Positions 1-55,442 of a stretch of DNA of 55,442 bases are shown here, piece by piece. A program made the position numbers and the translations under genes. Position 1 is the stretch's first letter, and each line of letters begins with the position of its first letter. The notes below the pieces were generated by a model. That model had not been told where the DNA came from. It was given only the letters and a program-made list of their open reading frames with translations, and did no database searches. The DNA lies in the IMG/VR virus record IMGVR_UViG_3300009159_000086, positions 1-55,442 of that record. The stretch is one strand, 5' to 3'. Source of the DNA: a virus.

Positions 1-1
1 C

Positions 2-352
2 AGCACCAATCTTGCTGTTTCTGGTAATACTCGTATTACTGGTTCTGCAATCATTGATGGTGACTTGACGGTTGAAGGTGCAGTTACTTATATCTCATCA
101 TCGACACTAAACGTCGATGACTCTATGATTAAGTTGGCTGCTAATAACTCTACAGACGCAGTCGACACTGGTTTCTACGGTATGTACACATCAAGTGGTA
201 CTAAGTACTCTGGTTTCTTCAGAGATGCTACAGATGGTATCTACAAGTTATATACAGGACTAACGGTAGAACCAACATCTACTGTTAATGTTTCTGGTTC
301 TGGATATACGCTTGCTACAATCGAAGCAGTAATCGACGGCGGAACTTACTAA
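2..352 (+). CDS. Tail fibre/structural protein, C-terminal part (5' truncated by window)
   Basis: The reading frame is open from base 2, with no start before residue 22, so the gene begins outside the window and only about 116 C-terminal residues are seen. The sequence is rich in Ser, Thr, Gly, Asn and Val and has no Cys. It contains a segment (DGDLTVEGAV) typical of beta-rich phage fibre proteins with repeated 'collapse' modules, and it ends in DGGTY. It is followed by a hairpin and a run of further fibre-like genes. The exact structural role is inferred from composition and neighbours. It could also be a baseplate-associated or neck-fibre protein. Confidence 0.6.
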   Translation, partial: STNLAVSGNTRITGSAIIDGDLTVEGAVTYISSSTLNVDDSMIKLAANNSTDAVDTGFYGMYTSSGTKYSGFFRDATDGIYKLYTGLTVEPTSTVNVSGSGYTLATIEAVIDGGTY

Positions 353-359
353 CTAAATA
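352..359 (+). promoter_or_regulatory. Probable late promoter box (ACTAAATA)
   Basis: This is a T4-type late -10 box variant directly after the stop codon at 350-352 and about 60 nt upstream of the GTG start at 418. Similar CTAAATA/TATAAATA boxes recur in front of other late genes in the window. Confidence 0.4.
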
Positions 360-371
360 TAATCACTCAGG

Positions 372-395
372 CCAAGGGACAAGTGTTTCCCTTGG
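372..395 (+). other. Intergenic hairpin
   Basis: Perfect 8-bp arms (CCAAGGGA / TCCCTTGG) flank an 8-nt loop. No T-run follows directly, so it may be a weak terminator, a processing site or an mRNA-stabilising structure in the 5' leader of the next fibre gene. Confidence 0.45.
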
Positions 396-417
396 ACTTC
401 CTCTCTAGGAGTTGGGT

Positions 418-879
418 GTGGCTTCCACAATTAAAATAAAACGCAGTAGCGTTGCTGGCAAATTGCCGACAACTTCTGATATTGCTACTGGCGAACTTGC
501 AGTCAATACTAAAGACAAAAGAATATATTCGTCAAATGGCAGTGCTGTTTTCGGATTCACGAACGAATATCTTCAAGTAGCAAATGCGTCAGCTACTTAT
601 CTTACAAAAAACAATCCAATAATAACTGGAACATTAACAGCCAATGGTTCTATTGGCTCTAATGGTTATTATCTTCGATCAACTGGTTCTGGTATTCAGT
701 GGGCTCCTGCCCCAAGTGGTGGAGGTGGCATTTCAGTTACAACTAAAGCTCTTGATCAACTACTAGGAACTGATACTGTTGTTATCGGTGTTTCTGGAGA
801 AGGTGGTGGAGGCGGTGGGTCGGCAACAATATCCAGCGGTGATTTGTTCATAGGTTCAATGCTATTAGGCGGAATGTAA
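418..879 (+). CDS. Tail fibre/structural protein with Mtd-like N-terminus
   Basis: A protein of about 153 aa. The first 45 residues (STIKIKRS..., GELAVNT..., IYSSNGS) match the common phage fibre N-terminal module resembling the major tropism determinant N-domain, which usually mediates attachment to the tail. A motif NGYYLRSTGSGIQWAP near residue 80 recurs in the protein at 2127. A glycine run (about residues 126-132) precedes a hydrophobic C-terminus. The AGGAG at 407-411 abuts an in-frame TTG at 412 but sits 6 nt before GTG 418, so GTG 418 is preferred. Late structural gene; no receptor specificity can be read. Confidence 0.7.
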   Translation: MASTIKIKRSSVAGKLPTTSDIATGELAVNTKDKRIYSSNGSAVFGFTNEYLQVANASATYLTKNNPIITGTLTANGSIGSNGYYLRSTGSGIQWAPAPSGGGGISVTTKALDQLLGTDTVVIGVSGEGGGGGGSATISSGDLFIGSMLLGGM

Positions 880-888
880 GAGGAAAAA

Positions 889-1218
889 ATGGCAACAACA
901 TACAAAGTATTAGGTAATGTTAATCCGTCCGCAATAACAGCTACGACGTTATACACAGTACCGTATGCTACGAACGCTATCGTTTCAACTATTAATGTTT
1001 GTAATATGAGTACTTTCATCGCTTCATTTAGAATAGCTATTAGACCGGCCGGTGCTTCATTAGCAGCAAATCAATACATAGCGTACGATACAGCAATTCC
1101 AGCTAACGATTCTATAGCACTAACAATGGGTATAACATTAGCTGCTACAGATGTCATAACCGTTTATGCTAGTTCTTCTTCATTAACATTTATGGCATTT
1201 GGTACTGAGATAACATAA
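889..1218 (+). CDS. Small virion structural protein
   Basis: A 109-aa, Ala/Thr/Ile-rich, likely all-beta protein. Elements such as TLYTVP, FRIAIRPAGA, YIAYDTAIPAND and ITLAATDVITVYAS are typical of a small structural protein widespread in tailed phages and found beside tail-fibre genes. It is thought to be a fibre- or capsid-associated beta-sandwich. It has an AGAGGA ribosome-binding site, and its TAA overlaps the ATG of the next gene. The exact virion location is unknown. Confidence 0.6.
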   Translation: MATTYKVLGNVNPSAITATTLYTVPYATNAIVSTINVCNMSTFIASFRIAIRPAGASLAANQYIAYDTAIPANDSIALTMGITLAATDVITVYASSSSLTFMAFGTEIT

Positions 1219-2093
1219 TGTCTCTTAAAACTCTTTCTAAACAAAAGTTTTCTACGAAAATTCGTCAAAGAAACTCTGTAAAACACAAAATTTCAACATC
1301 CAACATAGGAAGTTCTACTGGAACAACTATGTTCATTCCAATTCGATATATAATTGTTGCTGGTGGAGGAGGTGGTGGCGGCGCAGGTGGCCCAAGTACT
1401 CCGAGATCAGGAGGCGGTGGAGGCGGTGGAGGTGTTCTTAGGGACACTAATTTTAATTTTACTCGGAGATTACAATATAATGTGACTGTTGGGGCTGGCG
1501 GTATTGTTCAAGGTTATGGCCTTAAAGGAACTAATGGCGCCAACAGTTCGATAATTTGTCAAGAATATCCATCTACAAGTAGTATTTCTTTGATAGCAAT
1601 TGGTGGTGGAGCTGGTGGTGGAGCAAATCAAAATGGCACTGATGGTACTGCTGGAAGTGGCGGCTGTGGTGGCGGTGGCGGTGGTGGCTGGACTGGTAAA
1701 GGTTATGGGACACCTGGGCAAGGCTATGACGGATCCGATGGAGCCCTTGCATTTAACGGTACTGGTGGCGGCGGAGGTGGTGCTGGTGGTCCTGGATTTA
1801 ACCAATATGGAAGTGGTGCTGGTTTAGCCCTTTTTGATGATATAACTGGAACAAGTTATGGCTATAGTAGAGGCGGTAACATTAGCTTTTCACAGCCTCC
1901 TACTAACTACGGTCAGGGCGGTAACAGCGCGACAGCTACTGACGGATCTTTTGGTGGGTTTCAAGGTGTTGTGATTATAAGATATACAAATGCTTATCCA
2001 TTTGCTACTGTAACTGGAGCTGTTACGCAAACATATGTCGATAGTGATATACTCTATATTTTTACTGGTGCTGGGACTATAACATTCAATTAA
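1218..2093 (+). CDS. Glycine-rich tail fibre tip/adhesin candidate
   Basis: A 291-aa protein with a basic N-terminus (about 40 residues) followed by a domain with many Gly runs (about residues 50-75, 120-160 and 175-200) separated by short variable segments. It then has GVVIIRY, an element common at the end of glycine-rich phage fibre domains. Gly-rich segments of this type can fold as polyglycine-II sheets, as in the S16-type gp38 adhesin, with receptor-contacting loops between them. It is translationally coupled to the preceding gene (TAATG). Adhesin function is inferred from composition and location. Confidence 0.6.
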   Translation: MSLKTLSKQKFSTKIRQRNSVKHKISTSNIGSSTGTTMFIPIRYIIVAGGGGGGGAGGPSTPRSGGGGGGGGVLRDTNFNFTRRLQYNVTVGAGGIVQGYGLKGTNGANSSIICQEYPSTSSISLIAIGGGAGGGANQNGTDGTAGSGGCGGGGGGGWTGKGYGTPGQGYDGSDGALAFNGTGGGGGGAGGPGFNQYGSGAGLALFDDITGTSYGYSRGGNISFSQPPTNYGQGGNSATATDGSFGGFQGVVIIRYTNAYPFATVTGAVTQTYVDSDILYIFTGAGTITFN

Positions 2094-2101
2094 TTATCAA
2101 A

Positions 2102-2109
2102 AATAAATA
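2102..2109 (+). promoter_or_regulatory. Probable late promoter box (AATAAATA)
   Basis: A T4-like late -10 variant (NATAAATA) in the 33-nt gap before the fibre gene whose ATG is at 2127. Confidence 0.4.
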
Positions 2110-2126
2110 CGCAAAAGGGTTCATTG

Positions 2127-2672
2127 ATGCCTATTATTGCTAACACGACTCAATCTAACACTTTCAGTGCAGTTCGCGCACAGCTGAATTCTGTCACAAA
2201 AAGAATGAATCAATTTGCAGTCAATGAATCTTCATTGTATGCTAATACCATCATAGCTAACACATCGCTAAGAATATCTGGAACATTGTTAGCAAACAAC
2301 AACGCAGGTATTAACGGATATTATTTACGTTCAAATGGGTCTGGTGTTCATTGGGCTCCCGTAGTAGGATTTTCTAAAACTTTTAATCTAACAGGAAATT
2401 TCGCGTCTCCTGTTACAGGCACGGCTAGATTCGTTCCTGTTTCGAACACTACAATAACGAAAGTTAGATTAACAAATAGTGTTGCGGTTATAGATAACGA
2501 CTTAACAATTACAATATATAAAAATAATAGTTTACTCCGAACATTCGTTTTACCAGTAGGTAATTTTACTCGTTTATTTTCTAACACATTTACAGTAGCA
2601 ACAACAGATTATCTAACTGTTAATGTAACAACTGGTTCAGGTTCTGATTTCTCAATGACTATTTCAAGCTAA
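2127..2672 (+). CDS. Tail fibre/structural protein sharing a module with the gene at 418
   Basis: A 181-aa protein. Near residue 68 it has GINGYYLRSNGSGVHWAP, nearly the same as the module in the 418-879 protein. This is a recurring phage-fibre motif, here duplicated within one cluster. The rest is a Thr/Asn/Val-rich beta segment. A TTG lies directly before the ATG, but AAAAGGG (2113-2119) is placed correctly for ATG 2127. Late structural role inferred. Confidence 0.6.
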   Translation: MPIIANTTQSNTFSAVRAQLNSVTKRMNQFAVNESSLYANTIIANTSLRISGTLLANNNAGINGYYLRSNGSGVHWAPVVGFSKTFNLTGNFASPVTGTARFVPVSNTTITKVRLTNSVAVIDNDLTITIYKNNSLLRTFVLPVGNFTRLFSNTFTVATTDYLTVNVTTGSGSDFSMTISS

Positions 2673-2675
2673 ATA
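2668..2675 (+). promoter_or_regulatory. Probable late promoter box overlapping a stop codon (GCTAAATA)
   Basis: The CTAAATA box contains the TAA stop (2670-2672) of the upstream fibre gene and lies 41 nt before the ATG at 2717. Confidence 0.4.
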
Positions 2676-2716
2676 GTCGCACGAATTCTAATATTTCTTA
2701 AAAGAAGGGTTTTAAA

Positions 2717-4900
2717 ATGACAGTTACTAATACGTCATATACCACGAATAGTTATAAAGTGACTGTCGTAAACGAGGTCACTTTCACTAATATCATTGCT
2801 GGTATCAACACAGCAATTCTTGCTTGTGCTTCAGGCGCATGGGCTACTGGTGGAACTTATTACGATTTTGTTGATAGAACTACCTATTCGCCTATTCAGA
2901 CATACGTTTATCGCGCTATCAACGCAGACACATCAACATACAAATATTTCATTATCCGCTACGACACGATCAACTGTCGTTTCTTCACTTCTACCTGCGA
3001 ATCATGGAATACTACAACCAACGTAGCGACAAACGAATCTTGGTCTGGTGGTGGTGCTTTCCCACAATACTACGATCTTAAAGACTGTTTCATCTTCGTT
3101 TCTGCTACTGCTCGTCATATTTGCATTTGGCCATTCATCAAGAACGAGCCAGGTATGTGGTCTTCAGTTATGGAATTCGAGCGTGTAGCGTATGAAGATA
3201 CTGCTGGTGCTGGTTTCCCTTGCTGGGCATGGACCAACTCTGTTATGATTGGTACTGCTTGGGGCAGAGAACTTAATACCACTGCGAGCGCTACTATGTT
3301 TGCGTTCCCAAGAACTGGTGACGGTGCGACTGGTGCTGCTGCTGCAAAGCTTTATGCTCCTGTTACAAACCGCGGTATGTTCCCACCAAACTATCCGAAC
3401 TATCTAAGCAACTCGCTCGTAGTAACTGCTGATCCTAACCTTCTTCACCTTGCTTCTTTCTACAACATCACTTATGGTTGGGACGGTGCAAAGACCATCG
3501 TTTCTCCAATTTCTGCTGATGCTATTTCCAAATCAATGCCTGTTGGTCGCGCTTACAATTTCAGCGTAACTAAACCAATCGGTTCTTTCCTCGATACAAC
3601 GCTTATCAACATTGACTCGACTGGTGGTTGGGCAGATAGTGCTGGTGCATCAACGGAATGTGTTCTTCTACCTATGAACGGTGGATGTGAAGCTGATGCG
3701 GCATATGCTGCTGGTAAGATGGCTATCACAACTAACACTATCACAACAGCCAACTATCCAGCAAAAGGTATTGCTATCGGTGATGTTGTATGGTTCGCTG
3801 AAACTGGTGGCGTTAGAACTTGGTCAATGAATACTGGTGCTGGTGCTGGTGCTACAACGCTTTATGGTTCTGCTGGTACCGTGGTTGTTGCTGGTCTTAC
3901 TGCCGTTACAGATATCATCTTCGACGGCGAGCGTACTCTTTACGCAGCAACATCAACTGGTATCCATAAGATCGACACAGAAACTCCTTCAACAGCCACT
4001 TCAATCACGATTGGTACTGGTGGTATCGCTTATCTTTCAATGGATGCTAAGTTCATTTATGCAACAGAAAGAACTGCGGCTACTGGTTGTAGGGTGTTTA
4101 TGATTGATCGTGCTGCGTTCTCATCTGGTGCAGCCGCAACATATACTATTGCAACCACATTACCTGTTGTCGCGACAGGATTTGGTGTTCCGGTTCCTGA
4201 CTATAACGGCGTGTGTTATGTTGCTACACAAGCTGCTACAACTGGTATCACTCAGACTATGCGTATCGCGAGCTTTACAGCGGCAACTGGTGCTCAGCTA
4301 TTCAACGTGGTAAATCCACTTAGAACTGCTGCTGGTACTGATATGTCAACATCACCAACATCGTTCTACTATGACTATTTGGGTTCGAGAATTTATCTAT
4401 TCGTAGCTAACGTAGGTGCTACGGCTGCTGCAATTTACGAACTGAACACATCACTTGTTGCTACTACAACAATTACTTCAGTTACTTCGTCGGCGACTGT
4501 TGGTTCTACGTTGTCTCATATGACTACTGCTTCGGCTACGATGGATTATCGCGGTGACTTGAATATCGTTCCTATCAGAGGTATATTCTACGTCAGCGCG
4601 AAAAAAGTTGCACAACCTTTTGCTTCTCCTGGTGGTTTCGTAACAAGAGTGCAGTTCAACTCACCGCAGACTGCAACAGCTGGTCAGCCAGCAACTGGAA
4701 CTTCGTTCGCTACAGCTACGACTGGTATCGGTACTAACCCACAGGCTGCTGGTTCTGTTGTTACGACAAACGGTTCGCGTATCATTGCTTCAATGACAAC
4801 TACGGCAGCATCTTCTAATCAGTTGCATTATATCAACGGCGTTTATAACGTAACAACAGTTGCTGGTGCTGCTGCTGGACGTCTATTGATGAGAGGCTAA
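2717..4900 (+). CDS. Large virion structural protein (putative tail fibre/propeller)
   Basis: A 727-aa protein. The N-terminal half has clustered aromatic and Cys residues (about residues 30-180). The C-terminal half consists of repeated Ala/Thr/Gly-rich beta segments (GTGGIAYLSMDAKFIYATE, VPVPDYNGVCYVATQ, TSFYYDYLGSRIYLF) that look like blades of a beta-propeller. No catalytic motif is recognised. It lies inside the fibre cluster and its TAA overlaps the next ATG (TAATG), so it is probably co-translated. The N-terminal type occurs in environmental T4-like phages as a structural protein; its position in the virion is not known. Codon use is GC-richer than in the flanking fibre genes. Confidence 0.55.
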   Translation: MTVTNTSYTTNSYKVTVVNEVTFTNIIAGINTAILACASGAWATGGTYYDFVDRTTYSPIQTYVYRAINADTSTYKYFIIRYDTINCRFFTSTCESWNTTTNVATNESWSGGGAFPQYYDLKDCFIFVSATARHICIWPFIKNEPGMWSSVMEFERVAYEDTAGAGFPCWAWTNSVMIGTAWGRELNTTASATMFAFPRTGDGATGAAAAKLYAPVTNRGMFPPNYPNYLSNSLVVTADPNLLHLASFYNITYGWDGAKTIVSPISADAISKSMPVGRAYNFSVTKPIGSFLDTTLINIDSTGGWADSAGASTECVLLPMNGGCEADAAYAAGKMAITTNTITTANYPAKGIAIGDVVWFAETGGVRTWSMNTGAGAGATTLYGSAGTVVVAGLTAVTDIIFDGERTLYAATSTGIHKIDTETPSTATSITIGTGGIAYLSMDAKFIYATERTAATGCRVFMIDRAAFSSGAAATYTIATTLPVVATGFGVPVPDYNGVCYVATQAATTGITQTMRIASFTAATGAQLFNVVNPLRTAAGTDMSTSPTSFYYDYLGSRIYLFVANVGATAAAIYELNTSLVATTTITSVTSSATVGSTLSHMTTASATMDYRGDLNIVPIRGIFYVSAKKVAQPFASPGGFVTRVQFNSPQTATAGQPATGTSFATATTGIGTNPQAAGSVVTTNGSRIIASMTTTAASSNQLHYINGVYNVTTVAGAAAGRLLMRG

Positions 4901-6153
4901 TGGCACTTATCGCTCAAACATTTGCTCCTTTCAAATCTAAAGCTGGAAGGTATGAAACGGCAGTCACCTATCAAAATTTAAATCAGATAGGTGCGCCTGC
5001 CGTTAAGCGTGTTGTAGCAGATAACAATAGCAGAATTATTCCAATCTATAATCGCAAATTAGATGTTGAACCATGGGAACCATATTTCTATTCTACTCAG
5101 TTAGGGCTTGTTGTTCGTAAAATCACGTTAACTGATCCTAGCTTACGAATTATTCCAATCTATAATCGTAAATTAGATATTGAACCTTGGGAACCATATT
5201 TCTATTCTACTAAAATTGGTTTAGATACTCGTAAAATTACTATAACTGATCCAAGTTTGAGAATGGTTCCATTTAAAAACGTTCGTTTTGACAATAACAA
5301 CGAACCCTACGCAAATATCAATAAAATAGGTGCTCCACCAGTTAAACGTGTTGTAGCAGATAATAACAGCAGGATAATTTCTCACAGAAATATTAAATTT
5401 GACAATAACAACGAACCCTACGCAAATATCAATAAAATAGGTGCTCCACCAGTTAAACGTGTTGTAGCAGATAATAACAGCAGAATACTCCCACTCAAAA
5501 GAATAGAATTTGACGTAATTTCTTATATATCTTATAACTGGTATTACGATCTTGTTCGAACAGGCATTGGCACAAAACCAAGTTCTGCTGGAACAACAGG
5601 AATCGACGGAACTTCTCAACGAGCAACAAAACACAAAAACATACCATATCACGTCATATCGTATATGTCATATAACTATTGGAATGACATCAATAAAACC
5701 GGACTTTCTGTTATTGGTCCTAACAATGCTTCTTATATAAAAAATGTGACTGGTGTTGGAGGTTCTGCAGTTGATGGGACTACCCAAGCACCTGTTAATG
5801 TAAGCGATTCTACGAATTTTTCTATTTCAGATAGTCCATATCCGGATATAGTTAAAGAAGGTATAACACTATACAAAATCACGATTGATGGAAATCAAAG
5901 CAGTGTAACTTATAGTAATATTCGTTACGATCAGTCTATCAACTACATTTATAATGATCCACCATATAGAATAGGTTTACCAACAACATTCGGAACTATT
6001 GTCGCTAACGACTCTAGATCAATCCCAATAACAGTTTCTAAATTTCACAATCAACCTCTTGAAGGCCCATACTATGTCATGACTAGAGTTGGTCTTCAAA
6101 TGGGTAACATCACTGGTATCAGTATAGCAACTAACTATCAATTTTGGAGCTAA
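4900..6153 (+). CDS. Repeat-containing tail fibre protein
   Basis: A 417-aa Asn/Tyr/Ile-rich protein built from about 37-38-residue repeats. Two near-identical copies contain IIPIYNRKLD-EPWEPYFYST; two contain FDNNNEPYANINKIGAPPVKRVVADNNSRI and are identical in DNA over 86 bp. The GAP-VKRVVADNNSR element also occurs near residue 30. The second half diverges but keeps the rhythm (ITIDGN..., SRSIPITVSKFHNQ). This suggests an elongated fibre shaft grown by tandem duplication. It is translationally coupled to the large upstream structural gene. Fibre function is inferred from repeats and location. Confidence 0.55.
   Translation: MALIAQTFAPFKSKAGRYETAVTYQNLNQIGAPAVKRVVADNNSRIIPIYNRKLDVEPWEPYFYSTQLGLVVRKITLTDPSLRIIPIYNRKLDIEPWEPYFYSTKIGLDTRKITITDPSLRMVPFKNVRFDNNNEPYANINKIGAPPVKRVVADNNSRIISHRNIKFDNNNEPYANINKIGAPPVKRVVADNNSRILPLKRIEFDVISYISYNWYYDLVRTGIGTKPSSAGTTGIDGTSQRATKHKNIPYHVISYMSYNYWNDINKTGLSVIGPNNASYIKNVTGVGGSAVDGTTQAPVNVSDSTNFSISDSPYPDIVKEGITLYKITIDGNQSSVTYSNIRYDQSINYIYNDPPYRIGLPTTFGTIVANDSRSIPITVSKFHNQPLEGPYYVMTRVGLQMGNITGISIATNYQFWS
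5033..5211 (+). repeat. Degenerate tandem repeat in fibre gene (period 114 bp)
   Basis: Copies at 5033-5097 and 5147-5211 differ at 3 of 65 positions. They encode the PIYNRKLD-EPWEPYFYST unit (38 codons). Confidence 0.85.
5287..5483 (+). repeat. Perfect 86-bp direct repeat in fibre gene (period 111 bp)
   Basis: Bases 5287-5372 and 5398-5483 are identical over 86 bp, in frame (37 codons apart). Absence of even synonymous differences implies a recent duplication or ongoing homogenisation. Confidence 0.95.
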
Positions 6154-6157
6154 AACA

Positions 6158-6388
6158 ATGTATGAACTTTTCGATGATCCTTATATCTATGGCCCTTTGA
6201 CAAAAAACGAATATGAAACTATTGCTGTTAATCATAGAATGACAGTAAATGAAAATGGCTATTACATTGGTGTAAGTCGCGAGATTCCTCAATATGAAGA
6301 ACGTCAAATTCACAGACCAGTACACATCACAAACCCTACACCTGAAAACAATACGATCGAAGGCGAGTTTTCAGTCAATCAGGGATAA
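6158..6388 (+). CDS. Hypothetical protein, end of fibre operon
   Basis: A 76-aa acidic, Tyr/Glu/Asn-rich protein not recognised as a known family. It starts 4 nt after the preceding fibre gene and is the last gene before the late promoter of the head cluster. It is probably a small virion-associated or assembly protein, on location only. Confidence 0.55.
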   Translation: MYELFDDPYIYGPLTKNEYETIAVNHRMTVNENGYYIGVSREIPQYEERQIHRPVHITNPTPENNTIEGEFSVNQG

Positions 6389-6400
6389 TCTGCCTTAAAT

Positions 6401-6408
6401 TATAAATA
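6401..6408 (+). promoter_or_regulatory. T4-type late promoter (TATAAATA)
   Basis: An exact T4 late -10 consensus 22 nt upstream of the ATG of the first head-core gene (6431). This box is normally read by RNA polymerase carrying gp55, with gp45 as activator; both are encoded in this window. Confidence 0.75.
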
Positions 6409-6430
6409 GACTATCATATTAGGAATTACT

Positions 6431-6631
6431 ATGGAACAGATTTATAACGCTATTCAAGCTGCTGCCGACCAAAATGCGAGTGGATTTCGCTCCGCTATTG
6501 ACGCAGCAATAGCAACTAAGATTCAAGACGCTCTCGAACTAAAGCGTATCGAGATCGCGTCAGCAATGTTTAACGCTCCTTCAGAAGAGCCTCAAGAAGA
6601 ACAGGAGATTGTTTCGGATGAAGACGTTTAA
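6431..6631 (+). CDS. Small prohead core protein (gp67/68-like)
   Basis: A 66-aa protein with an amphipathic helix (about residues 1-45) followed by an acidic tail (EEPQEEQEIVSDED). The DALELKRIEIASAMF segment is typical of small core proteins encoded immediately upstream of the prohead protease in T4-like phages. In T4, genes 67 and 68 sit at this position. The assignment rests on location, size and this motif; equivalence to gp67 specifically is not shown. Confidence 0.55.
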   Translation: MEQIYNAIQAAADQNASGFRSAIDAAIATKIQDALELKRIEIASAMFNAPSEEPQEEQEIVSDEDV

Positions 6632-7187
6632 GCAGTTACGCGAAGCAATCGACTCAGCGAATAAAACAGCTCCTGATGAACGTAAGGCTCTTAAGCCTCG
6701 CGCGAAAGGCGAGCAAGATTTCTATAATCAGCACACGAAAACAGTAACAGATTATCCTGTATCTGGTGAAGGTGGATCCACTACTGAAGCAGATCACCAG
6801 CCAGTGAATGGTGATCGTGGTCCTATTCAGCAAGGAACTTCTAAGCTTGGTGATAAGTCTGGATTCAAAGGTCAGCAAACACCAAAGAGTATTGCCGACT
6901 CTGCTAGACAGGGTGATCTTAAGCCAGTTCGTTTGTCACCATCAGCTGTTAAGGAATCTGTGTTCAAAGCTATCACAGTTTCAGAATCAGAAGAAGATAG
7001 CATTTTCATTGGTTTCATGAACGGTGATTCAGCTACGATTAACGAAGATACTTATCAGGCGATTCAAGATGTGTTCGAACAACTAAGCCCTGACAATCAA
7101 GAAATTTTCCATACAGCCGTCAACGAAAGCGCAGAATCGTTTGAACGAATCTTAGACTTCGTCGTTGCAACATATGAGGAAGAATAA
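6618..7187 (+). CDS. Putative prohead core/head assembly protein
   Basis: A 189-aa protein. Residues 1-110 are hydrophilic and low in complexity; residues 110-189 are acidic and predicted helical (VSESEEDSIFIGF, DVFEQLSPDNQEIFHTAVNES). AGGAG at 6603-6607 is 10 nt from ATG 6618, whereas the in-frame TTG at 6609 is only 1 nt away, so ATG 6618 is chosen; it overlaps the preceding gene by 14 nt. It lies between the small core gene and the protease, suggesting a role in head-core assembly. No enzyme motif seen. Confidence 0.5.
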   Translation: MKTFKQLREAIDSANKTAPDERKALKPRAKGEQDFYNQHTKTVTDYPVSGEGGSTTEADHQPVNGDRGPIQQGTSKLGDKSGFKGQQTPKSIADSARQGDLKPVRLSPSAVKESVFKAITVSESEEDSIFIGFMNGDSATINEDTYQAIQDVFEQLSPDNQEIFHTAVNESAESFERILDFVVATYEEE

Positions 7188-7190
7188 GAA

Positions 7191-7574
7191 ATGGCTGAAG
7201 GTATTGTAAATAGACACGTTAAGGGTGGTTGGTTTATTGCCAAGTTTCATTCTGGTGGTTACATCAGTTTGAATTCTGCTACTGCAGGAATTGGAGCAAA
7301 CTCAGCAGGAGAAACAGTTCGTTCTATGAATATTGTTTCTGCTGAATGGTCTATTGGTAATAACGCATTTTGGACAGTAAAGCGTGGTGCTAATACTGTT
7401 CTTGTTCTTTCTGATGGTCAGCATGTTTTCGATATGTCAGACTCTCGTCTTATCGACATGGAAGGTGGAAACCCATCAGCCAATATCGTAGTAACAAAAA
7501 CAGGTTCTGGTCCTTCTACTCTTATTCTTAAAGTCCATAAGACCACTGCTATTACAGGAGGCTCGGGATACTAA
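7191..7574 (+). CDS. Conserved head-cluster protein of unknown function
   Basis: A 127-aa Gly/Ser/Val-rich, likely all-beta protein starting MAEGIVNRHVKGGWFIAKF. It has a possible jelly-roll-like pattern (WSIGNNAFWTVKRGANTVLVLSDG). It sits between core genes and gene 21, and its TAA overlaps the ATG of gene 21. It might be a small virion or decoration protein; this is inference from location. Confidence 0.5.
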   Translation: MAEGIVNRHVKGGWFIAKFHSGGYISLNSATAGIGANSAGETVRSMNIVSAEWSIGNNAFWTVKRGANTVLVLSDGQHVFDMSDSRLIDMEGGNPSANIVVTKTGSGPSTLILKVHKTTAITGGSGY

Positions 7575-8230
7575 TGAAACTCATCTGTGAAGTTCATGAA
7601 GAACTAAAAGTCATTACAGAAGCTAATGAAGTAACAGGTGAAAAGAATTTCTTTCTTGAAGGTATCCTGATGCAGGGTAATCTTCAGAATAAGAATGGTA
7701 GAGTATATCCTACAACTATACTTGCGAAAGAAGTTTCTCGTTATAATCGCGATTTCGTAGAACAAAATCGTGCATATGGAGAATTAGGTCATCCAACAGG
7801 ACCTACTATCAACCTAGAACGTGTATCACACATGATTAAAGAACTTCGTCAGGATGGAGATAACTTCATCGGCAAGGTTAAGATCATGGATACTCCGTAC
7901 GGAAATATCGTAAAGAACCTTATGAAAGAAGGAGCCAAGCTCGGCTTCTCTTCAAGAGGCATGGGTAGTCTCGTTAAAAAGAATGGAATCATGGAAGTTC
8001 AAAATGATTTCTATTTGGCTACTGCTGCTGATATCGTTGCCGACCCCTCTGCTCCTCACGCGCTCGCGCACGGGATCATGGAAGGTAAAGAATGGGCTTG
8101 GAATAACGGTATCCTTGTAGAAAAGGATGTCGAAGAAATCAAAGAAGAAATCGAAAAGGCATATGTTAGCGCAGCAGATCGCGAGACTGTTTTACTTAAC
8201 GCCTTTAGTCGTTGGCTAAACAAAATCTAA
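7574..8230 (+). CDS. 21: Prohead core protease (gp21-like)
   Basis: A 218-aa protein of the T4 gp21 serine protease family, which cleaves scaffold and capsid proteins after (I/L)xE during head maturation. The family pattern is clear: NGRVYP near residue 41, GELGHP with the candidate catalytic His73, and LGFSSRG with the candidate nucleophilic Ser126/127. The neighbours are the expected ones, scaffold 22 and capsid 23. A candidate target site is present in the capsid protein (LGE at residues 60-62). Confidence 0.92.
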   Translation: MKLICEVHEELKVITEANEVTGEKNFFLEGILMQGNLQNKNGRVYPTTILAKEVSRYNRDFVEQNRAYGELGHPTGPTINLERVSHMIKELRQDGDNFIGKVKIMDTPYGNIVKNLMKEGAKLGFSSRGMGSLVKKNGIMEVQNDFYLATAADIVADPSAPHALAHGIMEGKEWAWNNGILVEKDVEEIKEEIEKAYVSAADRETVLLNAFSRWLNKI

Positions 8231-8243
8231 ATAATGTCGTTTT

Positions 8244-8251
8244 TATAAATA
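8244..8251 (+). promoter_or_regulatory. T4-type late promoter (TATAAATA)
   Basis: An exact late consensus 42 nt upstream of the scaffold gene (8294). A second box, CTAAATA at 8227-8233, overlaps the stop codon of the protease gene. Confidence 0.75.
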
Positions 8252-8293
8252 AACTAGAAGTATCTTCTACAAACCCTGAGGGAGAATAATAAT

Positions 8294-9388
8294 ATGTCAG
8301 TTCAGGACACAAATGTCGAAAAGCTCGACATGCAAGAAGCAAAGAAAGCGAGCTACGGCGTTGAAGCTGAGGTCGCTGAACCTACTGGAGTTCGTGCCTC
8401 TATTCCAGGTGGTACTCAGAATACAGGTGATGCATCCAACCCAACTCAGGGTTCAGGCATTAAGCCATACACTAAGGTAGGCATGATCAACTCTATGATT
8501 GGTGCTCTTTCGGGAATGAAGAAAGCCGAAGTGTCTTCTATGTATGATAAGTTCAAGGGTGACTCTTCGAATCCTATGCAGGGTTCATCTGTTAATCCAA
8601 AGAATCGTTCAATCGGTGAAGAAAAGCTTCCCCGTATGACTGTTTCAGATATCGAAATTTCTGACGACATCAAGGCAATCTTTGCTGGTACAGAAGTTTC
8701 CGAAGATTTCATTAATAAGGCTGCAGAAGTTTACACAGCTGCTGTTCTTGCTAAGGTTAATGAGCAAATCGAATCACTAGAAAATAAGTTCGAAGATTCA
8801 TTAACAGAAGAAATATCAACTGTCAGCGAAGGTCTCGTAGAGCGTGTTGATTCATATCTCGACTATGTTGTTGAGCAGTGGATGGAAAATAACGCTGTTG
8901 CTATCGAGCGTGGTCTTAAGGCAGAAATCGTTGAGTCATTTATGTCTGGTCTTAAGGGTCTATTCGAAGAACACTATATCGACATTCCAGACGAAGCAGT
9001 TGCAGTAACAGAAGAACTAGCCGGTCAGGTTGAAGTTCTTGAAGCTGCTATCAACGAGGAAATCGAAAAGAACGTTGAGCTTACTGCTCAAATTAAAGAA
9101 TTCGAACGCGCATTTGCGTTCGCAGAAGTTTCAGAAGGCCTGACAGATACGCAAGTTGCAAAGCTGCAGTCACTTTCTGAGTCCGTCGACTTCGAAGACG
9201 TTAAGACGTACGCGAAGAAGATTGGGACTCTTCGTGAGAGTTACTTCCCTTCAAAGTCTTCGGCCGGGACTTTGTCCGAAAGCGTAACTCTCGATGAGGA
9301 ACCAGTGGGTGACGAAGTCACTGAAAAGCAGGTTCCAGTTGAAATGGCTGCCTACATGAACGCGATCACTCGCGGTATCAAAAAGTAA
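8294..9388 (+). CDS. 22: Prohead core scaffolding protein (gp22-like)
   Basis: A 364-aa protein placed between the protease and the major capsid protein, as in T4. Residues 1-110 are flexible, with two similar SNP(T/M)QGS stretches. Residues 120-320 are acidic, Glu/Val-rich and predicted alpha-helical, as expected for a scaffold degraded inside the prohead. The C-terminus (EMAAYMNAITRGIKK) resembles that of gp22-type scaffolds. It exceeds the roughly 270 aa of T4 gp22 because of the N-terminal extension. Strong ribosome-binding site (GAGGGAGAA). Confidence 0.85.
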   Translation: MSVQDTNVEKLDMQEAKKASYGVEAEVAEPTGVRASIPGGTQNTGDASNPTQGSGIKPYTKVGMINSMIGALSGMKKAEVSSMYDKFKGDSSNPMQGSSVNPKNRSIGEEKLPRMTVSDIEISDDIKAIFAGTEVSEDFINKAAEVYTAAVLAKVNEQIESLENKFEDSLTEEISTVSEGLVERVDSYLDYVVEQWMENNAVAIERGLKAEIVESFMSGLKGLFEEHYIDIPDEAVAVTEELAGQVEVLEAAINEEIEKNVELTAQIKEFERAFAFAEVSEGLTDTQVAKLQSLSESVDFEDVKTYAKKIGTLRESYFPSKSSAGTLSESVTLDEEPVGDEVTEKQVPVEMAAYMNAITRGIKK

Positions 9389-9411
9389 TTTTTATTTAAG
9401 GAGAAATTCAA

Positions 9412-10815
9412 ATGCAATCTCTGAATGAGCAAATTCAGAAAAAGTGGCAGCCAGTTATGGAACATCCTGATCTGGCTCCAATCAAGGACGTCCACAAGCG
9501 TAGCGTAGTTGCTCAGCTTCTTGAAAATCAGGAAAGAGCTGCTCGTGAAGATGGTTTCGGTTCAGGCGGTTATCGTGCTCCAGGTCTCTTGGGCGAAGCT
9601 GCTCCAACCAACGCAATGGGTGCTTCGTCATCTACTGCTGGTGACGGTTCTATCGACACATTCGACCCAGTGCTTATTTCATTGGTTCGTCGTTCTATGC
9701 CTAACCTAATTGCGTATGATATCTGCGGCGTTCAGCCAATGACTGGTCCAACAGGACTTATCTTCGCAATGCGTTCACGTTATACTGACCAGACTGGCAC
9801 AGAAGCTCTATTCAACGAAGCAAACACAACCTTCTCTGGTTCTGCTGTTGGTAATACTGCTTCACGTCGTGTTGTAGGTAACACCACAACTGGTCGTACT
9901 CAGTCGGGTGCTGATCCAACTGGTCGTACTTCAGCTGCTACAACTGGTTCCTATACCGTTTCAACTGGTATGTCTCGTAGCCAAGCAGAACGTCTAGGTG
10001 ACGGAACTGCTTCTGGTGGACAGTTCCAGGAAATGGCATTCAGCATTGAGAAGGTTGCTGTTACCGCAGTTAGCCGCGCTCTCAAGGCCGAATACACAAT
10101 GGAACTTGCACAGGACTTGAAGGCAATTCATGGTCTTGACGCTGAAACTGAACTTTCAAACATCCTCGCTGCTGAAATCCTTTCGGAAATCAACCGTGAA
10201 GTTGTTCGTACAATCAACTATACCGCTTCTGCCGGCGCTCAGGAAAACGTAACAACTGCTGGTACGTTCAACCTAGACGTTGACTCAAACGGTCGTTGGA
10301 TGGTAGAAAAGTTCAAGGGTCTTCTATTCCAGATCGAACGCGAATCTAACCAGATTGCTAAGGCAACTCGTCGTGGTAAGGGTAACATCATGATCTGCGG
10401 ATCTGACGTTGCTGCTGCTATGCAGATGGCTGGTGTTCTTGATTACACCCCAGCTCTTGCTAACAATCTAAACGTAGACGACACAGGAAATACTTTCGCT
10501 GGTGTGCTTAACGGACGTATCAAGGTCTATATCGACCCATACTTCGCTTCTGCTTCAGGTTCACAGTATTTCACCCTAGGCTATAAGGGCTCTTCAGCGT
10601 TCGACGCTGGTCTGTTCTATTGCCCATACGTTCCTCTACAGATGGTTCGTGCTATTGGTCAGGATTCGTTCCAGCCAAAGATCGGCTTTAAGACACGTTA
10701 CGGAATGGTTGCAAACCCATTCGCAACATCTTCTGCCGACGGTGCTATCGGTGCTCCAAACACCAAGGGTTACAACGTGTACTATCGCTTCGTGCAGGTT
10801 ACAAACCTTATGTAA
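9412..10815 (+). CDS. 23: Major capsid protein (gp23-like)
   Basis: A 467-aa HK97-fold major capsid protein of the T4 type. The N-terminus (about 62 residues) ends in LLGE before AAPTNAMG, a plausible gp21 cleavage site at E62. Conserved family elements follow: SLVRRSMPNLIAYDICGVQPMTGP, IFAMRSRY, EMAFSIEK, SRALKAEYTMELAQDLKA, and near the C-terminus FDAGLFYCPYVPLQ and GFKTRYGMVANPFA. It is preceded by AAGGAGA and followed directly by two hairpins including a strong terminator, as expected for the most expressed late gene. Confidence 0.97.
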   Translation: MQSLNEQIQKKWQPVMEHPDLAPIKDVHKRSVVAQLLENQERAAREDGFGSGGYRAPGLLGEAAPTNAMGASSSTAGDGSIDTFDPVLISLVRRSMPNLIAYDICGVQPMTGPTGLIFAMRSRYTDQTGTEALFNEANTTFSGSAVGNTASRRVVGNTTTGRTQSGADPTGRTSAATTGSYTVSTGMSRSQAERLGDGTASGGQFQEMAFSIEKVAVTAVSRALKAEYTMELAQDLKAIHGLDAETELSNILAAEILSEINREVVRTINYTASAGAQENVTTAGTFNLDVDSNGRWMVEKFKGLLFQIERESNQIAKATRRGKGNIMICGSDVAAAMQMAGVLDYTPALANNLNVDDTGNTFAGVLNGRIKVYIDPYFASASGSQYFTLGYKGSSAFDAGLFYCPYVPLQMVRAIGQDSFQPKIGFKTRYGMVANPFATSSADGAIGAPNTKGYNVYYRFVQVTNLM

Positions 10816-10821
10816 TCAAAA

Positions 10822-10843
10822 CCCCGCTGATTCAAAGGCGGGG
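10822..10843 (+). other. GC-rich hairpin after capsid gene
   Basis: CCCCGC / GCGGGG arms lie just after the gene 23 stop. No T-run follows, so this may protect the mRNA 3' end rather than terminate. Confidence 0.5.
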
Positions 10844-10872
10844 CAATATAAGACGGTTTCAAGCCGCAAACT

Positions 10873-10900
10873 GGGGAGCAGAAATGCTCCCCTTTTTCTT
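10873..10900 (+). terminator. Rho-independent terminator after gene 23
   Basis: An 8-bp stem GGGGAGCA / TGCTCCCC with a GAAA (GNRA) tetraloop is followed by TTTTTCTT. Confidence 0.92.
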
Positions 10901-10901
10901 T

Positions 10902-10909
10902 ACTAAATA
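10902..10909 (+). promoter_or_regulatory. Late promoter box 5 nt before an ATG (ACTAAATA)
   Basis: It follows directly on the gene 23 terminator and ends 5 nt before ATG 10915, which has no Shine-Dalgarno sequence. The late transcript would begin at or next to the start codon. Confidence 0.6.
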
Positions 10910-10914
10910 GGTAT

Positions 10915-11460
10915 ATGAGCGCAATAGATTCCCATCCAGAAAATATCAATTTTCTTAGTCAAAACAGTTTTCGATTCTCTATCAAGAGATTACCGAATAT
11001 CAACTATTTCTGTCAAGGAGTTGCACTTCCTGCAGTTTCTATTGGTGCTATAGAAAGCCCTACTCCACTTGCTTCTATTCCACGCCCTGGTGATCGTATA
11101 ACATACGATCCATTGATTATTAGATTTCGTGTGGATGAAAATCTTCAGAACTATCTTGAAATTCAAAAGTGGATTGAAGGAATGGGACATCCAGAAGATT
11201 TATCTCAAACAACTAAACTTGCTAGACAAATTCGTAATGAACAAGTAGGATTTCGCCCATTAACTGCTATGGTGAATTTCGTATCAGATGGCGTTCTGTC
11301 AATACTCACTAGCAATAAAAACATGAATAAGAATGTGTTTTTCAGAGACTGTTTCCCAACAAATCTTACCGAACTTTCTTTCGATTCTATGAACACAACT
11401 GTAGAATATCTTGAAGCTTCAGTCACGTTTCGTTACCGTAGATACGAAATCGAAGAGTAA
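10915..11460 (+). CDS. Tail tube-like protein (T4 gp19/gp54-related)
   Basis: A 181-aa protein with the pattern NFLSQNSFRFSIKRLPNINYFCQGVALPAVSIG, IPRPGDRITYDPL and FRVDENLQNYLEIQKWIEGMGHP. These are features of a family in environmental T4-like phages related to the tail-tube protein gp19 and tube initiator gp54. The C-terminus FRYRRYEIE completes a beta-barrel. It is a single-gene unit between the gene 23 terminator and the uvsY promoter, probably leaderless. The precise role (tube, tube initiator or tail completion) is not resolved. Confidence 0.6.
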   Translation: MSAIDSHPENINFLSQNSFRFSIKRLPNINYFCQGVALPAVSIGAIESPTPLASIPRPGDRITYDPLIIRFRVDENLQNYLEIQKWIEGMGHPEDLSQTTKLARQIRNEQVGFRPLTAMVNFVSDGVLSILTSNKNMNKNVFFRDCFPTNLTELSFDSMNTTVEYLEASVTFRYRRYEIEE

Positions 11461-11483
11461 TATGACCCCTGAGTAACACTCAT

Positions 11484-11512
11484 ATTATATCGTATATATC
11501 GTCATTCGTCAA
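11484..11512 (-). promoter_or_regulatory. Minus-strand sigma70-type promoter, element A
   Basis: Read on the minus strand, TTGACG (11512-11507) is followed by a 17-bp spacer and a perfect TATAAT (11489-11484). It points away from uvsY into the 3' end of the tail-tube-like gene. The downstream sequence (11461-11483) is nearly identical to that of element B at 42601-42651. Confidence 0.65.
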
Positions 11513-11527
11513 GACTGTAATTCTATC

Positions 11528-11556
11528 TTGACAATAAGTTCACATTATGGTACTAT
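11528..11556 (+). promoter_or_regulatory. Early promoter of uvsY operon
   Basis: TTGACA (11528-11533), 17 bp, TACTAT (11551-11556). The -10 box ends 6 nt before the uvsY ATG, predicting a leaderless transcript. It heads the uvsY-to-DUF4338 gene run. Confidence 0.85.
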
Positions 11557-11562
11557 TACAAT

Positions 11563-12000
11563 ATGAAACTAGAAGATATCTACGATATGTGGGAAAAAGA
11601 TGCCAAATACGATGACTTGGCATTAGACGTTAATTCCCTAGCAATCTCATCCCTTCACGCCAAATATAATCGTTTGCTGAGCGAAACGCGCAGTCAGCTT
11701 CGTAGTGCGATGATTAAGAAAAAAGCACATTTTAATACTCTACGCGAATATTATCTAGGCAATCTAAATAATCCTGACGACTTAGAACGTATCAATCGTC
11801 CGCCTTTTCTTAATAAGGTATTAAAGAACGAAGTCAATAACTATATCGACGCTGACGGTGAGTTGGTGCGTATCGACGAGCGTATCGCATTGCTTGAAGA
11901 AAAAGTCGAAGTCATTATGGAAATCATGAAATGTATTCACAAAAGAGGCTACGATATTAAGTCTGCTATTGAATGGAGAAAGTTTACGAATGGGTTCTGA
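11563..12000 (+). CDS. uvsY: Recombination mediator UvsY
   Basis: A 145-aa protein aligning with T4 UvsY along its length: N-terminal MKLEDIYDMWEKD, central AHFNTLREYYLGN, and a C-terminal helix ending GYDIKSAIEWRKFTNG (T4: GFAIKHIQDMRAF). UvsY loads UvsX recombinase onto gp32-covered ssDNA. The promoter lies immediately upstream and there is no Shine-Dalgarno sequence, so translation is probably leaderless. It overlaps uvsW by 11 nt; T4 also places these genes side by side. Length is close to T4's 137 aa. Confidence 0.85.
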   Translation: MKLEDIYDMWEKDAKYDDLALDVNSLAISSLHAKYNRLLSETRSQLRSAMIKKKAHFNTLREYYLGNLNNPDDLERINRPPFLNKVLKNEVNNYIDADGELVRIDERIALLEEKVEVIMEIMKCIHKRGYDIKSAIEWRKFTNGF

Positions 12001-13483
12001 CATCATAATCACTAAAGTGAATGAAGCTTGGATCCGTATCGAAGGTAACGAAGGTATGGTGCGTGAGATTGCTGATTATCTCACGTTCGAAGTGCCTGGA
12101 GCTAAATTTTCTCCTAAGTTTAAGTCGCGTGTGTGGGATGGTAAGATCCGTCTACTTAACTCGCGTAACAACCAAACATATGCTGGACTCGCTAAAGATA
12201 TTCAAAAGTTGTGTCAAGATCTTGATTTCGATTATAGTATCGCGAGCGAGCTCAATGAAACTGAGGAGTTTTCACTTGCTGAAGCTAAAGAATTTACATT
12301 ATCACTGGGTCTCCCGTTCGAAGCCCATGATCATCAATTACGCGCATTCGCTGTTGCGGTTAGGAATAGACGCTGTGTTCTGGTTTCCCCTACTGCTTCT
12401 GGTAAGTCTCTCATTATTTATGCGTTGACGAGGTACTATGATTCCCGTACTCTTATTGTTGTGCCAACTATTTCTTTGGTGCATCAGCTGTATTCTGATT
12501 TTGCCGACTATGGTTATGTATCTGATGAGTTCGTTCACCGAATCTTTGGAGGACAAACTAAACAAACAGATAAACCAATTGTTATCTCAACCTGGCAATC
12601 GGTTTACGAAATGGATAAAGCATTTTTCGAATCGTTTGACGTAATCATCGGAGACGAAGCGCATCTGTTCAAAGCGCAGTCGCTGACGAAAGTCATGACG
12701 AATATGGTCAATACGAAATATCGTTTTGGTCTGACAGGAACGCTAGATGGTAGTCAAGTTAATGAGCTAGTGCTTACAGGACTGTTTGGTCCTGCTGAAA
12801 AGATTATCAGCACAAAAGAACTCATTGATAGTGGCAAACTTGCGACGCTTAAAGTCAAGGTACTTATGCTTAATCATCCTGTCGAAGAATGCAAGAAACT
12901 AGTAGGTGGAGCGTATCAGGATGAAGTTAAGCACATTATTTCTTTTGAACCTCGCAATAAATTCATTCGTAATCTTGCTGTATCTCTCAGGGGGAATACA
13001 CTAATTCTGTATGCCTACGTTGAAACTCATGGAAAAATTTTATATGACATGATCCGTGATAAGGCAGATAACCGCGATGTGTTTTTCGTTCATGGTGGAG
13101 TAGATGGTGAAGAACGTGAAGCTATCCGTGGTATAGTTGAGAAACAAAATGACGCTATCATCGTTGCGTCCTACGGCACATTTAGCACAGGCATAAATAT
13201 CAAGAACCTTCATAACGTGATATTTGCTAGCCCAACTAAAAGCCGCGTGCGCACGATGCAATCTGTAGGTCGTGGTCTTAGAATTTCTGACACGAAAGAT
13301 AGTGTGACTCTATTTGATATAGCTGATAATCTTTCTATTAACAATAAGAAAAATTTCACGTTGAATCATCTTATTGAACGAGTCAAAATGTACAACAGTG
13401 AAGAATTCCCATACGAACTTCACACTATCAAGCTAAGGAGTGACAATGGATCAGGGCGAAGTTTATTTTCTGAAGATGTATAG
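11990..13483 (+). CDS. uvsW: DNA helicase UvsW
   Basis: A 497-aa superfamily 2 helicase, close to T4 UvsW (503 aa), which unwinds branched recombination and R-loop intermediates. Motif I SPTASGKS lies near residue 133, DEAH near 222, motif III LTGTLDG near 250, and motifs V/VI GTFSTGINIKNLHNV and QSVGRGLRIS near 390-425. The small N-terminal domain (about 90 residues) is present. GGAGA at 11975-11979 favours ATG 11990 over an in-frame TTG at 11969. Its 3' end overlaps the next gene by 38 nt. Confidence 0.95.
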   Translation: MGSDIIITKVNEAWIRIEGNEGMVREIADYLTFEVPGAKFSPKFKSRVWDGKIRLLNSRNNQTYAGLAKDIQKLCQDLDFDYSIASELNETEEFSLAEAKEFTLSLGLPFEAHDHQLRAFAVAVRNRRCVLVSPTASGKSLIIYALTRYYDSRTLIVVPTISLVHQLYSDFADYGYVSDEFVHRIFGGQTKQTDKPIVISTWQSVYEMDKAFFESFDVIIGDEAHLFKAQSLTKVMTNMVNTKYRFGLTGTLDGSQVNELVLTGLFGPAEKIISTKELIDSGKLATLKVKVLMLNHPVEECKKLVGGAYQDEVKHIISFEPRNKFIRNLAVSLRGNTLILYAYVETHGKILYDMIRDKADNRDVFFVHGGVDGEEREAIRGIVEKQNDAIIVASYGTFSTGINIKNLHNVIFASPTKSRVRTMQSVGRGLRISDTKDSVTLFDIADNLSINNKKNFTLNHLIERVKMYNSEEFPYELHTIKLRSDNGSGRSLFSEDV

Positions 13484-13832
13484 CGGCGAAGACCTACTAT
13501 GTACGTTAGTAGGTGATGAACCCGATTTCCTATATGTGACACAACCTTATCGCGTCGAAATAATGCAAACGCCTGCAACAATGACTGTAACTACGGCTAT
13601 CATGCGTTGGATTCCATTCGAAAGCTTAATGGAACAGACCATTTGTCTTGATAAGAAAAACGTCTTGACATATATGCTAGTGGATGATATAGTTGCTAGT
13701 AAATATTTAAATACGATTGATCAGCAAGCTCAAAAAGAACGCCAAGAGCAAGCTGAAAAGATTAGACAAATGCTTATGATGCAAGCTATTCAACGTATCG
13801 CTAATAGTAGTCCGACAGGATCCATTCACTAA
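13446..13832 (+). CDS. Small Sm-like (Lsm-fold) protein
   Basis: A 128-aa protein. The N-terminal 65 residues (YFLKMYSGEDLLCTLVGDE, LYVTQPYRVEIMQ, IMRWIPF) follow the strand pattern of short Lsm/Hfq-like proteins common in T4-like environmental phages. The C-terminus is a charged helix (QQAQKERQEQAEKIRQ) and a Ser-rich tail. AGGAG at 13436-13440 is 5 nt from ATG 13446, which rules out the GTG overlapping the Shine-Dalgarno sequence. It resembles the protein at 31952. RNA binding is a family-level guess. Confidence 0.5.
   Translation: MDQGEVYFLKMYSGEDLLCTLVGDEPDFLYVTQPYRVEIMQTPATMTVTTAIMRWIPFESLMEQTICLDKKNVLTYMLVDDIVASKYLNTIDQQAQKERQEQAEKIRQMLMMQAIQRIANSSPTGSIH
13665..13693 (+). promoter_or_regulatory. 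Possible internal early promoter ahead of gene 55
   Basis: TTGACA, 17-bp spacer, TATAGT inside the Sm-like gene, about 140 nt upstream of the late sigma factor gene. Confidence 0.45.
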
Positions 13833-14401
13833 TGACCGAATCAGTTAAACCTCCAAAGAAAAAGACGCATTACGTTAACAATAAAGAACTGTACGCGGCT
13901 ATGGTCGAGTATAAGAAATCCGTTAATGAAGCTAAAGAAGCTGGTAAGCAGAATCCACGCATTCCCAACTATATTGGTGAGTGCATCATGAAGATTGCTA
14001 CACATTTGGCTTATCGCCCGAACTTCGCTAACTATACGTTCCGCGAAGAAATGATTTCTGATGGAATCGAAAACTGTTTGCTCTATATCAATAATTTTAA
14101 TCCGGACAAATATCAGAACCCATTCGCATACTTCACTCAAATTATCTATTTCGCTTTCATTCGTCGTATCCAGAAAGAAAAGAAACATCTGTATACTAAG
14201 TATGCAGCGATTGAGTATGCTAACATGATGGGAGAAACTTCTGATATCCAAGCAGGTGATAAAACCAACTACGACACTGATATCAAGTATGGTGAATGGT
14301 CGCAGGAGCAGATGGAAAAGTTTATGTTGGATTTTGAAACAACAAAAAATATCAGACGAGGCAAGAAACCTGCAGAGGTAGTTGAAACTAAGGCTGAATA
14401 A
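13832..14401 (+). CDS. 55: Late transcription sigma factor gp55
   Basis: A 189-aa highly diverged sigma factor that directs host RNA polymerase to TATAAATA late promoters with clamp gp45 as activator. The conserved core lies at about residues 65-130: REEMISDGIENCLLYINNFNP, NPFAYFTQIIYFAFIRRIQKEKKHLYTKY (region 2-like). It is slightly longer than T4 gp55 (185 aa). ATG overlaps the preceding stop (TAATG), and its own TAA overlaps the ATG of gene 47. Late boxes of the expected type recur in this window. Confidence 0.93.
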   Translation: MTESVKPPKKKTHYVNNKELYAAMVEYKKSVNEAKEAGKQNPRIPNYIGECIMKIATHLAYRPNFANYTFREEMISDGIENCLLYINNFNPDKYQNPFAYFTQIIYFAFIRRIQKEKKHLYTKYAAIEYANMMGETSDIQAGDKTNYDTDIKYGEWSQEQMEKFMLDFETTKNIRRGKKPAEVVETKAE

Positions 14402-15471
14402 TGAAAATCGCTTTGATTACTGATACGCACTGGGGCGTGCGTAATGACCAGATAGCATTCCTTGATAACAATAAGAAGTTTCTTGATGACATTTTCTTTC
14501 CGTATCTCAATACTAATAGCATTGACACTATTATCCATCTCGGGGATTTGGTTGACCGCCGTAAATATCTTAACATCAACACAGCTAAACGCTTGCGTAC
14601 AGATTTTCTCGACCCTATCCGAGACAGGAGTTTAGATTTCCATATCCTAGTAGGCAATCACGACACATATTTCAAGAACACGAATAGTGTTAACGTTCTT
14701 CAAGAGCTGCTCGTAGATAAGTATTCCGACTTTAAGATCTACGATGAATATGCTAAAGTTGTAGAGTTTGATGGCACAAAAATAATGATGCTGCCATGGA
14801 TATGTGATGAGAACAGAGATATCATTCTGCAACAGATAGGATCAACTAATGCTCAAATCTGTATGGGGCATCTTGAGCTTGCGGGTTTCGAAATGTATCG
14901 AGGTAGTCCGGTCAGTCATGGAGACGATCGTAGTCTTTTCGGTAGGTTTGATATGGTCCTTAGCGGTCACTATCATCACAGGTCTTCTGCTGGGAACATT
15001 CATTACCTTGGTAGCCATGCTGAATTTACTTGGAGCGACTACGATGACCCTAAAGGATTCCATATCCTTGATACGGAAACTCGTGAACTGGCGTTCATAG
15101 AAAATCCATATCGTATGTTTCGTAAGCTATGGTACAACGATAAGAACTCTACGACCGAAGAATTGCTCGACCGTGACTGGGCTAAGTATTCGGGAGCTTA
15201 TGTTAAGCTCATTGTGTCGAACAAAGATAATCCTATGAACTTTGATTTGTTCACTTCTAAGCTATACGAAGCTGCTCCGCTTGAAGTCACCATCGTTGAA
15301 GATCATCGCAATATGGATACTATCAGCGAAGCTGACCTAGTCGATGAAGCCCAAGATACGCTGACTATCCTATCATCTTACATTAAGTCAATTGAGTCTA
15401 ACGTGAACAATGATGATCTTGACAAACTGATGCGTTCATTATATAATGAAGCATTGAATATGGAAGTCTAA
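14401..15471 (+). CDS. 47: Recombination endonuclease subunit gp47 (Mre11/SbcD-like)
   Basis: A 356-aa metallophosphoesterase forming the nuclease subunit of the gp46/gp47 complex that resects DNA ends for recombination-dependent replication. Metal-binding motifs are in order: DTHWGVRN (residues 7-14), HLGDLVDRR (about 46), GNHDTYF (about 85), and later GHYHHR (about 190) with YLGSHAEFTW. It is close in length to T4 gp47 (339 aa). It overlaps both neighbours by the TAATG pattern, consistent with stoichiometric expression with gp46. Confidence 0.96.
   Translation: MKIALITDTHWGVRNDQIAFLDNNKKFLDDIFFPYLNTNSIDTIIHLGDLVDRRKYLNINTAKRLRTDFLDPIRDRSLDFHILVGNHDTYFKNTNSVNVLQELLVDKYSDFKIYDEYAKVVEFDGTKIMMLPWICDENRDIILQQIGSTNAQICMGHLELAGFEMYRGSPVSHGDDRSLFGRFDMVLSGHYHHRSSAGNIHYLGSHAEFTWSDYDDPKGFHILDTETRELAFIENPYRMFRKLWYNDKNSTTEELLDRDWAKYSGAYVKLIVSNKDNPMNFDLFTSKLYEAAPLEVTIVEDHRNMDTISEADLVDEAQDTLTILSSYIKSIESNVNNDDLDKLMRSLYNEALNMEV
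15419..15447 (+). promoter_or_regulatory. Internal consensus promoter for gene 46
   Basis: Perfect TTGACA, 17 bp, TATAAT inside the 3' end of gene 47, ending 23 nt before the gene 46 ATG (15471). Confidence 0.6.
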
Positions 15472-17174
15472 TGATTCACTTTACCAAAGTCCGTTGGAAG
15501 AATTTCCTTTCTACTGGCAACGCATTCACTGAAATCCAGCTCGACAAAAATGACTCTACTCTTATCGTTGGTGAAAACGGTGCGGGTAAGTCTACGATGC
15601 TAGACGCAATCTGTTATGGGCTCTACGGGAAACCATTCCGTAAGGTTAAGAAAGATCAGCTGATTAACTCGGTCAACGGACGTGACGTAGTCGTCGAGAT
15701 TGAGTTTCGTACGCATGATCATAGTTATCTTGTGCGGCGCGGCATCAAGCCTAATGTGTTTGAGATTCTTGAAGACGGCGTTCTGATAGACCAAGAAGCT
15801 GCCGTGCGCGACTATCAGGAAATGCTCGAAAAGAATATTCTCAAGCTCAGCATGAAATCTTTCACCCAGATAGTTATCCTGGGATCATCTTCGTTTGTTC
15901 CGTTCATGCAACTGACAACAAACGTAAGGCGTGAAGTCATCGAGGATCTGTTAGATATCCGCGTCTTTTCCTCGATGGCTCTACTGCTCAAGGATCGTGT
16001 AGCAACTAATCGTGAAGAGTATAAGCTCAACGAGCAAGCTATCCGTTATGCTCAGGATGCTATTAAGACACAAGAAAAACTTCGTGCTGAAATCGATGAG
16101 CAACGCGAAAGCAAAATCGCAGACTATAACGTAAGTATCGCACGGAACGAAGAAAATTTGAATGTGTGTAATTCACGCATCGAAGAATATCAAGAAGAAA
16201 TCAATAATCTACTAGAACAATGTGCCGACTATGATGCTATCGTAGGTCGCATTCATAAGATAGTATCGCTAGAGCAAAATCTTGAGAGCAAGAAAAGCAA
16301 TGCTAATAAATCAATCAAGTTCTTCACGGAAAACAATGAGTGCCCTACTTGCGCACAGCTCATTGAGGAAACCATTAGAAAGTCGAAGATCGATGAAAAG
16401 AAAAGTTCCATTGAAGAAATTAAAACGGCGCTTACCAGACTTGAGGATGAACATAGGAAAGCAGAGCATCGTCACAGTGAGATCCGAGGGATTCAGGCTG
16501 ATATTAGAAGGTTACAAACTGAAACGAATCGTTTTCAATCCTCAATTGAGTCCTATCAAAAAGAAATCGCTATTTGGAACAAAGAAATCAGCGACCTTAA
16601 CAAAACGCAGGGAACCTTTACCGAATCCGCGATTCTTTCATCCAAACTTGAGTTAGATAAAGCGCTCAGCTCGAAAGAGCAGATTCTTACTGATAAGGAA
16701 ATGTATGAGCTGGCTACAGTTATCCTACGCGATAGTGGAATCAAGTCTCGCATCATCAAGCAGTATATACCTGTCATAAATACGCTAGTCAATAAATATC
16801 TAGCAGCTATGGATTTCTTCGTGAAGTTCGAACTCAACGAACAGTTCGAGGAAAAGATACTTTCGCGTCATCGTGATGATTTCACATATGAGTCATTCAG
16901 TGAAGGTGAAAAGATGCGTATCGACTTATCGCTTCTGTTCACGTGGCGCGCAATTGCTCGCATGAAAAATAGCGCCAGCACAAATCTTCTGATTCTTGAT
17001 GAAGTGTTTGATGCTTCGCTGGATGCTAATGGTTGTGATGAGTTCTTAAAGCTCATCCATGATATGGAAGAAACTAATATCTTTGTGATATCACATAAAG
17101 GCGACGTTCTCAACGATAAGTTCAGCAATGTGCTGCGCTTTGCTAAACAAAAAAACTTCAGTAGGATAGTCTAA
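15471..17174 (+). CDS. 46: Recombination endonuclease subunit gp46 (Rad50/SbcC-like ATPase)
   Basis: A 567-aa SMC-type ATPase, partner of gp47. Walker A GENGAGKST is near residue 34. Two coiled-coil arms (about 180-285 and 300-420) flank a zinc hook C291-P-T-C294. The ABC signature SFSEGEKMR is near 478 and Walker B LLILDEVFDASLD near 505. Length matches T4 gp46 (560 aa). The C-terminal VISHKGD carries the switch His. It overlaps def by one base-sharing stop/start. Confidence 0.96.
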   Translation: MIHFTKVRWKNFLSTGNAFTEIQLDKNDSTLIVGENGAGKSTMLDAICYGLYGKPFRKVKKDQLINSVNGRDVVVEIEFRTHDHSYLVRRGIKPNVFEILEDGVLIDQEAAVRDYQEMLEKNILKLSMKSFTQIVILGSSSFVPFMQLTTNVRREVIEDLLDIRVFSSMALLLKDRVATNREEYKLNEQAIRYAQDAIKTQEKLRAEIDEQRESKIADYNVSIARNEENLNVCNSRIEEYQEEINNLLEQCADYDAIVGRIHKIVSLEQNLESKKSNANKSIKFFTENNECPTCAQLIEETIRKSKIDEKKSSIEEIKTALTRLEDEHRKAEHRHSEIRGIQADIRRLQTETNRFQSSIESYQKEIAIWNKEISDLNKTQGTFTESAILSSKLELDKALSSKEQILTDKEMYELATVILRDSGIKSRIIKQYIPVINTLVNKYLAAMDFFVKFELNEQFEEKILSRHRDDFTYESFSEGEKMRIDLSLLFTWRAIARMKNSASTNLLILDEVFDASLDANGCDEFLKLIHDMEETNIFVISHKGDVLNDKFSNVLRFAKQKNFSRIV

Positions 17175-17719
17175 TGGAATTGATTAAAGGTACAGACCCA
17201 AGACTTAATGAAATTTGCCCAGAGTTCAATTTTGAAACTGGAGTGACTCTTGAAAACGGAACTATCATGCAAGCGAAAGAGCTGTATGAACTCCTTCGCG
17301 ATAAGATGATTGAAAATAAGTGCGTGGGTCTTGCAGCTCCTCAGCTTGGTATTATGACTCGCGTGTTCGTTATCGGTAATCCTGGGGATCCAGCAAGTGT
17401 TATTGGTGTGTTTAATCCTATCATCGTAGATTATGAAAATGAAAAGGTTACATACGAAGAAGGTTGTGCTTCATATCCTGGTATGTTCATAAAGATTAAG
17501 AGGTCTCGACGTATCCGTGCTCGTTATCGTGGATGGGATGGAGAAGCAGGAACTACTCCTTATGAAGGATACACCGCTCGCGTATTCCAACATGAGTACG
17601 ACCATATTAACGGGATCACTTATCAACAGAGAGCTAATCGGTTTCATATTGAACAAGCTCAAAATTTCAAGAAAAAGATGGACCGTAGGGTTGCGAATAG
17701 AAAACAAACTGCTGGATGA
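17174..17719 (+). CDS. def: Peptide deformylase
   Basis: A 181-aa enzyme that removes the formyl group from nascent N-terminal Met. All three family motifs are present: CVGLAAPQLG (GxGxAAxQ type) near residue 51, EEGCASYPG (EGCxS) near 96, and FQHEYDHING (HExxH) near 138. It has Glu, Cys and two His for the metal site. Deformylases occur in many large phages, presumably to process abundant phage or photosystem-like proteins. It follows gene 46 with overlapping stop/start. The C-terminal tail is basic. Confidence 0.95.
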   Translation: MELIKGTDPRLNEICPEFNFETGVTLENGTIMQAKELYELLRDKMIENKCVGLAAPQLGIMTRVFVIGNPGDPASVIGVFNPIIVDYENEKVTYEEGCASYPGMFIKIKRSRRIRARYRGWDGEAGTTPYEGYTARVFQHEYDHINGITYQQRANRFHIEQAQNFKKKMDRRVANRKQTAG

Positions 17720-17720
17720 A

Positions 17721-18155
17721 ATGTTCGCGGTCGCGGGCGTGAGTAAGGATAAGCTCCACTCATGTCTGCGGCTCATGGGAAAAGAACATCTCCACGATCA
17801 GCGTATGAAAGATATGTGGAAACCAGAGTTCCCATCTATCAACTACTGCTACACAGTTTGCGAATATATCTATTGGTATGTGTTCACTGCTGGTAGCGAA
17901 TGGGATATTCGCACAACCAACATTCCTAGTACGCCAGGGATAAAGCATTGGTTTCTGCGCCGTACTGATGGTCAGGTCGTCGATTTGACTGCCGATCAGT
18001 TTGACGACCACAGCGAAATAAACTATAATGATTCTAGACGAACTGGGTTCTTACAGAGTGGCTGTACGGGACCAAGCAAACGAGCTAGGATATTAGCCAC
18101 ATTGATGGGTCATGATGAACATTCTTGGAAACCAACAATCAACACCTTATTCTGA
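17721..18155 (+). CDS. Conserved phage protein of unknown function
   Basis: A 144-aa protein. Conserved-looking features are LHSCLRLMGKEHL, a Cys/aromatic cluster (INYCYTVCEYIYWYVF), HWFLRR-DGQVVDLTADQF and a late GFL. The His/Asp arrangement HWFL...DLTADQF resembles families of small phage proteins whose activity is not established; a papain/transglutaminase-like fold is possible but unproven. The ATG 1 nt after the def stop is chosen. The frame is open farther upstream, so an earlier non-ATG start inside def is possible. It overlaps the next gene by 44 nt. Confidence 0.55.
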   Translation: MFAVAGVSKDKLHSCLRLMGKEHLHDQRMKDMWKPEFPSINYCYTVCEYIYWYVFTAGSEWDIRTTNIPSTPGIKHWFLRRTDGQVVDLTADQFDDHSEINYNDSRRTGFLQSGCTGPSKRARILATLMGHDEHSWKPTINTLF

Positions 18156-19368
18156 TTGGCTTAAAAAGCAAACGTTCGTTCATCACGATACGGACACGCT
18201 TCGCAGAACCATACTTGATGAGCTGAGTAGATTCCGCGAGATATCGACGGAAGAGTATGTGCTGTGGCAAAAGTGGGAAGAAGTCAACAACATTTATCCT
18301 ATGCACAAGAGTGTTCTGTTTGATGAATATGCCTATGTCAATTCACAGGATGCGATTCTGATTCCTCAAGTCAAGTCGATGATGTGGGACGGAACAGACT
18401 ACGAGTCTATTGACCCCGAGCTAATCTATATCGGTGATAAAGAAAATCAAGATATCAAGGAGCACTGGGCGGTGCTGCGTATTATGATTCACACGCAGCA
18501 GCACTCTGGTTCTGTGGGTCGAGGAATGAGTTTCCTAGTGCGCGACAAGACCACCAAGAAATATCTAGGTGTGGTTGCTATCGCTAGTGATTTCCTCGAC
18601 CTTGCTCCGCGTGATAATGTGATTGGTTGGACACGCGAGCAGCGCACGAACGAGCAACGTATCAAGCACACGGCAGTCTGTTCGACTATTGTTCCTGTTC
18701 AACCGTTCGGCTACAATTTCGTAGGAGGCAAGCTGCTTGCGCTTCTGTGTCTATCAGACGTGGTCCAGGACAAATGGAAAGAGCTATATGGGTCGCGCCT
18801 CGCGGGAGTGACCACGACCTCGCTATACGGTAAGGACAAAGGTGGACACGGGATGTCACAATACGACAATCTCAAGCACTGGAAAAAAATGGGATACTCC
18901 ACAGGAAAATCTCCCTATCGCATGTCCATCGCTACTCGCAAGATGGCATATGAGTGGATGCACGCAACTCACCCTGAAACATATTTCCAATATATGATCG
19001 AGGAAAAGACGAAGGGTCGTCAAGGAGTACGCGACCGACTCAACCGATTGCAGCTAAAAATCTATAGCGCTCTGAAGATCAGCCTCAAGCTTGCGACTAG
19101 CAACCACGATCGAGGAATCTACTACTCGTCTCTTTTCACCAACTCCAGCGAGTTCCTTCGTGACGAAATTCCTGAGAGCGCTCTGGTTCCAGCTTTCTCG
19201 TCAGACGTCGGCTACCTCACAGGCGTATGGAAAAAGTATGCGGCGAAACGCATAGCCAACCTAAGCGCCAGCGGACGGGTGAGCGCCGAACCCCTATATT
19301 ATGACGATATGGGACGCTTGGACTGGGCAGAGGCTAGGGAAAAGTATCTGAAAAACGTAGGAAGGTAA
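18112..19368 (+). CDS. DUF4338-like (DruA-related) protein
   Basis: A 418-aa protein. The central region has LGVVAIASDFLDLAPRDNVIGWTREQR (about residues 160-186), a hydrophobic STIVPVQPFGYNFVGGKLLALLCLSD, then YGSRLAGVTTTSLYGKDKGGHGMSQYDNL and HWKKMGYSTGK. This series resembles the DUF4338 family, which includes DruA of the Druantia anti-phage system: GYV/RD-IGW, YGHRL-E-TF, GT-Y-AANW-GxGxTxGR. Biochemical activity of the family is not known to me. It ends the uvsY operon before a strong bidirectional terminator. Codon use is GC-richer than in upstream genes, hinting at separate acquisition. Alternative start at ATG 18115. Confidence 0.55.
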   Translation: MMNILGNQQSTPYSDWLKKQTFVHHDTDTLRRTILDELSRFREISTEEYVLWQKWEEVNNIYPMHKSVLFDEYAYVNSQDAILIPQVKSMMWDGTDYESIDPELIYIGDKENQDIKEHWAVLRIMIHTQQHSGSVGRGMSFLVRDKTTKKYLGVVAIASDFLDLAPRDNVIGWTREQRTNEQRIKHTAVCSTIVPVQPFGYNFVGGKLLALLCLSDVVQDKWKELYGSRLAGVTTTSLYGKDKGGHGMSQYDNLKHWKKMGYSTGKSPYRMSIATRKMAYEWMHATHPETYFQYMIEEKTKGRQGVRDRLNRLQLKIYSALKISLKLATSNHDRGIYYSSLFTNSSEFLRDEIPESALVPAFSSDVGYLTGVWKKYAAKRIANLSASGRVSAEPLYYDDMGRLDWAEAREKYLKNVGR

Positions 19369-19381
19369 CAGACTGTGTTAC

Positions 19382-19410
19382 AAAAAAAGCGCCCCTTTTG
19401 GGCGCTTTTT
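19382..19410. terminator. Bidirectional intrinsic terminator
   Basis: A GCGCCC / GGGCGC stem, extended by AAAAA/TTTTT pairing, has a C-TTTT loop and T-runs on both strands. It ends the uvsY-to-DUF4338 operon. Confidence 0.92.
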
Positions 19411-19423
19411 GCATTTTAGGGCC

Positions 19424-19452
19424 TTGACAATCGGCTAATACGGGTATAGAAT
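19424..19452 (+). promoter_or_regulatory. Early promoter
   Basis: TTGACA (19424-19429), 17 bp, TAGAAT (19447-19452). It drives the 53-aa gene at 19481, which has AAAGGAG at 19467-19473. Confidence 0.8.
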
Positions 19453-19480
19453 GGCCATAGTGATTCAAAGGAGCTAGCTC

Positions 19481-19642
19481 ATGGCCACTACCGTTAAGCC
19501 CACCAACGTCAACTTGAACGCTGCTATTGCGGCGTACCTCGCCAACGCGACCGTGACTATTGCGCCTGCCGCCGTAGCTCAGGGTCTGCGGAAGACGAAA
19601 TATATCGCTCGGGTGACGAAAAAGGTCGCCAAAGGGGCTTGA
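19481..19642 (+). CDS. Small hypothetical protein (53 aa)
   Basis: A 53-aa Ala/Thr/Lys-rich basic protein (ATTVKPTNVN..., KTKYIARVTKKVAKGA) with no recognised family. It is supported by its own consensus promoter, a strong Shine-Dalgarno sequence 7 nt from the ATG, and its TGA lying within the -35 box of the next promoter. It is typical of tiny early phage genes, some of which modify host proteins. The block is GC-richer (over half G+C) than the core genes. Confidence 0.65.
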   Translation: MATTVKPTNVNLNAAIAAYLANATVTIAPAAVAQGLRKTKYIARVTKKVAKGA

Positions 19643-19667
19643 CAATTAGCCCTAACAGCGGTAGAAT
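19639..19667 (+). promoter_or_regulatory. Early promoter whose -35 box contains an upstream stop codon
   Basis: TTGACA (19639-19644), 17 bp, TAGAAT (19662-19667). The TGA stop of the 53-aa gene is bases 2-4 of the -35 hexamer. Confidence 0.8.
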
Positions 19668-19700
19668 AGGGTATGATAACCCTTTAACCCAGGAGCCCAA

Positions 19701-19913
19701 ATGTCTCTAGTAACCCCTCTAGTAGCCCAGTTCCTCACCCGCTACCCCGCCACCGACGGCTACACCCTCATTTGCGTATGTGAGGAAATCAACCGTCGCA
19801 CCCAAGCGGCCGTTGGAGTCGACGGGATTCTGACTCAAGCTCTGCTTTTAGACAACGCCGGGGAATACCTCGCCCGAGTCTGTGAGCGTTTCCAGAACCA
19901 GAAAGGTCAATAA
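19701..19913 (+). CDS. Small hypothetical early protein
   Basis: A 70-aa protein, mostly helical (TLICVCEEINRRTQAAVGVDGILTQALLLDNAGEYLARVCERF). It has a CAGGAG ribosome-binding site and its own promoter upstream. About 58% G+C over part of the gene, unlike the AT-richer late genes. No family recognised; a helical, possibly protein-binding early protein. Confidence 0.6.
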   Translation: MSLVTPLVAQFLTRYPATDGYTLICVCEEINRRTQAAVGVDGILTQALLLDNAGEYLARVCERFQNQKGQ

Positions 19914-19914
19914 T

Positions 19915-20166
19915 ATGCTTCGTCCAGGATTCGTCAAGGTCATGCTCAACGACCGCCCTTTTCAGGTTCCAGCCGAACACGCCAAGAAATTCATCAAGAA
20001 GGACCAGCTCGTCCGCGAAGCGGTAAGCCTCCAAATGCTTCTCAAGAGCGGCGCTGACCTTGGCGGTCATCGTGCTACTCTTCAGGACCGACTTAGCCAG
20101 CTTTCAGGCAAGATCATTCGCCTGAACCGTCGTATCCCGCCTTGCGCCTTTTCTCTGGAGAACTGA
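19915..20166 (+). CDS. Small hypothetical early protein
   Basis: An 83-aa basic protein (FVKVMLNDRPFQVPAEHAKKFIKKDQL, then a Leu/Arg-rich helix). ATG 19915, 1 nt after the previous stop, is chosen over an upstream in-frame ATG at 19882 that would overlap the preceding gene. AAAGG precedes it. No recognised family; member of the small-gene block. Confidence 0.55.
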   Translation: MLRPGFVKVMLNDRPFQVPAEHAKKFIKKDQLVREAVSLQMLLKSGADLGGHRATLQDRLSQLSGKIIRLNRRIPPCAFSLEN

Positions 20167-20168
20167 AA

Positions 20169-20384
20169 ATGACTAACTCTTGGCACATCGAAGGAGCCCG
20201 TGTCGAAGGTCGCTATATGGGTGACTATCCGTTCACCGGCACAGTAGTCGAAAGCCGCGTCTGCTACGGCGGCGAGGTAAAGCACACCGTCGAGCTCGAC
20301 GAGCCGATTTTCGTGTTCGGTGCGAAGCGTGAGCTTATCATGGTGTTCAACGACCAAATCAATCTCATTCTGGAGAACGCATAA
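20169..20384 (+). CDS. Small hypothetical early protein
   Basis: A 71-aa, predominantly beta protein (HIEGARVEGRYMGDYPFTGTVVESRVCYGGEVKHTVELDEPI). It has the look of a small SH3/OB-like barrel with alternating strands. GGAG at 20157-20160 is 8 nt before ATG 20169. Its TAA overlaps the ATG of the next small gene. Family not recognised. Confidence 0.6.
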   Translation: MTNSWHIEGARVEGRYMGDYPFTGTVVESRVCYGGEVKHTVELDEPIFVFGAKRELIMVFNDQINLILENA

Positions 20385-20548
20385 TGAAAGATAATATGGA
20401 AGTCGTCAAGATTCTTGGCGCAATGGCTATGCAGCTGATATGCCTTATCGCTGGCATCACGTGCATTGGGCTCGGTACAAACGCCTATGTTGCCGTTGGC
20501 GTGCTGTGTTTGCTCCTATATAATAACATGGCGAAAGATCCGTCTTGA
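20384..20548 (+). CDS. Small membrane protein (54 aa)
   Basis: A 54-aa protein with two hydrophobic segments (about residues 10-30 and 34-48; ILGAMAMQLICLIAGITCI and VAVGVLCLLLY) and short charged ends, hence probably a two-pass inner-membrane protein. ATG overlaps the previous stop (TAATG). Its TGA lies within the -35 box of the promoter of the next gene. Function unknown; small early membrane proteins can alter host envelope or superinfection behaviour, which is speculation here. Confidence 0.55.
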   Translation: MKDNMEVVKILGAMAMQLICLIAGITCIGLGTNAYVAVGVLCLLLYNNMAKDPS

Positions 20549-20573
20549 CAACCGACGCAGCGCCTGGTATCAT
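20545..20573 (+). promoter_or_regulatory. Early promoter of CobT-like gene
   Basis: TTGACA (20545-20550, containing the upstream TGA), 17 bp, TATCAT (20568-20573). AAAGGAG follows at 20585-20591. Confidence 0.8.
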
Positions 20574-20598
20574 TAGTAAATGATAAAGGAGATTTCAT

Positions 20599-22920
20599 AT
20601 GGCTGACGTTAAGCTCGTAACGCCTGGTGGCGCGCTCGACAAGCTGGCTAAGTTGCTGGCTGCTGAGAATATCATGGTCGAGCATAAGCCTATCAAGACC
20701 GCATATTTCGATGTGAAGAATCGTGTGCTGGCGCTTCCTATGTGGAAAGAGATGACCGAGACTCTGTATCACATGCTCGTCCTACATGAGGTCGGTCACG
20801 CGCTCGAGACTCCTCCTGATGGTTGGAAAGGCGCTATCGACAAGGTCGCAGAAGAAAGCGAGTCTAAGCGAGCCGGTCGTACGTTCCAGGGCTACCTCAA
20901 TATCGTTGAGGACGCTCGTATCGAACGCAAGATCAAGGCGAAATTTCCCGGCTCGCGTCGCGATTTCATCGAGGGCTATGACTGGTTGCATCAGCAGGAT
21001 TTCTTTAACGTCAAGAACGACGATATCGAAGACCTTGCGCTCATTGATCGTATCAACCTCTACTTCAAGCTTGGTACTCGTATGCGTATCAAGTTCACTG
21101 AGGAAGAGCGCGAGTTCGTGCGCCGCGCCGAGCAGACTATCACTTTCGATGATGCGGTTAAGCTCGCAGAAGATCTGCTCGCTTATGCCAAACTGAAGAA
21201 AGAAAAAGACGACGAAGATATGCGCGACGTATCCACTCGTAAAGATGACAGCGAGGATGGTGAAGGCGACGAGTCTGACGATTTCGATGATGACTCTGAT
21301 GATTCCGAAGACGGTGAGCCAGGCGATGAAGGCGCTGACTCCGATGAGTCTGAGGAAGAAGACGAGGAAGGCGACAACGAAGACGGCAGTTCATCTGGGA
21401 AAGAAGGCGGCAACTCTACGCCGCTCGACGGTCCAGCAGAAGCTAAGACTGATAAAGCTATGAACGATCGCATGGAAGAGTTGCTTGATGCTTCTCTTTC
21501 TGGGCGCGAGTTCAAGTATCTGTATTATCCCAAGGACTTGACCCACGAAGAGTTCGTTGTGGGCTATAAGCAGCTTCTTAAGCTTATCGACCGTGATTTC
21601 GCTCAGGCAGTTAAGCCTGCGGTTCTTGTGTCGTATCGTACGCATCTGCTGAACAAGTTCCGCGTCGAGAACAGCTCCGCCATTAACTATATGGTGAAGG
21701 AGTTCGAGATGAAGAAAGCTGCTAAGGCGTATAGCCGCACGAAGCAGAGCAAGACCGGCACTATCGACACGAACAAGATTCACTCGTATAAGTTCAACGA
21801 TGATGTGTTCCGTCGTCTCAATATCGTACCTGATGGCAAGAATCATGGTCTGGTTGTTATCCTCGATATGTCTGGCTCGATGCAGTCCAACTATCGTGGT
21901 GCTATGGATCAGCTGATCTGCCTGACTATGTTCTGTCGTCGTGTCGGTATTCCTCACCGTATCTATGGCTTTACTAGTACGATGTCGGAAACTGCTGGCT
22001 TTAATCTGTACGATCGTAACACGACTAAGAATAACTTGCGTGCGCGTATCGCAAATCGTCTCCAGAAAGACTTCGTATGCCCAGACAACGAGTTTGACCT
22101 CGTCGAGTTGTTCAATGAGGGAATGAACCTCAAGGATTTCAACACGATGGTTGGCACGTTGCTTGTGACTGCTTCTCGCTACGTCTACAATGACGGAGAC
22201 GATTTTCCTTCTAGGAATGGCTACGATAGTCCGTATCGTTTGCTGAGCGGTCTGCTCCGCCCTGGCTATGATATGGGATATTTCAAGCTTGGAGGTACGC
22301 CGCTCAACGATGCTATCCTCGTGTCTCGTGATCTGCTTAAGAAATTCCGTAAGGAAAAGAATATTCAGATTATGAACTTTGTATGCATCACCGATGGTGA
22401 GAGTAACTGTCCTCAGTATTACAAGATGGAAAGGGGAGGTATCTATCACTCGCCTGTTAACTCATACGCTGGCAATAGGACCAACGTGACTCGTATCTTC
22501 ATCGACGAGGAATCCAAGATGCAGACTACGATCAACTTCCCTGATCAAAGCGATATCACCGGAATGTATGCGCGTATCGTGCGTCAGTCACAAGACGCCA
22601 CGTTCGTAGGGTTCTATATCATTGGTGGTGCGTACGATTTGCGCCATGTCGCTTATCGCTACGTCAAGGGCGCTGCTGAAAACGACAAGATGCAGTCGCA
22701 ATTCAAGAAGGAAAAAGCGGCTGTTGTGCCCAAGATGTTGAACTTCGATGAGTTCTACCTTATCCAGGGAGGCAAGAATCTCCAAGCACAACAAGCCAAG
22801 TTTGATGCGGCTCAAGACCTCAAGAAAGGTCAGCTTGCTCGGGCGTTTATCTCCGCCCAAAACAAGCGTGGAGCTTCTCGTGCGGTATTAGGTCGTTTCA
22901 TCGAAAAGATCGCTGTCTGA
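20599..22920 (+). CDS. CobT-like protein: HExxH metallopeptidase-like domain plus VWA domain
   Basis: A 773-aa protein in three parts. Residues 1-200 carry LHEVGH (H63, E64, H67) and a downstream NIVEDARIER with a candidate third ligand, as in the zincin-like N-terminus of phage CobT-like proteins. Residues about 210-280 are an extremely acidic Asp/Glu/Ser tract. Residues about 415-690 are a von Willebrand A domain with MIDAS DMSGS (423-427), a later Thr (GGTPLNDA) and ITDGESN. Together with the MoxR/CobS-like ATPase 300 bp downstream it resembles MoxR-VWA chaperone or remodelling systems. True cobalt chelation is unlikely. Target unknown. Confidence 0.8.
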   Translation: MADVKLVTPGGALDKLAKLLAAENIMVEHKPIKTAYFDVKNRVLALPMWKEMTETLYHMLVLHEVGHALETPPDGWKGAIDKVAEESESKRAGRTFQGYLNIVEDARIERKIKAKFPGSRRDFIEGYDWLHQQDFFNVKNDDIEDLALIDRINLYFKLGTRMRIKFTEEEREFVRRAEQTITFDDAVKLAEDLLAYAKLKKEKDDEDMRDVSTRKDDSEDGEGDESDDFDDDSDDSEDGEPGDEGADSDESEEEDEEGDNEDGSSSGKEGGNSTPLDGPAEAKTDKAMNDRMEELLDASLSGREFKYLYYPKDLTHEEFVVGYKQLLKLIDRDFAQAVKPAVLVSYRTHLLNKFRVENSSAINYMVKEFEMKKAAKAYSRTKQSKTGTIDTNKIHSYKFNDDVFRRLNIVPDGKNHGLVVILDMSGSMQSNYRGAMDQLICLTMFCRRVGIPHRIYGFTSTMSETAGFNLYDRNTTKNNLRARIANRLQKDFVCPDNEFDLVELFNEGMNLKDFNTMVGTLLVTASRYVYNDGDDFPSRNGYDSPYRLLSGLLRPGYDMGYFKLGGTPLNDAILVSRDLLKKFRKEKNIQIMNFVCITDGESNCPQYYKMERGGIYHSPVNSYAGNRTNVTRIFIDEESKMQTTINFPDQSDITGMYARIVRQSQDATFVGFYIIGGAYDLRHVAYRYVKGAAENDKMQSQFKKEKAAVVPKMLNFDEFYLIQGGKNLQAQQAKFDAAQDLKKGQLARAFISAQNKRGASRAVLGRFIEKIAV

Positions 22921-22926
22921 CAAGAA

Positions 22927-22962
22927 TTGGCGGGGAAAACGCTCTTGACATTTCCCCGCCAA
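22927..22962. promoter_or_regulatory. 12-bp inverted repeat enclosing a -35 box
   Basis: Perfect arms TTGGCGGGGAAA / TTTCCCCGCCAA flank a 12-nt loop that ends in TTGACA (22945-22950). It may end the upstream transcript or serve as an operator controlling the promoter it contains. No T-run follows. Confidence 0.6.
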
Positions 22963-22973
22963 ACCTATATACT
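22945..22973 (+). promoter_or_regulatory. Early promoter within inverted repeat
   Basis: TTGACA (22945-22950), 17 bp, TATACT (22968-22973), upstream of the 52-aa gene at 23001. Confidence 0.75.
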
Positions 22974-23000
22974 ATGCTAATGATAGGAAAGGGGAAAGGC

Positions 23001-23159
23001 ATGTTCAAGGTATCGTATACGCTCAAGCGCGAAGACAAACTGCTCATTGATGAGGCAGCCACGTTTCGTTACATGAGAGACGCTTTCGAATTCATGCGCC
23101 AGCTCTTGACGCTCAATGGGCTTGTTGGCAAGCCGATCATTGAAAGAATTCGCTCTTGA
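23001..23159 (+). CDS. Small hypothetical early protein
   Basis: A 52-aa, charged, helical protein (FKVSYTLKREDKLLIDEAATFRYMRDAFEFMRQLL). AAGGGG (22989-22994) fits ATG 23001, 27 nt downstream of an in-frame ATG at 22974 that would sit at the transcription start. It has its own promoter upstream, and its TGA is inside the next promoter's -35 box. No known family; it lies between the CobT-like and CobS-like genes. Confidence 0.55.
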   Translation: MFKVSYTLKREDKLLIDEAATFRYMRDAFEFMRQLLTLNGLVGKPIIERIRS

Positions 23160-23184
23160 CAACTACCGCTCAACGTGGTATTAT
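23156..23184 (+). promoter_or_regulatory. Early promoter of CobS/MoxR-like gene
   Basis: TTGACA (23156-23161, containing the upstream TGA), 17 bp, TATTAT (23179-23184). Confidence 0.82.
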
Positions 23185-23213
23185 AAGTTATATGATGATG
23201 AAAGGTGAATCGA

Positions 23214-24428
23214 ATGTTGAAGGCTAATCAGTCCAAGTTCCTCGAAGCCGCTACTGTCCGCTTCGGCGATCAGGCAGTTGTTGCTGCGCGCGACCTGTCC
23301 GATTTCGCTAAAGCTAACAAGTTTTCCAATGCCGATCATGGCTGGATTTTCAAGGCGGAGTATCGTGCTGGTCGTGCGCTCTATAAGCTTCCCGCCAATG
23401 AAACTGCTACTGCTGCTCCTGCTCCTGTTGCTCAGGAAATTTCTATGGTTGCTATGGCTGCTGATATTGTGCCGATTCGTAAAGATACTCTTGTGACCAA
23501 GACGTTCAATCCCAACGCCGTTTCCGAGCATGAGTATGCTAAGGTTCCTGGCAAAGACAAGAACTATGTGCCTTTCGGCGAGTTCAAGATGATTGAAAAG
23601 ATCATTGCATCTGGCAAGTTCTTTCCCGTGTTCATTTCTGGTCACTCTGGTAACGGCAAGACGTTCATGGTCGAGCAAGCTTGCTCTAAGGCTAAGCGTG
23701 CGATGATTCGTGTCCAGATGTCTCGCGAGACTGACGAAGACGATTTGATTGGCGGTTTCCGCCTCGTCGAAGGCGAAACGAAGTTCATGAAGGGTCCGGT
23801 GCTTCGTGCTATGGAACTCGGTGCGCTTCTGCTGATTGACGAAGCCGATCGCGCTGATCCAGGCAAGGCTATGTGTCTTCAGGGTATCCTCGAAGGCAAG
23901 CCTTACTACATGAAGAAAACTGGCGAAATCGTTACGCCTGCCGATGGTTTCAATATCATGGTCACCGCCAACACGAAGGGTCGTGGTTCTGACGACGGAC
24001 GTTATGTCGCTGCTACTATGCTTGACGATGCATGGCTCGAGCGTTTTCCCATCACCATCGAGCAGGAGTATCCTACTCCCGTTGTTGAGAAAAAGATCTT
24101 GACAAACTATCTCAATGACGGTACAATGACTGAAGATGATAAGTCATTCGTTGAGCACCTGACTGTCTGGTCAGATATCATTCGCAAGACTTTCACCGAG
24201 GGCGCTATCGACGAGTTGATTTCTACTCGCCGTCTTGTCCATATCGCACAGACGTTCCGCATGATCGGCGACCGCCAGAAAGCTATTCGCCTGTGCATTA
24301 ACCGTTTCGACGAAGAGACCAAGACTGCTTTCTTGGACCTCTATACCAAGGTTGATCCTACGATCAATCCCGTCACCGAAACTCCTGCAGCCACCACTGC
24401 GGAGAATTCTCAGGAAATCGCTTTCTGA
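23214..24428 (+). CDS. MoxR/CobS-like AAA+ ATPase
   Basis: A 404-aa AAA+ ATPase. Walker A GHSGNGKT lies near residue 143, Walker B LLLIDEADRADP near 204, sensor-1-like MVTANTKGRGSDDG near 245 and an arginine-rich STRRLVHIAQTF near 340. The N-terminal 120 residues include an Ala/Pro linker. The family (CobS in cobaltochelatase, MoxR in chaperones) works with VWA partners, and the CobT-like gene upstream is an obvious one. AAAGGTG is 6 nt before ATG 23214, so the GTG at 23205 is not used. Likely a remodelling ATPase of unknown substrate. Confidence 0.85.
   Translation: MLKANQSKFLEAATVRFGDQAVVAARDLSDFAKANKFSNADHGWIFKAEYRAGRALYKLPANETATAAPAPVAQEISMVAMAADIVPIRKDTLVTKTFNPNAVSEHEYAKVPGKDKNYVPFGEFKMIEKIIASGKFFPVFISGHSGNGKTFMVEQACSKAKRAMIRVQMSRETDEDDLIGGFRLVEGETKFMKGPVLRAMELGALLLIDEADRADPGKAMCLQGILEGKPYYMKKTGEIVTPADGFNIMVTANTKGRGSDDGRYVAATMLDDAWLERFPITIEQEYPTPVVEKKILTNYLNDGTMTEDDKSFVEHLTVWSDIIRKTFTEGAIDELISTRRLVHIAQTFRMIGDRQKAIRLCINRFDEETKTAFLDLYTKVDPTINPVTETPAATTAENSQEIAF
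24099..24127 (+). promoter_or_regulatory. Possible internal early promoter in CobS-like gene
   Basis: TTGACA, 17 bp, TACAAT, about 340 nt upstream of the winged-helix gene at 24467. Confidence 0.45.
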
Positions 24429-24466
24429 GACTATAATCTAACCTAACTGAAACTGGAGTATATAAT

Positions 24467-24733
24467 ATGACTAAGACTGATTCGCTTCTCGCTGCTCTCC
24501 GTAATGGTGAGGAACTTTCTGTTGCTCAGATCCGTCATCGCTTTGGCGCTGGCAATCCTCATGAGGTTGTCCGTTCGCTTCGCGAGCAGGGTCATGCGAT
24601 TTATCTCAATGAGCGCAAGAACTCAAAGGGTGAGACCGTTTCTAAGTATCGTCTTGGTAAGCCTTCGCGCAAGATGGTTGCTGCTGCTTATGCCATTCTC
24701 GGTGGTGCAGTATTCGACAGCCGCGCTGCTTGA
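24467..24733 (+). CDS. Winged helix-turn-helix DNA-binding protein
   Basis: An 88-aa protein. Residues 4-65 fit a small winged helix: DSLLAALRNGEELSVAQIRHRF, then a recognition-like helix NPHEVVRSLREQGHAI and a beta wing (YLNERKNSKGETVSKYRLGKPS). Such small wHTH proteins are common in phages. The C-terminal 20 residues are hydrophobic. It has a TGGAG ribosome-binding site and is followed by a hairpin terminator. A regulatory role is probable but the target is unknown. Confidence 0.65.
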   Translation: MTKTDSLLAALRNGEELSVAQIRHRFGAGNPHEVVRSLREQGHAIYLNERKNSKGETVSKYRLGKPSRKMVAAAYAILGGAVFDSRAA

Positions 24734-24744
24734 TACTATATAAG

Positions 24745-24774
24745 GGAGGGGAAGTGATTCCCCTCCTATCTTTT
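24745..24774 (+). terminator. Intrinsic terminator
   Basis: A 9-bp stem GGAGGGGAA / TTCCCCTCC with a GTGA (GNRA-type) loop, followed by TATCTTTT. Confidence 0.85.
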
Positions 24775-24789
24775 CAATGGAGTTTATAA

Positions 24790-25029
24790 TTGGCTACTGA
24801 TAATCGTGAGCCTTGGGAGCATCTCAAGGGTATTTCTGTCACTGTTCGCAATAATGATGTGAACGGTGCTTTGCGCATTTTGAAAAAGAAAGTTCAGCGT
24901 GAGAACCTTATGCGGGATCTTGCTGAACGTGAACATTACACTAAGCCTTCTATCAAGCGTCGACTCAAGCATCAGCAAGCCGTCATTCGCTGGAAAAAAA
25001 AGCAGGCTGAAACAGCTGAAATGCTCTAA
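24790..25029 (+). CDS. rpsU: Ribosomal protein bS21 homologue
   Basis: A 79-aa protein. Residues about 14-70 match bS21: GISVTVRNNDVNGALRILKKKVQREN (bacterial: V-VRENE-FD-ALRRFKR), then LAEREHYTKPSIKRRLKHQQAVIRWKKK (bacterial [21 protein letters not shown]). bS21 sits near the mRNA 3'-anti-SD site and aids initiation; phage copies can enter host ribosomes. No ATG is available at the N-terminus: GGAG at 24779-24782 is 7 nt from a TTG at 24790, which is taken as the start. The N-terminal extension (ATDNREPWEH) is not part of the core family. Confidence 0.85.
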   Translation: MATDNREPWEHLKGISVTVRNNDVNGALRILKKKVQRENLMRDLAEREHYTKPSIKRRLKHQQAVIRWKKKQAETAEML

Positions 25030-25068
25030 CGTGAGCATATATAATAACATAATCACTTTGGAGTAATA

Positions 25069-25932
25069 ATGTCAACATTTGAAGTTTCGGTATCTATTGA
25101 AGAACTAAGAAAGCGCAAAATCTTTATCGCTACACCAATGTACGGAGGAGTTTGTGGTGGTCAGTATTGCAAATCTACTGCTGATTTGTCTTCTATGGCA
25201 GCTCAGTATGGGATGGATGTTAGGTTCTTTTACTTATTCAATGAATCACTAATCACTCGTGCGCGAAATTACCTCGTGGACGAATTTTTGCGTTCTGATT
25301 GCACGCATCTCATGTTCATCGACTCGGACATTGGGTTCGACCCTAATGACGTTATCGCGCTTTCTGTTATCGCAGCCGAAGGCACTGATAAGGAAATCGT
25401 ATGCGGCCCATATCCTAAGAAGTGTATCGCTTGGGAAAAGATCGTACGCGCAGTCGATAAGGGTTTCGCCGACAAGAATCCTGAGAATCTTGAGAAGTAC
25501 GTTGGCGACTACGTCTTCAATCCCAAGGAAGGCACTGGGTCTATCCCACTCGACGAGCCAGTAGAAGTGCTGGAAGGTGGAACAGGCTTTATGATGATTC
25601 AGCGCAGCGCATTCGAAAAGTTCCAGGCTGCGTATCCTCAATATATGTATCTTCCCGATCATGTTCGTACTGAACATTTCGATGGCACTCGTGAAATCCT
25701 TATGGCCTTCCAGGCTGAAGTTGATCCCAAGTCCAAGCGTTATCTTTCTGAGGACTATTGGTTCTGCCAGAAGATGTGGGATATCAACGTGAAAACTTGG
25801 TTGTGTCCTTGGATGAAGTTGCAGCATACTGGTGCGTATGTGTTCGGCGGTTCGTTGATTGACTTGGCTCAAATTGGCGCTGGTGCTACTGCTGACGAGT
25901 CATCTATGCCACGCAAGATCGGTAAGAAGTGA
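25069..25932 (+). CDS. GT-A family glycosyltransferase-like protein
   Basis: A 287-aa protein. It has IFIATPMYGGVCGGQY near residue 19, RARNYLVDEFLRSDCTHLMFIDSDIGF (about 63-90) with a DxD-type DSD metal/nucleotide-sugar motif, then GGTGFMMIQRSAFEKF and a late SEDYWFCQKMW acceptor-site-like segment. This is the architecture of GT-A (Anp1/GT2-like) glycosyltransferases found in many phages. Possible substrates are modified phage DNA bases or host glycans; neither is shown. It lies just upstream of the clamp gene in the replication cluster. Confidence 0.75.
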   Translation: MSTFEVSVSIEELRKRKIFIATPMYGGVCGGQYCKSTADLSSMAAQYGMDVRFFYLFNESLITRARNYLVDEFLRSDCTHLMFIDSDIGFDPNDVIALSVIAAEGTDKEIVCGPYPKKCIAWEKIVRAVDKGFADKNPENLEKYVGDYVFNPKEGTGSIPLDEPVEVLEGGTGFMMIQRSAFEKFQAAYPQYMYLPDHVRTEHFDGTREILMAFQAEVDPKSKRYLSEDYWFCQKMWDINVKTWLCPWMKLQHTGAYVFGGSLIDLAQIGAGATADESSMPRKIGKK

Positions 25933-25933
25933 C

Positions 25934-25962
25934 TTGACGATCTCCCTAAACTATGATACTAT
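25934..25962 (+). promoter_or_regulatory. Early promoter of clamp gene 45
   Basis: TTGACG (25934-25939), 17 bp, TACTAT (25957-25962), beginning 2 nt after the upstream stop codon. AGGAG follows at 25971-25975. Confidence 0.75.
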
Positions 25963-25980
25963 TGAATGATAGGAGTAAAC

Positions 25981-26649
25981 ATGATGAAGCTATCTAAAGA
26001 AACTACGGAAATCCTAAAGAACTTTGCAGCGATCAACCCATCGCTCATCTTTCAGCCTGGTTCAGTTCAAAAGACTGTCAGTCCACAAAAGACTGTTCTC
26101 GCTAAGGCTAATATCAGCGAGAGCATCGCTACCGAGTTCGCTATCTATGACCTTTCACAGTTCATCAGCACTGTGTCTATGTTCGAAGACCCCGACCTCA
26201 ACTTCGGTGCCGAGTCTGTCGTTATCAGCAATGGCAAGGCAAGAACTACTCTGCGTTATGCGAAGAGCGACCTTATTCAAGCTCCTCCTGCTAAGGAAAT
26301 CAACCTTCCTTCTACGGAGATTTCTTTCACGCTTGAGGCTGGTGCTCTTCAGAGTGCATTGCGCGCCGCTGGTGTGCTTGGATTGCCTGAGCTTGGTCTA
26401 GTTGGTAAGAACGGCAAGGCTTATCTCACTGCGCTTGACTCGAAGAACGAAGGTTCAAACACTTTCGAGTACGAGGTCGGTGAAGCTGCGGCGAACTATC
26501 GTATGGTCTTCAAGATTGATAATCTCAAGATTCTTAATCGCGAGTACGAGGTTCGAGTTTCTGCTAAGGGAATCTCGCATTTCAAGTCGAAGACTGGGGA
26601 TGTTGAATACTGGATTGCCACTGAGCAAGGCAGCAAGTACGGTGACTAA
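25981..26649 (+). CDS. 45: Sliding clamp gp45
   Basis: A 222-aa trimeric processivity clamp, also the activator of late transcription with gp55. The N-terminus KLSKETTEILKNFAAINPS matches T4 gp45 (KLSKDTTALLKNFATINSG). FAIYDLSQFISTVSMF and the C-terminal VEYWIATE are further matches. Length is near T4's 228 aa. AGGAG at 25971-25975 serves ATG 25981 or 25984; the latter gives the T4-like MKLSK start. An upstream in-frame ATG at 25966 is before the Shine-Dalgarno sequence and unlikely. A terminator follows. Confidence 0.93.
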   Translation: MMKLSKETTEILKNFAAINPSLIFQPGSVQKTVSPQKTVLAKANISESIATEFAIYDLSQFISTVSMFEDPDLNFGAESVVISNGKARTTLRYAKSDLIQAPPAKEINLPSTEISFTLEAGALQSALRAAGVLGLPELGLVGKNGKAYLTALDSKNEGSNTFEYEVGEAAANYRMVFKIDNLKILNREYEVRVSAKGISHFKSKTGDVEYWIATEQGSKYGD

Positions 26650-26653
26650 TATA

Positions 26654-26680
26654 GGGGAGCTTCGGCTCCCCTTCCTACTT
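26654..26680 (+). terminator. Hairpin with TTCG tetraloop after gene 45
   Basis: GGGGAGC-TTCG-GCTCCCC (26654-26671), a very stable stem, followed by TTCCTACTTTT. It may attenuate transcription into gene 44, keeping the clamp more abundant than its loader. Confidence 0.8.
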
Positions 26681-26696
26681 TTGATATGGAGCCATG

Positions 26697-27635
26697 ATGC
26701 GCGAAGAATTCCTCTGGGTTGAAAAGTATCGTCCTCATAAAATCGCAGATTGTGTTCTGCCTGATAACCTAAAGACCACGTTTCAAAAATTCGTAGACGA
26801 TGGCAATATTCCTAATCTACTTCTGAGCGGAACAGCAGGAGTCGGTAAGACTACTGTTGCTCGTGCTATGCTTGATGAAATCGACGCCGACTATATCATT
26901 ATCAACGGATCTATGAATGGAAATATCGACACTCTTCGCAACGATATTCGAAACTTTGCTGCAACCGTATCGTTCGGCGGCGGCAGAAAGTATGTTATCC
27001 TTGATGAGTCTGATTACCTTAACGCTAATTCCACTCAACCTGCTCTTCGCAATTTTATGGAAGAGTTCTCGTCTAACTGTGGTTTTATCCTTACATGTAA
27101 TTTTATCAATCGTATCATCGATCCTTTGCATTCTCGCTGCTCTGTAATTGAGTTCAAGATTGGTAATAAAGAAAAGGCGACGCTCGCTAAGGAATTCCTC
27201 TCACGTGCGTGCGGAATCCTGGATCAAGAGAACGTCACCTACGATAAGAAGGTTGTTGCCGAAGTTATCATGAAGCACTTCCCCGATTGGCGTCGTGTTC
27301 TCAATGAGTTACAGCGTTATGGAACTTCTGGTAACATTGATGCTGGTATTCTTGCGTCGGTTGACAACGTAGAAATCAAGGAACTCGTCAAGTATCTCAA
27401 GGCTCGCGAGTTTGAGAATATGCGTAAGTGGGTCGGACAGAACGCTAGTATGGACGTGAACGTTCTGTTCCGTAGGCTTTACGACGCATCGAGTGCTATC
27501 CTTAAGCCTGAGTCTATTCCCGCGCTCGTGCTCGCGCTCGCGGACTATCAGTATAAGGCTGCGTTCGTGGTGGATCAGGAAATCAATATGTCCGCCTGTA
27601 TGACCCAAATCATGATGGACTGCGAATTCAAGTGA
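26697..27635 (+). CDS. 44: Clamp loader large subunit gp44
   Basis: A 312-aa AAA+ ATPase. It has WVEKYRPHKIADCVLP at the N-terminus, Walker A SGTAGVGKTT near residue 45, Walker B YVILDESD near 101, sensor-1 ILTCNFINRI near 130 and the SRC motif HSRCSVIEF with an arginine finger. It forms the loader with gp62 (encoded at 29278). It is close to T4 gp44 (319 aa). ATG 26697 is preferred to 26694 by spacing from GGAG. Gene order 45-44 matches T4. Confidence 0.95.
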   Translation: MREEFLWVEKYRPHKIADCVLPDNLKTTFQKFVDDGNIPNLLLSGTAGVGKTTVARAMLDEIDADYIIINGSMNGNIDTLRNDIRNFAATVSFGGGRKYVILDESDYLNANSTQPALRNFMEEFSSNCGFILTCNFINRIIDPLHSRCSVIEFKIGNKEKATLAKEFLSRACGILDQENVTYDKKVVAEVIMKHFPDWRRVLNELQRYGTSGNIDAGILASVDNVEIKELVKYLKAREFENMRKWVGQNASMDVNVLFRRLYDASSAILKPESIPALVLALADYQYKAAFVVDQEINMSACMTQIMMDCEFK

Positions 27636-28336
27636 TCCCTATCTACATCCCTACTCGTGGCTTAGTGACTACGACCTACGACTCATTGCCTGATGCTCTT
27701 AAGGCTAACGTCGTACTCATGGGACATGATAAGCCTATCGCAGAAAAGCGACAGATCATCCTAGATGGTGCTGTGTCGCTTAATCAACCATTCTTTGTGA
27801 TGGTTGATGATGACTGTACGTTCACACGCTACGAAGATGGCGTATGCACGAATAAGCCTGCTACAGCTGAGGATTTCGCAGTTTTCTATAAGAAGGCTAT
27901 GAAGCTATTCACTCGCTACAATAATCTAGCGATGATCAGCGATCACCCGAGAGCCTTTTCCAATACGGATAAAGATTACTCTGGTGGTTTGAGCAAGTTC
28001 GTGTTACACTATACGGATAGAGTAAAGTCTGCGCGATATGATCGTATTGGCTTATTCGAAGACGTGGATTTCTACCTCCAGCTCGCGCGCGAGGGAAAAG
28101 CCTACGTCAAGCTGAAAAGGCTTGCAACTACGAACGACTCGCAGGACTACGTAGATATCGCCCCAGAACGTTATGAAGGTATCTTTAGAGACTGGGCTGA
28201 TAATTTTCCTAACGTGACTATCGACTGGTCCAAACCATCGGTGTTCGCTGGGAATAAAAAGATACCGGTGACTGTGAGATTCAAGTATAATAAGCTTGCG
28301 TCTCAATCTATCTTTGATATTATGGGAAATATGTGA
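27632..28336 (+). CDS. Putative GT-A glycosyltransferase (TET-associated-like)
   Basis: A 234-aa protein. The N-terminus IPIYIPTRGLVTTTYDSLP, followed by AEKRQIILDGA and FFVMVDDDCTF (a DDD metal motif near residue 65), resembles phage glycosyltransferases of the TAGT type associated with 5-hydroxymethyl-pyrimidine modification. A GLFEDVDFYLQLAREG segment is a plausible acceptor/base region. The GTG start overlaps the gene 44 stop (GTGA), so it is translationally coupled. It is inserted between the two loader genes. DNA-base glycosylation is an inference; no hydroxymethylase gene is in the window. Confidence 0.55.
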   Translation: MIPIYIPTRGLVTTTYDSLPDALKANVVLMGHDKPIAEKRQIILDGAVSLNQPFFVMVDDDCTFTRYEDGVCTNKPATAEDFAVFYKKAMKLFTRYNNLAMISDHPRAFSNTDKDYSGGLSKFVLHYTDRVKSARYDRIGLFEDVDFYLQLAREGKAYVKLKRLATTNDSQDYVDIAPERYEGIFRDWADNFPNVTIDWSKPSVFAGNKKIPVTVRFKYNKLASQSIFDIMGNM

Positions 28337-28899
28337 TGAGTAAGATCAACGAACTCGCTACCCTTATCCAAGAACAAACTCCGTGGCAACCAATTTCTTC
28401 AGTGAATTCGCGTGGTGCTTATCATCCAGGCGTTAAGATGTCTGGCGTGTATCAAATATCGACGCAACAGGTCGACGAATATATTCATGAGGAAATCGGT
28501 TATGTTGGTATGTCCAAGAACGTCGAGGATCGTATCTACGGCGTGAAACTTGGGTTCTACGGCAAGAAAAGCAGCAATCATACGGCTGGAAAATGGTTGA
28601 AGTCGAATGGATTCGACCCTGATACAACCTATTATCGTATCCTTTTCTGTGAAGAAGCACTGAAGGTTGAACGTATCCTACACGAAGCTAATAGGAAAGA
28701 GTTTGGTTGCACATATAAATGGCAGGGAGCTGGTGGAAATCAAGCTGGTCGAGATTTCCAGTTGCAAGAAATGATTAACGAGCTTTCTATTACCTCTATC
28801 GTGGAAGACGTTATTCCTATGGTTGAGCGTAAGATTGGTCGCGAACTCCTTATCGCGCTGATCAATAAAGAAATCACTATTAAGGCTATCGACGAATAA
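28336..28899 (+). CDS. GIY-YIG-like nuclease domain protein
   Basis: A 187-aa protein. Around residue 36 it has SGVYQIS, then EEIGYVGMSKNVEDRI near 53, matching the GIY...YVG core with a following Arg. KVERILHEANRKEFG near 113 supplies the conserved Glu, and WQGAGGN a late Asn. This is the pattern of the GIY-YIG superfamily. It has no obvious DNA-binding tail, so it may be a free-standing homing-type or repair-type nuclease or a degenerate member. ATG 28336 overlaps the previous stop (TGATG); the GTG at 28333 is not preferred. Confidence 0.6.
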   Translation: MSKINELATLIQEQTPWQPISSVNSRGAYHPGVKMSGVYQISTQQVDEYIHEEIGYVGMSKNVEDRIYGVKLGFYGKKSSNHTAGKWLKSNGFDPDTTYYRILFCEEALKVERILHEANRKEFGCTYKWQGAGGNQAGRDFQLQEMINELSITSIVEDVIPMVERKIGRELLIALINKEITIKAIDE

Positions 28900-28910
28900 G
28901 GATATATATT

Positions 28911-29285
28911 ATGAATCGCGCTAACAACGTTCCTGTGATAACTCGCTCTATTCTTCCAACAAATGACAGACAAGTCGTGACCATAGAAGGTACGACTGGA
29001 CCTAATGTGAAATTTTGTGTGAATTGTAATCAGCTCTACTCTATCACGAGCTTTTATCTTCGTGCGCCTAATCGTCTCACTAAAGAAGGTCAGACGAATC
29101 ATGAGCTTAAAAGCAAGTATCATAAATATTCTGTTGTTAAGAACCAAACAGAAAAGCGTTGCATACCTTGTCGTGACGAACAAATTGACGCGAATCGCCG
29201 TAAGCAAACATTCTTGAAAAAGATACGTTCAGGTAAGATACAAGTGATTGGTCCGCTCGATAATCCAGAGCTCTATAATGAGTAA
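28911..29285 (+). CDS. Zinc-ribbon-like hypothetical protein
   Basis: A 124-aa protein with two CxxC pairs (FCVNCNQLY near residue 36 and RCIPCRDEQ near 84) separated by about 48 residues, then a basic helix (DANRRKQTFLKKIRSGK). This suggests one four-Cys zinc site and nucleic-acid binding. It could be an HNH-related or ribbon protein; no catalytic His pair is evident. It overlaps gene 62 by 8 nt, within the 44-62 interval. Confidence 0.55.
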   Translation: MNRANNVPVITRSILPTNDRQVVTIEGTTGPNVKFCVNCNQLYSITSFYLRAPNRLTKEGQTNHELKSKYHKYSVVKNQTEKRCIPCRDEQIDANRRKQTFLKKIRSGKIQVIGPLDNPELYNE

Positions 29286-29670
29286 TCCATTTACCTACGT
29301 TGATAGTGTCAGCTATTCTAAAAAGAACCTGATGAGGGGGTCTGAGAACGACGAGCTTTCAGAAAAAGGATATAAACCTTTTCTAACGAATCGTTCGCTT
29401 TCTTATCACCAAGATTCTGTTCTCTACGCGAACGAAATGAACCTGCGACCGCAGCTCGATAATAAGCAACAATACGAGTATTTACTAAATACTTTGCGGA
29501 AGCGTAAAAGGTTCGCAAAGTGGAAAAAACAAGAACCTGACGCATCCGTTGAAATGATCATGGAGTATTTTGGCTATGGTCGTGCTAAAGCGGAACAAGC
29601 TATGCGCGTATTAACCGATGACCAGTTGACCATGATCGAGAGTGCTCTCGACAAAGGTGGAAAAGGATGA
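29278..29670 (+). CDS. 62: Clamp loader small subunit gp62
   Basis: A 130-aa protein with the pattern of gp62 in environmental T4-like phages: NPFTYVDSVSYSKKNLM, YKPFLTNRSLSYHQDSVLYANEMN, YLLNTLRKRKRFAKWKK and YFGYGRAKAEQAMRVLT. It is shorter than T4 gp62 (187 aa), as usual in that branch. ATG 29278 is used; upstream codons lie within the preceding gene. Its stop overlaps the regA start (GGATGA). It bridges the gp44 AAA+ ring for loading gp45. Confidence 0.85.
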   Translation: MSNPFTYVDSVSYSKKNLMRGSENDELSEKGYKPFLTNRSLSYHQDSVLYANEMNLRPQLDNKQQYEYLLNTLRKRKRFAKWKKQEPDASVEMIMEYFGYGRAKAEQAMRVLTDDQLTMIESALDKGGKG

Positions 29671-30074
29671 ATGCATCGGTTGAAAATATGGTCGAAGTTA
29701 AGCTACGATCAGCAGAAGATTTCCTTAAAATTAGAGAAACATTAACTCGTATCGGGGTCGCATCTCGACGCGATAAGGTGCTGTTTCAATCGTGTCATAT
29801 CCTACACAAACAGGGGCGATACTATATCGTTCACTTTAAAGAACTGTTTGCTCTTGATGGTAAGCCTACAAACTTTTCTGAAGAAGATATGGCTCGTCGT
29901 AATACGATTGCTAATCTGCTCGCCGAATGGGAGCTGATTGATATCGTAAATACTCAACGAACAAACGATATTGTTGCTCCTCTAAACCAGATAAAGATCA
30001 TAGCACACAAAGAAAAAACTGAGTGGAAACTCGAAGCAAAATATAATATCGGGAAGAAACGCACAAACGACTGA
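29667..30074 (+). CDS. regA: Translational repressor RegA
   Basis: A 135-aa protein strongly resembling T4 RegA (122 aa): EVKLRSAEDFLKIRETLTRIGVASRRDKVLFQSCHILHKQGRYYIVHFKELFALDGK and EEDMARRNTIANLLAEWELIDIV. RegA binds early mRNA start regions and blocks their translation. ATG 29667 overlaps the gene 62 stop. Homology with T4 starts at MVEVKL (ATG 29688), so the first 7 residues are an extension or the true start is 29688. It lies next to the loader genes, as in T4. Confidence 0.95.
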   Translation: MNASVENMVEVKLRSAEDFLKIRETLTRIGVASRRDKVLFQSCHILHKQGRYYIVHFKELFALDGKPTNFSEEDMARRNTIANLLAEWELIDIVNTQRTNDIVAPLNQIKIIAHKEKTEWKLEAKYNIGKKRTND

Positions 30075-30082
30075 TATAAATA
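30075..30082 (+). promoter_or_regulatory. T4-type late promoter (TATAAATA)
   Basis: An exact late box directly after the regA stop, 57 nt upstream of the Hsp20 gene. Confidence 0.7.
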
Positions 30083-30139
30083 AAACCGTGATGCCCTCGG
30101 GGTCGCATAACACAACCTTGCTTAACAGGAGGCAATATA

Positions 30140-30595
30140 ATGACTAAAGAATACGCACAACTTCCTTCGCCTTTCACTTCTTTTGATCCATTCTCTGTCG
30201 GTTTCGACAAGACATTCAAGCTGCTATCTTCGCAGTTGGATGGTATCGGTAAGAACCTTCCTGGATATCCCCCATATAATATCAAGAAGGTCGATGATAA
30301 CAAGTATGTTATCGAAATGGCGGTTGCGGGTTTCGCAAAGACAGACATCGAGCTGACTCTCGATGGTGGTAAGCTAACCATTGCTGGTAAGACTAAGGAT
30401 GCCAGCGATATGGATAAGGCTACCGAATACTACTTCTACAAGGGAATCGCAGAGCGTGCGTTCAATCGTACCTTCACTCTTGCTGATACTGTAGAAGTTA
30501 AGAACGCCGAGTTGATGAACGGCATTCTTAAGGTCTGGCTGGAAAACTTTATTCCTGAGAACCAGAAACCTAAGAAAATCGAAATCAAGGACTAA
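30140..30595 (+). CDS. Small heat shock protein (Hsp20/IbpA-like)
   Basis: A 151-aa ATP-independent holdase. The N-terminal arm (about 45 residues) is Phe/Pro-rich (SPFTSFDPFSVGFDKTF). The alpha-crystallin domain (about 50-140) has PPYNIKKVDDNKYVIEMAVAGF, LTIAGKTK, YKGIAERAFNRTFTLADTVEV and AELMNGILKVWLE. T4-like phages of aquatic bacteria often carry such a gene, thought to help scaffold or capsid folding. It is preceded by a late promoter and AGGAGG, and followed by a terminator-like hairpin. Confidence 0.92.
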   Translation: MTKEYAQLPSPFTSFDPFSVGFDKTFKLLSSQLDGIGKNLPGYPPYNIKKVDDNKYVIEMAVAGFAKTDIELTLDGGKLTIAGKTKDASDMDKATEYYFYKGIAERAFNRTFTLADTVEVKNAELMNGILKVWLENFIPENQKPKKIEIKD

Positions 30596-30623
30596 TTAAA
30601 ACCCATTGAGATTTTCGTAATGC

Positions 30624-30649
30624 AGCGGGCTGGGAAACTAGCCCGCTTT
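30624..30649 (+). terminator. Hairpin terminator after hsp20
   Basis: An 8-bp stem AGCGGGCT / AGCCCGCT with an 8-nt loop and a short TT-rich tail. Termination may be partial because the T-run is weak. Confidence 0.6.
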
Positions 30650-30669
30650 ATCTGTTTCAGGAGACACAT

Positions 30670-30819
30670 ATGCTAGAATGGTACAAAAGAACACGTCGAT
30701 ATTACTCTGTAGTCACAGAACTTAATAATTTAAACGATAAAGAACTCGCAGACATTGGATTAACTCGTGGCGAAATCGTTTTCGTTGCATTAGAAATGTA
30801 TGCCAAACATGAAATCTAA
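30670..30819 (+). CDS. DUF1127-like small protein
   Basis: A 49-aa protein. Residues 9-35 (RRYYSVVTELNNLNDKELADIGLTRGEI) fit the DUF1127 core (R-ELxxLsDreLxDIGltRxdI), a tiny Arg-rich domain very common in alphaproteobacteria and linked there to phosphate/C-metabolism and RNA regulation. AGGAG is 6 nt before the ATG. The protein sits between Hsp20 and endolysin. It is probably acquired from the host lineage; its function in the phage is unknown. Confidence 0.7.
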   Translation: MLEWYKRTRRYYSVVTELNNLNDKELADIGLTRGEIVFVALEMYAKHEI

Positions 30820-30825
30820 TAAATA
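30818..30825 (+). promoter_or_regulatory. Probable late promoter box (AATAAATA)
   Basis: A late -10 variant overlapping the stop codon of the DUF1127-like gene, 19 nt before the endolysin ATG. Confidence 0.45.
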
Positions 30826-30844
30826 GCGTCAAAAGGAGGCCATC

Positions 30845-31462
30845 ATGGCACTAGTGACGTTTGATCAGCTTAACGAATTTTTCGAAGACACTTCTGAGAA
30901 TATTGTTCAAAACTATGTAGAACCACTCAACGAAGTATTAGAATTCTACGAAATCAATAACAAGAATAGAATTTCGATGTTTCTTGCTCAGGTAGGGCAC
31001 GAATCGGGTGGATTGTCTATCATTAAGGAAAACCTTAACTATTCAGCTGATCGTCTGAAAGTTATTTTCCCTAAGTATTTTCGTGGAGTTGACGTTAGTG
31101 GATACGCAAAAAATCCTAGAGCGATTGCTAATCGTGTGTATGCTAATCGCATGGGCAATGGTGATGAAAATTCTGGTGATGGTTTTCGTTACTGTGGGCG
31201 TGGTCTCATTCAATTAACAGGTAAGTCTAACTATACTGCTTTTGCGCAAGACATGAACATGTCACTCGAAGAAGCTACTGAATGGCTTAACGAATACGAA
31301 GGAGCTACCTGGAGCGCTGGTTGGTTCTGGGATTCCCGTGAGCTTAATCAATGGGCTGATAAGGGTGATATCCTAACTGTAACTAAGAAAATCAATGGTG
31401 GAACTATAGGTCTGGAAGACCGCAAATCTCATTATGAAGCTGCACTAGAAATTTTTTCATAA
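30845..31462 (+). CDS. Endolysin, glycoside hydrolase family 19-like
   Basis: A 205-aa chitinase-class-I/GH19-type muramidase-like lysin that degrades peptidoglycan at the end of infection. The catalytic region is visible: FLAQVGHESGGL with the candidate Glu near residue 53, YANRMGNGDENSGDGFRYCGRGLIQLTGKSNY near 98-130 (second acid region), and GWFWDSRELNQWAD with KKINGG near the end. No signal peptide, so it needs the holin encoded 10 nt downstream. Strong AAAAGGAGG ribosome-binding site. Confidence 0.92.
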   Translation: MALVTFDQLNEFFEDTSENIVQNYVEPLNEVLEFYEINNKNRISMFLAQVGHESGGLSIIKENLNYSADRLKVIFPKYFRGVDVSGYAKNPRAIANRVYANRMGNGDENSGDGFRYCGRGLIQLTGKSNYTAFAQDMNMSLEEATEWLNEYEGATWSAGWFWDSRELNQWADKGDILTVTKKINGGTIGLEDRKSHYEAALEIFS

Positions 31463-31471
31463 GGAGATATT

Positions 31472-31942
31472 ATGCCTAAGTTCGGATTACCAGACGAAGA
31501 CGCATTACCAAAGCCAGCTATGGATCAGTTGCCACCTGCTACTAAGGGAGCAGCAGCTGCTATTCCATCTACATATGTAGACACGATGCCTCGTGCAGCT
31601 GCTCCTGCTCCTGCAATGCAACTTTCTGAAGCAGCTCAGCTTGCTAAGATTGAACTGGAAAAGAAACAGTGGGAAGCAGAAAACGCAAAGCAGAATGAAG
31701 ACTGGATGGTTAAGAAATGGCGTCCCGCTATGGGTTGGTGTTATATGGTTATCTGTTGCCTTGATATGGCCATATTCCCAGTCATGTGGAACGTTGTGCA
31801 AGTGCTTACTAAAGCTCCTATCACTCAGTGGAATCCACTCACGCTGCAAGGCGCTGGTCTATTCCACTTAGCTATGGGTGCAGTTCTTGGTATTGCAGCT
31901 TGGTCTAGAGGACAAGAAAAGATTCAAGGCGTGACAAAGTAA
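31472..31942 (+). CDS. Holin, GTA-type 3TM family
   Basis: A 156-aa protein. The N-terminal 75 residues are Ala/Pro-rich and hydrophilic. Residues about 80-155 hold WRPAMGWCYMVICCLDMAIFPVMW, QWNPLTLQGAGLFHLAMGAVLGIAAW and SRGQEK, the pattern of the 3TM holin family first noted in alphaproteobacterial gene transfer agents. It directly follows the endolysin gene, supporting a lysis role. A second holin-like gene lies at 51054. Confidence 0.75.
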   Translation: MPKFGLPDEDALPKPAMDQLPPATKGAAAAIPSTYVDTMPRAAAPAPAMQLSEAAQLAKIELEKKQWEAENAKQNEDWMVKKWRPAMGWCYMVICCLDMAIFPVMWNVVQVLTKAPITQWNPLTLQGAGLFHLAMGAVLGIAAWSRGQEKIQGVTK

Positions 31943-31951
31943 GGAAGTGAA

Positions 31952-32293
31952 ATGAATATTAATCCTATGAATATGAATGATGAGAATCGCAATACAACTG
32001 TCATGATGCTGCGTTTGCTTAATGGTGATGAAATCGTAGGTAAGGTTGGTGTTGCTGGCAATATGATTAGAGTTCTTAAGCCAGCAGCAGTAATGCTAAA
32101 TCCAGGTCCAGGTGGCAAAGCTCAAATGGCTCTAGTAGATTTCATCCCGATGGCTCGTACTAAGGAAATTATTCTAGATCCTCGTAATGTTATGTTCACA
32201 TACGAACCAGATGACCAAATCGAATCTGCTTACAATCAGAATTTCGGTTCAGGGCTTGTGCTTCCTAAGAAAGGAATCTTGACAACTGTGTAG
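31952..32293 (+). CDS. Sm-like (Lsm-fold) small protein
   Basis: A 113-aa protein. TVMMLRLLNGDEIVGKVGVAGNMIRVLKPAAVML, VDFIPMARTKEIILDPRNVMFTYEP and IESAYNQNFGSG form the five-strand pattern of the phage Lsm/Hfq-like family. A paralogue-like protein is at 13446. RNA binding is possible but unproven. The last codons contain the -35 box of the DNA polymerase promoter, and its TAG lies in that promoter's spacer. Confidence 0.55.
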   Translation: MNINPMNMNDENRNTTVMMLRLLNGDEIVGKVGVAGNMIRVLKPAAVMLNPGPGGKAQMALVDFIPMARTKEIILDPRNVMFTYEPDDQIESAYNQNFGSGLVLPKKGILTTV

Positions 32294-32307
32294 TATCGTG
32301 GTACTAT
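32279..32307 (+). promoter_or_regulatory. Early promoter of DNA polymerase gene
   Basis: TTGACA (32279-32284) inside the upstream gene, 17 bp, TACTAT (32302-32307). The -10 box ends 5 nt before the gene 43 ATG and no Shine-Dalgarno sequence is present. Confidence 0.82.
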
Positions 32308-32312
32308 AAGAT

Positions 32313-34829
32313 ATGTCAAAATTTTATACAAATGCAGTAGAGCACGGTAACAACATTCTCGTTCGCGGTTACGACCGCGGCCGAGCGTTCGAAGAAAAGA
32401 TCCCTTATAAACCAACGATGTATCTGCCCTCGAAGCGTGAAAACGCTGAGTGGAAAGACATTCGTGGAAACAATTTGGATCCTGTCGAATTCTTGTCGAT
32501 GCGTGAAGCTAAGGATTTCATTAAGCAGTATCAAGATATCACCAACTTCAAGATATATGGGATGCCTCGTTTCCTTTACTCCTATCTGAACGAGGAGTAT
32601 CCTAACGAAATCATGTATGACCGCGACCTTATCAAAGTCGCGAATATCGATATCGAGGTGAGCTCGGAGAATGGGTTCCCGAGCGCGGATGTAGCCGCAC
32701 AAGAAATCACCGCAATTACACTCAGAAAAAATGGAATGTATTATGTGTGGGCATATCATGATTATGTGCCTTCGCGCAACGACGTCTATTACTATCAATG
32801 CAATAACGAAAAAGAGCTACTGACTAAGTTCCTAAGCGAGTGGAGTAACGGATATCCTGATGTTGTGATCGGGTGGAATATCATGTTCTTCGATATTCCT
32901 TATCTCGTGCGACGCATGAACCAGATTCTAGGTGAGTCGGCAACGAAAGCTTTCAGTCCGTGGCGTTTCTTCAATGATCGCAGAGTGAAGCGTAAGTATG
33001 GCAAAGAAGAAACAGTATACACTATCGCTGGTATTGCGACTCTAGATTATCTTGAGATGTATCAAAAATTCACTTACACTCAGCAGGAAAGCTATCGTCT
33101 AGATCATATCGGTTTCGTCGAGCTTGGTGAACGTAAGTTAGATTATTCTGAATACGATTCGCTTCATGATTTCTATATCAAGGATTTCCAAAAGTTCATC
33201 GACTATAACATTCGAGACGTTGAGCTGGTTCAAAAACTCGATGATAAGATGAAGCTTATTGATATGGCTCTCGCGCTCGCGTACGACGCGAAGGTGACGC
33301 TGCTAGATATATTCACACAAGTTCGTATGTGGGATGTTATTATCCACAACCATCTACATAAGCAAAAGATTGCAGTTCCGCTCGAAGGAGGCGGCGCTAA
33401 AGATGAAGCATATGTGGGTGCTCACGTCAAGGAACCTAAGCCTGGTGGATATGACTGGGTGATGTCTTTCGACTTGAACAGTCTGTATCCTCATCTTATC
33501 ATGCAGTATAATATCAGTCCCGAAACTCTGTATCGTGATGATCGTGGTCGTGCTGTTAAGACTAGCATTACTGTCGATGAGCTACTAGAAGGTGATATTC
33601 CATCTGTGCCTGATGGATATGGACTTGCTGCGAATGGTTGCTATTTCAAAAAAGATAAGCAAGGATTCCTTCCAGAAATAATGGAGCGTATGTATAATGA
33701 TCGCGTAGTGTATAAAGATAAGATGATTGCTGCTCAAAAGGAGCATGAGGCTACTAGCTCTAAGCAATCATATAATGATATTTCCCGATATAAAAATATG
33801 CAAATGGCTAAAAAAATCCAGCTGAACTCAGCTTACGGTGCTATCGGTAATCCTCATTTCCGTTTCTTTGACATTGATCAAGCAACTGCTATTACTCTTG
33901 GTGGTCAGCTATCAATTCGTTGGGCTGAATCTGAAATGAATAAGTATCTCAATAAACTATTGAAAACAGGGGATTATGATTATGTTATTGCGTCGGATAC
34001 GGATTCGCTTTATATTAGCTTTGACAAGTTGGTACATAGCGTCTTTGGGAAAAGAATTGAATCTGAGGGCTTATCTCCGCAACTCAAAGAGAAGATCGTT
34101 AATTTTCTGGATAAAGTGGCTTCAGAGAAACTGGAACCAGTTATTGATAATATCTATCAAGACCTTGCTGACCGTATGTCTGCCTTCCAGCAAAAAATGA
34201 ATATGAAACGTGAGGTTATCGCTGATCGTGGTATCTGGACTGCGAAGAAACGCTATATCCTAAACGTACACGATTCTGAAGGCGTGCGCTATGCTAAACC
34301 AAAACTAAAGATGTTAGGCATTGAGGCGGTCAAGTCGTCGACTCCTGCTGTGTGTCGTGAAGCTATTAAGAATGCGCTCACTATCATCATGAACCAACCA
34401 GAAGAAGAACTGCATAAGTTTATCGCTGAATTCAAAACCAAATTCTATACTCTATCATTCGAAGAGGTTGCTTTTCCCCGTTCGGTTCAGGATGTCGCTA
34501 AATATAAAAATGAGACCAAGAGTGTTCCTATTCATGTTCGCGGTGCTCTGACATACAATAATAAAATCAAGCAGCTCAAACTACAGAAAAGATATGAGCT
34601 TATCAAAGATGGTGAGAAAGTAAGATTCTCATATCTTAAAATGCCTAATCCACTGCAAGATAATGTGATTACTGCGTTTGCTACGCTTCCACCTGAGTTT
34701 AAACTCGACGAATATATTGACTATGACACACAGTTCGAAAAAGCATTCATGGCTCCGCTTAATGCTATTCTCGATACAATCAGCTGGCACACCGAAAAGC
34801 AGAGCACACTAGAGGATTTCTTTGGATGA
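32313..34829 (+). CDS. 43: DNA polymerase gp43 (family B)
   Basis: An 838-aa replicative polymerase with proofreading. Exo I D113-I-E115 (T4: D112/E114), Exo II GWNIMFFDIPYL, Exo III YNIRDVELV, Pol A SFDLNSLYPHL with D387, Pol B KIQLNSAYGAIGNP, Pol C D562-T-D564. It ends in STLEDFFG, a clamp-binding tail as expected for gp45. It is shorter than T4 gp43 (898 aa). Translation is probably leaderless. The ATGA overlap with the next gene suggests coupling. Confidence 0.97.
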   Translation: MSKFYTNAVEHGNNILVRGYDRGRAFEEKIPYKPTMYLPSKRENAEWKDIRGNNLDPVEFLSMREAKDFIKQYQDITNFKIYGMPRFLYSYLNEEYPNEIMYDRDLIKVANIDIEVSSENGFPSADVAAQEITAITLRKNGMYYVWAYHDYVPSRNDVYYYQCNNEKELLTKFLSEWSNGYPDVVIGWNIMFFDIPYLVRRMNQILGESATKAFSPWRFFNDRRVKRKYGKEETVYTIAGIATLDYLEMYQKFTYTQQESYRLDHIGFVELGERKLDYSEYDSLHDFYIKDFQKFIDYNIRDVELVQKLDDKMKLIDMALALAYDAKVTLLDIFTQVRMWDVIIHNHLHKQKIAVPLEGGGAKDEAYVGAHVKEPKPGGYDWVMSFDLNSLYPHLIMQYNISPETLYRDDRGRAVKTSITVDELLEGDIPSVPDGYGLAANGCYFKKDKQGFLPEIMERMYNDRVVYKDKMIAAQKEHEATSSKQSYNDISRYKNMQMAKKIQLNSAYGAIGNPHFRFFDIDQATAITLGGQLSIRWAESEMNKYLNKLLKTGDYDYVIASDTDSLYISFDKLVHSVFGKRIESEGLSPQLKEKIVNFLDKVASEKLEPVIDNIYQDLADRMSAFQQKMNMKREVIADRGIWTAKKRYILNVHDSEGVRYAKPKLKMLGIEAVKSSTPAVCREAIKNALTIIMNQPEEELHKFIAEFKTKFYTLSFEEVAFPRSVQDVAKYKNETKSVPIHVRGALTYNNKIKQLKLQKRYELIKDGEKVRFSYLKMPNPLQDNVITAFATLPPEFKLDEYIDYDTQFEKAFMAPLNAILDTISWHTEKQSTLEDFFG

Positions 34830-35017
34830 GTAAGAGGTTAGGTCCGAACGATCTTGATAAGATGCCGTTTGAACAAAGAGAAAAATATAGGGACAAGATG
34901 CGAAAAGAAACAGCCTACACTAAATCTTTTAGTACAAGGCAATCTTTTGGTGCGGCTAGTAAAGTTAGGCATATATCTGTTGAAGACTACTTGAAGGAAA
35001 AACAAAATGGCAATTAA
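34826..35017 (+). CDS. Small hypothetical protein downstream of gene 43
   Basis: A 63-aa very basic/charged protein (LGPNDLDKMPFEQREKYRDKMRKE, then SFSTRQSFGAASKVRHISVEDYL). The ATG overlaps the polymerase stop (ATGA), and its own end overlaps the next start. No recognised family. Likely coordinately expressed with the polymerase. Confidence 0.6.
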   Translation: MSKRLGPNDLDKMPFEQREKYRDKMRKETAYTKSFSTRQSFGAASKVRHISVEDYLKEKQNGN

Positions 35018-35297
35018 AGTACCCGCAGAATATGCCGACTACGACTTTGGTTTCACTGGAGTCGATGAAAGCGAAATCAAGCACGATGTTCTACAAGAAC
35101 TAAACGCTAAGGGTGAAGCTCTTACTGCTAAGGAAGAAGAGCTAGCTCATAAGATTAAGGTTCTTGAAAGCATTATCGTACCTCTGCTGAATAATCTAAT
35201 CAAGACAGCAGAGAAAGAATATATCTATTGGCCGAATCGTACTGAGAAGTGTCAGGAGATGTTAGATAAGGTTCTTAGAACCACACGAGGTCTATGA
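35007..35297 (+). CDS. Conserved small phage protein (YWPNR type)
   Basis: A 96-aa helical protein. The C-terminal segment (IIVPLLNNLIKTAEKEYIYWPNRTEKCQEMLDKVLRTT) is a recurrent element of small T4-like phage proteins of unknown function found near replication genes. The N-terminal part is acidic with a heptad-like stretch (KGEALTAKEEELAHKIKVL), suggesting a coiled coil. It overlaps both neighbours. Confidence 0.6.
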   Translation: MAIKVPAEYADYDFGFTGVDESEIKHDVLQELNAKGEALTAKEEELAHKIKVLESIIVPLLNNLIKTAEKEYIYWPNRTEKCQEMLDKVLRTTRGL

Positions 35298-36112
35298 CAT
35301 TTAGTTTCGACAGAGCACTTATTATGACGACGGGGATAGCACTCTCCGTCGTAGCTGCTTGGTATTCTGTCACAGGACTAACATCCATATTTGCTGGTGC
35401 TTTCTGGGCTATCGTTATCCTTGGTGGGACGTTAGAGTTAGGTAAGATCGTACTTGCTTCATGGTTGTACAGGAATTGGAAATATGTTCCGTTCCTAATG
35501 AAAGCATACTTTACTAGTGCGCTTCTGGTTCTTATGCTGATAACAAGTATGGGAATCTTTGGATTTCTGTCGAAAGCTCACTTAGATCAGGTCGCACCGA
35601 GTGGTGATGTAGCCGCTAAGATAGAACGAATAGATAGTAGCATCACGCGCGAGCGCACGCGCATCACGCGAGCGGAGCAGCAACTAAAGCAATTAGATAC
35701 TGCGATTGATTCTATCATCAATAAGAATAATCGCGCTCAGACAGCTTTGCAATTGCGCAATCAACAGAAACCCGAGCGCGCAGGTATATCAGCTGAGATG
35801 AAAGATGCTCAGGCTACTATAGAAAAGCTACTTGATGAAAAAACACCATTGCTTAAGGCTACACGAACGCTGAAGAATGAGGTTGGTCCTATTCGTTACG
35901 TCGCTGAGATGCTCTACGGCGCTGATAGCGAAAAGGACTTGGAGTCGGCGATACGCATTATGATTATGCTACTCGTGCTAGTCATTGATCCGCTAGCCGT
36001 ATTGCTTATCATTGCTGCAAGTAAAAATCTACGACTCGAAGTCGATAAGCTAGACGCAGTCCAGACGAATGGTGATTTCTGGGATCCCGTCACTATTGAA
36101 AAAACGTCTTGA
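35294..36112 (+). CDS. Membrane protein with periplasmic/cytoplasmic coiled coil
   Basis: A 272-aa protein. Three or four hydrophobic segments lie in residues 8-95 (LIMTTGIALSVVAAW, IFAGAFWAIVILGGTL, ALLVLMLITSMGIFGF). A long coiled coil follows at about 105-185 (KIERIDSSITRERTRITRAEQQLKQLD). A further TM is near 215-240 (IMIMLLVLVIDPLAVLLIIAA). This architecture recurs in large phages with unknown function. It starts by ATGA overlap, and its TGA stop lies inside the uvsX promoter's -35 box. Confidence 0.6.
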   Translation: MTFSFDRALIMTTGIALSVVAAWYSVTGLTSIFAGAFWAIVILGGTLELGKIVLASWLYRNWKYVPFLMKAYFTSALLVLMLITSMGIFGFLSKAHLDQVAPSGDVAAKIERIDSSITRERTRITRAEQQLKQLDTAIDSIINKNNRAQTALQLRNQQKPERAGISAEMKDAQATIEKLLDEKTPLLKATRTLKNEVGPIRYVAEMLYGADSEKDLESAIRIMIMLLVLVIDPLAVLLIIAASKNLRLEVDKLDAVQTNGDFWDPVTIEKTS

Positions 36113-36137
36113 CAATCATTCATAACTAGAGTATACT
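36109..36137 (+). promoter_or_regulatory. Early promoter of uvsX
   Basis: TTGACA (36109-36114, containing the upstream TGA), 17 bp, TATACT (36132-36137). An ATG at 36144 lies 6 nt after the -10 box, and a second in-frame ATG with a Shine-Dalgarno sequence lies at 36183. Confidence 0.82.
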
Positions 36138-36182
36138 ATAATCATGTTGAAAGATTGGTTCTTTTTGAGAAGAGGAAGTGAT

Positions 36183-37238
36183 ATGTCACTAAAAGATAAG
36201 TTGATTAAGAATAGTACGATCGAGTTTACGGCTACGTTAGATAACAGTAAGATCTTCACTAAGAAGGACATGATCCCAACTACTGTGCCTATGATTAACG
36301 TGGCATTATCAGGTTCTGTGGACGGTGGCATTACTCCAGGGCTAACTATGCTTGCTGGTCCTTCTAAGCATTTCAAGACTGGTTTCGCCTTGCTCTTAGC
36401 ATCAGCGTTTCTTAAGAAGTATGATGACGGCGTTATTTTGTTCTACGATTCTGAGTTCGGTACGCCTCAATCATATTTCAACACATTCGGTATCGCTTTT
36501 GATAAGGTAGTTCATACGCCTATCATGGACGTCGAAGAACTCAAGTTTGATATCATGAAGCAGTTGACTACTATCGAACGCACTGATCGTGTTATGATTA
36601 TCATCGACTCGATTGGTAATCTTGCTTCAAAGAAAGAAGTCGAAGACGCTCTCAACGAAAAGTCTGTAGCGGATATGTCTCGCGCGAAACAGCTCAAGTC
36701 GTTGTTCCGTATGGTAACTCCGTATCTCACGATGCGCGATATTCCTATGGTTGTTGTCAATCATACATATAAGGAAATCGGTCTTTATCCAAAGGATATC
36801 GTTGGAGGCGGAACTGGTTCCTATTACTCATCAGACGCTATTTGGATCCTTGGTCGTCAGCAGGATAAGGATGCTGATGGTATACAAGGTTATCATTTTG
36901 TTATTAACGTGGAGAAATCAAGATATGTCAGAGAAAAGTCAAAGATTCCAATCACCGTATCATATGAGGGCGGTATTAACCGCTGGAGTGGTTTGCTTGA
37001 TGTTGCTCTTGATGGTGGTTATATCGTAAAGCCTAAGAATGGCTGGTATGCTACTGTAGATAAAGAAACAGGCGAAGTGCATACACCTAACGTGCGTGCG
37101 GCAGATATTGTAGATAATAAAGAGTTCTGGTTGAAAATGTTTAAGGAAACCGATTTCGGTAAGTATATCAAAGATAAATATTCTATGGCACATGGAGCAA
37201 TTCTCGATGAAGAAGGAGACAATGATGACGCTGAGTGA
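36183..37238 (+). CDS. uvsX: Recombinase UvsX (RecA-like)
   Basis: A 351-aa strand-exchange protein. It has MSLKDKLIKNST (T4: MSDLKSRLIKAST), IPMMN-type TVPMINVALSG, Walker A LAGPSKHFKTGF, ILFYDSEFGTPQSYF, Walker B VMIIIDSIGNLASKKEVEDALNEKSVADM, and VVNHTYKE with GGGTGSYYSSDAIWILGRQQ. The start is set by T4 homology and GAGGA at 36172-36176. An upstream in-frame ATG (36144), at the predicted transcript 5' end, would add 13 residues. The acidic C-terminus (DEEGDNDDAE) matches UvsX's acidic tail. Confidence 0.95.
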   Translation: MSLKDKLIKNSTIEFTATLDNSKIFTKKDMIPTTVPMINVALSGSVDGGITPGLTMLAGPSKHFKTGFALLLASAFLKKYDDGVILFYDSEFGTPQSYFNTFGIAFDKVVHTPIMDVEELKFDIMKQLTTIERTDRVMIIIDSIGNLASKKEVEDALNEKSVADMSRAKQLKSLFRMVTPYLTMRDIPMVVVNHTYKEIGLYPKDIVGGGTGSYYSSDAIWILGRQQDKDADGIQGYHFVINVEKSRYVREKSKIPITVSYEGGINRWSGLLDVALDGGYIVKPKNGWYATVDKETGEVHTPNVRAADIVDNKEFWLKMFKETDFGKYIKDKYSMAHGAILDEEGDNDDAE

Positions 37239-37440
37239 GTTTTGGAGTGATGATAAGAGTAAGACTGCCACTATCATATTGGATAATGGCACATATGGCG
37301 TAGAGTTCTATGAGAACAACGAACTCATAGAGTATCGTACGTTTCCCAATAAGTCATTGCGATATGCAGAAGATGCTGCTGAGAATTTCACTCTCGGTAT
37401 CTTGAGGTTTGATCCTCGTGTGTCAGTAAGGATTGACTAA
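37225..37440 (+). CDS. Small hypothetical protein
   Basis: A 71-aa protein (LSEFWSDDKSKTATIILDNGTYGVEFYENNELIEYRTFPNKSLRYAEDAAENFTLGI). It looks like a small beta sheet followed by a helix, of a kind common in T4-like phages between uvsX and 41; no function assigned. AAGGAG at 37213-37218 favours ATG 37225 over 37222. It overlaps uvsX by 14 nt and the next gene by the TAATG pattern. Confidence 0.6.
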   Translation: MTLSEFWSDDKSKTATIILDNGTYGVEFYENNELIEYRTFPNKSLRYAEDAAENFTLGILRFDPRVSVRID

Positions 37441-37784
37441 TGAAAGTCATTGACAATCCAGCTGCTCCACGCTATACTACTGTTGAGAGGTTAGATGTAC
37501 CTAATTTCATTTGTATGCGTATTGAAGAAGGTGAGTTCGAAGGCGTCGTGTTTCACTATGAAAATTTAAAGATTTCTAGTGAAGTTGAAGATAGCGATGA
37601 ACCTTGGCTTAAATTCAATTATCACGTCGTCGAGTCTTTTTGGGCTGACGGAATGTTTGATGGTAAGCTCAAGGAAAACTTCGAAGATACTGTTGCGTGT
37701 ATTCTGCAAGACATTTTAATCAAGCAAGTAGGAAAGATTGGAAATGAAGATAGAGCTGACGATTCTAAAGAATCTGGTTCATAA
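37440..37784 (+). CDS. Conserved hypothetical protein upstream of helicase gene
   Basis: A 114-aa acidic protein (EGVVFHYENLKISSEVEDSDEPWLKFNYHVVESF, then KENFEDTVACILQDILI). This resembles a conserved small protein in the replication cluster of environmental T4-like phages. The C-terminal 13 residues are encoded in the overlap with gene 41. Function unknown. Confidence 0.6.
   Translation: MKVIDNPAAPRYTTVERLDVPNFICMRIEEGEFEGVVFHYENLKISSEVEDSDEPWLKFNYHVVESFWADGMFDGKLKENFEDTVACILQDILIKQVGKIGNEDRADDSKESGS
37450..37478 (+). promoter_or_regulatory. Possible internal early promoter ahead of gene 41
   Basis: TTGACA, 17 bp, TATACT within the start of the preceding gene, 266 nt upstream of the helicase ATG. 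Confidence 0.5.
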
Positions 37785-39165
37785 TGAAGACTTTGCTCGT
37801 AAGACATTACCATTTCTAAAAGAAGAGTATTTCGGTGACTCGTCTGAGCGTCAGGTGTTCAAGCGTATCAATGACTTTATGCTCAAGTATAATAATCGAC
37901 CCACTCGTGAAGCGATTGGGATTGACCTAGAGTCTAGCACTAATCTAAGCGAAGAAGAGCATAAGCGCTCAATGGAACTGGTTCGCGAGCTTGTCGAACC
38001 AGAACCTTCTGATATGACTTGGTTGCTTGAAACAACCGAGGGATTCTGTCAAGAGCGCGCAGTCTATAATGCCATCATGGATAGTATCGCTATTCTTGAT
38101 GGCAAAGATAAGAACAGAACTAAGAACTCGCTTCCAGAAATTCTTGCTGAAGCGTTGGGCGTGTCGTTCGATAGTCATGTCGGTCACGATTTCATTGAGG
38201 ATTTCGAAGAGCGATATGATTTTTATCATCGTAAGGAAGAAAAGATTCCGTTCGACCTAGAGTTGATGAATACTATCACTCGCGGTGGATTATCTCGTAA
38301 GTCACTTAATATCATTCTTGCTGGCACTGGTGCTGGTAAGACTCTGATGATGTGTCATCTTGCTGCGGCTAATCTAACGCTCGGTAAGAACGTCCTGTAT
38401 ATCACTATGGAAATGGCTGAGGAAAAGATCGCTGAGCGTATCGACGCTAATCTGTTGAATGTGCCTCTTGATGATCTTGGTCATCTTCCGAAAGATATGT
38501 ACGATAGTAAGATTGCTCGTGTCAAGTCGAAGACTGAAGGCAAGCTTATCATCAAGGAATATCCTACTGCGTCCGCGCACGTAGGTCACTTTCGTCACCT
38601 CCTGAACGAGCTTAATCTAAAGCGAAGCTTCGTACCCGACATTATTTACATCGACTATCTCAATATCTGCTGCTCTTCTCGAATCAAGACAGGTTCTAAC
38701 GTAAACAGCTATACCTATATCAAGGCTATTGCGGAAGAACTGCGCGGACTTGCTGTCGAAAAGAACGTTCCTATCGTGTCTGCTACTCAAACAACTAGAA
38801 CTGGCTATTCATCAAGCGATCCTGGTCTCGAGGATACTTCCGAGTCTTTTGGTTTGCCTGCTACGGCTGACTTCATGATTGCTCTTGTTCGCACAGACGA
38901 ACTTGACGAAGCGGGTCAGGTCATGGTCAAGCAGCTTAAGAATCGCTACGCTGATCCTGCTATCAACAAGAAATTCGTACTAGGTATCGACAGAACCAAG
39001 ATGCGTCTATTCGACACTGAGGCGTCTGCTCAGGACGATTTGATTGACGATAATCGTGGTGGCAAAACGAAGCGCTCTGATGCTGTTATGGATAATAGCA
39101 AGTTTGGGATGGAAGATCGTGAACGCAGTAAGCCTAAAGCTAAATTCGGAAACTTCAAGTTTTAA
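37744..39165 (+). CDS. 41: Replicative DNA helicase gp41 (DnaB-like)
   Basis: A 473-aa hexameric helicase. The N-terminal domain (ILKNLVHNEDFARKTLPFLKEEYF) resembles T4 gp41. The RecA core has Walker A AGTGAGKT (about residues 193-200), ITMEMAEEKIAERID, Walker B DIIYIDYLNIC near 300, VSATQTTR and LVRTDELDEAG, then KNRYADPAINKKFVLGID with the arginine finger region. AGGAAAG 7 nt before ATG 37744 decides the start over the TTG at 37738. It pairs with primase gp61 (53022). Confidence 0.96.
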   Translation: MKIELTILKNLVHNEDFARKTLPFLKEEYFGDSSERQVFKRINDFMLKYNNRPTREAIGIDLESSTNLSEEEHKRSMELVRELVEPEPSDMTWLLETTEGFCQERAVYNAIMDSIAILDGKDKNRTKNSLPEILAEALGVSFDSHVGHDFIEDFEERYDFYHRKEEKIPFDLELMNTITRGGLSRKSLNIILAGTGAGKTLMMCHLAAANLTLGKNVLYITMEMAEEKIAERIDANLLNVPLDDLGHLPKDMYDSKIARVKSKTEGKLIIKEYPTASAHVGHFRHLLNELNLKRSFVPDIIYIDYLNICCSSRIKTGSNVNSYTYIKAIAEELRGLAVEKNVPIVSATQTTRTGYSSSDPGLEDTSESFGLPATADFMIALVRTDELDEAGQVMVKQLKNRYADPAINKKFVLGIDRTKMRLFDTEASAQDDLIDDNRGGKTKRSDAVMDNSKFGMEDRERSKPKAKFGNFKF

Positions 39166-39169
39166 ACGG

Positions 39170-39176
39170 CTAAATA
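39170..39176 (+). promoter_or_regulatory. Possible late box (CTAAATA)
   Basis: Lies just after the gene 41 stop and just before the early promoter at 39186. The SprT-like gene may be read both early and late. Confidence 0.3.
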
Positions 39177-39185
39177 ATTTCGGTC

Positions 39186-39214
39186 TTGACGAACATGACC
39201 AAATAAAGTATTAT
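39186..39214 (+). promoter_or_regulatory. Early promoter of SprT-like gene
   Basis: TTGACG (39186-39191), 17 bp, TATTAT (39209-39214). AAGGG follows 7 nt before the ATG. Confidence 0.75.
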
Positions 39215-39241
39215 AGTCCAATAAGCAAGAAGGGAAACAAA

Positions 39242-39772
39242 ATGACCCCAGGAGCTTTGGAGTACGCAAATAATAAAGCCAAAATCAGTATTACAGGCGG
39301 CAATAAACATAAACGTAAAATCGTCAAAAATGCTGCACGATGGATGCTAGGATATACTCTAGGCCCTCGATTGGCTAATAATATAACACTTAAGATTAAT
39401 ATCACAGAAAAACTTAAAGATTCAAATGTGTATGGTTCTGTGATATGGGATGACGATAATCATCGCCCGCGCGAGTACGACATGGAACTGTGTAATTATC
39501 TAAAAGATAGCATACTATATAGAATACTTGCTCATGAGATCGTTCATATAAGACAATATGCTACTGGTGATCTAAAAGACCTAGCTACCCATGCTAACTA
39601 TTGTAAGTGGAAAAACACTATGGTTCAGTCGGAAGGTCGGGGAAGCGGTTCGTATTTTGATTTACCTTGGGAAATTGAAGCTCGTAAGCAACAAGGTATT
39701 ATTCTAGGTGATTGGAAACGAGCATACGGATATCGTTTTCGACAAAAGACAGGAGAATTATATAATGAATGA
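39242..39772 (+). CDS. SprT-like zinc metallopeptidase
   Basis: A 176-aa protein. LAHEIVHIRQYATGDL (about residue 98) supplies HExxH, and PWEIEARKQQGI (about 140) gives a downstream Glu, the arrangement of SprT/Wss1-like zincins such as human Spartan. RWMLGYTLGPRLANNITLKINIT precedes it. Small SprT-like proteins are common in T4-like phages; cleavage of DNA-protein crosslinks is a family-level possibility, not shown here. ATG 39242 is chosen because of the promoter and Shine-Dalgarno sequence. It overlaps the glutaredoxin gene by 8 nt. Confidence 0.7.
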   Translation: MTPGALEYANNKAKISITGGNKHKRKIVKNAARWMLGYTLGPRLANNITLKINITEKLKDSNVYGSVIWDDDNHRPREYDMELCNYLKDSILYRILAHEIVHIRQYATGDLKDLATHANYCKWKNTMVQSEGRGSGSYFDLPWEIEARKQQGIILGDWKRAYGYRFRQKTGELYNE

Positions 39773-39989
39773 TCTTACTATCTATAGTACTCCAGGATGC
39801 CCTTGGTGTGAAAAGGCTAAAGATATTTGCGAAGAAAATGGTGTGACTTTCACTGAAATCGTAGTCGGTAAAGATATCGAACGCGACGAGTTTTTTAAGC
39901 AATTTCCTAACGTGAAAACTGCTCCTTTTATTATGAGCAAAGATAAAGCTATTGGTGGATATACTGAACTGTTAAGTCGCTATTCATGA
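39765..39989 (+). CDS. Glutaredoxin
   Basis: A 74-aa thioredoxin-fold protein with TIYSTPGCPWCEKAKDICEE (CPWC active site at about residues 11-14), TAPFIM (cis-Pro motif) and a GGYTEL glutathione-site element. It has the usual size of phage glutaredoxins, which supply electrons to ribonucleotide reductase; a class II reductase is encoded at the window end. AGGAG at 39751-39755 precedes ATG 39765. It overlaps the next gene by 4 nt. Confidence 0.93.
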   Translation: MNDLTIYSTPGCPWCEKAKDICEENGVTFTEIVVGKDIERDEFFKQFPNVKTAPFIMSKDKAIGGYTELLSRYS

Positions 39990-40693
39990 ACAGCACAATT
40001 ATAATTGATAATTTTTTCCCTGATCCTATGGCTGTGCGTGAATTGGCTCTTGCTCAAAACTACACACACAATGGATATGCTACTGCACTAAGAACAGATC
40101 CATTAAATAAAACGGAACCAGCATTTTTCCAACAGTTCACAAAAAGTTTAGTCACCAAGATAACCGACTTAACAGATTGTCAATTAGAAATCGAATTAGG
40201 TTTTCAATACTCGCCAGAATATTACAACATAGGAGTTCCATCGTCCCATATCCATACGGACAATGGACCTTCCTGTGAATTCACTGTTATGGTTTATCTA
40301 AACCCAGATTCGTTTGGAAAAGGATATTTCGGTACTGCATTTTATGAACTCGACGAAATCAAAATGAATAGCTATGCCCATTTCATGGAAACAAAATTCC
40401 ATGAAATGATGGAAGGTAAACGAATTTACTGTTCCGAAGCTCACAGACTTAACGCTGAGGAAAAAGAAAATGTAGTATCTCTTATCAAAGAACACGATTC
40501 GCATTTCAGGCTCGTAGATTACGTTTCTAACGTATTCAATCGTTGTCTGATATTTCCGGCAAATAGACTACATGACGCAGTAGGCTATTTTGGCAAAACG
40601 TTGCAAGATTCGCGACTAGTTCTTATTGGTTTCGCGAAATTGCATTCAAAGGAGACTTATCGTTTTCTTACAGAAAAGCGATATACTAAATAA
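39986..40693 (+). CDS. 2OG-Fe(II) oxygenase-like protein (DUF6445 type)
   Basis: A 235-aa protein. HIHTDNG (about residue 87) gives an HxD iron motif, CEFTVMVYLNP a double-stranded beta-helix strand, GTAFYE follows, and NRCLIFPANRLHDAVGYFG (about 190) carries the distal His, with SRLVLIGFA after it. This fits 2-oxoglutarate/Fe(II) dioxygenases of the DUF6445 kind found in aquatic phages. The substrate is unknown; protein or nucleobase hydroxylation are options. Confidence 0.7.
   Translation: MNSTIIIDNFFPDPMAVRELALAQNYTHNGYATALRTDPLNKTEPAFFQQFTKSLVTKITDLTDCQLEIELGFQYSPEYYNIGVPSSHIHTDNGPSCEFTVMVYLNPDSFGKGYFGTAFYELDEIKMNSYAHFMETKFHEMMEGKRIYCSEAHRLNAEEKENVVSLIKEHDSHFRLVDYVSNVFNRCLIFPANRLHDAVGYFGKTLQDSRLVLIGFAKLHSKETYRFLTEKRYTK
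40685..40692 (+). promoter_or_regulatory. Late promoter box 4 nt before an ATG (ACTAAATA)
   Basis: Overlaps the oxygenase stop codon (TAA 40691-40693) and ends 4 nt before ATG 40697, which has no clear Shine-Dalgarno sequence. Confidence 0.45.
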
Positions 40694-40696
40694 AAA

Positions 40697-41131
40697 ATGC
40701 TCAAAATTATAGCTGTTTTGGGTGTCAGTTTGCTTATTGGCGGCTGCGCCCCTACTATAATCGAAAGTCCAAAGCTCGCTAAGGCAAGCTGGTATCAAAT
40801 GGGTACAAGAACTGCGTCAGGAGAGCGCTATAACCCAGACGGACTTACGGTTGCACATAAAACATATCCTTTCGGTACTCTCCTAAAACTAACAAATCCC
40901 GAAAATAACAAAACCGTTATCGCGCGAGTGAATGATAGAGGTCCGTTCGCACACGGACGCGAATTAGACGCTTCGCGCGGTACTGCAAAAGAACTAGGGT
41001 TCATTAATAAAGGTGTAACAAATCTTCAGGTTGAGGTACTTTTAAATAAAGATTACGCCATTTATGCTATGACTAAACCCAATGATCCATGGGTCAAGAC
41101 TGCCCTATTACAGAATCGGGCTCATGACTAA
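40697..41131 (+). CDS. RlpA-like lipoprotein (double-psi beta-barrel)
   Basis: A 144-aa predicted lipoprotein. Signal peptide residues 1-16 end in LIGGC, so Cys17 would be lipidated. The DPBB domain (about 29-120) has ASWYQMGTRTASGERYNPDGLTVAHKTYPFGTLLKLTN and ARVNDRGPFAHGRELDASRGTAKELGF, including the Asp of NDRGPF used by RlpA lytic transglycosylases on denuded glycan. A phage copy could aid lysis or septal remodelling. It is followed by a strong terminator and lies away from the other lysis genes. Confidence 0.85.
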   Translation: MLKIIAVLGVSLLIGGCAPTIIESPKLAKASWYQMGTRTASGERYNPDGLTVAHKTYPFGTLLKLTNPENNKTVIARVNDRGPFAHGRELDASRGTAKELGFINKGVTNLQVEVLLNKDYAIYAMTKPNDPWVKTALLQNRAHD

Positions 41132-41156
41132 GGAGGTGCTTTTTTGTCATGAGTCA

Positions 41157-41186
41157 GGGAGGAGCAATAACGCTCCTCCCTTTTTT
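41157..41186 (+). terminator. Intrinsic terminator after RlpA-like gene
   Basis: A perfect 9-bp stem GGGAGGAGC / GCTCCTCCC, 6-nt loop, TTTTTT tail. Confidence 0.93.
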
Positions 41187-41190
41187 GTTT

Positions 41191-41198
41191 TATAAATA
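41191..41198 (+). promoter_or_regulatory. T4-type late promoter 5 nt before an ATG (TATAAATA)
   Basis: An exact late consensus immediately after a terminator. Only TATCT separates it from ATG 41204, so the late mRNA should be leaderless. Confidence 0.75.
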
Positions 41199-41203
41199 TA
41201 TCT

Positions 41204-42604
41204 ATGGCAAATCCTATCAGAATGGCAAGCGGACTGACTTCATGCTATAAGTATGTCACTTATGCAATAGAAGTACTTAAAAAAGACGCACCTATCGCAT
41301 TCATTAATCAAAAGACTGGCGGTGGGGATCCCGTCATGCTTAATCCTACAAAAAAATCACGCGATCATGCTATTAATGTTCTTAAGACTTTTATCGAAGG
41401 TAATAAGCTACGAGCTGACATAACAGATCTAGCAGCATATAAAAATGCTGTCGATTCGATAGAATTAGATACTTCAAAAGAAGCTGACAAATGGTTCCCT
41501 GTTGGCTCTATCATGAAGAGCAGCGAAAAAGTTCCTTTCGGATATCTTGCCGAAGTTCTACTTCAGGCTGCTATTGTTGCTAGATTTGTGGAAGGTAGAA
41601 CTGGAACTAGTATCACTCCTACTCATGTAGCCAAATATCTTAAACAGTTTCTAACAGATAAATCAGATTCTGGTGCATATACTGCGGTTAAAGGTCCAAC
41701 AGATACTAAGAAATCTATAGCCAAAGCGTTTAAGTTTACTGTTCCAAACAAAAAAACTTCTGTGGGTGTAGACACAGTTTATGTATTCTACGTTCTTAAT
41801 GGATCGGCTTTTACATATCTTAATGCTAGAAAATCTGTTCTTGCTTCTAGCACCGACTTAGCACCATATATCGCAGACGCATGTAGATATGTTAACTCTG
41901 GAGCATGTAAAGAACATGCTGAATATTTTTACAACAACGGTCGTAGAGATCGTATAGACATCGTATCGACCAGCATTTCTGGTCAGGATAAAAAAAATCC
42001 TTCGAAAGCTGACATCGTGACTGCATACTATGAAGGTTGGTCTGGTAACGACTCTAGTCCAGGCAAACCAATCGCAATGAAACTTAATCTTTCTGTTAAG
42101 ATTAATCACATTACTCAGGTTGGTCAGGCTTCTGGTCTTCATTCTGAAGCTATGAAAACGTTCGCGAGCGCAGTTGGAATGACATTATCGACAACAACTA
42201 TCAACAAGATTAACAAAATTAATCTAGAACCAATCACGCCACAATCACAAACAGAAGTATATAAGTTGGTTTACAACGAAATGTCAAAAGCTAGTGATAT
42301 CGATAAACTCATAAATGGTATTAGCTATTTCATCTCATTCAACGATAAAACTATCAATGTCGTAGACATTGGTGCTGGACTTAAAGTATATTTCGTTGAA
42401 AACTTACAGATGCTCAAGCGTCAGTTCAAAGGTAAAAAAATGTCAGCTAAGGTTCGTACGACCGGTGGTGGTAATTATGTGCTAGACGTATATCTAGGAG
42501 ATAGTCAAATACTAGAACTAAGTTCACGTAAGACTGGTGGTATTTACCGCAACTTCGTAAATACGGGTGATGCATTAAGAAACATACTAAGCAAACCATT
42601 ATGA
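41204..42604 (+). CDS. Late hypothetical protein, probably virion-associated
   Basis: A 466-aa protein of mixed alpha/beta composition with no motif I can assign. Visible blocks are VPFGYLAEVLLQAAIVARFVEGRTG (about 108-132), a Lys-rich middle, NPSKADIVTAYYEGW (about 265-280) and DIGAGLKVYFVENLQMLKRQFKGKK near the C-terminus. It has its own late promoter and terminator, and element B follows it. Late expression suggests a structural or head-internal role; family not recognised. Confidence 0.55.
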   Translation: MANPIRMASGLTSCYKYVTYAIEVLKKDAPIAFINQKTGGGDPVMLNPTKKSRDHAINVLKTFIEGNKLRADITDLAAYKNAVDSIELDTSKEADKWFPVGSIMKSSEKVPFGYLAEVLLQAAIVARFVEGRTGTSITPTHVAKYLKQFLTDKSDSGAYTAVKGPTDTKKSIAKAFKFTVPNKKTSVGVDTVYVFYVLNGSAFTYLNARKSVLASSTDLAPYIADACRYVNSGACKEHAEYFYNNGRRDRIDIVSTSISGQDKKNPSKADIVTAYYEGWSGNDSSPGKPIAMKLNLSVKINHITQVGQASGLHSEAMKTFASAVGMTLSTTTINKINKINLEPITPQSQTEVYKLVYNEMSKASDIDKLINGISYFISFNDKTINVVDIGAGLKVYFVENLQMLKRQFKGKKMSAKVRTTGGGNYVLDVYLGDSQILELSSRKTGGIYRNFVNTGDALRNILSKPL

Positions 42605-42651
42605 CCCCTTCGTAACACTCATATTATATCATGTTACTTTTGTGTCGTCAA
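42601..42651 (-). promoter_or_regulatory. Minus-strand sigma70-type promoter, element B
   Basis: On the minus strand, TTGACG (42651-42646), a 17-bp spacer and TATAAT (42628-42623) are followed by a conserved initial region. It reads into the 3' end of the gene at 41204. It shares spacing, -35, -10 and downstream bases with element A (11461-11512). Confidence 0.65.
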
Positions 42652-42659
42652 GACGTTTT

Positions 42660-42667
42660 TATAAATA
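42660..42667 (+). promoter_or_regulatory. T4-type late promoter (TATAAATA)
   Basis: An exact late consensus 69 nt upstream of ATG 42737. The intervening leader contains no obvious open frame and ends with AGGAG at 42728-42732. Confidence 0.72.
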
Positions 42668-42736
42668 GATAACGCAGAAAGCTAAGGCAGTCCTGCATGT
42701 ATGCGGTTAGGGTACGCCAGTCCCGCTAGGAGTGTG

Positions 42737-43918
42737 ATGAAAGGTTTTAAAAGTTTCGTAGTGGAAACTGCGTTTTCTGCTGAAGAAGACAAGTCCCACT
42801 ACACACATATCGAAGATGAGCTGTATGTTTCAGGCGCTCGTTCTTTCGATAAGATCAATGGTTTTTTTCATGACCTTATCAAAGGCATTCCAGAAACTGT
42901 AAATCAGACTAAGATCGACGGTGCTCCTAGCGTATTCTATGGCTACAACAATGGTAAGTTTTTCGTAGCCACTAAGTCTATCTTCAACAAAGACCCTAAG
43001 ATCAACTACACAGTTGCTGACATCGAAGCTAATCATGGTCATGCGCCTGGGCTCGTAGCTAAACTAAAGCTCGCCCTAGAATATTTTCCCTCAATCACAA
43101 ACAATCGTAACGAAATCTTGCAAGGCGATATGATGTTCGCTAAGTCCGATTTGCGTAAGGTTAAGATTGACGGCGTGCTCCATTGGTTGTTCAAGCCTAA
43201 CACAGTAACAAATGCTGTTCCAGTCGATTCCGACTTGGGTAAGCTTATCGGTCGTGCTACTGTTGGTTTCGCGCCTCACACCAAGTACAATGCAGCTGGC
43301 AGCCGCGTGACCATACAGGCTCGCGATATCAAGAAGAACGCTCAGGTATTCATTATGCCTATCGACGCTCCTATGCTAAGTGGGGTGGGTCATATCCAGG
43401 GATATATCGACGAAATCTCAACTATGCTTTCATCACTTCCTAAGGATGGGCTTGCGTATGTTTCTTCACCGGAAATGAGCAAGTGGTTCCTACAGTATGC
43501 TAACGATGTCATTCGTAACAATACTAATCAGACCTACAACGGATTCGTCAAGTTTATGAATGATAAGTTGCAGAAAGAAGTAGATAAGGTAAAGAGCGAT
43601 AAGGCTAAAGCTGCCAAGCAACAGACGCTCGATGAAACGATTGCTAGTATCAAGCAGAACGCTAGTGGAATTGCTGCTGTGTTCGAAGCTCATACTGAAA
43701 TCGCTGACATGAAAGATAAGATTATTGACGAGCTTGATAAGTATCAACCAATTCGTAGATATTTCGAAAACGAGTTCGGTGGTCTTGTAAGAACGAATCC
43801 TGAGGGGTATGTGTTACTTGGAAAACACGGTACAGCTAAATTAGTCAAGCGTCGCGTGTTCAGTGCGCAGAATTTTGCTGCTGGTGCATACAGAAAAGCA
43901 GGAGCGAAAGATGAATAA
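42737..43918 (+). CDS. Putative ligase-fold nucleotidyltransferase (DUF6267-like)
   Basis: A 393-aa protein belonging to a conserved late-gene family of aquatic T4-like phages. Its motifs resemble the DNA/RNA ligase superfamily. TKIDGAP (K59-I-D-G62) resembles motif I KxDG with a nucleophilic Lys. GKFFVATKS (about 73-81) and ILQGDMMF (127-134) resemble motifs III/IIIa, PEGYVLL (355-361) motif IV, and AKLVKRRV (K368, K371) motif V. The I-to-IV spacing (about 300 residues) is longer than in typical ligases, so the assignment is tentative. A Lys-rich coiled segment lies at about 275-310. It overlaps the nucleotidyltransferase gene by 8 nt. Confidence 0.5.
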   Translation: MKGFKSFVVETAFSAEEDKSHYTHIEDELYVSGARSFDKINGFFHDLIKGIPETVNQTKIDGAPSVFYGYNNGKFFVATKSIFNKDPKINYTVADIEANHGHAPGLVAKLKLALEYFPSITNNRNEILQGDMMFAKSDLRKVKIDGVLHWLFKPNTVTNAVPVDSDLGKLIGRATVGFAPHTKYNAAGSRVTIQARDIKKNAQVFIMPIDAPMLSGVGHIQGYIDEISTMLSSLPKDGLAYVSSPEMSKWFLQYANDVIRNNTNQTYNGFVKFMNDKLQKEVDKVKSDKAKAAKQQTLDETIASIKQNASGIAAVFEAHTEIADMKDKIIDELDKYQPIRRYFENEFGGLVRTNPEGYVLLGKHGTAKLVKRRVFSAQNFAAGAYRKAGAKDE

Positions 43919-46900
43919 GTCTGTTGTAATCGTTCCGCTTGGTAGATTCAGTCCCCCTCATAAGGAGCATGAAAGCTTAGTCAACTCAGTATTGAAGTTG
44001 GCTAAACAAACACATAGTGACGCTAAGATATTCGTTTCGCGCACAGTCGACAAGAAAAAAAACCCACTGACTCCGCAGGAAAAAATTAAGTATCTGAACA
44101 AGATGTTTCCTGGGCATAAAGGTATGTTTGATATGCCTCCTGCGAATAATCCGACGATGATTGGTGCACTTGCCGCTCTATCTGGTAAGTACGAAACAGT
44201 TCATATCGTTCTTGGTGACGACAGAGTTGCAGCAACTGAAACACTAGTCAACAAGTACAACGGAAAAGATTTCACGTTCGACAAGATAGTCGTTCATTCG
44301 CGTCATTCTATCATAAGCACTCGCGTTGGTGATGCAGACGGCGTACACGCCTCAGATATTCGCAAATGGGCTCAACAAGGTGATTTCGATAAGGTTCGTG
44401 AATCTATGTCATCGCATTTATCTGATGCCGACGTAAAGGAGATCATGCACTTGATACAGTCACGTTTAGGAGCTCTTAAGGAATCTACGCTCGACGAAGT
44501 GTTTTCATACTATATCACTGAGTCTGAAGATGAGCCATCTATTTCTATGCCATCTGATGCTGATATGGCTAAGCAAATCGAAGCTATGTCTGATGAAGAG
44601 CTAGATCTACAAGATTCAGATGTGGTTATGTTAGACGTTATCGTAGGTCACGATATCGAAAAAGAAAACGTATCCGAAGCTAAGGTTCTTTCTATACAGA
44701 CTCGTCAGAAACTAGCTCAGCGCATGAAGGGGATGGCAAAGCGTTTGTCTCGTCTTCGTCAAATCAAAGCTAAGACTATGCCTGCGCAACAGCGTTTGCG
44801 TATGCGCGCTCGTAAGGCAGCTATCATGATGCTGCGTAAGCGCGCAACAGGTAAGAAAGATTTACAATATAGTTCACTTTCAAAGTCACAGAGAATTGCA
44901 GTTGACAACGCACTTGTTAATCGTTTTGGTAAGTCGCTCAACTCTGCTGTAGACAAACTATCAAAGAGAATCATGCCAATGATCCGTAAGAAAGCACAAG
45001 CTAATGTAGCAAAAGCCCGTGACGTTAACGAAAGCTTCAATGCTTTTATCTATGAAGATAAGAAGAGCAAAGAAGGAACTGCTGCCGACGTAAAGAGTGA
45101 TATCAAGCAGGCTAAGAAACGCGGCATCTCAGTTTCAGATTGGGAAAAGTCGAAGGCTGATACGGCGCACGATTCTCCGCTGAATATTGATCCCACGAAG
45201 CTAGACAATCTTAGAATTGATCCTACAAAGAACGATCGCACAGCACCTAATCCAGAACAGGGTCATTTGCATCAGAACAGAAAACTGATGCACTATGCTC
45301 GTTCTGTTGACGAAGGTCGTAAGTCTGCTTCTGATAAGGACGCTCGTGACGCAGGTGATACGAACATTATCTATCAAATGCGCAAGACTATTAACTCTCG
45401 CGGTGAACACGAAACTGTTTTCGCTGACGGACATAAGGCGCATATTTCAGTAAACGACGCTAAGAAAATGATTGCTAAGTTCGAAGCATTACGTCTCCCA
45501 GCTGATAAACACAGCTTCACTATTGCTGCAGGTAAAAGCTTAAACTCATTCCGTAGTGTTATGTCACATGGTATTCCTAAGGATAAGCCAAAGATCAGTC
45601 TTGGTGGAAAGCAGTTCAATGAGTTTTATCTAGGCGTTGGTCGTGCTCGTACTGTATCACCGTACGATAGAGACGAGCCACCTGGTACTCGTAACATCGG
45701 CGAAATTGCTAAGGACGAGAATCGCCCAACCGATCCTAATCAAGCACGACCACTAAGTCAGAAATTAGATTTGCTATTGCGTCTTGGTTTGTCTGATCAG
45801 GAAGAACTACAGAAGTATCGTCGTGCTTTGCGTTCTAGTAAGAAACATGCGTTGCAGAGTCCACAGATGCGCGAAGCACTAGCTAATCTGCTTGATAAGC
45901 TTATCGACTTGACAACTAAGGATCCTGCGACGTACTCGCGCGTGCGCTACAACGTAATGAATAAGGAAGCTAATGCGCTTCTTCGTAAGGCGTCAGACTC
46001 TGGTGTTCCTGTAGAAATTATCTACGAAGTGTTTACTCGTGGTTTCGAAGTAAACAATAACATGAACGAAGCGTTTGGTCGTGTTAACTCGTTTATCGCT
46101 GGTGGTAGAGCTGCTGATATGGATAAGGATCTTTCAGAAAAAGTGAAAGAACCAACAGGCGGACTTAAAGATGCTTGCTGGTCTGGTTACACAGCTGTAG
46201 GTATGAAGATGAAAAATGGTCGTAAGGTTCCTAACTGCGTTCCTAAAGAAGAAATGGAAACAGAAGCTAAGTCTAATTGGGATAAGCAAGCAAGATTTGC
46301 AAAGTACGACACGATCTCGAGTCGTGGTAGTCAAAAGAAAGCTTATGTAGATCGTAACTATACTCCTATGAAAACTGATCTTGCTAAAGACGCTGATGCA
46401 GTTAGAAATGCTTTCCTTGCCAAAGGCGGAACAATTCAGAAGATTGAGCCGGGTAAGAAAACTATCAAGTCTTATGTTAAGCCTAAAAAGTACATGACGC
46501 CAAATCAAGCTTCGCGTGTTACGGAAGGTACAGAAGGCGCTAAGGGAACTGATGCTACTAAAAAGCTTTCAGACTATTACAAAAAGAATAAGTCGATTGT
46601 AAAGGCTGACGAATCATACACTGGTTCTGAACCCGTATCGAAGGATAAGAATGATCCTAAGAATCGTTTCGTAGGAACTGACACTATCGTACAGAACTAT
46701 GCTGATGCTACGCCAGGTCAGGGTAAGATCGTTAAGGAAGCTACATATAAAGGTAAGACAGTTCCTTTGAATAAGCCTATGGCGGGTGACGTAAAGAAGT
46801 CAAAGGTTTATGTTGATCCTGATGGTGATGGAAAAGCTAAGAAAGTAAACTTCGGTGATAAGACACTAAGTATTAAGAAAGATCAGCCTGCTCGCAAGAG

Positions 46901-46988
46901 ATCATATTGCGCTCGCTCTAGCGGTCAAGGCAATTTAAGCAATAAGTCGAGCGCAAATTATTGGTCACGCAGAGCGTGGGATTGTTAA
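43911..46988 (+). CDS. Nucleotidyltransferase-domain fusion protein, probably head-packaged
   Basis: A 1025-aa protein. Residues 1-185 form a HIGH-type cytidylyltransferase/NMNAT-like domain: VIVPLGRFSPPHKEHE, VHIVLGDDRV and GVHASDIRKWAQQGDF. Residues about 250-370 are a very basic helical region (KRLSRLRQIKAKT, RMRARKAAIMMLRKRATGKK). The remainder is low-complexity and charged. It includes DACWSGYTAVGMKMKNGRKVPNCVP (about 760-785), a signature seen repeatedly in virion-internal proteins of environmental T4-like phages, and a Cys/Arg-rich C-terminus (KRSYCARSSGQG, WSRRAWDC). AGGAG sits 6 nt before ATG 43911. The enzyme substrate is unknown. Confidence 0.65.
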   Translation: MNKSVVIVPLGRFSPPHKEHESLVNSVLKLAKQTHSDAKIFVSRTVDKKKNPLTPQEKIKYLNKMFPGHKGMFDMPPANNPTMIGALAALSGKYETVHIVLGDDRVAATETLVNKYNGKDFTFDKIVVHSRHSIISTRVGDADGVHASDIRKWAQQGDFDKVRESMSSHLSDADVKEIMHLIQSRLGALKESTLDEVFSYYITESEDEPSISMPSDADMAKQIEAMSDEELDLQDSDVVMLDVIVGHDIEKENVSEAKVLSIQTRQKLAQRMKGMAKRLSRLRQIKAKTMPAQQRLRMRARKAAIMMLRKRATGKKDLQYSSLSKSQRIAVDNALVNRFGKSLNSAVDKLSKRIMPMIRKKAQANVAKARDVNESFNAFIYEDKKSKEGTAADVKSDIKQAKKRGISVSDWEKSKADTAHDSPLNIDPTKLDNLRIDPTKNDRTAPNPEQGHLHQNRKLMHYARSVDEGRKSASDKDARDAGDTNIIYQMRKTINSRGEHETVFADGHKAHISVNDAKKMIAKFEALRLPADKHSFTIAAGKSLNSFRSVMSHGIPKDKPKISLGGKQFNEFYLGVGRARTVSPYDRDEPPGTRNIGEIAKDENRPTDPNQARPLSQKLDLLLRLGLSDQEELQKYRRALRSSKKHALQSPQMREALANLLDKLIDLTTKDPATYSRVRYNVMNKEANALLRKASDSGVPVEIIYEVFTRGFEVNNNMNEAFGRVNSFIAGGRAADMDKDLSEKVKEPTGGLKDACWSGYTAVGMKMKNGRKVPNCVPKEEMETEAKSNWDKQARFAKYDTISSRGSQKKAYVDRNYTPMKTDLAKDADAVRNAFLAKGGTIQKIEPGKKTIKSYVKPKKYMTPNQASRVTEGTEGAKGTDATKKLSDYYKKNKSIVKADESYTGSEPVSKDKNDPKNRFVGTDTIVQNYADATPGQGKIVKEATYKGKTVPLNKPMAGDVKKSKVYVDPDGDGKAKKVNFGDKTLSIKKDQPARKRSYCARSSGQGNLSNKSSANYWSRRAWDC

Positions 46989-47001
46989 GGAGAACTGAGT
47001 A

Positions 47002-47421
47002 ATGAATGATGAACTGATTACTATTATTGCTTTTGTTGTTGTTGTTTTTGGTATTGGATGGTATGGTATTGGATGGTATTTTTGGCCTAAGCAAAAAGTA
47101 GAAGAACTAAAGCTAGATCCTGTTCCGGAACCAGCTCCAGCTCCTGTTGTTGAGGAAGTAAAGCCTGCTCCAGTTGCATCACTAGAACCAGTTGTTGCTC
47201 CTGAACCAGCTAAAGAAGAAATCAAGGCTAACATTGACGCAAAGACAGAAGAAGCTTTCGTTAAGGCTATGGAAACTGAAGCTAAGGTAGAAGCTCCAGT
47301 AGCTGCACCAAAAGCTAAGAAACCGGCTGCTAAGAAAGAAAAGACTTTCGTTCCTGCTGCTGCTCCTAAGCCAAAGGCACCAGCTAAAAAAGCACCAGCT
47401 AAGAAGGTAACAAAGAAATAA
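47002..47421 (+). CDS. Membrane-anchored Pro/Ala/Lys-rich protein
   Basis: A 139-aa protein. Residues 5-28 are one hydrophobic segment (IIAFVVVVFGIGWYGIGWYFW). After it come Pro/Glu/Val repeats (PVPEPAPAP, VAPEPAKEE) and a Lys/Ala/Pro tail (KAKKPAAKKEKT, KPKAPAKKAPAKKVTKK) like histone-H1 or TonB-type linkers. The tail could contact DNA or span the periplasm. TAATG couples it to the Dps-like gene. Function unknown. Confidence 0.55.
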   Translation: MNDELITIIAFVVVVFGIGWYGIGWYFWPKQKVEELKLDPVPEPAPAPVVEEVKPAPVASLEPVVAPEPAKEEIKANIDAKTEEAFVKAMETEAKVEAPVAAPKAKKPAAKKEKTFVPAAAPKPKAPAKKAPAKKVTKK

Positions 47422-47855
47422 TGGAACTCGTAGAAGCACTCAAGAAAGCTCAAGCGACAACTTTTGCGTTGTATCTTAAAGCGCATAATTTTCACTGGAA
47501 CGTAGAAGGTCCTGATTTCGCGCAGTATCATGAGTTTCTGGGTGATTTCTACGCGGAAGTGTTTGGTGCAGTAGATACTATCGCTGAACTCATTCGTACT
47601 CTGGATGCTTATGCTCCTGGATCACTAACACGATTTAAAGAGCTATCGTCTATCGAAGACGAGCTATCTGTTCCCAAGGCTTTAGTTATGATTGCTAGAC
47701 TCAATGGTGATAATCAGCGTCTTCTTGTTGTACTCAACGAAGCGTATCGTATTGCGGAATCGCAGAGTAAATTCGGTATCTCAAATGCGATTCAGGATCG
47801 TATCACTGCGCATGAAAAGCATGGATGGATGCTTCGTTCATTTACTAAGGAATAA
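47421..47855 (+). CDS. Dps-like ferritin protein
   Basis: A 144-aa four-helix protein. LYLKAHNFHWNVEGPDFAQYHEFLGDFYAEVFGAVDTIAELIRTL matches the Dps signature (K-HNFHWNV-G--F---H-----Y-E----D-IAERI). His and Asp/Glu residues match the ferroxidase site. Dps stores iron and protects DNA from oxidation. Such genes occur in marine T4-like phages among late genes, so the protein may be packaged or used to protect replicating DNA. The C-terminus (AHEKHGWMLRSFTKE) is also typical. Confidence 0.85.
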   Translation: MELVEALKKAQATTFALYLKAHNFHWNVEGPDFAQYHEFLGDFYAEVFGAVDTIAELIRTLDAYAPGSLTRFKELSSIEDELSVPKALVMIARLNGDNQRLLVVLNEAYRIAESQSKFGISNAIQDRITAHEKHGWMLRSFTKE

Positions 47856-47860
47856 TAATC

Positions 47861-48430
47861 ATGGCAAAGATAACGAATAGGATTTTTGTAGACAAGATGG
47901 GCGGTACTTACGCCAACACCTACATCGGTGTTCCTGGTGAAATTTTTTACGACACCGATGGGGCAACTCCTATTCGTTTATCTGACGGTACGACTCCAGG
48001 CGGTATTCCTTTTGGTATTGTTTCTATAAACGAAACATTTAATCCACAGTTCAAAACTGTTGGTGGTAATAATCTAGCCGGAACTGTTAGCACGGGTTCT
48101 TATGTTCTTCAGGGACTTATCTGTCACTTTAGAATTAATGTTAGTTTCGCTGCAACAACAGACTTCGGTTCAGCAAGTCAATATCAATTCACATTGCCAT
48201 TTCCATCAGTTGCAACTGTGACTATTCGCGGCGGTTCTTTACATTGCGTAAATACTTCTTCCATATATCATATTGCAGGAATTACAGATACTGCTGATTC
48301 TACAACTATAATGAAACTGTATTACACTGGAAGCACAACAGACTTGGCTTGGAAATCTTCAACTCCAGTTTCTGCAACAGATACTTCAAGTCACTTTGAT
48401 CTTAGCGGCGCATATCAAATCTATTCATAA
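47861..48430 (+). CDS. Tail fibre/structural protein with Mtd-like N-terminus
   Basis: A 189-aa protein. The first 50 residues (ITNRIFVDKMGGTY, GVPGEIFYDTDGATPIRLSDGTTPGG) match the phage fibre N-terminal module that begins with a GEIFYDT...RLSDG segment. The remainder is beta-rich. It is a stand-alone fibre-like protein in the late region, perhaps an accessory spike. Receptor role not readable. Confidence 0.6.
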   Translation: MAKITNRIFVDKMGGTYANTYIGVPGEIFYDTDGATPIRLSDGTTPGGIPFGIVSINETFNPQFKTVGGNNLAGTVSTGSYVLQGLICHFRINVSFAATTDFGSASQYQFTLPFPSVATVTIRGGSLHCVNTSSIYHIAGITDTADSTTIMKLYYTGSTTDLAWKSSTPVSATDTSSHFDLSGAYQIYS

Positions 48431-48442
48431 TAAGGAATAACA

Positions 48443-48679
48443 ATGACTTATCGTAGCTTAGAAAACACAATTCGTTACGGAGCAGTATCTGAAGAAAAGG
48501 ACTACGAAGGTCAGATGGCTCGAGCGCAGCTACAGATGATTGCACAGCGTGCTACTGCCTTAGCGGAAATGATGAAAGACGATACTCAGCTAGAAGCCTG
48601 GGTTCAAAGCAAGATTACAACAGCTGAAGATTATGTAACAACAGTTCACGACTACATGACCACAAGAAAGGGTAACTAA
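48443..48679 (+). CDS. Conserved small phage protein (QMAR...AWVQSKI motif)
   Basis: A 78-aa helical protein. EGQMARAQLQMIAQRATALAEMMKDDTQLEAWVQSKITTAEDYVTTVHDYM is a sequence type extremely common as a small ORF or as a domain end in T4-like environmental phages. It lies beside proteins with EF-hand-like and basic segments that are probably virion-internal. Function unknown. Confidence 0.7.
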   Translation: MTYRSLENTIRYGAVSEEKDYEGQMARAQLQMIAQRATALAEMMKDDTQLEAWVQSKITTAEDYVTTVHDYMTTRKGN

Positions 48680-48680
48680 A

Positions 48681-49853
48681 ATGTCATCTATTGATAAAAA
48701 GGCATTTGGTATTAGCGATTCGCTAATCAATGCAGTAAACGAAGCACTAAAAGGTGGTCAGGTCAAGCTCGACAAGAACCACAACGGCAAGATTGATGGT
48801 CAAGACTTCAAGATGCTCCGTAAGGAAGAAGTTGTTGACGAAGGCAATCCCGCTAATAAAGAAAAGAAAAATGCTGCTGCAGCTGCTGTTGGTGCTAAGA
48901 ACAAAGATTCTCAGTATCTAACCAGAATTAATCCATCGGTTGCTGATAAGATTCGCGGACGCGAAAAGATGTCAGGCAATGATCGTAAGCAGTTCGAAGA
49001 AGTTCAGGTAGACGAAGCCGGTATGCCTGCATCTGTTATTAAAAGCAAGCAGAACCGTGCTAATATGACTGATAAACAATTTGCTGATTCGCACAAAAAT
49101 CACTCTGATGCAGATCTAAGATCAATGGCTTGGCGTCATGGTCTTGGTAAACCAGGTACGCCAGGACATGATCATTATGTCAATAAGCGCAATAAAGGTT
49201 TGAAAGAAGACGTTGAACAGGTAGACGAACTTTCAACTGACACATATCATAGCGCTGCTAAGAAAGCTGCTAAGAGAGCTATGGGTGATGCTCAGGGTCG
49301 TTCTGGTCCTATCTTCAAGAAGTATGCCGGAATGGCTAATAAGTTCCGCGATAAGGGAATGAGCCAGGAAAAGAAAGAAAAGGCTGTGAAGGAAGAAACT
49401 GACCCAGGTTTCGTAGCCGAAGCCGATAATGCAGTAGCAAAGCAGATTGCTGCTAAGAAAGACACTTTTAAAAAGCAGCTTCAACAAAAAATTGCTGCTA
49501 AGCAAATGAACACAATGCAAGCTAAGGCTAATAAGCGTTTGTCTAACATTCATGCAAGCAACGATAAATGCACTTGTCAAGAAGGCAAGGGAAAGAGCAT
49601 GACTTGTGAGATGCATGGTGATAAAGATAAAGCTATGAAAGGTGGAAAAGAACAGATTATCGTAAATCCTCCTATGCGTGAAGCAGCCGAGCTACCTAAG
49701 AAGGTGATTACTAAGGGACATGAAATTGCTAAGTCTCTTATCAAGCACAAATCAGGTGTAGATAATCCATATGCAGTAGGGATGGCTCAGGCTAAGAAAT
49801 CTGCGAAAATGAAGGCTTATCGTTCTGAAAGAGATAAGAACAAAGAAGACTAA
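48681..49853 (+). CDS. EF-hand-like, Lys-rich late protein (probably head-internal)
   Basis: A 390-aa protein, highly charged. Residues 32-45 (DKNHNGKIDGQDF) form a canonical EF-hand loop, so Ca2+ binding is likely. Several elements recur across virion-associated proteins of environmental T4-like phages: EEVQVDEAG, EDVEQVDELS, KGHEIAKSLIKHKSGVDNPYAVGMAQAKKSAKMK, and a Cys cluster CTCQEGKGKSMTCEMHG. No enzymatic domain seen. It starts 1 nt after the previous stop. Confidence 0.6.
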   Translation: MSSIDKKAFGISDSLINAVNEALKGGQVKLDKNHNGKIDGQDFKMLRKEEVVDEGNPANKEKKNAAAAAVGAKNKDSQYLTRINPSVADKIRGREKMSGNDRKQFEEVQVDEAGMPASVIKSKQNRANMTDKQFADSHKNHSDADLRSMAWRHGLGKPGTPGHDHYVNKRNKGLKEDVEQVDELSTDTYHSAAKKAAKRAMGDAQGRSGPIFKKYAGMANKFRDKGMSQEKKEKAVKEETDPGFVAEADNAVAKQIAAKKDTFKKQLQQKIAAKQMNTMQAKANKRLSNIHASNDKCTCQEGKGKSMTCEMHGDKDKAMKGGKEQIIVNPPMREAAELPKKVITKGHEIAKSLIKHKSGVDNPYAVGMAQAKKSAKMKAYRSERDKNKED

Positions 49854-49855
49854 TA

Positions 49856-49863
49856 ACTAAATA
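49856..49863 (+). promoter_or_regulatory. Probable late promoter box (ACTAAATA)
   Basis: Just after the stop of the EF-hand-like gene, 55 nt before ATG 49919. Confidence 0.45.
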
Positions 49864-49918
49864 ATAAACTATATTATGCCGAGTAGTCAGCTAACGAAAA
49901 GCGGAAAGGAAAAGACAA

Positions 49919-50656
49919 ATGGCACTTTGGGGTTTTTCAAGAGAATCAGGTCAGGTAGCATCTGGCGCAAACACAGTAGCAGGCATCGTTAAGGGATATC
50001 GTCCACTTCCACAAGTATCAGGATCTGAAGAACCAGATGTTGGTGGTAATATTCAGAACGCAAATAAGCGCAACGTAATTGCTACAACAGCTGGATGGGT
50101 TCGTCGTGCAAATCGCACAGATACACACGGAAACATTCGTCAGGTTGACGAAATTCTTGTTGCTGCTAATCCAGGAAGTGGATTTAGCTACACATCAAAC
50201 ACATATCTAGGTCGTCCAGATATCTGTGAAATTTTCGTCAAGACAAATGCTAATAACGTAATTTCAGCTAACGTATCAGCTAACCTTTATGTTGTATTCA
50301 ATATGCCTGTTCATCTTCGTGCGTCATCTAACGCTCTGTCGATCAGCATTTCGAATACAGCTGGTGGTAATCATGCTGTTGCTCGTATTGCTGCTTCTGC
50401 AGCTGCTCGCGCAAACGTTGCTAACAACGTTCTTGTGTTTACTATGCCTAAGTTGCAGGGTCGCACAGGATCACTAAAAGCAACTTATCATATCAACGCT
50501 CAGTCGATCTTGGTTACGGGTAATCCGCTCTACAATCCAGAACAGGGAACTACGCACGCTGCTAATCTTGTAATTACAGGAGCAACTGCTAACGCTCTTT
50601 CAAATGGTTGGGGTAATCGTATCACCAATTTCACAGTATCGCCAAAAGGCGTTTAA
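49919..50656 (+). CDS. Virion structural protein
   Basis: A 245-aa protein. ALWGFSRESGQ at the N-terminus, NVIATTAGWVRR, RQVDEILVAANPGSGFSY and PDICEIFV are features of a structural protein in environmental T4-like phages. The C-terminal half is Ala/Asn-rich beta (ISISNTAGGNHAVARIAA). Its own late box and GGAAAGGA ribosome-binding site precede it. The exact virion position is unknown. Confidence 0.6.
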   Translation: MALWGFSRESGQVASGANTVAGIVKGYRPLPQVSGSEEPDVGGNIQNANKRNVIATTAGWVRRANRTDTHGNIRQVDEILVAANPGSGFSYTSNTYLGRPDICEIFVKTNANNVISANVSANLYVVFNMPVHLRASSNALSISISNTAGGNHAVARIAASAAARANVANNVLVFTMPKLQGRTGSLKATYHINAQSILVTGNPLYNPEQGTTHAANLVITGATANALSNGWGNRITNFTVSPKGV

Positions 50657-50673
50657 TAGATCGGAGTCGCTAA

Positions 50674-51054
50674 ATGGCTGACAAGAAAGTAACACAACTT
50701 ACAGCATTGACGACGCCAACGGCTCCAGATCTGCTGCTGATCGTTGATGATCCAAACGGAACACCAGTATCGAAGAAAATTACTCTTAAGAGTCTCTTCG
50801 GTGCTGTTACTTCGAATACGGTGTTCAGCGCAAACGTGACTGCTTCTGGCAACAGAGTTCAGCTTGCGTCGAACGTCAACATCACTAAGACTCTTACAGC
50901 TAACACAGTTAAGATTACGTTTGGATCTACTCCAGGTTCAAACAATGCAATTTCTGTCGGTATGGCTGTAGGTGAAATGCGTTTCACTAATACATATTTG
51001 TATATTGCAGTGAACGCGACAACAATCAAGCGAGTAGCACTGGGTACATTTTAA
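50674..51054 (+). CDS. Tail fibre-type structural protein
   Basis: A 126-aa protein. The N-terminus ADKKVTQLTALTTPTAPDLLLIVDDPNGTPVSKKITLKSLFG is a widespread phage fibre/structural module. The C-terminal part is beta-rich (GEMRFTNTYLYIAVNATTIKRV). It overlaps the holin-like gene by TAATG. Confidence 0.65.
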   Translation: MADKKVTQLTALTTPTAPDLLLIVDDPNGTPVSKKITLKSLFGAVTSNTVFSANVTASGNRVQLASNVNITKTLTANTVKITFGSTPGSNNAISVGMAVGEMRFTNTYLYIAVNATTIKRVALGTF

Positions 51055-51389
51055 TGACAACTGAAGTAGCAGCAAGTTATCTCGTAGCAAAAATTGTTTC
51101 AGCCGTCGGAGGGTTGTTCGGTGGTCTATCTATGTTTGCCTTCATGAAACCGCATACTATTATGGATGCAACGATTCGTGGAGGTATATGCACAGGATCA
51201 GCTATTATAGGTGCTCCTGTGTTGTGTCAATTTTTAGAAAAGGTAGAAACAGCAGAATATCTATTATTCTGTGGTGCTGTAATAGGATTCTTAGCATGGG
51301 GCGTGTTATCTATGATAGCACGCTTTTTCATTAAAGCAGAAGCGGCGAACAAAGATATTGTGGAGGCCGCCAAGGAAATTAAAAATTGA
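51054..51389 (+). CDS. Holin-like membrane protein
   Basis: A 111-aa protein with three hydrophobic segments (VAKIVSAVGGLFGGLSMFAF; GICTGSAIIGAPVLCQFL; LLFCGAVIGFLAWGVLSMIARFFI) and a charged C-terminal tail, fitting a small class I-type holin. It lies 0.8 kb upstream of a spanin pair, supporting a lysis role, although another holin adjoins the endolysin at 31472. It could alternatively be an antiholin or an unrelated membrane protein. Confidence 0.55.
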   Translation: MTTEVAASYLVAKIVSAVGGLFGGLSMFAFMKPHTIMDATIRGGICTGSAIIGAPVLCQFLEKVETAEYLLFCGAVIGFLAWGVLSMIARFFIKAEAANKDIVEAAKEIKN

Positions 51390-51390
51390 A

Positions 51391-51780
51391 ATGAAGGGTA
51401 ATTTGAACGATAATAATTTTTTTCTGTATGCTGCGCGTTATTATATAAATCCTTGTGTTGATGAGCAAGAGTTTCTTGAAGATCTCACTAGAATTAAAAA
51501 TCTTCGTAGGCTATTCGGGCGCTATGAAAAACACGGTGAATTGAAAGATAGACTTATATTAAATCATCTAGTGATTTTGTACAATGTCTTTGATCACAAA
51601 GCGCTCACTCGAATGCTCGTGCTGAAATTGTACGATCATTTACACATATTAAAACCTTTTCTTATGCTGTTAAATTATTGGCCTGAGCGAGTTGAAGATA
51701 TCGGTCCAGAGAACGTAACGATTATATCTAGCGACGTTATCATGGACATGCGGATCGTTGATGTTCTAAGGAAAATCTAA
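51391..51780 (+). CDS. Conserved T4-like phage protein of unknown function
   Basis: A 129-aa helical protein. NNFFLYAARYYINPCVDEQEFLEDLTRIKNLRRLF, LKDRLILNHLVILYNVFDHKALTRML and LKPFLMLLNYWPE are typical of a family present in nearly all environmental T4-like phages. Function is not known. The ribosome-binding site is weak (AAGGA at distance), and overlap with upstream coding suggests coupling. Confidence 0.7.
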   Translation: MKGNLNDNNFFLYAARYYINPCVDEQEFLEDLTRIKNLRRLFGRYEKHGELKDRLILNHLVILYNVFDHKALTRMLVLKLYDHLHILKPFLMLLNYWPERVEDIGPENVTIISSDVIMDMRIVDVLRKI

Positions 51781-52184
51781 TGCTCAATGAAATCTCACCC
51801 GAACTAGTCGGTAAAGTAAACAAAGCGCGAGTGATTGGCGGTAAGCCAAGCAAAACTCCTGCTGGTGATAAGACTCGTTCTATTGCTGTTCGTAAGGCTT
51901 GGCTTAAAACTAAAGTCGGAACTGTCAAAGAAGAAGGCGAAGGTGGTCCTGCTAATCATGCTGGTCCCGCCACTAGCACTTCTGACGTTCATTGGAGCAA
52001 GAAACAACCTAAAGTAGGAATGTCTGGCAAGCTTAAGAAGTATGGTCAGCCGATGATATTCAAAGCTATGGTGCGCCGTAAGGCAACGAACGAAGCTACA
52101 GTCTACTATAAAGCATTAAAGAAACGTGTTAAAGCAGTGAGTCGTACAAGCGCAATGGGAGACGGTTCAGACGGGAGTGCGTAA
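51780..52184 (+). CDS. Small basic hypothetical protein
   Basis: A 134-aa protein rich in Lys, Gly, Ser and Ala (KARVIGGKPSKTPAGDKTRS, KKQPKVGMSGKLKKYGQP, VYYKALKKRVKAVSRTS). The basic character and late neighbourhood suggest nucleic-acid contact or packaging in the head. No family recognised. It overlaps both neighbours by TAATG. Confidence 0.5.
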   Translation: MLNEISPELVGKVNKARVIGGKPSKTPAGDKTRSIAVRKAWLKTKVGTVKEEGEGGPANHAGPATSTSDVHWSKKQPKVGMSGKLKKYGQPMIFKAMVRRKATNEATVYYKALKKRVKAVSRTSAMGDGSDGSA

Positions 52185-52645
52185 TGGGTATAGGAATTAA
52201 AATTGCAATCGCTGCAATCCTATTCTCGATAGTGTCTGGTGGATATTTCTATATTCAAGCACTAGAAGGGAAACTAGAAGCAGCTGCTGAAGTTCAGCAA
52301 CGCCTAGAAGGTGTTATTGATCAGCAGAAAATGGTTCTCGAACAGAATCAAAAAGACATCGAAAAGATGCAAGAACTCAATAGCAGCGTAGCCAAAGTTG
52401 CAGAAGATGCGCAGATCGAAGCTAATGCGTTGCGTAATAAGTTCGGTCGCCTTAGTGGTCTTGTTAAGAATAATCCAGGCGAAGCAGAAATGAGAGTCAA
52501 TCGCGGCACAAAAGATGCGCTGCGCTGCAATGAAATCGTGACAGGTTCACGCTTGACAGCGGACGAAATATCTGGTAAAATTCAAAACAATATATGTCCT
52601 GAACTAATAAAGACTAAGGCTCCTAAAAAGGAGGCAGCGAAATGA
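52184..52645 (+). CDS. Inner-membrane spanin candidate (Rz-like)
   Basis: A 153-aa protein with one N-terminal signal anchor (residues 5-24, IKIAIAAILFSIVSGGYFYI) followed by a long coiled coil (about 28-100: ALEGKLEAAAEVQQRLEGVIDQQKMVLEQ...) and a two-Cys C-terminal part. This is the i-spanin layout. The adjacent overlapping lipoprotein gene is the matching o-spanin, and the pair would fuse inner and outer membranes in the last step of lysis. Confidence 0.72.
   Translation: MGIGIKIAIAAILFSIVSGGYFYIQALEGKLEAAAEVQQRLEGVIDQQKMVLEQNQKDIEKMQELNSSVAKVAEDAQIEANALRNKFGRLSGLVKNNPGEAEMRVNRGTKDALRCNEIVTGSRLTADEISGKIQNNICPELIKTKAPKKEAAK
52553..52581 (+). promoter_or_regulatory. Possible internal promoter in spanin gene
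   Basis: TTGACA, 17 bp, TAAAAT, 61 nt upstream of the o-spanin ATG. Sequence-only candidate. Confidence 0.35.
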
Positions 52646-52983
52646 GAATAGCTCTAGTCGCACTCTGTGGTCTTTTCTTGACAGGATGTAACGAAACAGT
52701 TAAGGTATTGGATAAACCTGTGCTTGTTGAAAAAGCCGAACTCATCCTCCCCACAACTCCGCCAGTAGTCCAATCAGAAATGACATGGACTATCATCACG
52801 CCGGAAAATTTCCTACAAAAGATTAAAGAGCTCGAAGGCAAACAAGAAGTGGTCTACTACGCCTTAACAGCCCAGGGCTATCAGAATCTTAGCATGAATA
52901 TCGCTGAGCTGCGTAAGTACATACAGAATCAGAACGCAGTCATAGCAGCCTACAAAGAATATTATAGAAAGAAAGCGAAATAA
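52642..52983 (+). CDS. Outer-membrane lipoprotein spanin candidate (Rz1-like)
   Basis: A 113-aa protein. The signal peptide ends in FLTGC (lipobox; Cys16 lipidated), followed by a Pro-containing linker (ELILPTTPPVVQ) and a helical C-terminus. It overlaps the i-spanin gene by 4 nt. It is larger than classical Rz1 but fits the two-component spanin arrangement. Confidence 0.7.
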   Translation: MRIALVALCGLFLTGCNETVKVLDKPVLVEKAELILPTTPPVVQSEMTWTIITPENFLQKIKELEGKQEVVYYALTAQGYQNLSMNIAELRKYIQNQNAVIAAYKEYYRKKAK

Positions 52984-52986
52984 CTC

Positions 52987-53015
52987 TTGACATCCTTCCT
53001 AGGACTTATTATAAT
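52987..53015 (+). promoter_or_regulatory. Consensus early promoter of primase gene
   Basis: Perfect TTGACA (52987-52992), 17 bp, TATAAT (53010-53015). The -10 box ends 6 nt before the primase ATG and no Shine-Dalgarno sequence exists, so it is probably leaderless. Confidence 0.92.
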
Positions 53016-53021
53016 GAACCT

Positions 53022-54026
53022 ATGTCTACTATCACTGATCATAAATATGCGAACATGATTTCTCACAAGCTTCTGCTGTTTAAGCGGAAGTCTGAGAGGG
53101 TCTATAATTTCCGCTGCCCGTTCTGTGGCGATTCACAAAAGAACAAATTGAAAACCCGTGGTTATCTGTTCGAGAAATCGGGCGGACTAATATATAAGTG
53201 TCATAATTGCGATGTCGGTACTAATCTTTATAAACTTATTGAGCTCGTTGATCCTAGTCTTGCCAAAGCGTACAGATTAGAATCATACAAAGATAAAGTC
53301 GAAGCTGGTAAGACAGACGACTTTATTATCCCAAAAACTGAAGCTCCGCGTCCTAAAATCATTCTAGACGAAATGTTGCCGAGGCTCGATGAGCTTCCAG
53401 CAACACATCGTGCTGTCGAGTATGCCAAAGGTCGTAAGATTCCTAAGGAACGCTGGAACGATCTTTACTACGCACGCGACATGAAGGTGCTAGAAAAACT
53501 TAATCCTGCATATGAAGGACGTATCGTTTCTGATGAGCGTCTTGTTATACCATTTCGTCGTGAAGATGGTTTGCTTACTGGCGTCAGTGGTCGCGCCATG
53601 GGTAACTCGTCATTGCGATATGTAACTATTCGTATCACAGATGATCCTTTGATCTATGGTCTCGATCGCGTATCTCGCGGGAAAACTATATATGTTGTAG
53701 AAGGACCTATCGACAGTATGTTCCTTGATAATGCCATTGCGGCTGGGGGAACGGACTTCGCACGAGCCCTATATAATGTTTCTGGTGAAGAAGTCGTATT
53801 AATCTTCGATAATCAACCAAGAAATAAGCAAGTCGTAAAGCGTGTAGAATCTTTTGTGCCTCGTGGTCATGGAATGGTTATCTGGAATTCTTCGTGGACA
53901 TATAAAGATATTAATGATGCTATTATGTCGGGTCTCAACAGTTCGCAAGTTGAGTATCTGCTAAATAAATCCACGTTTAAGGGCTTAGCTCTTAAGCTTG
54001 CAATCCGAGACTGGAAAAAGTGCTAA
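53022..54026 (+). CDS. 61: DNA primase gp61
   Basis: A 334-aa DnaG-type primase. The zinc-binding N-terminus has CPFCGDS (about residue 28) and CHNCDVGTN (about 61). The TOPRIM core has DERLVIPFRREDG, GVSGRAMG, YVVEGPIDSMFL (acidic Glu/Asp, about 225) and VVLIFDNQPRNKQ. Length equals T4 gp61 (342 aa). It makes lagging-strand primers with helicase gp41. The start lies just after the promoter. Confidence 0.95.
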   Translation: MSTITDHKYANMISHKLLLFKRKSERVYNFRCPFCGDSQKNKLKTRGYLFEKSGGLIYKCHNCDVGTNLYKLIELVDPSLAKAYRLESYKDKVEAGKTDDFIIPKTEAPRPKIILDEMLPRLDELPATHRAVEYAKGRKIPKERWNDLYYARDMKVLEKLNPAYEGRIVSDERLVIPFRREDGLLTGVSGRAMGNSSLRYVTIRITDDPLIYGLDRVSRGKTIYVVEGPIDSMFLDNAIAAGGTDFARALYNVSGEEVVLIFDNQPRNKQVVKRVESFVPRGHGMVIWNSSWTYKDINDAIMSGLNSSQVEYLLNKSTFKGLALKLAIRDWKKC

Positions 54027-54085
54027 CGTATGACGCAATGTCTGCGAACGATAAAGAACGTCTAAAGAAAAGAAACGGAGTACCT

Positions 54086-55442
54086 ATGTCGAATTCTCTA
54101 CCAACCCTTTACCAAGAATTTATTCACTTATCAAGATATTCAAGATTTTTATGGAACGAGGGTCGTAGAGAAAGTTGGCAAGAAACTATAGGTCGTTTCT
54201 TTGATTTCTTTGAAGGTCATCTCAAGGAAAACCATAGCTATGATATCACTGCGTTGCGTGCTGAACTCGAAGACGCAGTACTATCTCAGAAGGTGATGCC
54301 TTCTATGCGTTGCGTCATGACTGCGGGTGAAGCGCTCAAGCGCGAAAACATCGCAGCTTATAACTGCTCGTATGTCGCAGTTAATAGCCCACGTTCATTC
54401 GACGAAATCCTTTATATTCTCATGAACGGAACAGGCGTTGGTTTTTCTGTCGAGTCAAAGGACGTAGAGCAACTTCCTATTGTATCGGAAGATTTTCATA
54501 AGTCCGACACGACTATTGTTGTGGCAGATTCTAAGCTTGGTTGGGCTAAGTCGCTTAAAGAATTGATTGGAATGCTTTATGTTGGGCAGATTCCGCGTTG
54601 GGATTTGAGCAAGATTCGCCCAGCTGGTGCTCCTCTTAAGACGTTCGGTGGTCGTGCTTCCGGACCAGAACCTCTTGATGCGCTATTCAAGTTTTGCATT
54701 GAAGTGTTCAAGAAAGCTGCTGGTCGTCGTCTAAACACATTGGAGTGTCATGACATTGTTTGTAAAATCGCTGACATCGTTGTTGTGGGTGGCGTCCGTC
54801 GTTCCGCTCTTATTAGCCTATCTGATCTTTCGGATGATCGTATGCGCGTGGCAAAATCTGGTCAGTGGTGGATGGATCAGTCGCAGAGGGCACTAGCTAA
54901 TAACTCCGCTATCTATAAGGAAAAGCCAGATATCGGTTTGTTCATGGAAGAGTGGAAGTCACTCTATGAATCTAAGTCGGGCGAGCGTGGTATTTTCAAT
55001 CGCGCGAGCGCGAAGGCTACTGTTATCAAGCATGGTCGTCGTGATCCTAACTATGACTTTGGCACTAATCCTTGCTCCGAGATTATTTTGCGCGATAAGG
55101 AGTTCTGTAATCTGTCAGAAGTTGTTATCCGTGAAACAGACACGATGGAAACTCTTAAGGAAAAGGTCTACTGGGCTACCATTCTTGGTACATGGCAGTC
55201 AACACTAACTGGATTTAAATATCTATCATCATCTTGGAAGCGCAACTGTGAAGAAGAGCGTTTGCTCGGTGTGTCAATGACAGGAATCATGGATAATGAC
55301 CTCACAAATGGAAAACTCTCAGGAATTGAAGGCCGCTTGGCAGAGCTTCGTGAAATTGCAGTCGCCACGAATGCAAAGTTTGCTAAAGAATTGGGTATTC
55401 CGCAATCTGCTGCTGTTACCTGTGTTAAGCCTTCTGGGACTG
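54086..55442 (+). CDS. nrdJ: Class II (adenosylcobalamin-dependent) ribonucleotide reductase, 5' part
   Basis: The frame runs without a stop from ATG 54086 to the window end: 452 residues of a monomeric B12-type reductase. RFLWNEGRRESWQETIGRFFDF begins the protein. PSMRCVMTAGEAL and NIAAYNCSYV (first redox Cys) follow, then MNGTGVGFSVESKDV, LGWAKSLKELI, RPAGAPLKTFGGRASGPEPLDALF, LECHDIV, RRSALISLSDL, NPCSEI (thiyl-radical Cys region), and LLGVSMTGIMDN. CGGAG at 54076-54080 favours ATG 54086 over the in-frame ATG 54038. It supplies dNTPs for phage replication and depends on host cobalamin. The 3' end is cut off. Confidence 0.9.
   Translation, partial: MSNSLPTLYQEFIHLSRYSRFLWNEGRRESWQETIGRFFDFFEGHLKENHSYDITALRAELEDAVLSQKVMPSMRCVMTAGEALKRENIAAYNCSYVAVNSPRSFDEILYILMNGTGVGFSVESKDVEQLPIVSEDFHKSDTTIVVADSKLGWAKSLKELIGMLYVGQIPRWDLSKIRPAGAPLKTFGGRASGPEPLDALFKFCIEVFKKAAGRRLNTLECHDIVCKIADIVVVGGVRRSALISLSDLSDDRMRVAKSGQWWMDQSQRALANNSAIYKEKPDIGLFMEEWKSLYESKSGERGIFNRASAKATVIKHGRRDPNYDFGTNPCSEIILRDKEFCNLSEVVIRETDTMETLKEKVYWATILGTWQSTLTGFKYLSSSWKRNCEEERLLGVSMTGIMDNDLTNGKLSGIEGRLAELREIAVATNAKFAKELGIPQSAAVTCVKPSGT

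Follow-up and report, generated by a model that had tools for sequence, protein, structure and literature searches.

A ligase-like DUF6267 protein with a predicted capsid-targeting sequence, and its nucleotidyltransferase partner, in a T4-like phage

In phage T4, the internal proteins IPII and IPIII and the protein Alt are packaged and ejected, and bear a 10-residue N-terminal targeting sequence. Alt is a packaged ADP-ribosyltransferase that modifies host RNA polymerase, while IPIII influences head assembly. A second described relative is the cyanophage virion cytidylyltransferase T4-GC190, which adjoins DUF6267 in S-SM1, Syn19 and S-SZBM1; published work has found its family in four cyanophage virion proteomes, the authors of one of these pointing out that CsCl-purified virions can carry abundant contaminants. 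The family has been named NMNAT-like by others. Phages also carry NAD-rebuilding enzymes, and NadM and NadR of phage NAD+ salvage contain a nucleotidyltransferase of the HIGH type. Finally, T4 RNA ligase 1 (Rnl1), Rnl2, Trl1 and the Naegleria RNA ligase share KxDG, EGxV and a basic motif V, in that order, and it is this order that recurs in DUF6267.

The locus described here, from a marine T4-like phage, lies in a window of 55,442 nucleotides, the whole of IMG/VR virus record IMGVR_UViG_3300009159_000086 (Table 1). Its DUF6267 protein, encoded just downstream of a Shine–Dalgarno sequence, AGGAG, matches the Pfam entry PF19782 with 245 bits against a curated cut-off of 27, belongs to phrog_455 in PHROG (E = 1.6e-68) and is thus a member of a family without assigned function. 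An earlier note on this DNA had called the gene late, and the promoter upstream supports this; the window holds five copies of the promoter sequence, all in + orientation, where mononucleotide shuffling predicts 2.7. The same note had the locus unlinked to the replication genes, which was not borne out: it is flanked by genes for a gp41 helicase (37738-39165) on one side and a gp61 primase (53022-54026) on the other, and cyanophage DUF6267 loci occupy the same position among replication genes (gp41, gp61, nrdA). The slot beside DUF6267, filled here by the gene upstream, varies in relatives. Membership of that gene in the module is uncertain; the idea that it represents one conserved family was dropped, since the slot holds 23 families, mostly without detectable similarity, and it is kept as a lead only.

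Table 1. Coordinates of the locus and of associated features in the window
Feature	Position	Strand	Evidence or remark
T4 gp21-type head maturation protease, predicted to cleave tag	7574..8230	+	phrog_207, E 5.5e-73
Late sigma factor (T4 gp55 type)	13832..14401	+	phrog_234, E 7.4e-61
Gene preceding DUF6267; late promoter of its own at 41191	41204..42604	+	phrog_3560, 4.4e-17
T4-type late promoter TATAAATA	42660..42667	+	exact match, 70 nt 5' of DUF6267 start
DUF6267 protein, ligase-like nucleotidyltransferase (proposed), 393 aa	42737..43918	+	PF19782, E 1.6e-72
Predicted capsid-targeting sequence MKGFKSFVVE, residues 1-10	42737..42766	+	cut expected after E10, before T
Motif I, K59-I-D-G62; K59 presumed lysine nucleophile	42911..42922	+	K59, D61, G62 invariant
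Motif III-like, Q129-G-D131 (then MMF)	43121..43129	+	Q129, D131 invariant
Alpha-helical insertion, residues ~210-335	43364..43741	+	predicted secondary structure, both models
Motif IV, E356-G-Y-V359	43802..43813	+	E, G, V invariant
Motif V, K368-L-V-K-R372	43838..43852	+	K368, V370, R372 invariant
Partner gene, 1025 aa: HIGH-type nucleotidyltransferase plus long C-terminal extension	43911..46988	+	PHROG 3041 cytidyltransferase, 1.6e-42
Nucleotidyltransferase domain, residues 1-190, GRFSPPHKEH motif, R151	43911..44480	+	
Internal capsid-tag-like core FSYYITE, residues 198-204	44502..44522	+	pattern match
K/R-rich module, residues 251-361	44661..44993	+	match to L086:11254-11622 (stand-alone, tagged), E 1.3e-6
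Internal capsid-tag-like core FNAFIYE, residues 376-382	45036..45056	+	pattern match, kept in L001
RVNSF module, residues 688-742	45972..46136	+	weak match, stand-alone tagged L086:13028-13297, E 0.002
DUF6321-type module, residues 939-1023	46725..46979	+	stand-alone tagged L051:9244-9507, L067:11741-12004

The sequence conservation of the ligase-type motifs was assessed in two alignments of diverse homologues, the first with 36 members and the second with 39. The earlier note had recognised motifs I, III, IV and V in ligase order, and these are indeed found as KxDG, QxD (here QGDMMF), EGxV and KxVxR. Their key residues, including K59, whose conservation had been singled out as a check, are invariant in both alignments, so the motifs are not a product of chance; at around 30% overall identity, few positions in the family are as well conserved. 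A helical insertion, reduced in cyanophage variants, separates motif IV from the part with motifs III/IIIa. This insertion and the invariant H21, H24 and HTxY are DUF6267's own, and set it apart from the RNA and tRNA ligases.

The AlphaFold model (pLDDT 85.7, pTM 0.80) was searched with Foldseek against the PDB alongside a second, independent model, and 46 and 48 of the respective top 50 structures are, by our own count, ligases or capping enzymes. RNA and tRNA ligases score best, with Rnl1, Rnl2, Trl1 and the Naegleria RNA ligase among the top matches, and the lists also take in many DNA ligases. TM-scores are low, and no PDB structure reaches E ≤ 0.001 with either model. One match, at 6.7e-5, is to a viral RNA ligase. 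At the sequence level there is no significant similarity to the RNA and tRNA ligases: hhalign comparison with the T4 Rnl1, Rnl2 and gp30 families is not significant, the ligase alignments being shallow, a PDB sequence search with the DUF6267 profile hits nothing but the helical insertion, at chance level, and Pfam finds nothing beyond chance except DUF6267 itself in 39 members. An NAD+-dependent ligase identity was rejected, since none of the 39 matches that Pfam family. The claim of a ligase-type nucleotidyltransferase is thus supported, not proven: it has in its favour the invariance of the motifs and the preponderance of ligases in the fold searches, while the PDB E-values and profile comparisons fall short.

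The first ten residues of the DUF6267 protein fit the T4 capsid-targeting sequence, agreeing with MKTYQEFIAE of IPII/IPIII at positions 4, 7, 8 and 10. We defined the pattern over 10 N-terminal residues as aromatic at 4 and 7, hydrophobic at 8 and glutamate at 10. Among 503 candidate methionine starts in the window only that of DUF6267 matches, and across dereplicated relatives the tag is present in 26/35 DUF6267 proteins compared with 20/318 neighbouring ORFs. The isolate C48C1 has a tagged DUF6267. An untagged DUF6267 often has a tagged partner instead (Syn19, S-SM1, DSL-LC02, S-SZBM1); in 10 pairs neither protein is tagged. When the 218 proteins of S-CREM2 are scored with a matrix built solely from DUF6267 N-termini, the top five places go to proteins detected in the virion. 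Late expression and a gp21-type protease in the genome are further features common to the T4 internal proteins and the window protein. The cargo differs from IPII/IPIII and Alt in being a ligase-like enzyme with a nucleotidyltransferase, its packaging predicted from sequence. A literature search on capsid targeting in cyanophages returned only a T4 review, and both the tag on DUF6267 and its ligase-like chemistry are proposed here.

The partner gene begins within the end of DUF6267, its ATG at 43911 and the DUF6267 stop ending at 43918, which gives the 8-nt overlap described before. The HIGH-type nucleotidyltransferase reported at its N-terminus is likewise borne out over the first ~190 residues. 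In its family P15, H20, P52 and R151 are invariant, H20 belonging to an HxGH-like motif and R151 being a C-terminal SxTxxR-like arginine. PF01467 matches 33 of 36 members (E ≤ 0.01), the window copy lying below Pfam's threshold, and TIGR00482 matches 11 of the 36 (best 5.5e-8), the window copy not among them. The nearest profiles are of the NadD/NadR type (NMN/nicotinate-nucleotide adenylyltransferases). PDB relatives include pantetheine-phosphate adenylyltransferase and MJ0951, so more than one substrate is conceivable. Unlike NadM/NadR, the window enzyme has no Nudix or kinase fusion, and its partner is DUF6267, not NadV. It differs from T4-GC190, of the same family, in that its N-terminus is untagged and its extension far longer.

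That extension comprises ~835 residues, mostly basic, so that the tail of about 840 residues in the earlier description stands, although 'low-complexity' is only partly apt. Elements like those of virion-internal proteins had also been claimed, in substance rightly: three segments match small capsid-tagged proteins elsewhere, most clearly the DUF6321-type module, which is 54-56% identical to its two stand-alone counterparts (E = 7e-26); DUF6321 is also found in the orthologue L006. FSYYITE directly follows the nucleotidyltransferase domain and is kept in the closest relatives only. The idea that the extension is processed internally was considered and rejected, such sites being limited to the closest relatives.

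Virion delivery of both proteins, as earlier suggested, is predicted for DUF6267 by its tag, and for the partner family has published proteomics of relatives behind it. Published virion peptides come from the partner family, not from DUF6267, and the untagged S-SZBM1_141 is absent from the S-SZBM1 virion protein list. No DUF6267 lies in 28 kb around the S-CREM2 virion nucleotidyltransferase; a weak match there, gp157, looks unrelated.

Our preferred reading, at a probability of roughly 0.6, is that the pair is late-made head cargo, a tagged ligase-like adenylyltransferase injected with a nucleotidyltransferase for end repair or counter-defence. Such a tag loads proteins into the T4 head, so that injection of the pair along with the DNA, for immediate action on the host, is probable. 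Judging from sequence and relatives' proteomes, the tag would bring DUF6267 into the prohead core, the head protease would cleave it after E10, and the enzyme would be ejected into the host along with the DNA. By its motifs and fold it would pass AMP from ATP through K59 to a nucleic-acid 5' end. It would most likely be an RNA ligase that, ahead of phage gene expression, mends tRNA or further RNA species cleaved by the defences of the host; this substrate is a tentative guess, because no end-healing enzyme is established beside DUF6267. The nucleotidyltransferase, adjacent or fused, would be delivered together with it, its extension bearing basic cargo modules, and may either replenish NAD+ or activate a nucleotide end. 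A repair, capping or NAD role for the pair is plausible.

DUF6267 might instead be a phage DNA ligase for replication or recombination, taking the place of T4 gp30, with packaging incidental or a side use. The setting amid gp41, gp61 and nrdA, in the window and in cyanophages, and the DNA ligases in the fold lists would suit this, but the late promoter and capsid tag would not; nor does the model, which stops about 15 residues after motif V, possess the C-terminal OB-type domain of DNA ligases, and the constant partner is a nucleotidyltransferase rather than a replication protein. We consider it unlikely. Distinctly unlikely is an NAD+ cycle, in which DUF6267 takes AMP from NAD+ and the partner converts the released NMN to NAD+, or a pair whose main task is to rebuild NAD+ once a host defence has depleted it. 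The NadD/NadR-type profiles, the NMNAT-like name and the phage NAD-rebuilding enzymes favour it, against which stand the missing NAD+-dependent ligase match and the broader PDB relatives of the nucleotidyltransferase.

A takeover of the host, DUF6267 moving a nucleotide onto host proteins or RNA 5' ends by AMPylation- or capping-like chemistry, finds a precedent in Alt, and capping enzymes, also covalent nucleotidyltransferases, appear in the fold list; yet RNA and tRNA ligases score best and direct evidence of a protein target is lacking, making this very unlikely. That both proteins are packaged for a structural role, such as core assembly or DNA condensation, with enzyme domains no longer acting, would accord with the basic, module-bearing extension and with the effect of IPIII, but is hard to reconcile with catalytic motifs that, in both proteins, rank among the most conserved positions at ~30% overall identity. 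We regard it as extremely improbable.

At least 462 phage records, the majority of them cyanophages, contain DUF6267, and at 63 of 75 informative loci the nucleotidyltransferase is either fused to it or linked with it; the natural fusion of S-PM2 has 591 aa. A bacterial or plasmid origin was rejected: none was found in plasmids, and 84,980 genomes contain 13 loci, mostly in assembled genomes from the sea, which could themselves be contigs of phages. The system was said to be uncharacterised; this holds for DUF6267, which we found named in no paper, and not for the partner, already reported in cyanophage virions. Possibly, though doubtfully, marine T4-like phages possess a delivery system with these two proteins as its conserved core, DUF6267 being an undescribed branch of ligases, injected from the head with variable tagged enzymes to repair nucleic acids and disarm host defence before phage gene expression. 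The variable tagged enzymes would be nuclease-like, HAD phosphatase-like, a SAM hydrolase and a kinase.

Since DUF6267 is so widely recorded and the nucleotidyltransferase beside it belongs to the core genes of cyanophages, knowing what the pair does would be important for some of the sea's most abundant phages. Under the capsid-tag rule, which singled out the puzzling S-CREM2 virion enzymes by sequence alone, the label 'unknown virion protein' gives way to a prediction that can be tested. If the virion does hold a ligase, repair or counter-defence would begin at injection.

The first protein belongs to DUF6267 (PF19782, E = 1.6e-72 in Pfam) and probably acts as a ligase-type nucleotidyltransferase, a reading that follows from its invariant motifs and from fold matches of its predicted structure. 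The ligase-type segments described in the earlier note are present (K59-I-D-G, Q129-G-D-MMF, E356-G-Y-V and K368-LVK-R), and when diverse family members with around 30% identity were aligned, first 36 and later 39, the motif residues proved invariant, including K59, whose conservation had been named as a test. A pair of histidines near the N-terminus, one asparagine and an HTxY element are equally invariant in both sets. AlphaFold models were made of the window protein (pLDDT 85.7, pTM 0.80) and of a shorter cyanophage variant (85.8 and 0.81). In the fold comparison with ligases suggested in that note, the PDB matches of both models are nearly all ligases and capping enzymes (by our count, 46 of the top 50 in one list and 48 in the other), but with neither model does any PDB match reach 0.001.

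The two genes (see table) come from what is, judged by gene content, a T4-like phage, since the window, a virus record of 55,442 bases, encodes homologues of the head maturation protease, scaffold, major capsid protein and late sigma factor, together with DNA polymerase, UvsX, gp41 (helicase) and gp61 (primase). The proposed 8-nt overlap holds, the second gene beginning at 43911 and the last base of the DUF6267 stop codon being 43918, and the locus has its own late promoter, as expected of a gene called late. It had also been described as unlinked to the replication genes, which is wrong: it sits between gp41 and gp61, as it does in cyanophages. The gene before it occupies a highly variable slot, with 23 mostly unalignable families over 76 loci (among L001-L087, the related viral loci); many slot proteins have a D...(E/S)xK pattern recalling PD-(D/E)XK nucleases, a likeness backed by no profile match to the slot genes.

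Features of the window and of related loci
Feature	Location	Strand	Remarks
Variable slot gene	41204-42604		precedes DUF6267
T4-type late promoter TATAAATA	42660	+	own promoter of DUF6267 locus
DUF6267 protein	42737-43918	+	393 aa, good Shine-Dalgarno
Nucleotidyltransferase with extension	starts 43911	+	1025 aa
Extension segment	residues 251-361, second protein		matches small protein tagged elsewhere, E 1.3e-6
Extension segment	residues 688-742, second protein		matches small protein tagged elsewhere, E 0.002
Extension segment	residues 939-1023, second protein		small tagged protein match, E 7e-26; DUF6321 in orthologue L006
Ferritin-like (Dps-type) protein	47421-47855		just downstream of nucleotidyltransferase gene; Ferritin E 1.1e-21; PHROG 3636, DNA binding protein
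390-aa protein	48681-49853		weak EF-hand-like calcium-binding loop near start; no PHROG match
HAD-phosphatase-like examples	L006:5962-6567, L036:5850-6467, L050:12216-12839, L056:5320-5985
S-CREM2 gp190	L205:6930-7430		labelled DNA ligase; sole Pfam match DUF6433; label probably wrong, judged by that match

PHROG 455 unites DUF6267 and the nucleotidyltransferase in a single family. With tblastn, DUF6267 is found in at least 462 phage records, mainly of Synechococcus and Prochlorococcus phages, and the nucleotidyltransferase in 553; DUF6267 has 13 loci among 84,980 bacterial and archaeal genomes and was not found in the plasmid collection. Over 80 related viral loci, the two domains are fused, in either order, in 14, the genes are adjacent or overlapping in 32 and the nucleotidyltransferase lies within 1.8 kb in a further 17; 12 lack a downstream nucleotidyltransferase and five are truncated. 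In S-PM2 the two form a single 591-aa protein. A second, divergent nucleotidyltransferase, with part of the C-terminal motif region missing in the alignment, lies upstream of DUF6267 in L064, L074, L075, L078 and L080, the L075 copy having a tag-like N-terminus.

The DUF6267 N-terminus in the window, MKGFKSFVVE-T, may be compared with MKTYQEFIAE-A, which opens both internal protein II and internal protein III of T4. In that phage the ten-residue stretch is enough for packaging, positions 4 and 7 setting targeting and 8 and 10 processing (PMC9026906). The pattern M-x(1,6)-[FY]-x-x-[FY]-[LIVMA]-x-E, fixed after inspection of DUF6267 N-termini, matches a single Met start in the window, that of the DUF6267 gene, out of 503 candidates. 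This tag is carried by 47 of 73 DUF6267 proteins that are encoded separately and by 10 of 13 that are fused, compared with 48 of 913 other ORFs, many of the tagged ones resembling additional cargo. After dereplication the figures are 26/35 and 20/318 (Fisher 1.4e-19, a rough guide only because the loci are related to one another). Among pairs, the tag is on DUF6267 alone in 33, the nucleotidyltransferase alone in seven, both in four and neither in 10; Syn19, S-SM1, DSL-LC02 and S-SZBM1 have a tagged nucleotidyltransferase and an untagged DUF6267 protein.

S-CREM2, with its published virion proteome (PMC10665884), was left out of pattern building and used for validation. The strict pattern picks out three of its 218 proteins, all virion-detected enzymes (P = 0.012). 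A matrix trained solely on DUF6267 N-termini ranks highest gp154 (nucleotidyltransferase), gp12 (annotated as a Cas9-type nuclease), gp14 (kinase), gp6 (SAM hydrolase) and gp13, all among the 51 virion proteins (P = 6e-4); the ranking was stopped at five because scores there drop to background, and those same five are the only virion proteins in the top ten (P = 0.06). All five (loci L202 and L204) have T4-like capsid-targeting N-termini, which could be the reason for their presence in the virion. The nucleotidyltransferase family has been detected in virions of S-SM1 (PMC3037559), S-SZBM1 (PMC9146016), S-CREM2 (PMC10665884) and S-SCSM1 (family identity as stated in the paper, PMC9602691); the untagged S-SZBM1_141, a DUF6267 protein, is absent from the S-SZBM1 virion protein list (PMC9146016).

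The long extension of the second protein looks like cargo modules joined together, since segments of it match stand-alone tagged proteins and it contains two tag-like cores (198-204 and 376-382; around 0.04 expected), common to its closest relatives only. Three segments have such matches, of which those of 251-361 and 688-742 are soft because the E-values come from single-sequence pairwise comparisons without composition correction.

What the pair does may be approached from either partner. Of the roles considered, RNA repair is the most probable, at perhaps 0.35-0.4. A viral structure library matches DUF6267 to an RNA ligase of Agrobacterium phage Atu_ph07 (6.7e-5, probability 1.00), and the matches heading the PDB lists of the two models, at low TM-scores, are T4 Rnl1 (0.014) and a fungal tRNA ligase (0.0039). 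DNA ligation is a less probable alternative, as is protein modification or capping, capping enzymes being counted with the ligases in the PDB lists. Comparing the DUF6267 profile with those of the T4 ligases (Rnl1, Rnl2 and the DNA ligase) gives no significant match, so the family is placed, by sequence, outside known ligase families. In 22 loci DUF6267 has in its vicinity a HAD-phosphatase-like protein (FDIDDTLF), which often carries the capsid tag and could be an end-healing partner; it was not found in the window.

NAD upkeep, likewise less probable than RNA repair, would draw on the second protein. P15, H20, P52 and R151 are invariant across 36 nucleotidyltransferase sequences, 33 of which match PF01467, 11 NadD-type and 11 NadR-type profiles. 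Its closest PDB sequence is MJ0951 (4.2e-5), followed by pantetheine-phosphate and NMN adenylyltransferases; NMNAT activity is a first guess from such similarities.

Virion nucleotidyltransferases (PMC3037559, PMC10665884) and T4 capsid targeting (PMC9026906) are each already known separately. Our search of open-access literature yielded no paper that gives DUF6267 a function and none on capsid-targeting sequences in cyanophages. The sequences support a late expression signal, a tag, a head protease, conserved active-site residues and a partnership. In the mechanism we propose, with RNA repair as the preferred role, DUF6267 would be packaged into the phage head, cut after E10 and ejected, whereupon K59 would pass on AMP, with RNA as the presumed substrate, and the pair may thereby play a role in counter-defence.
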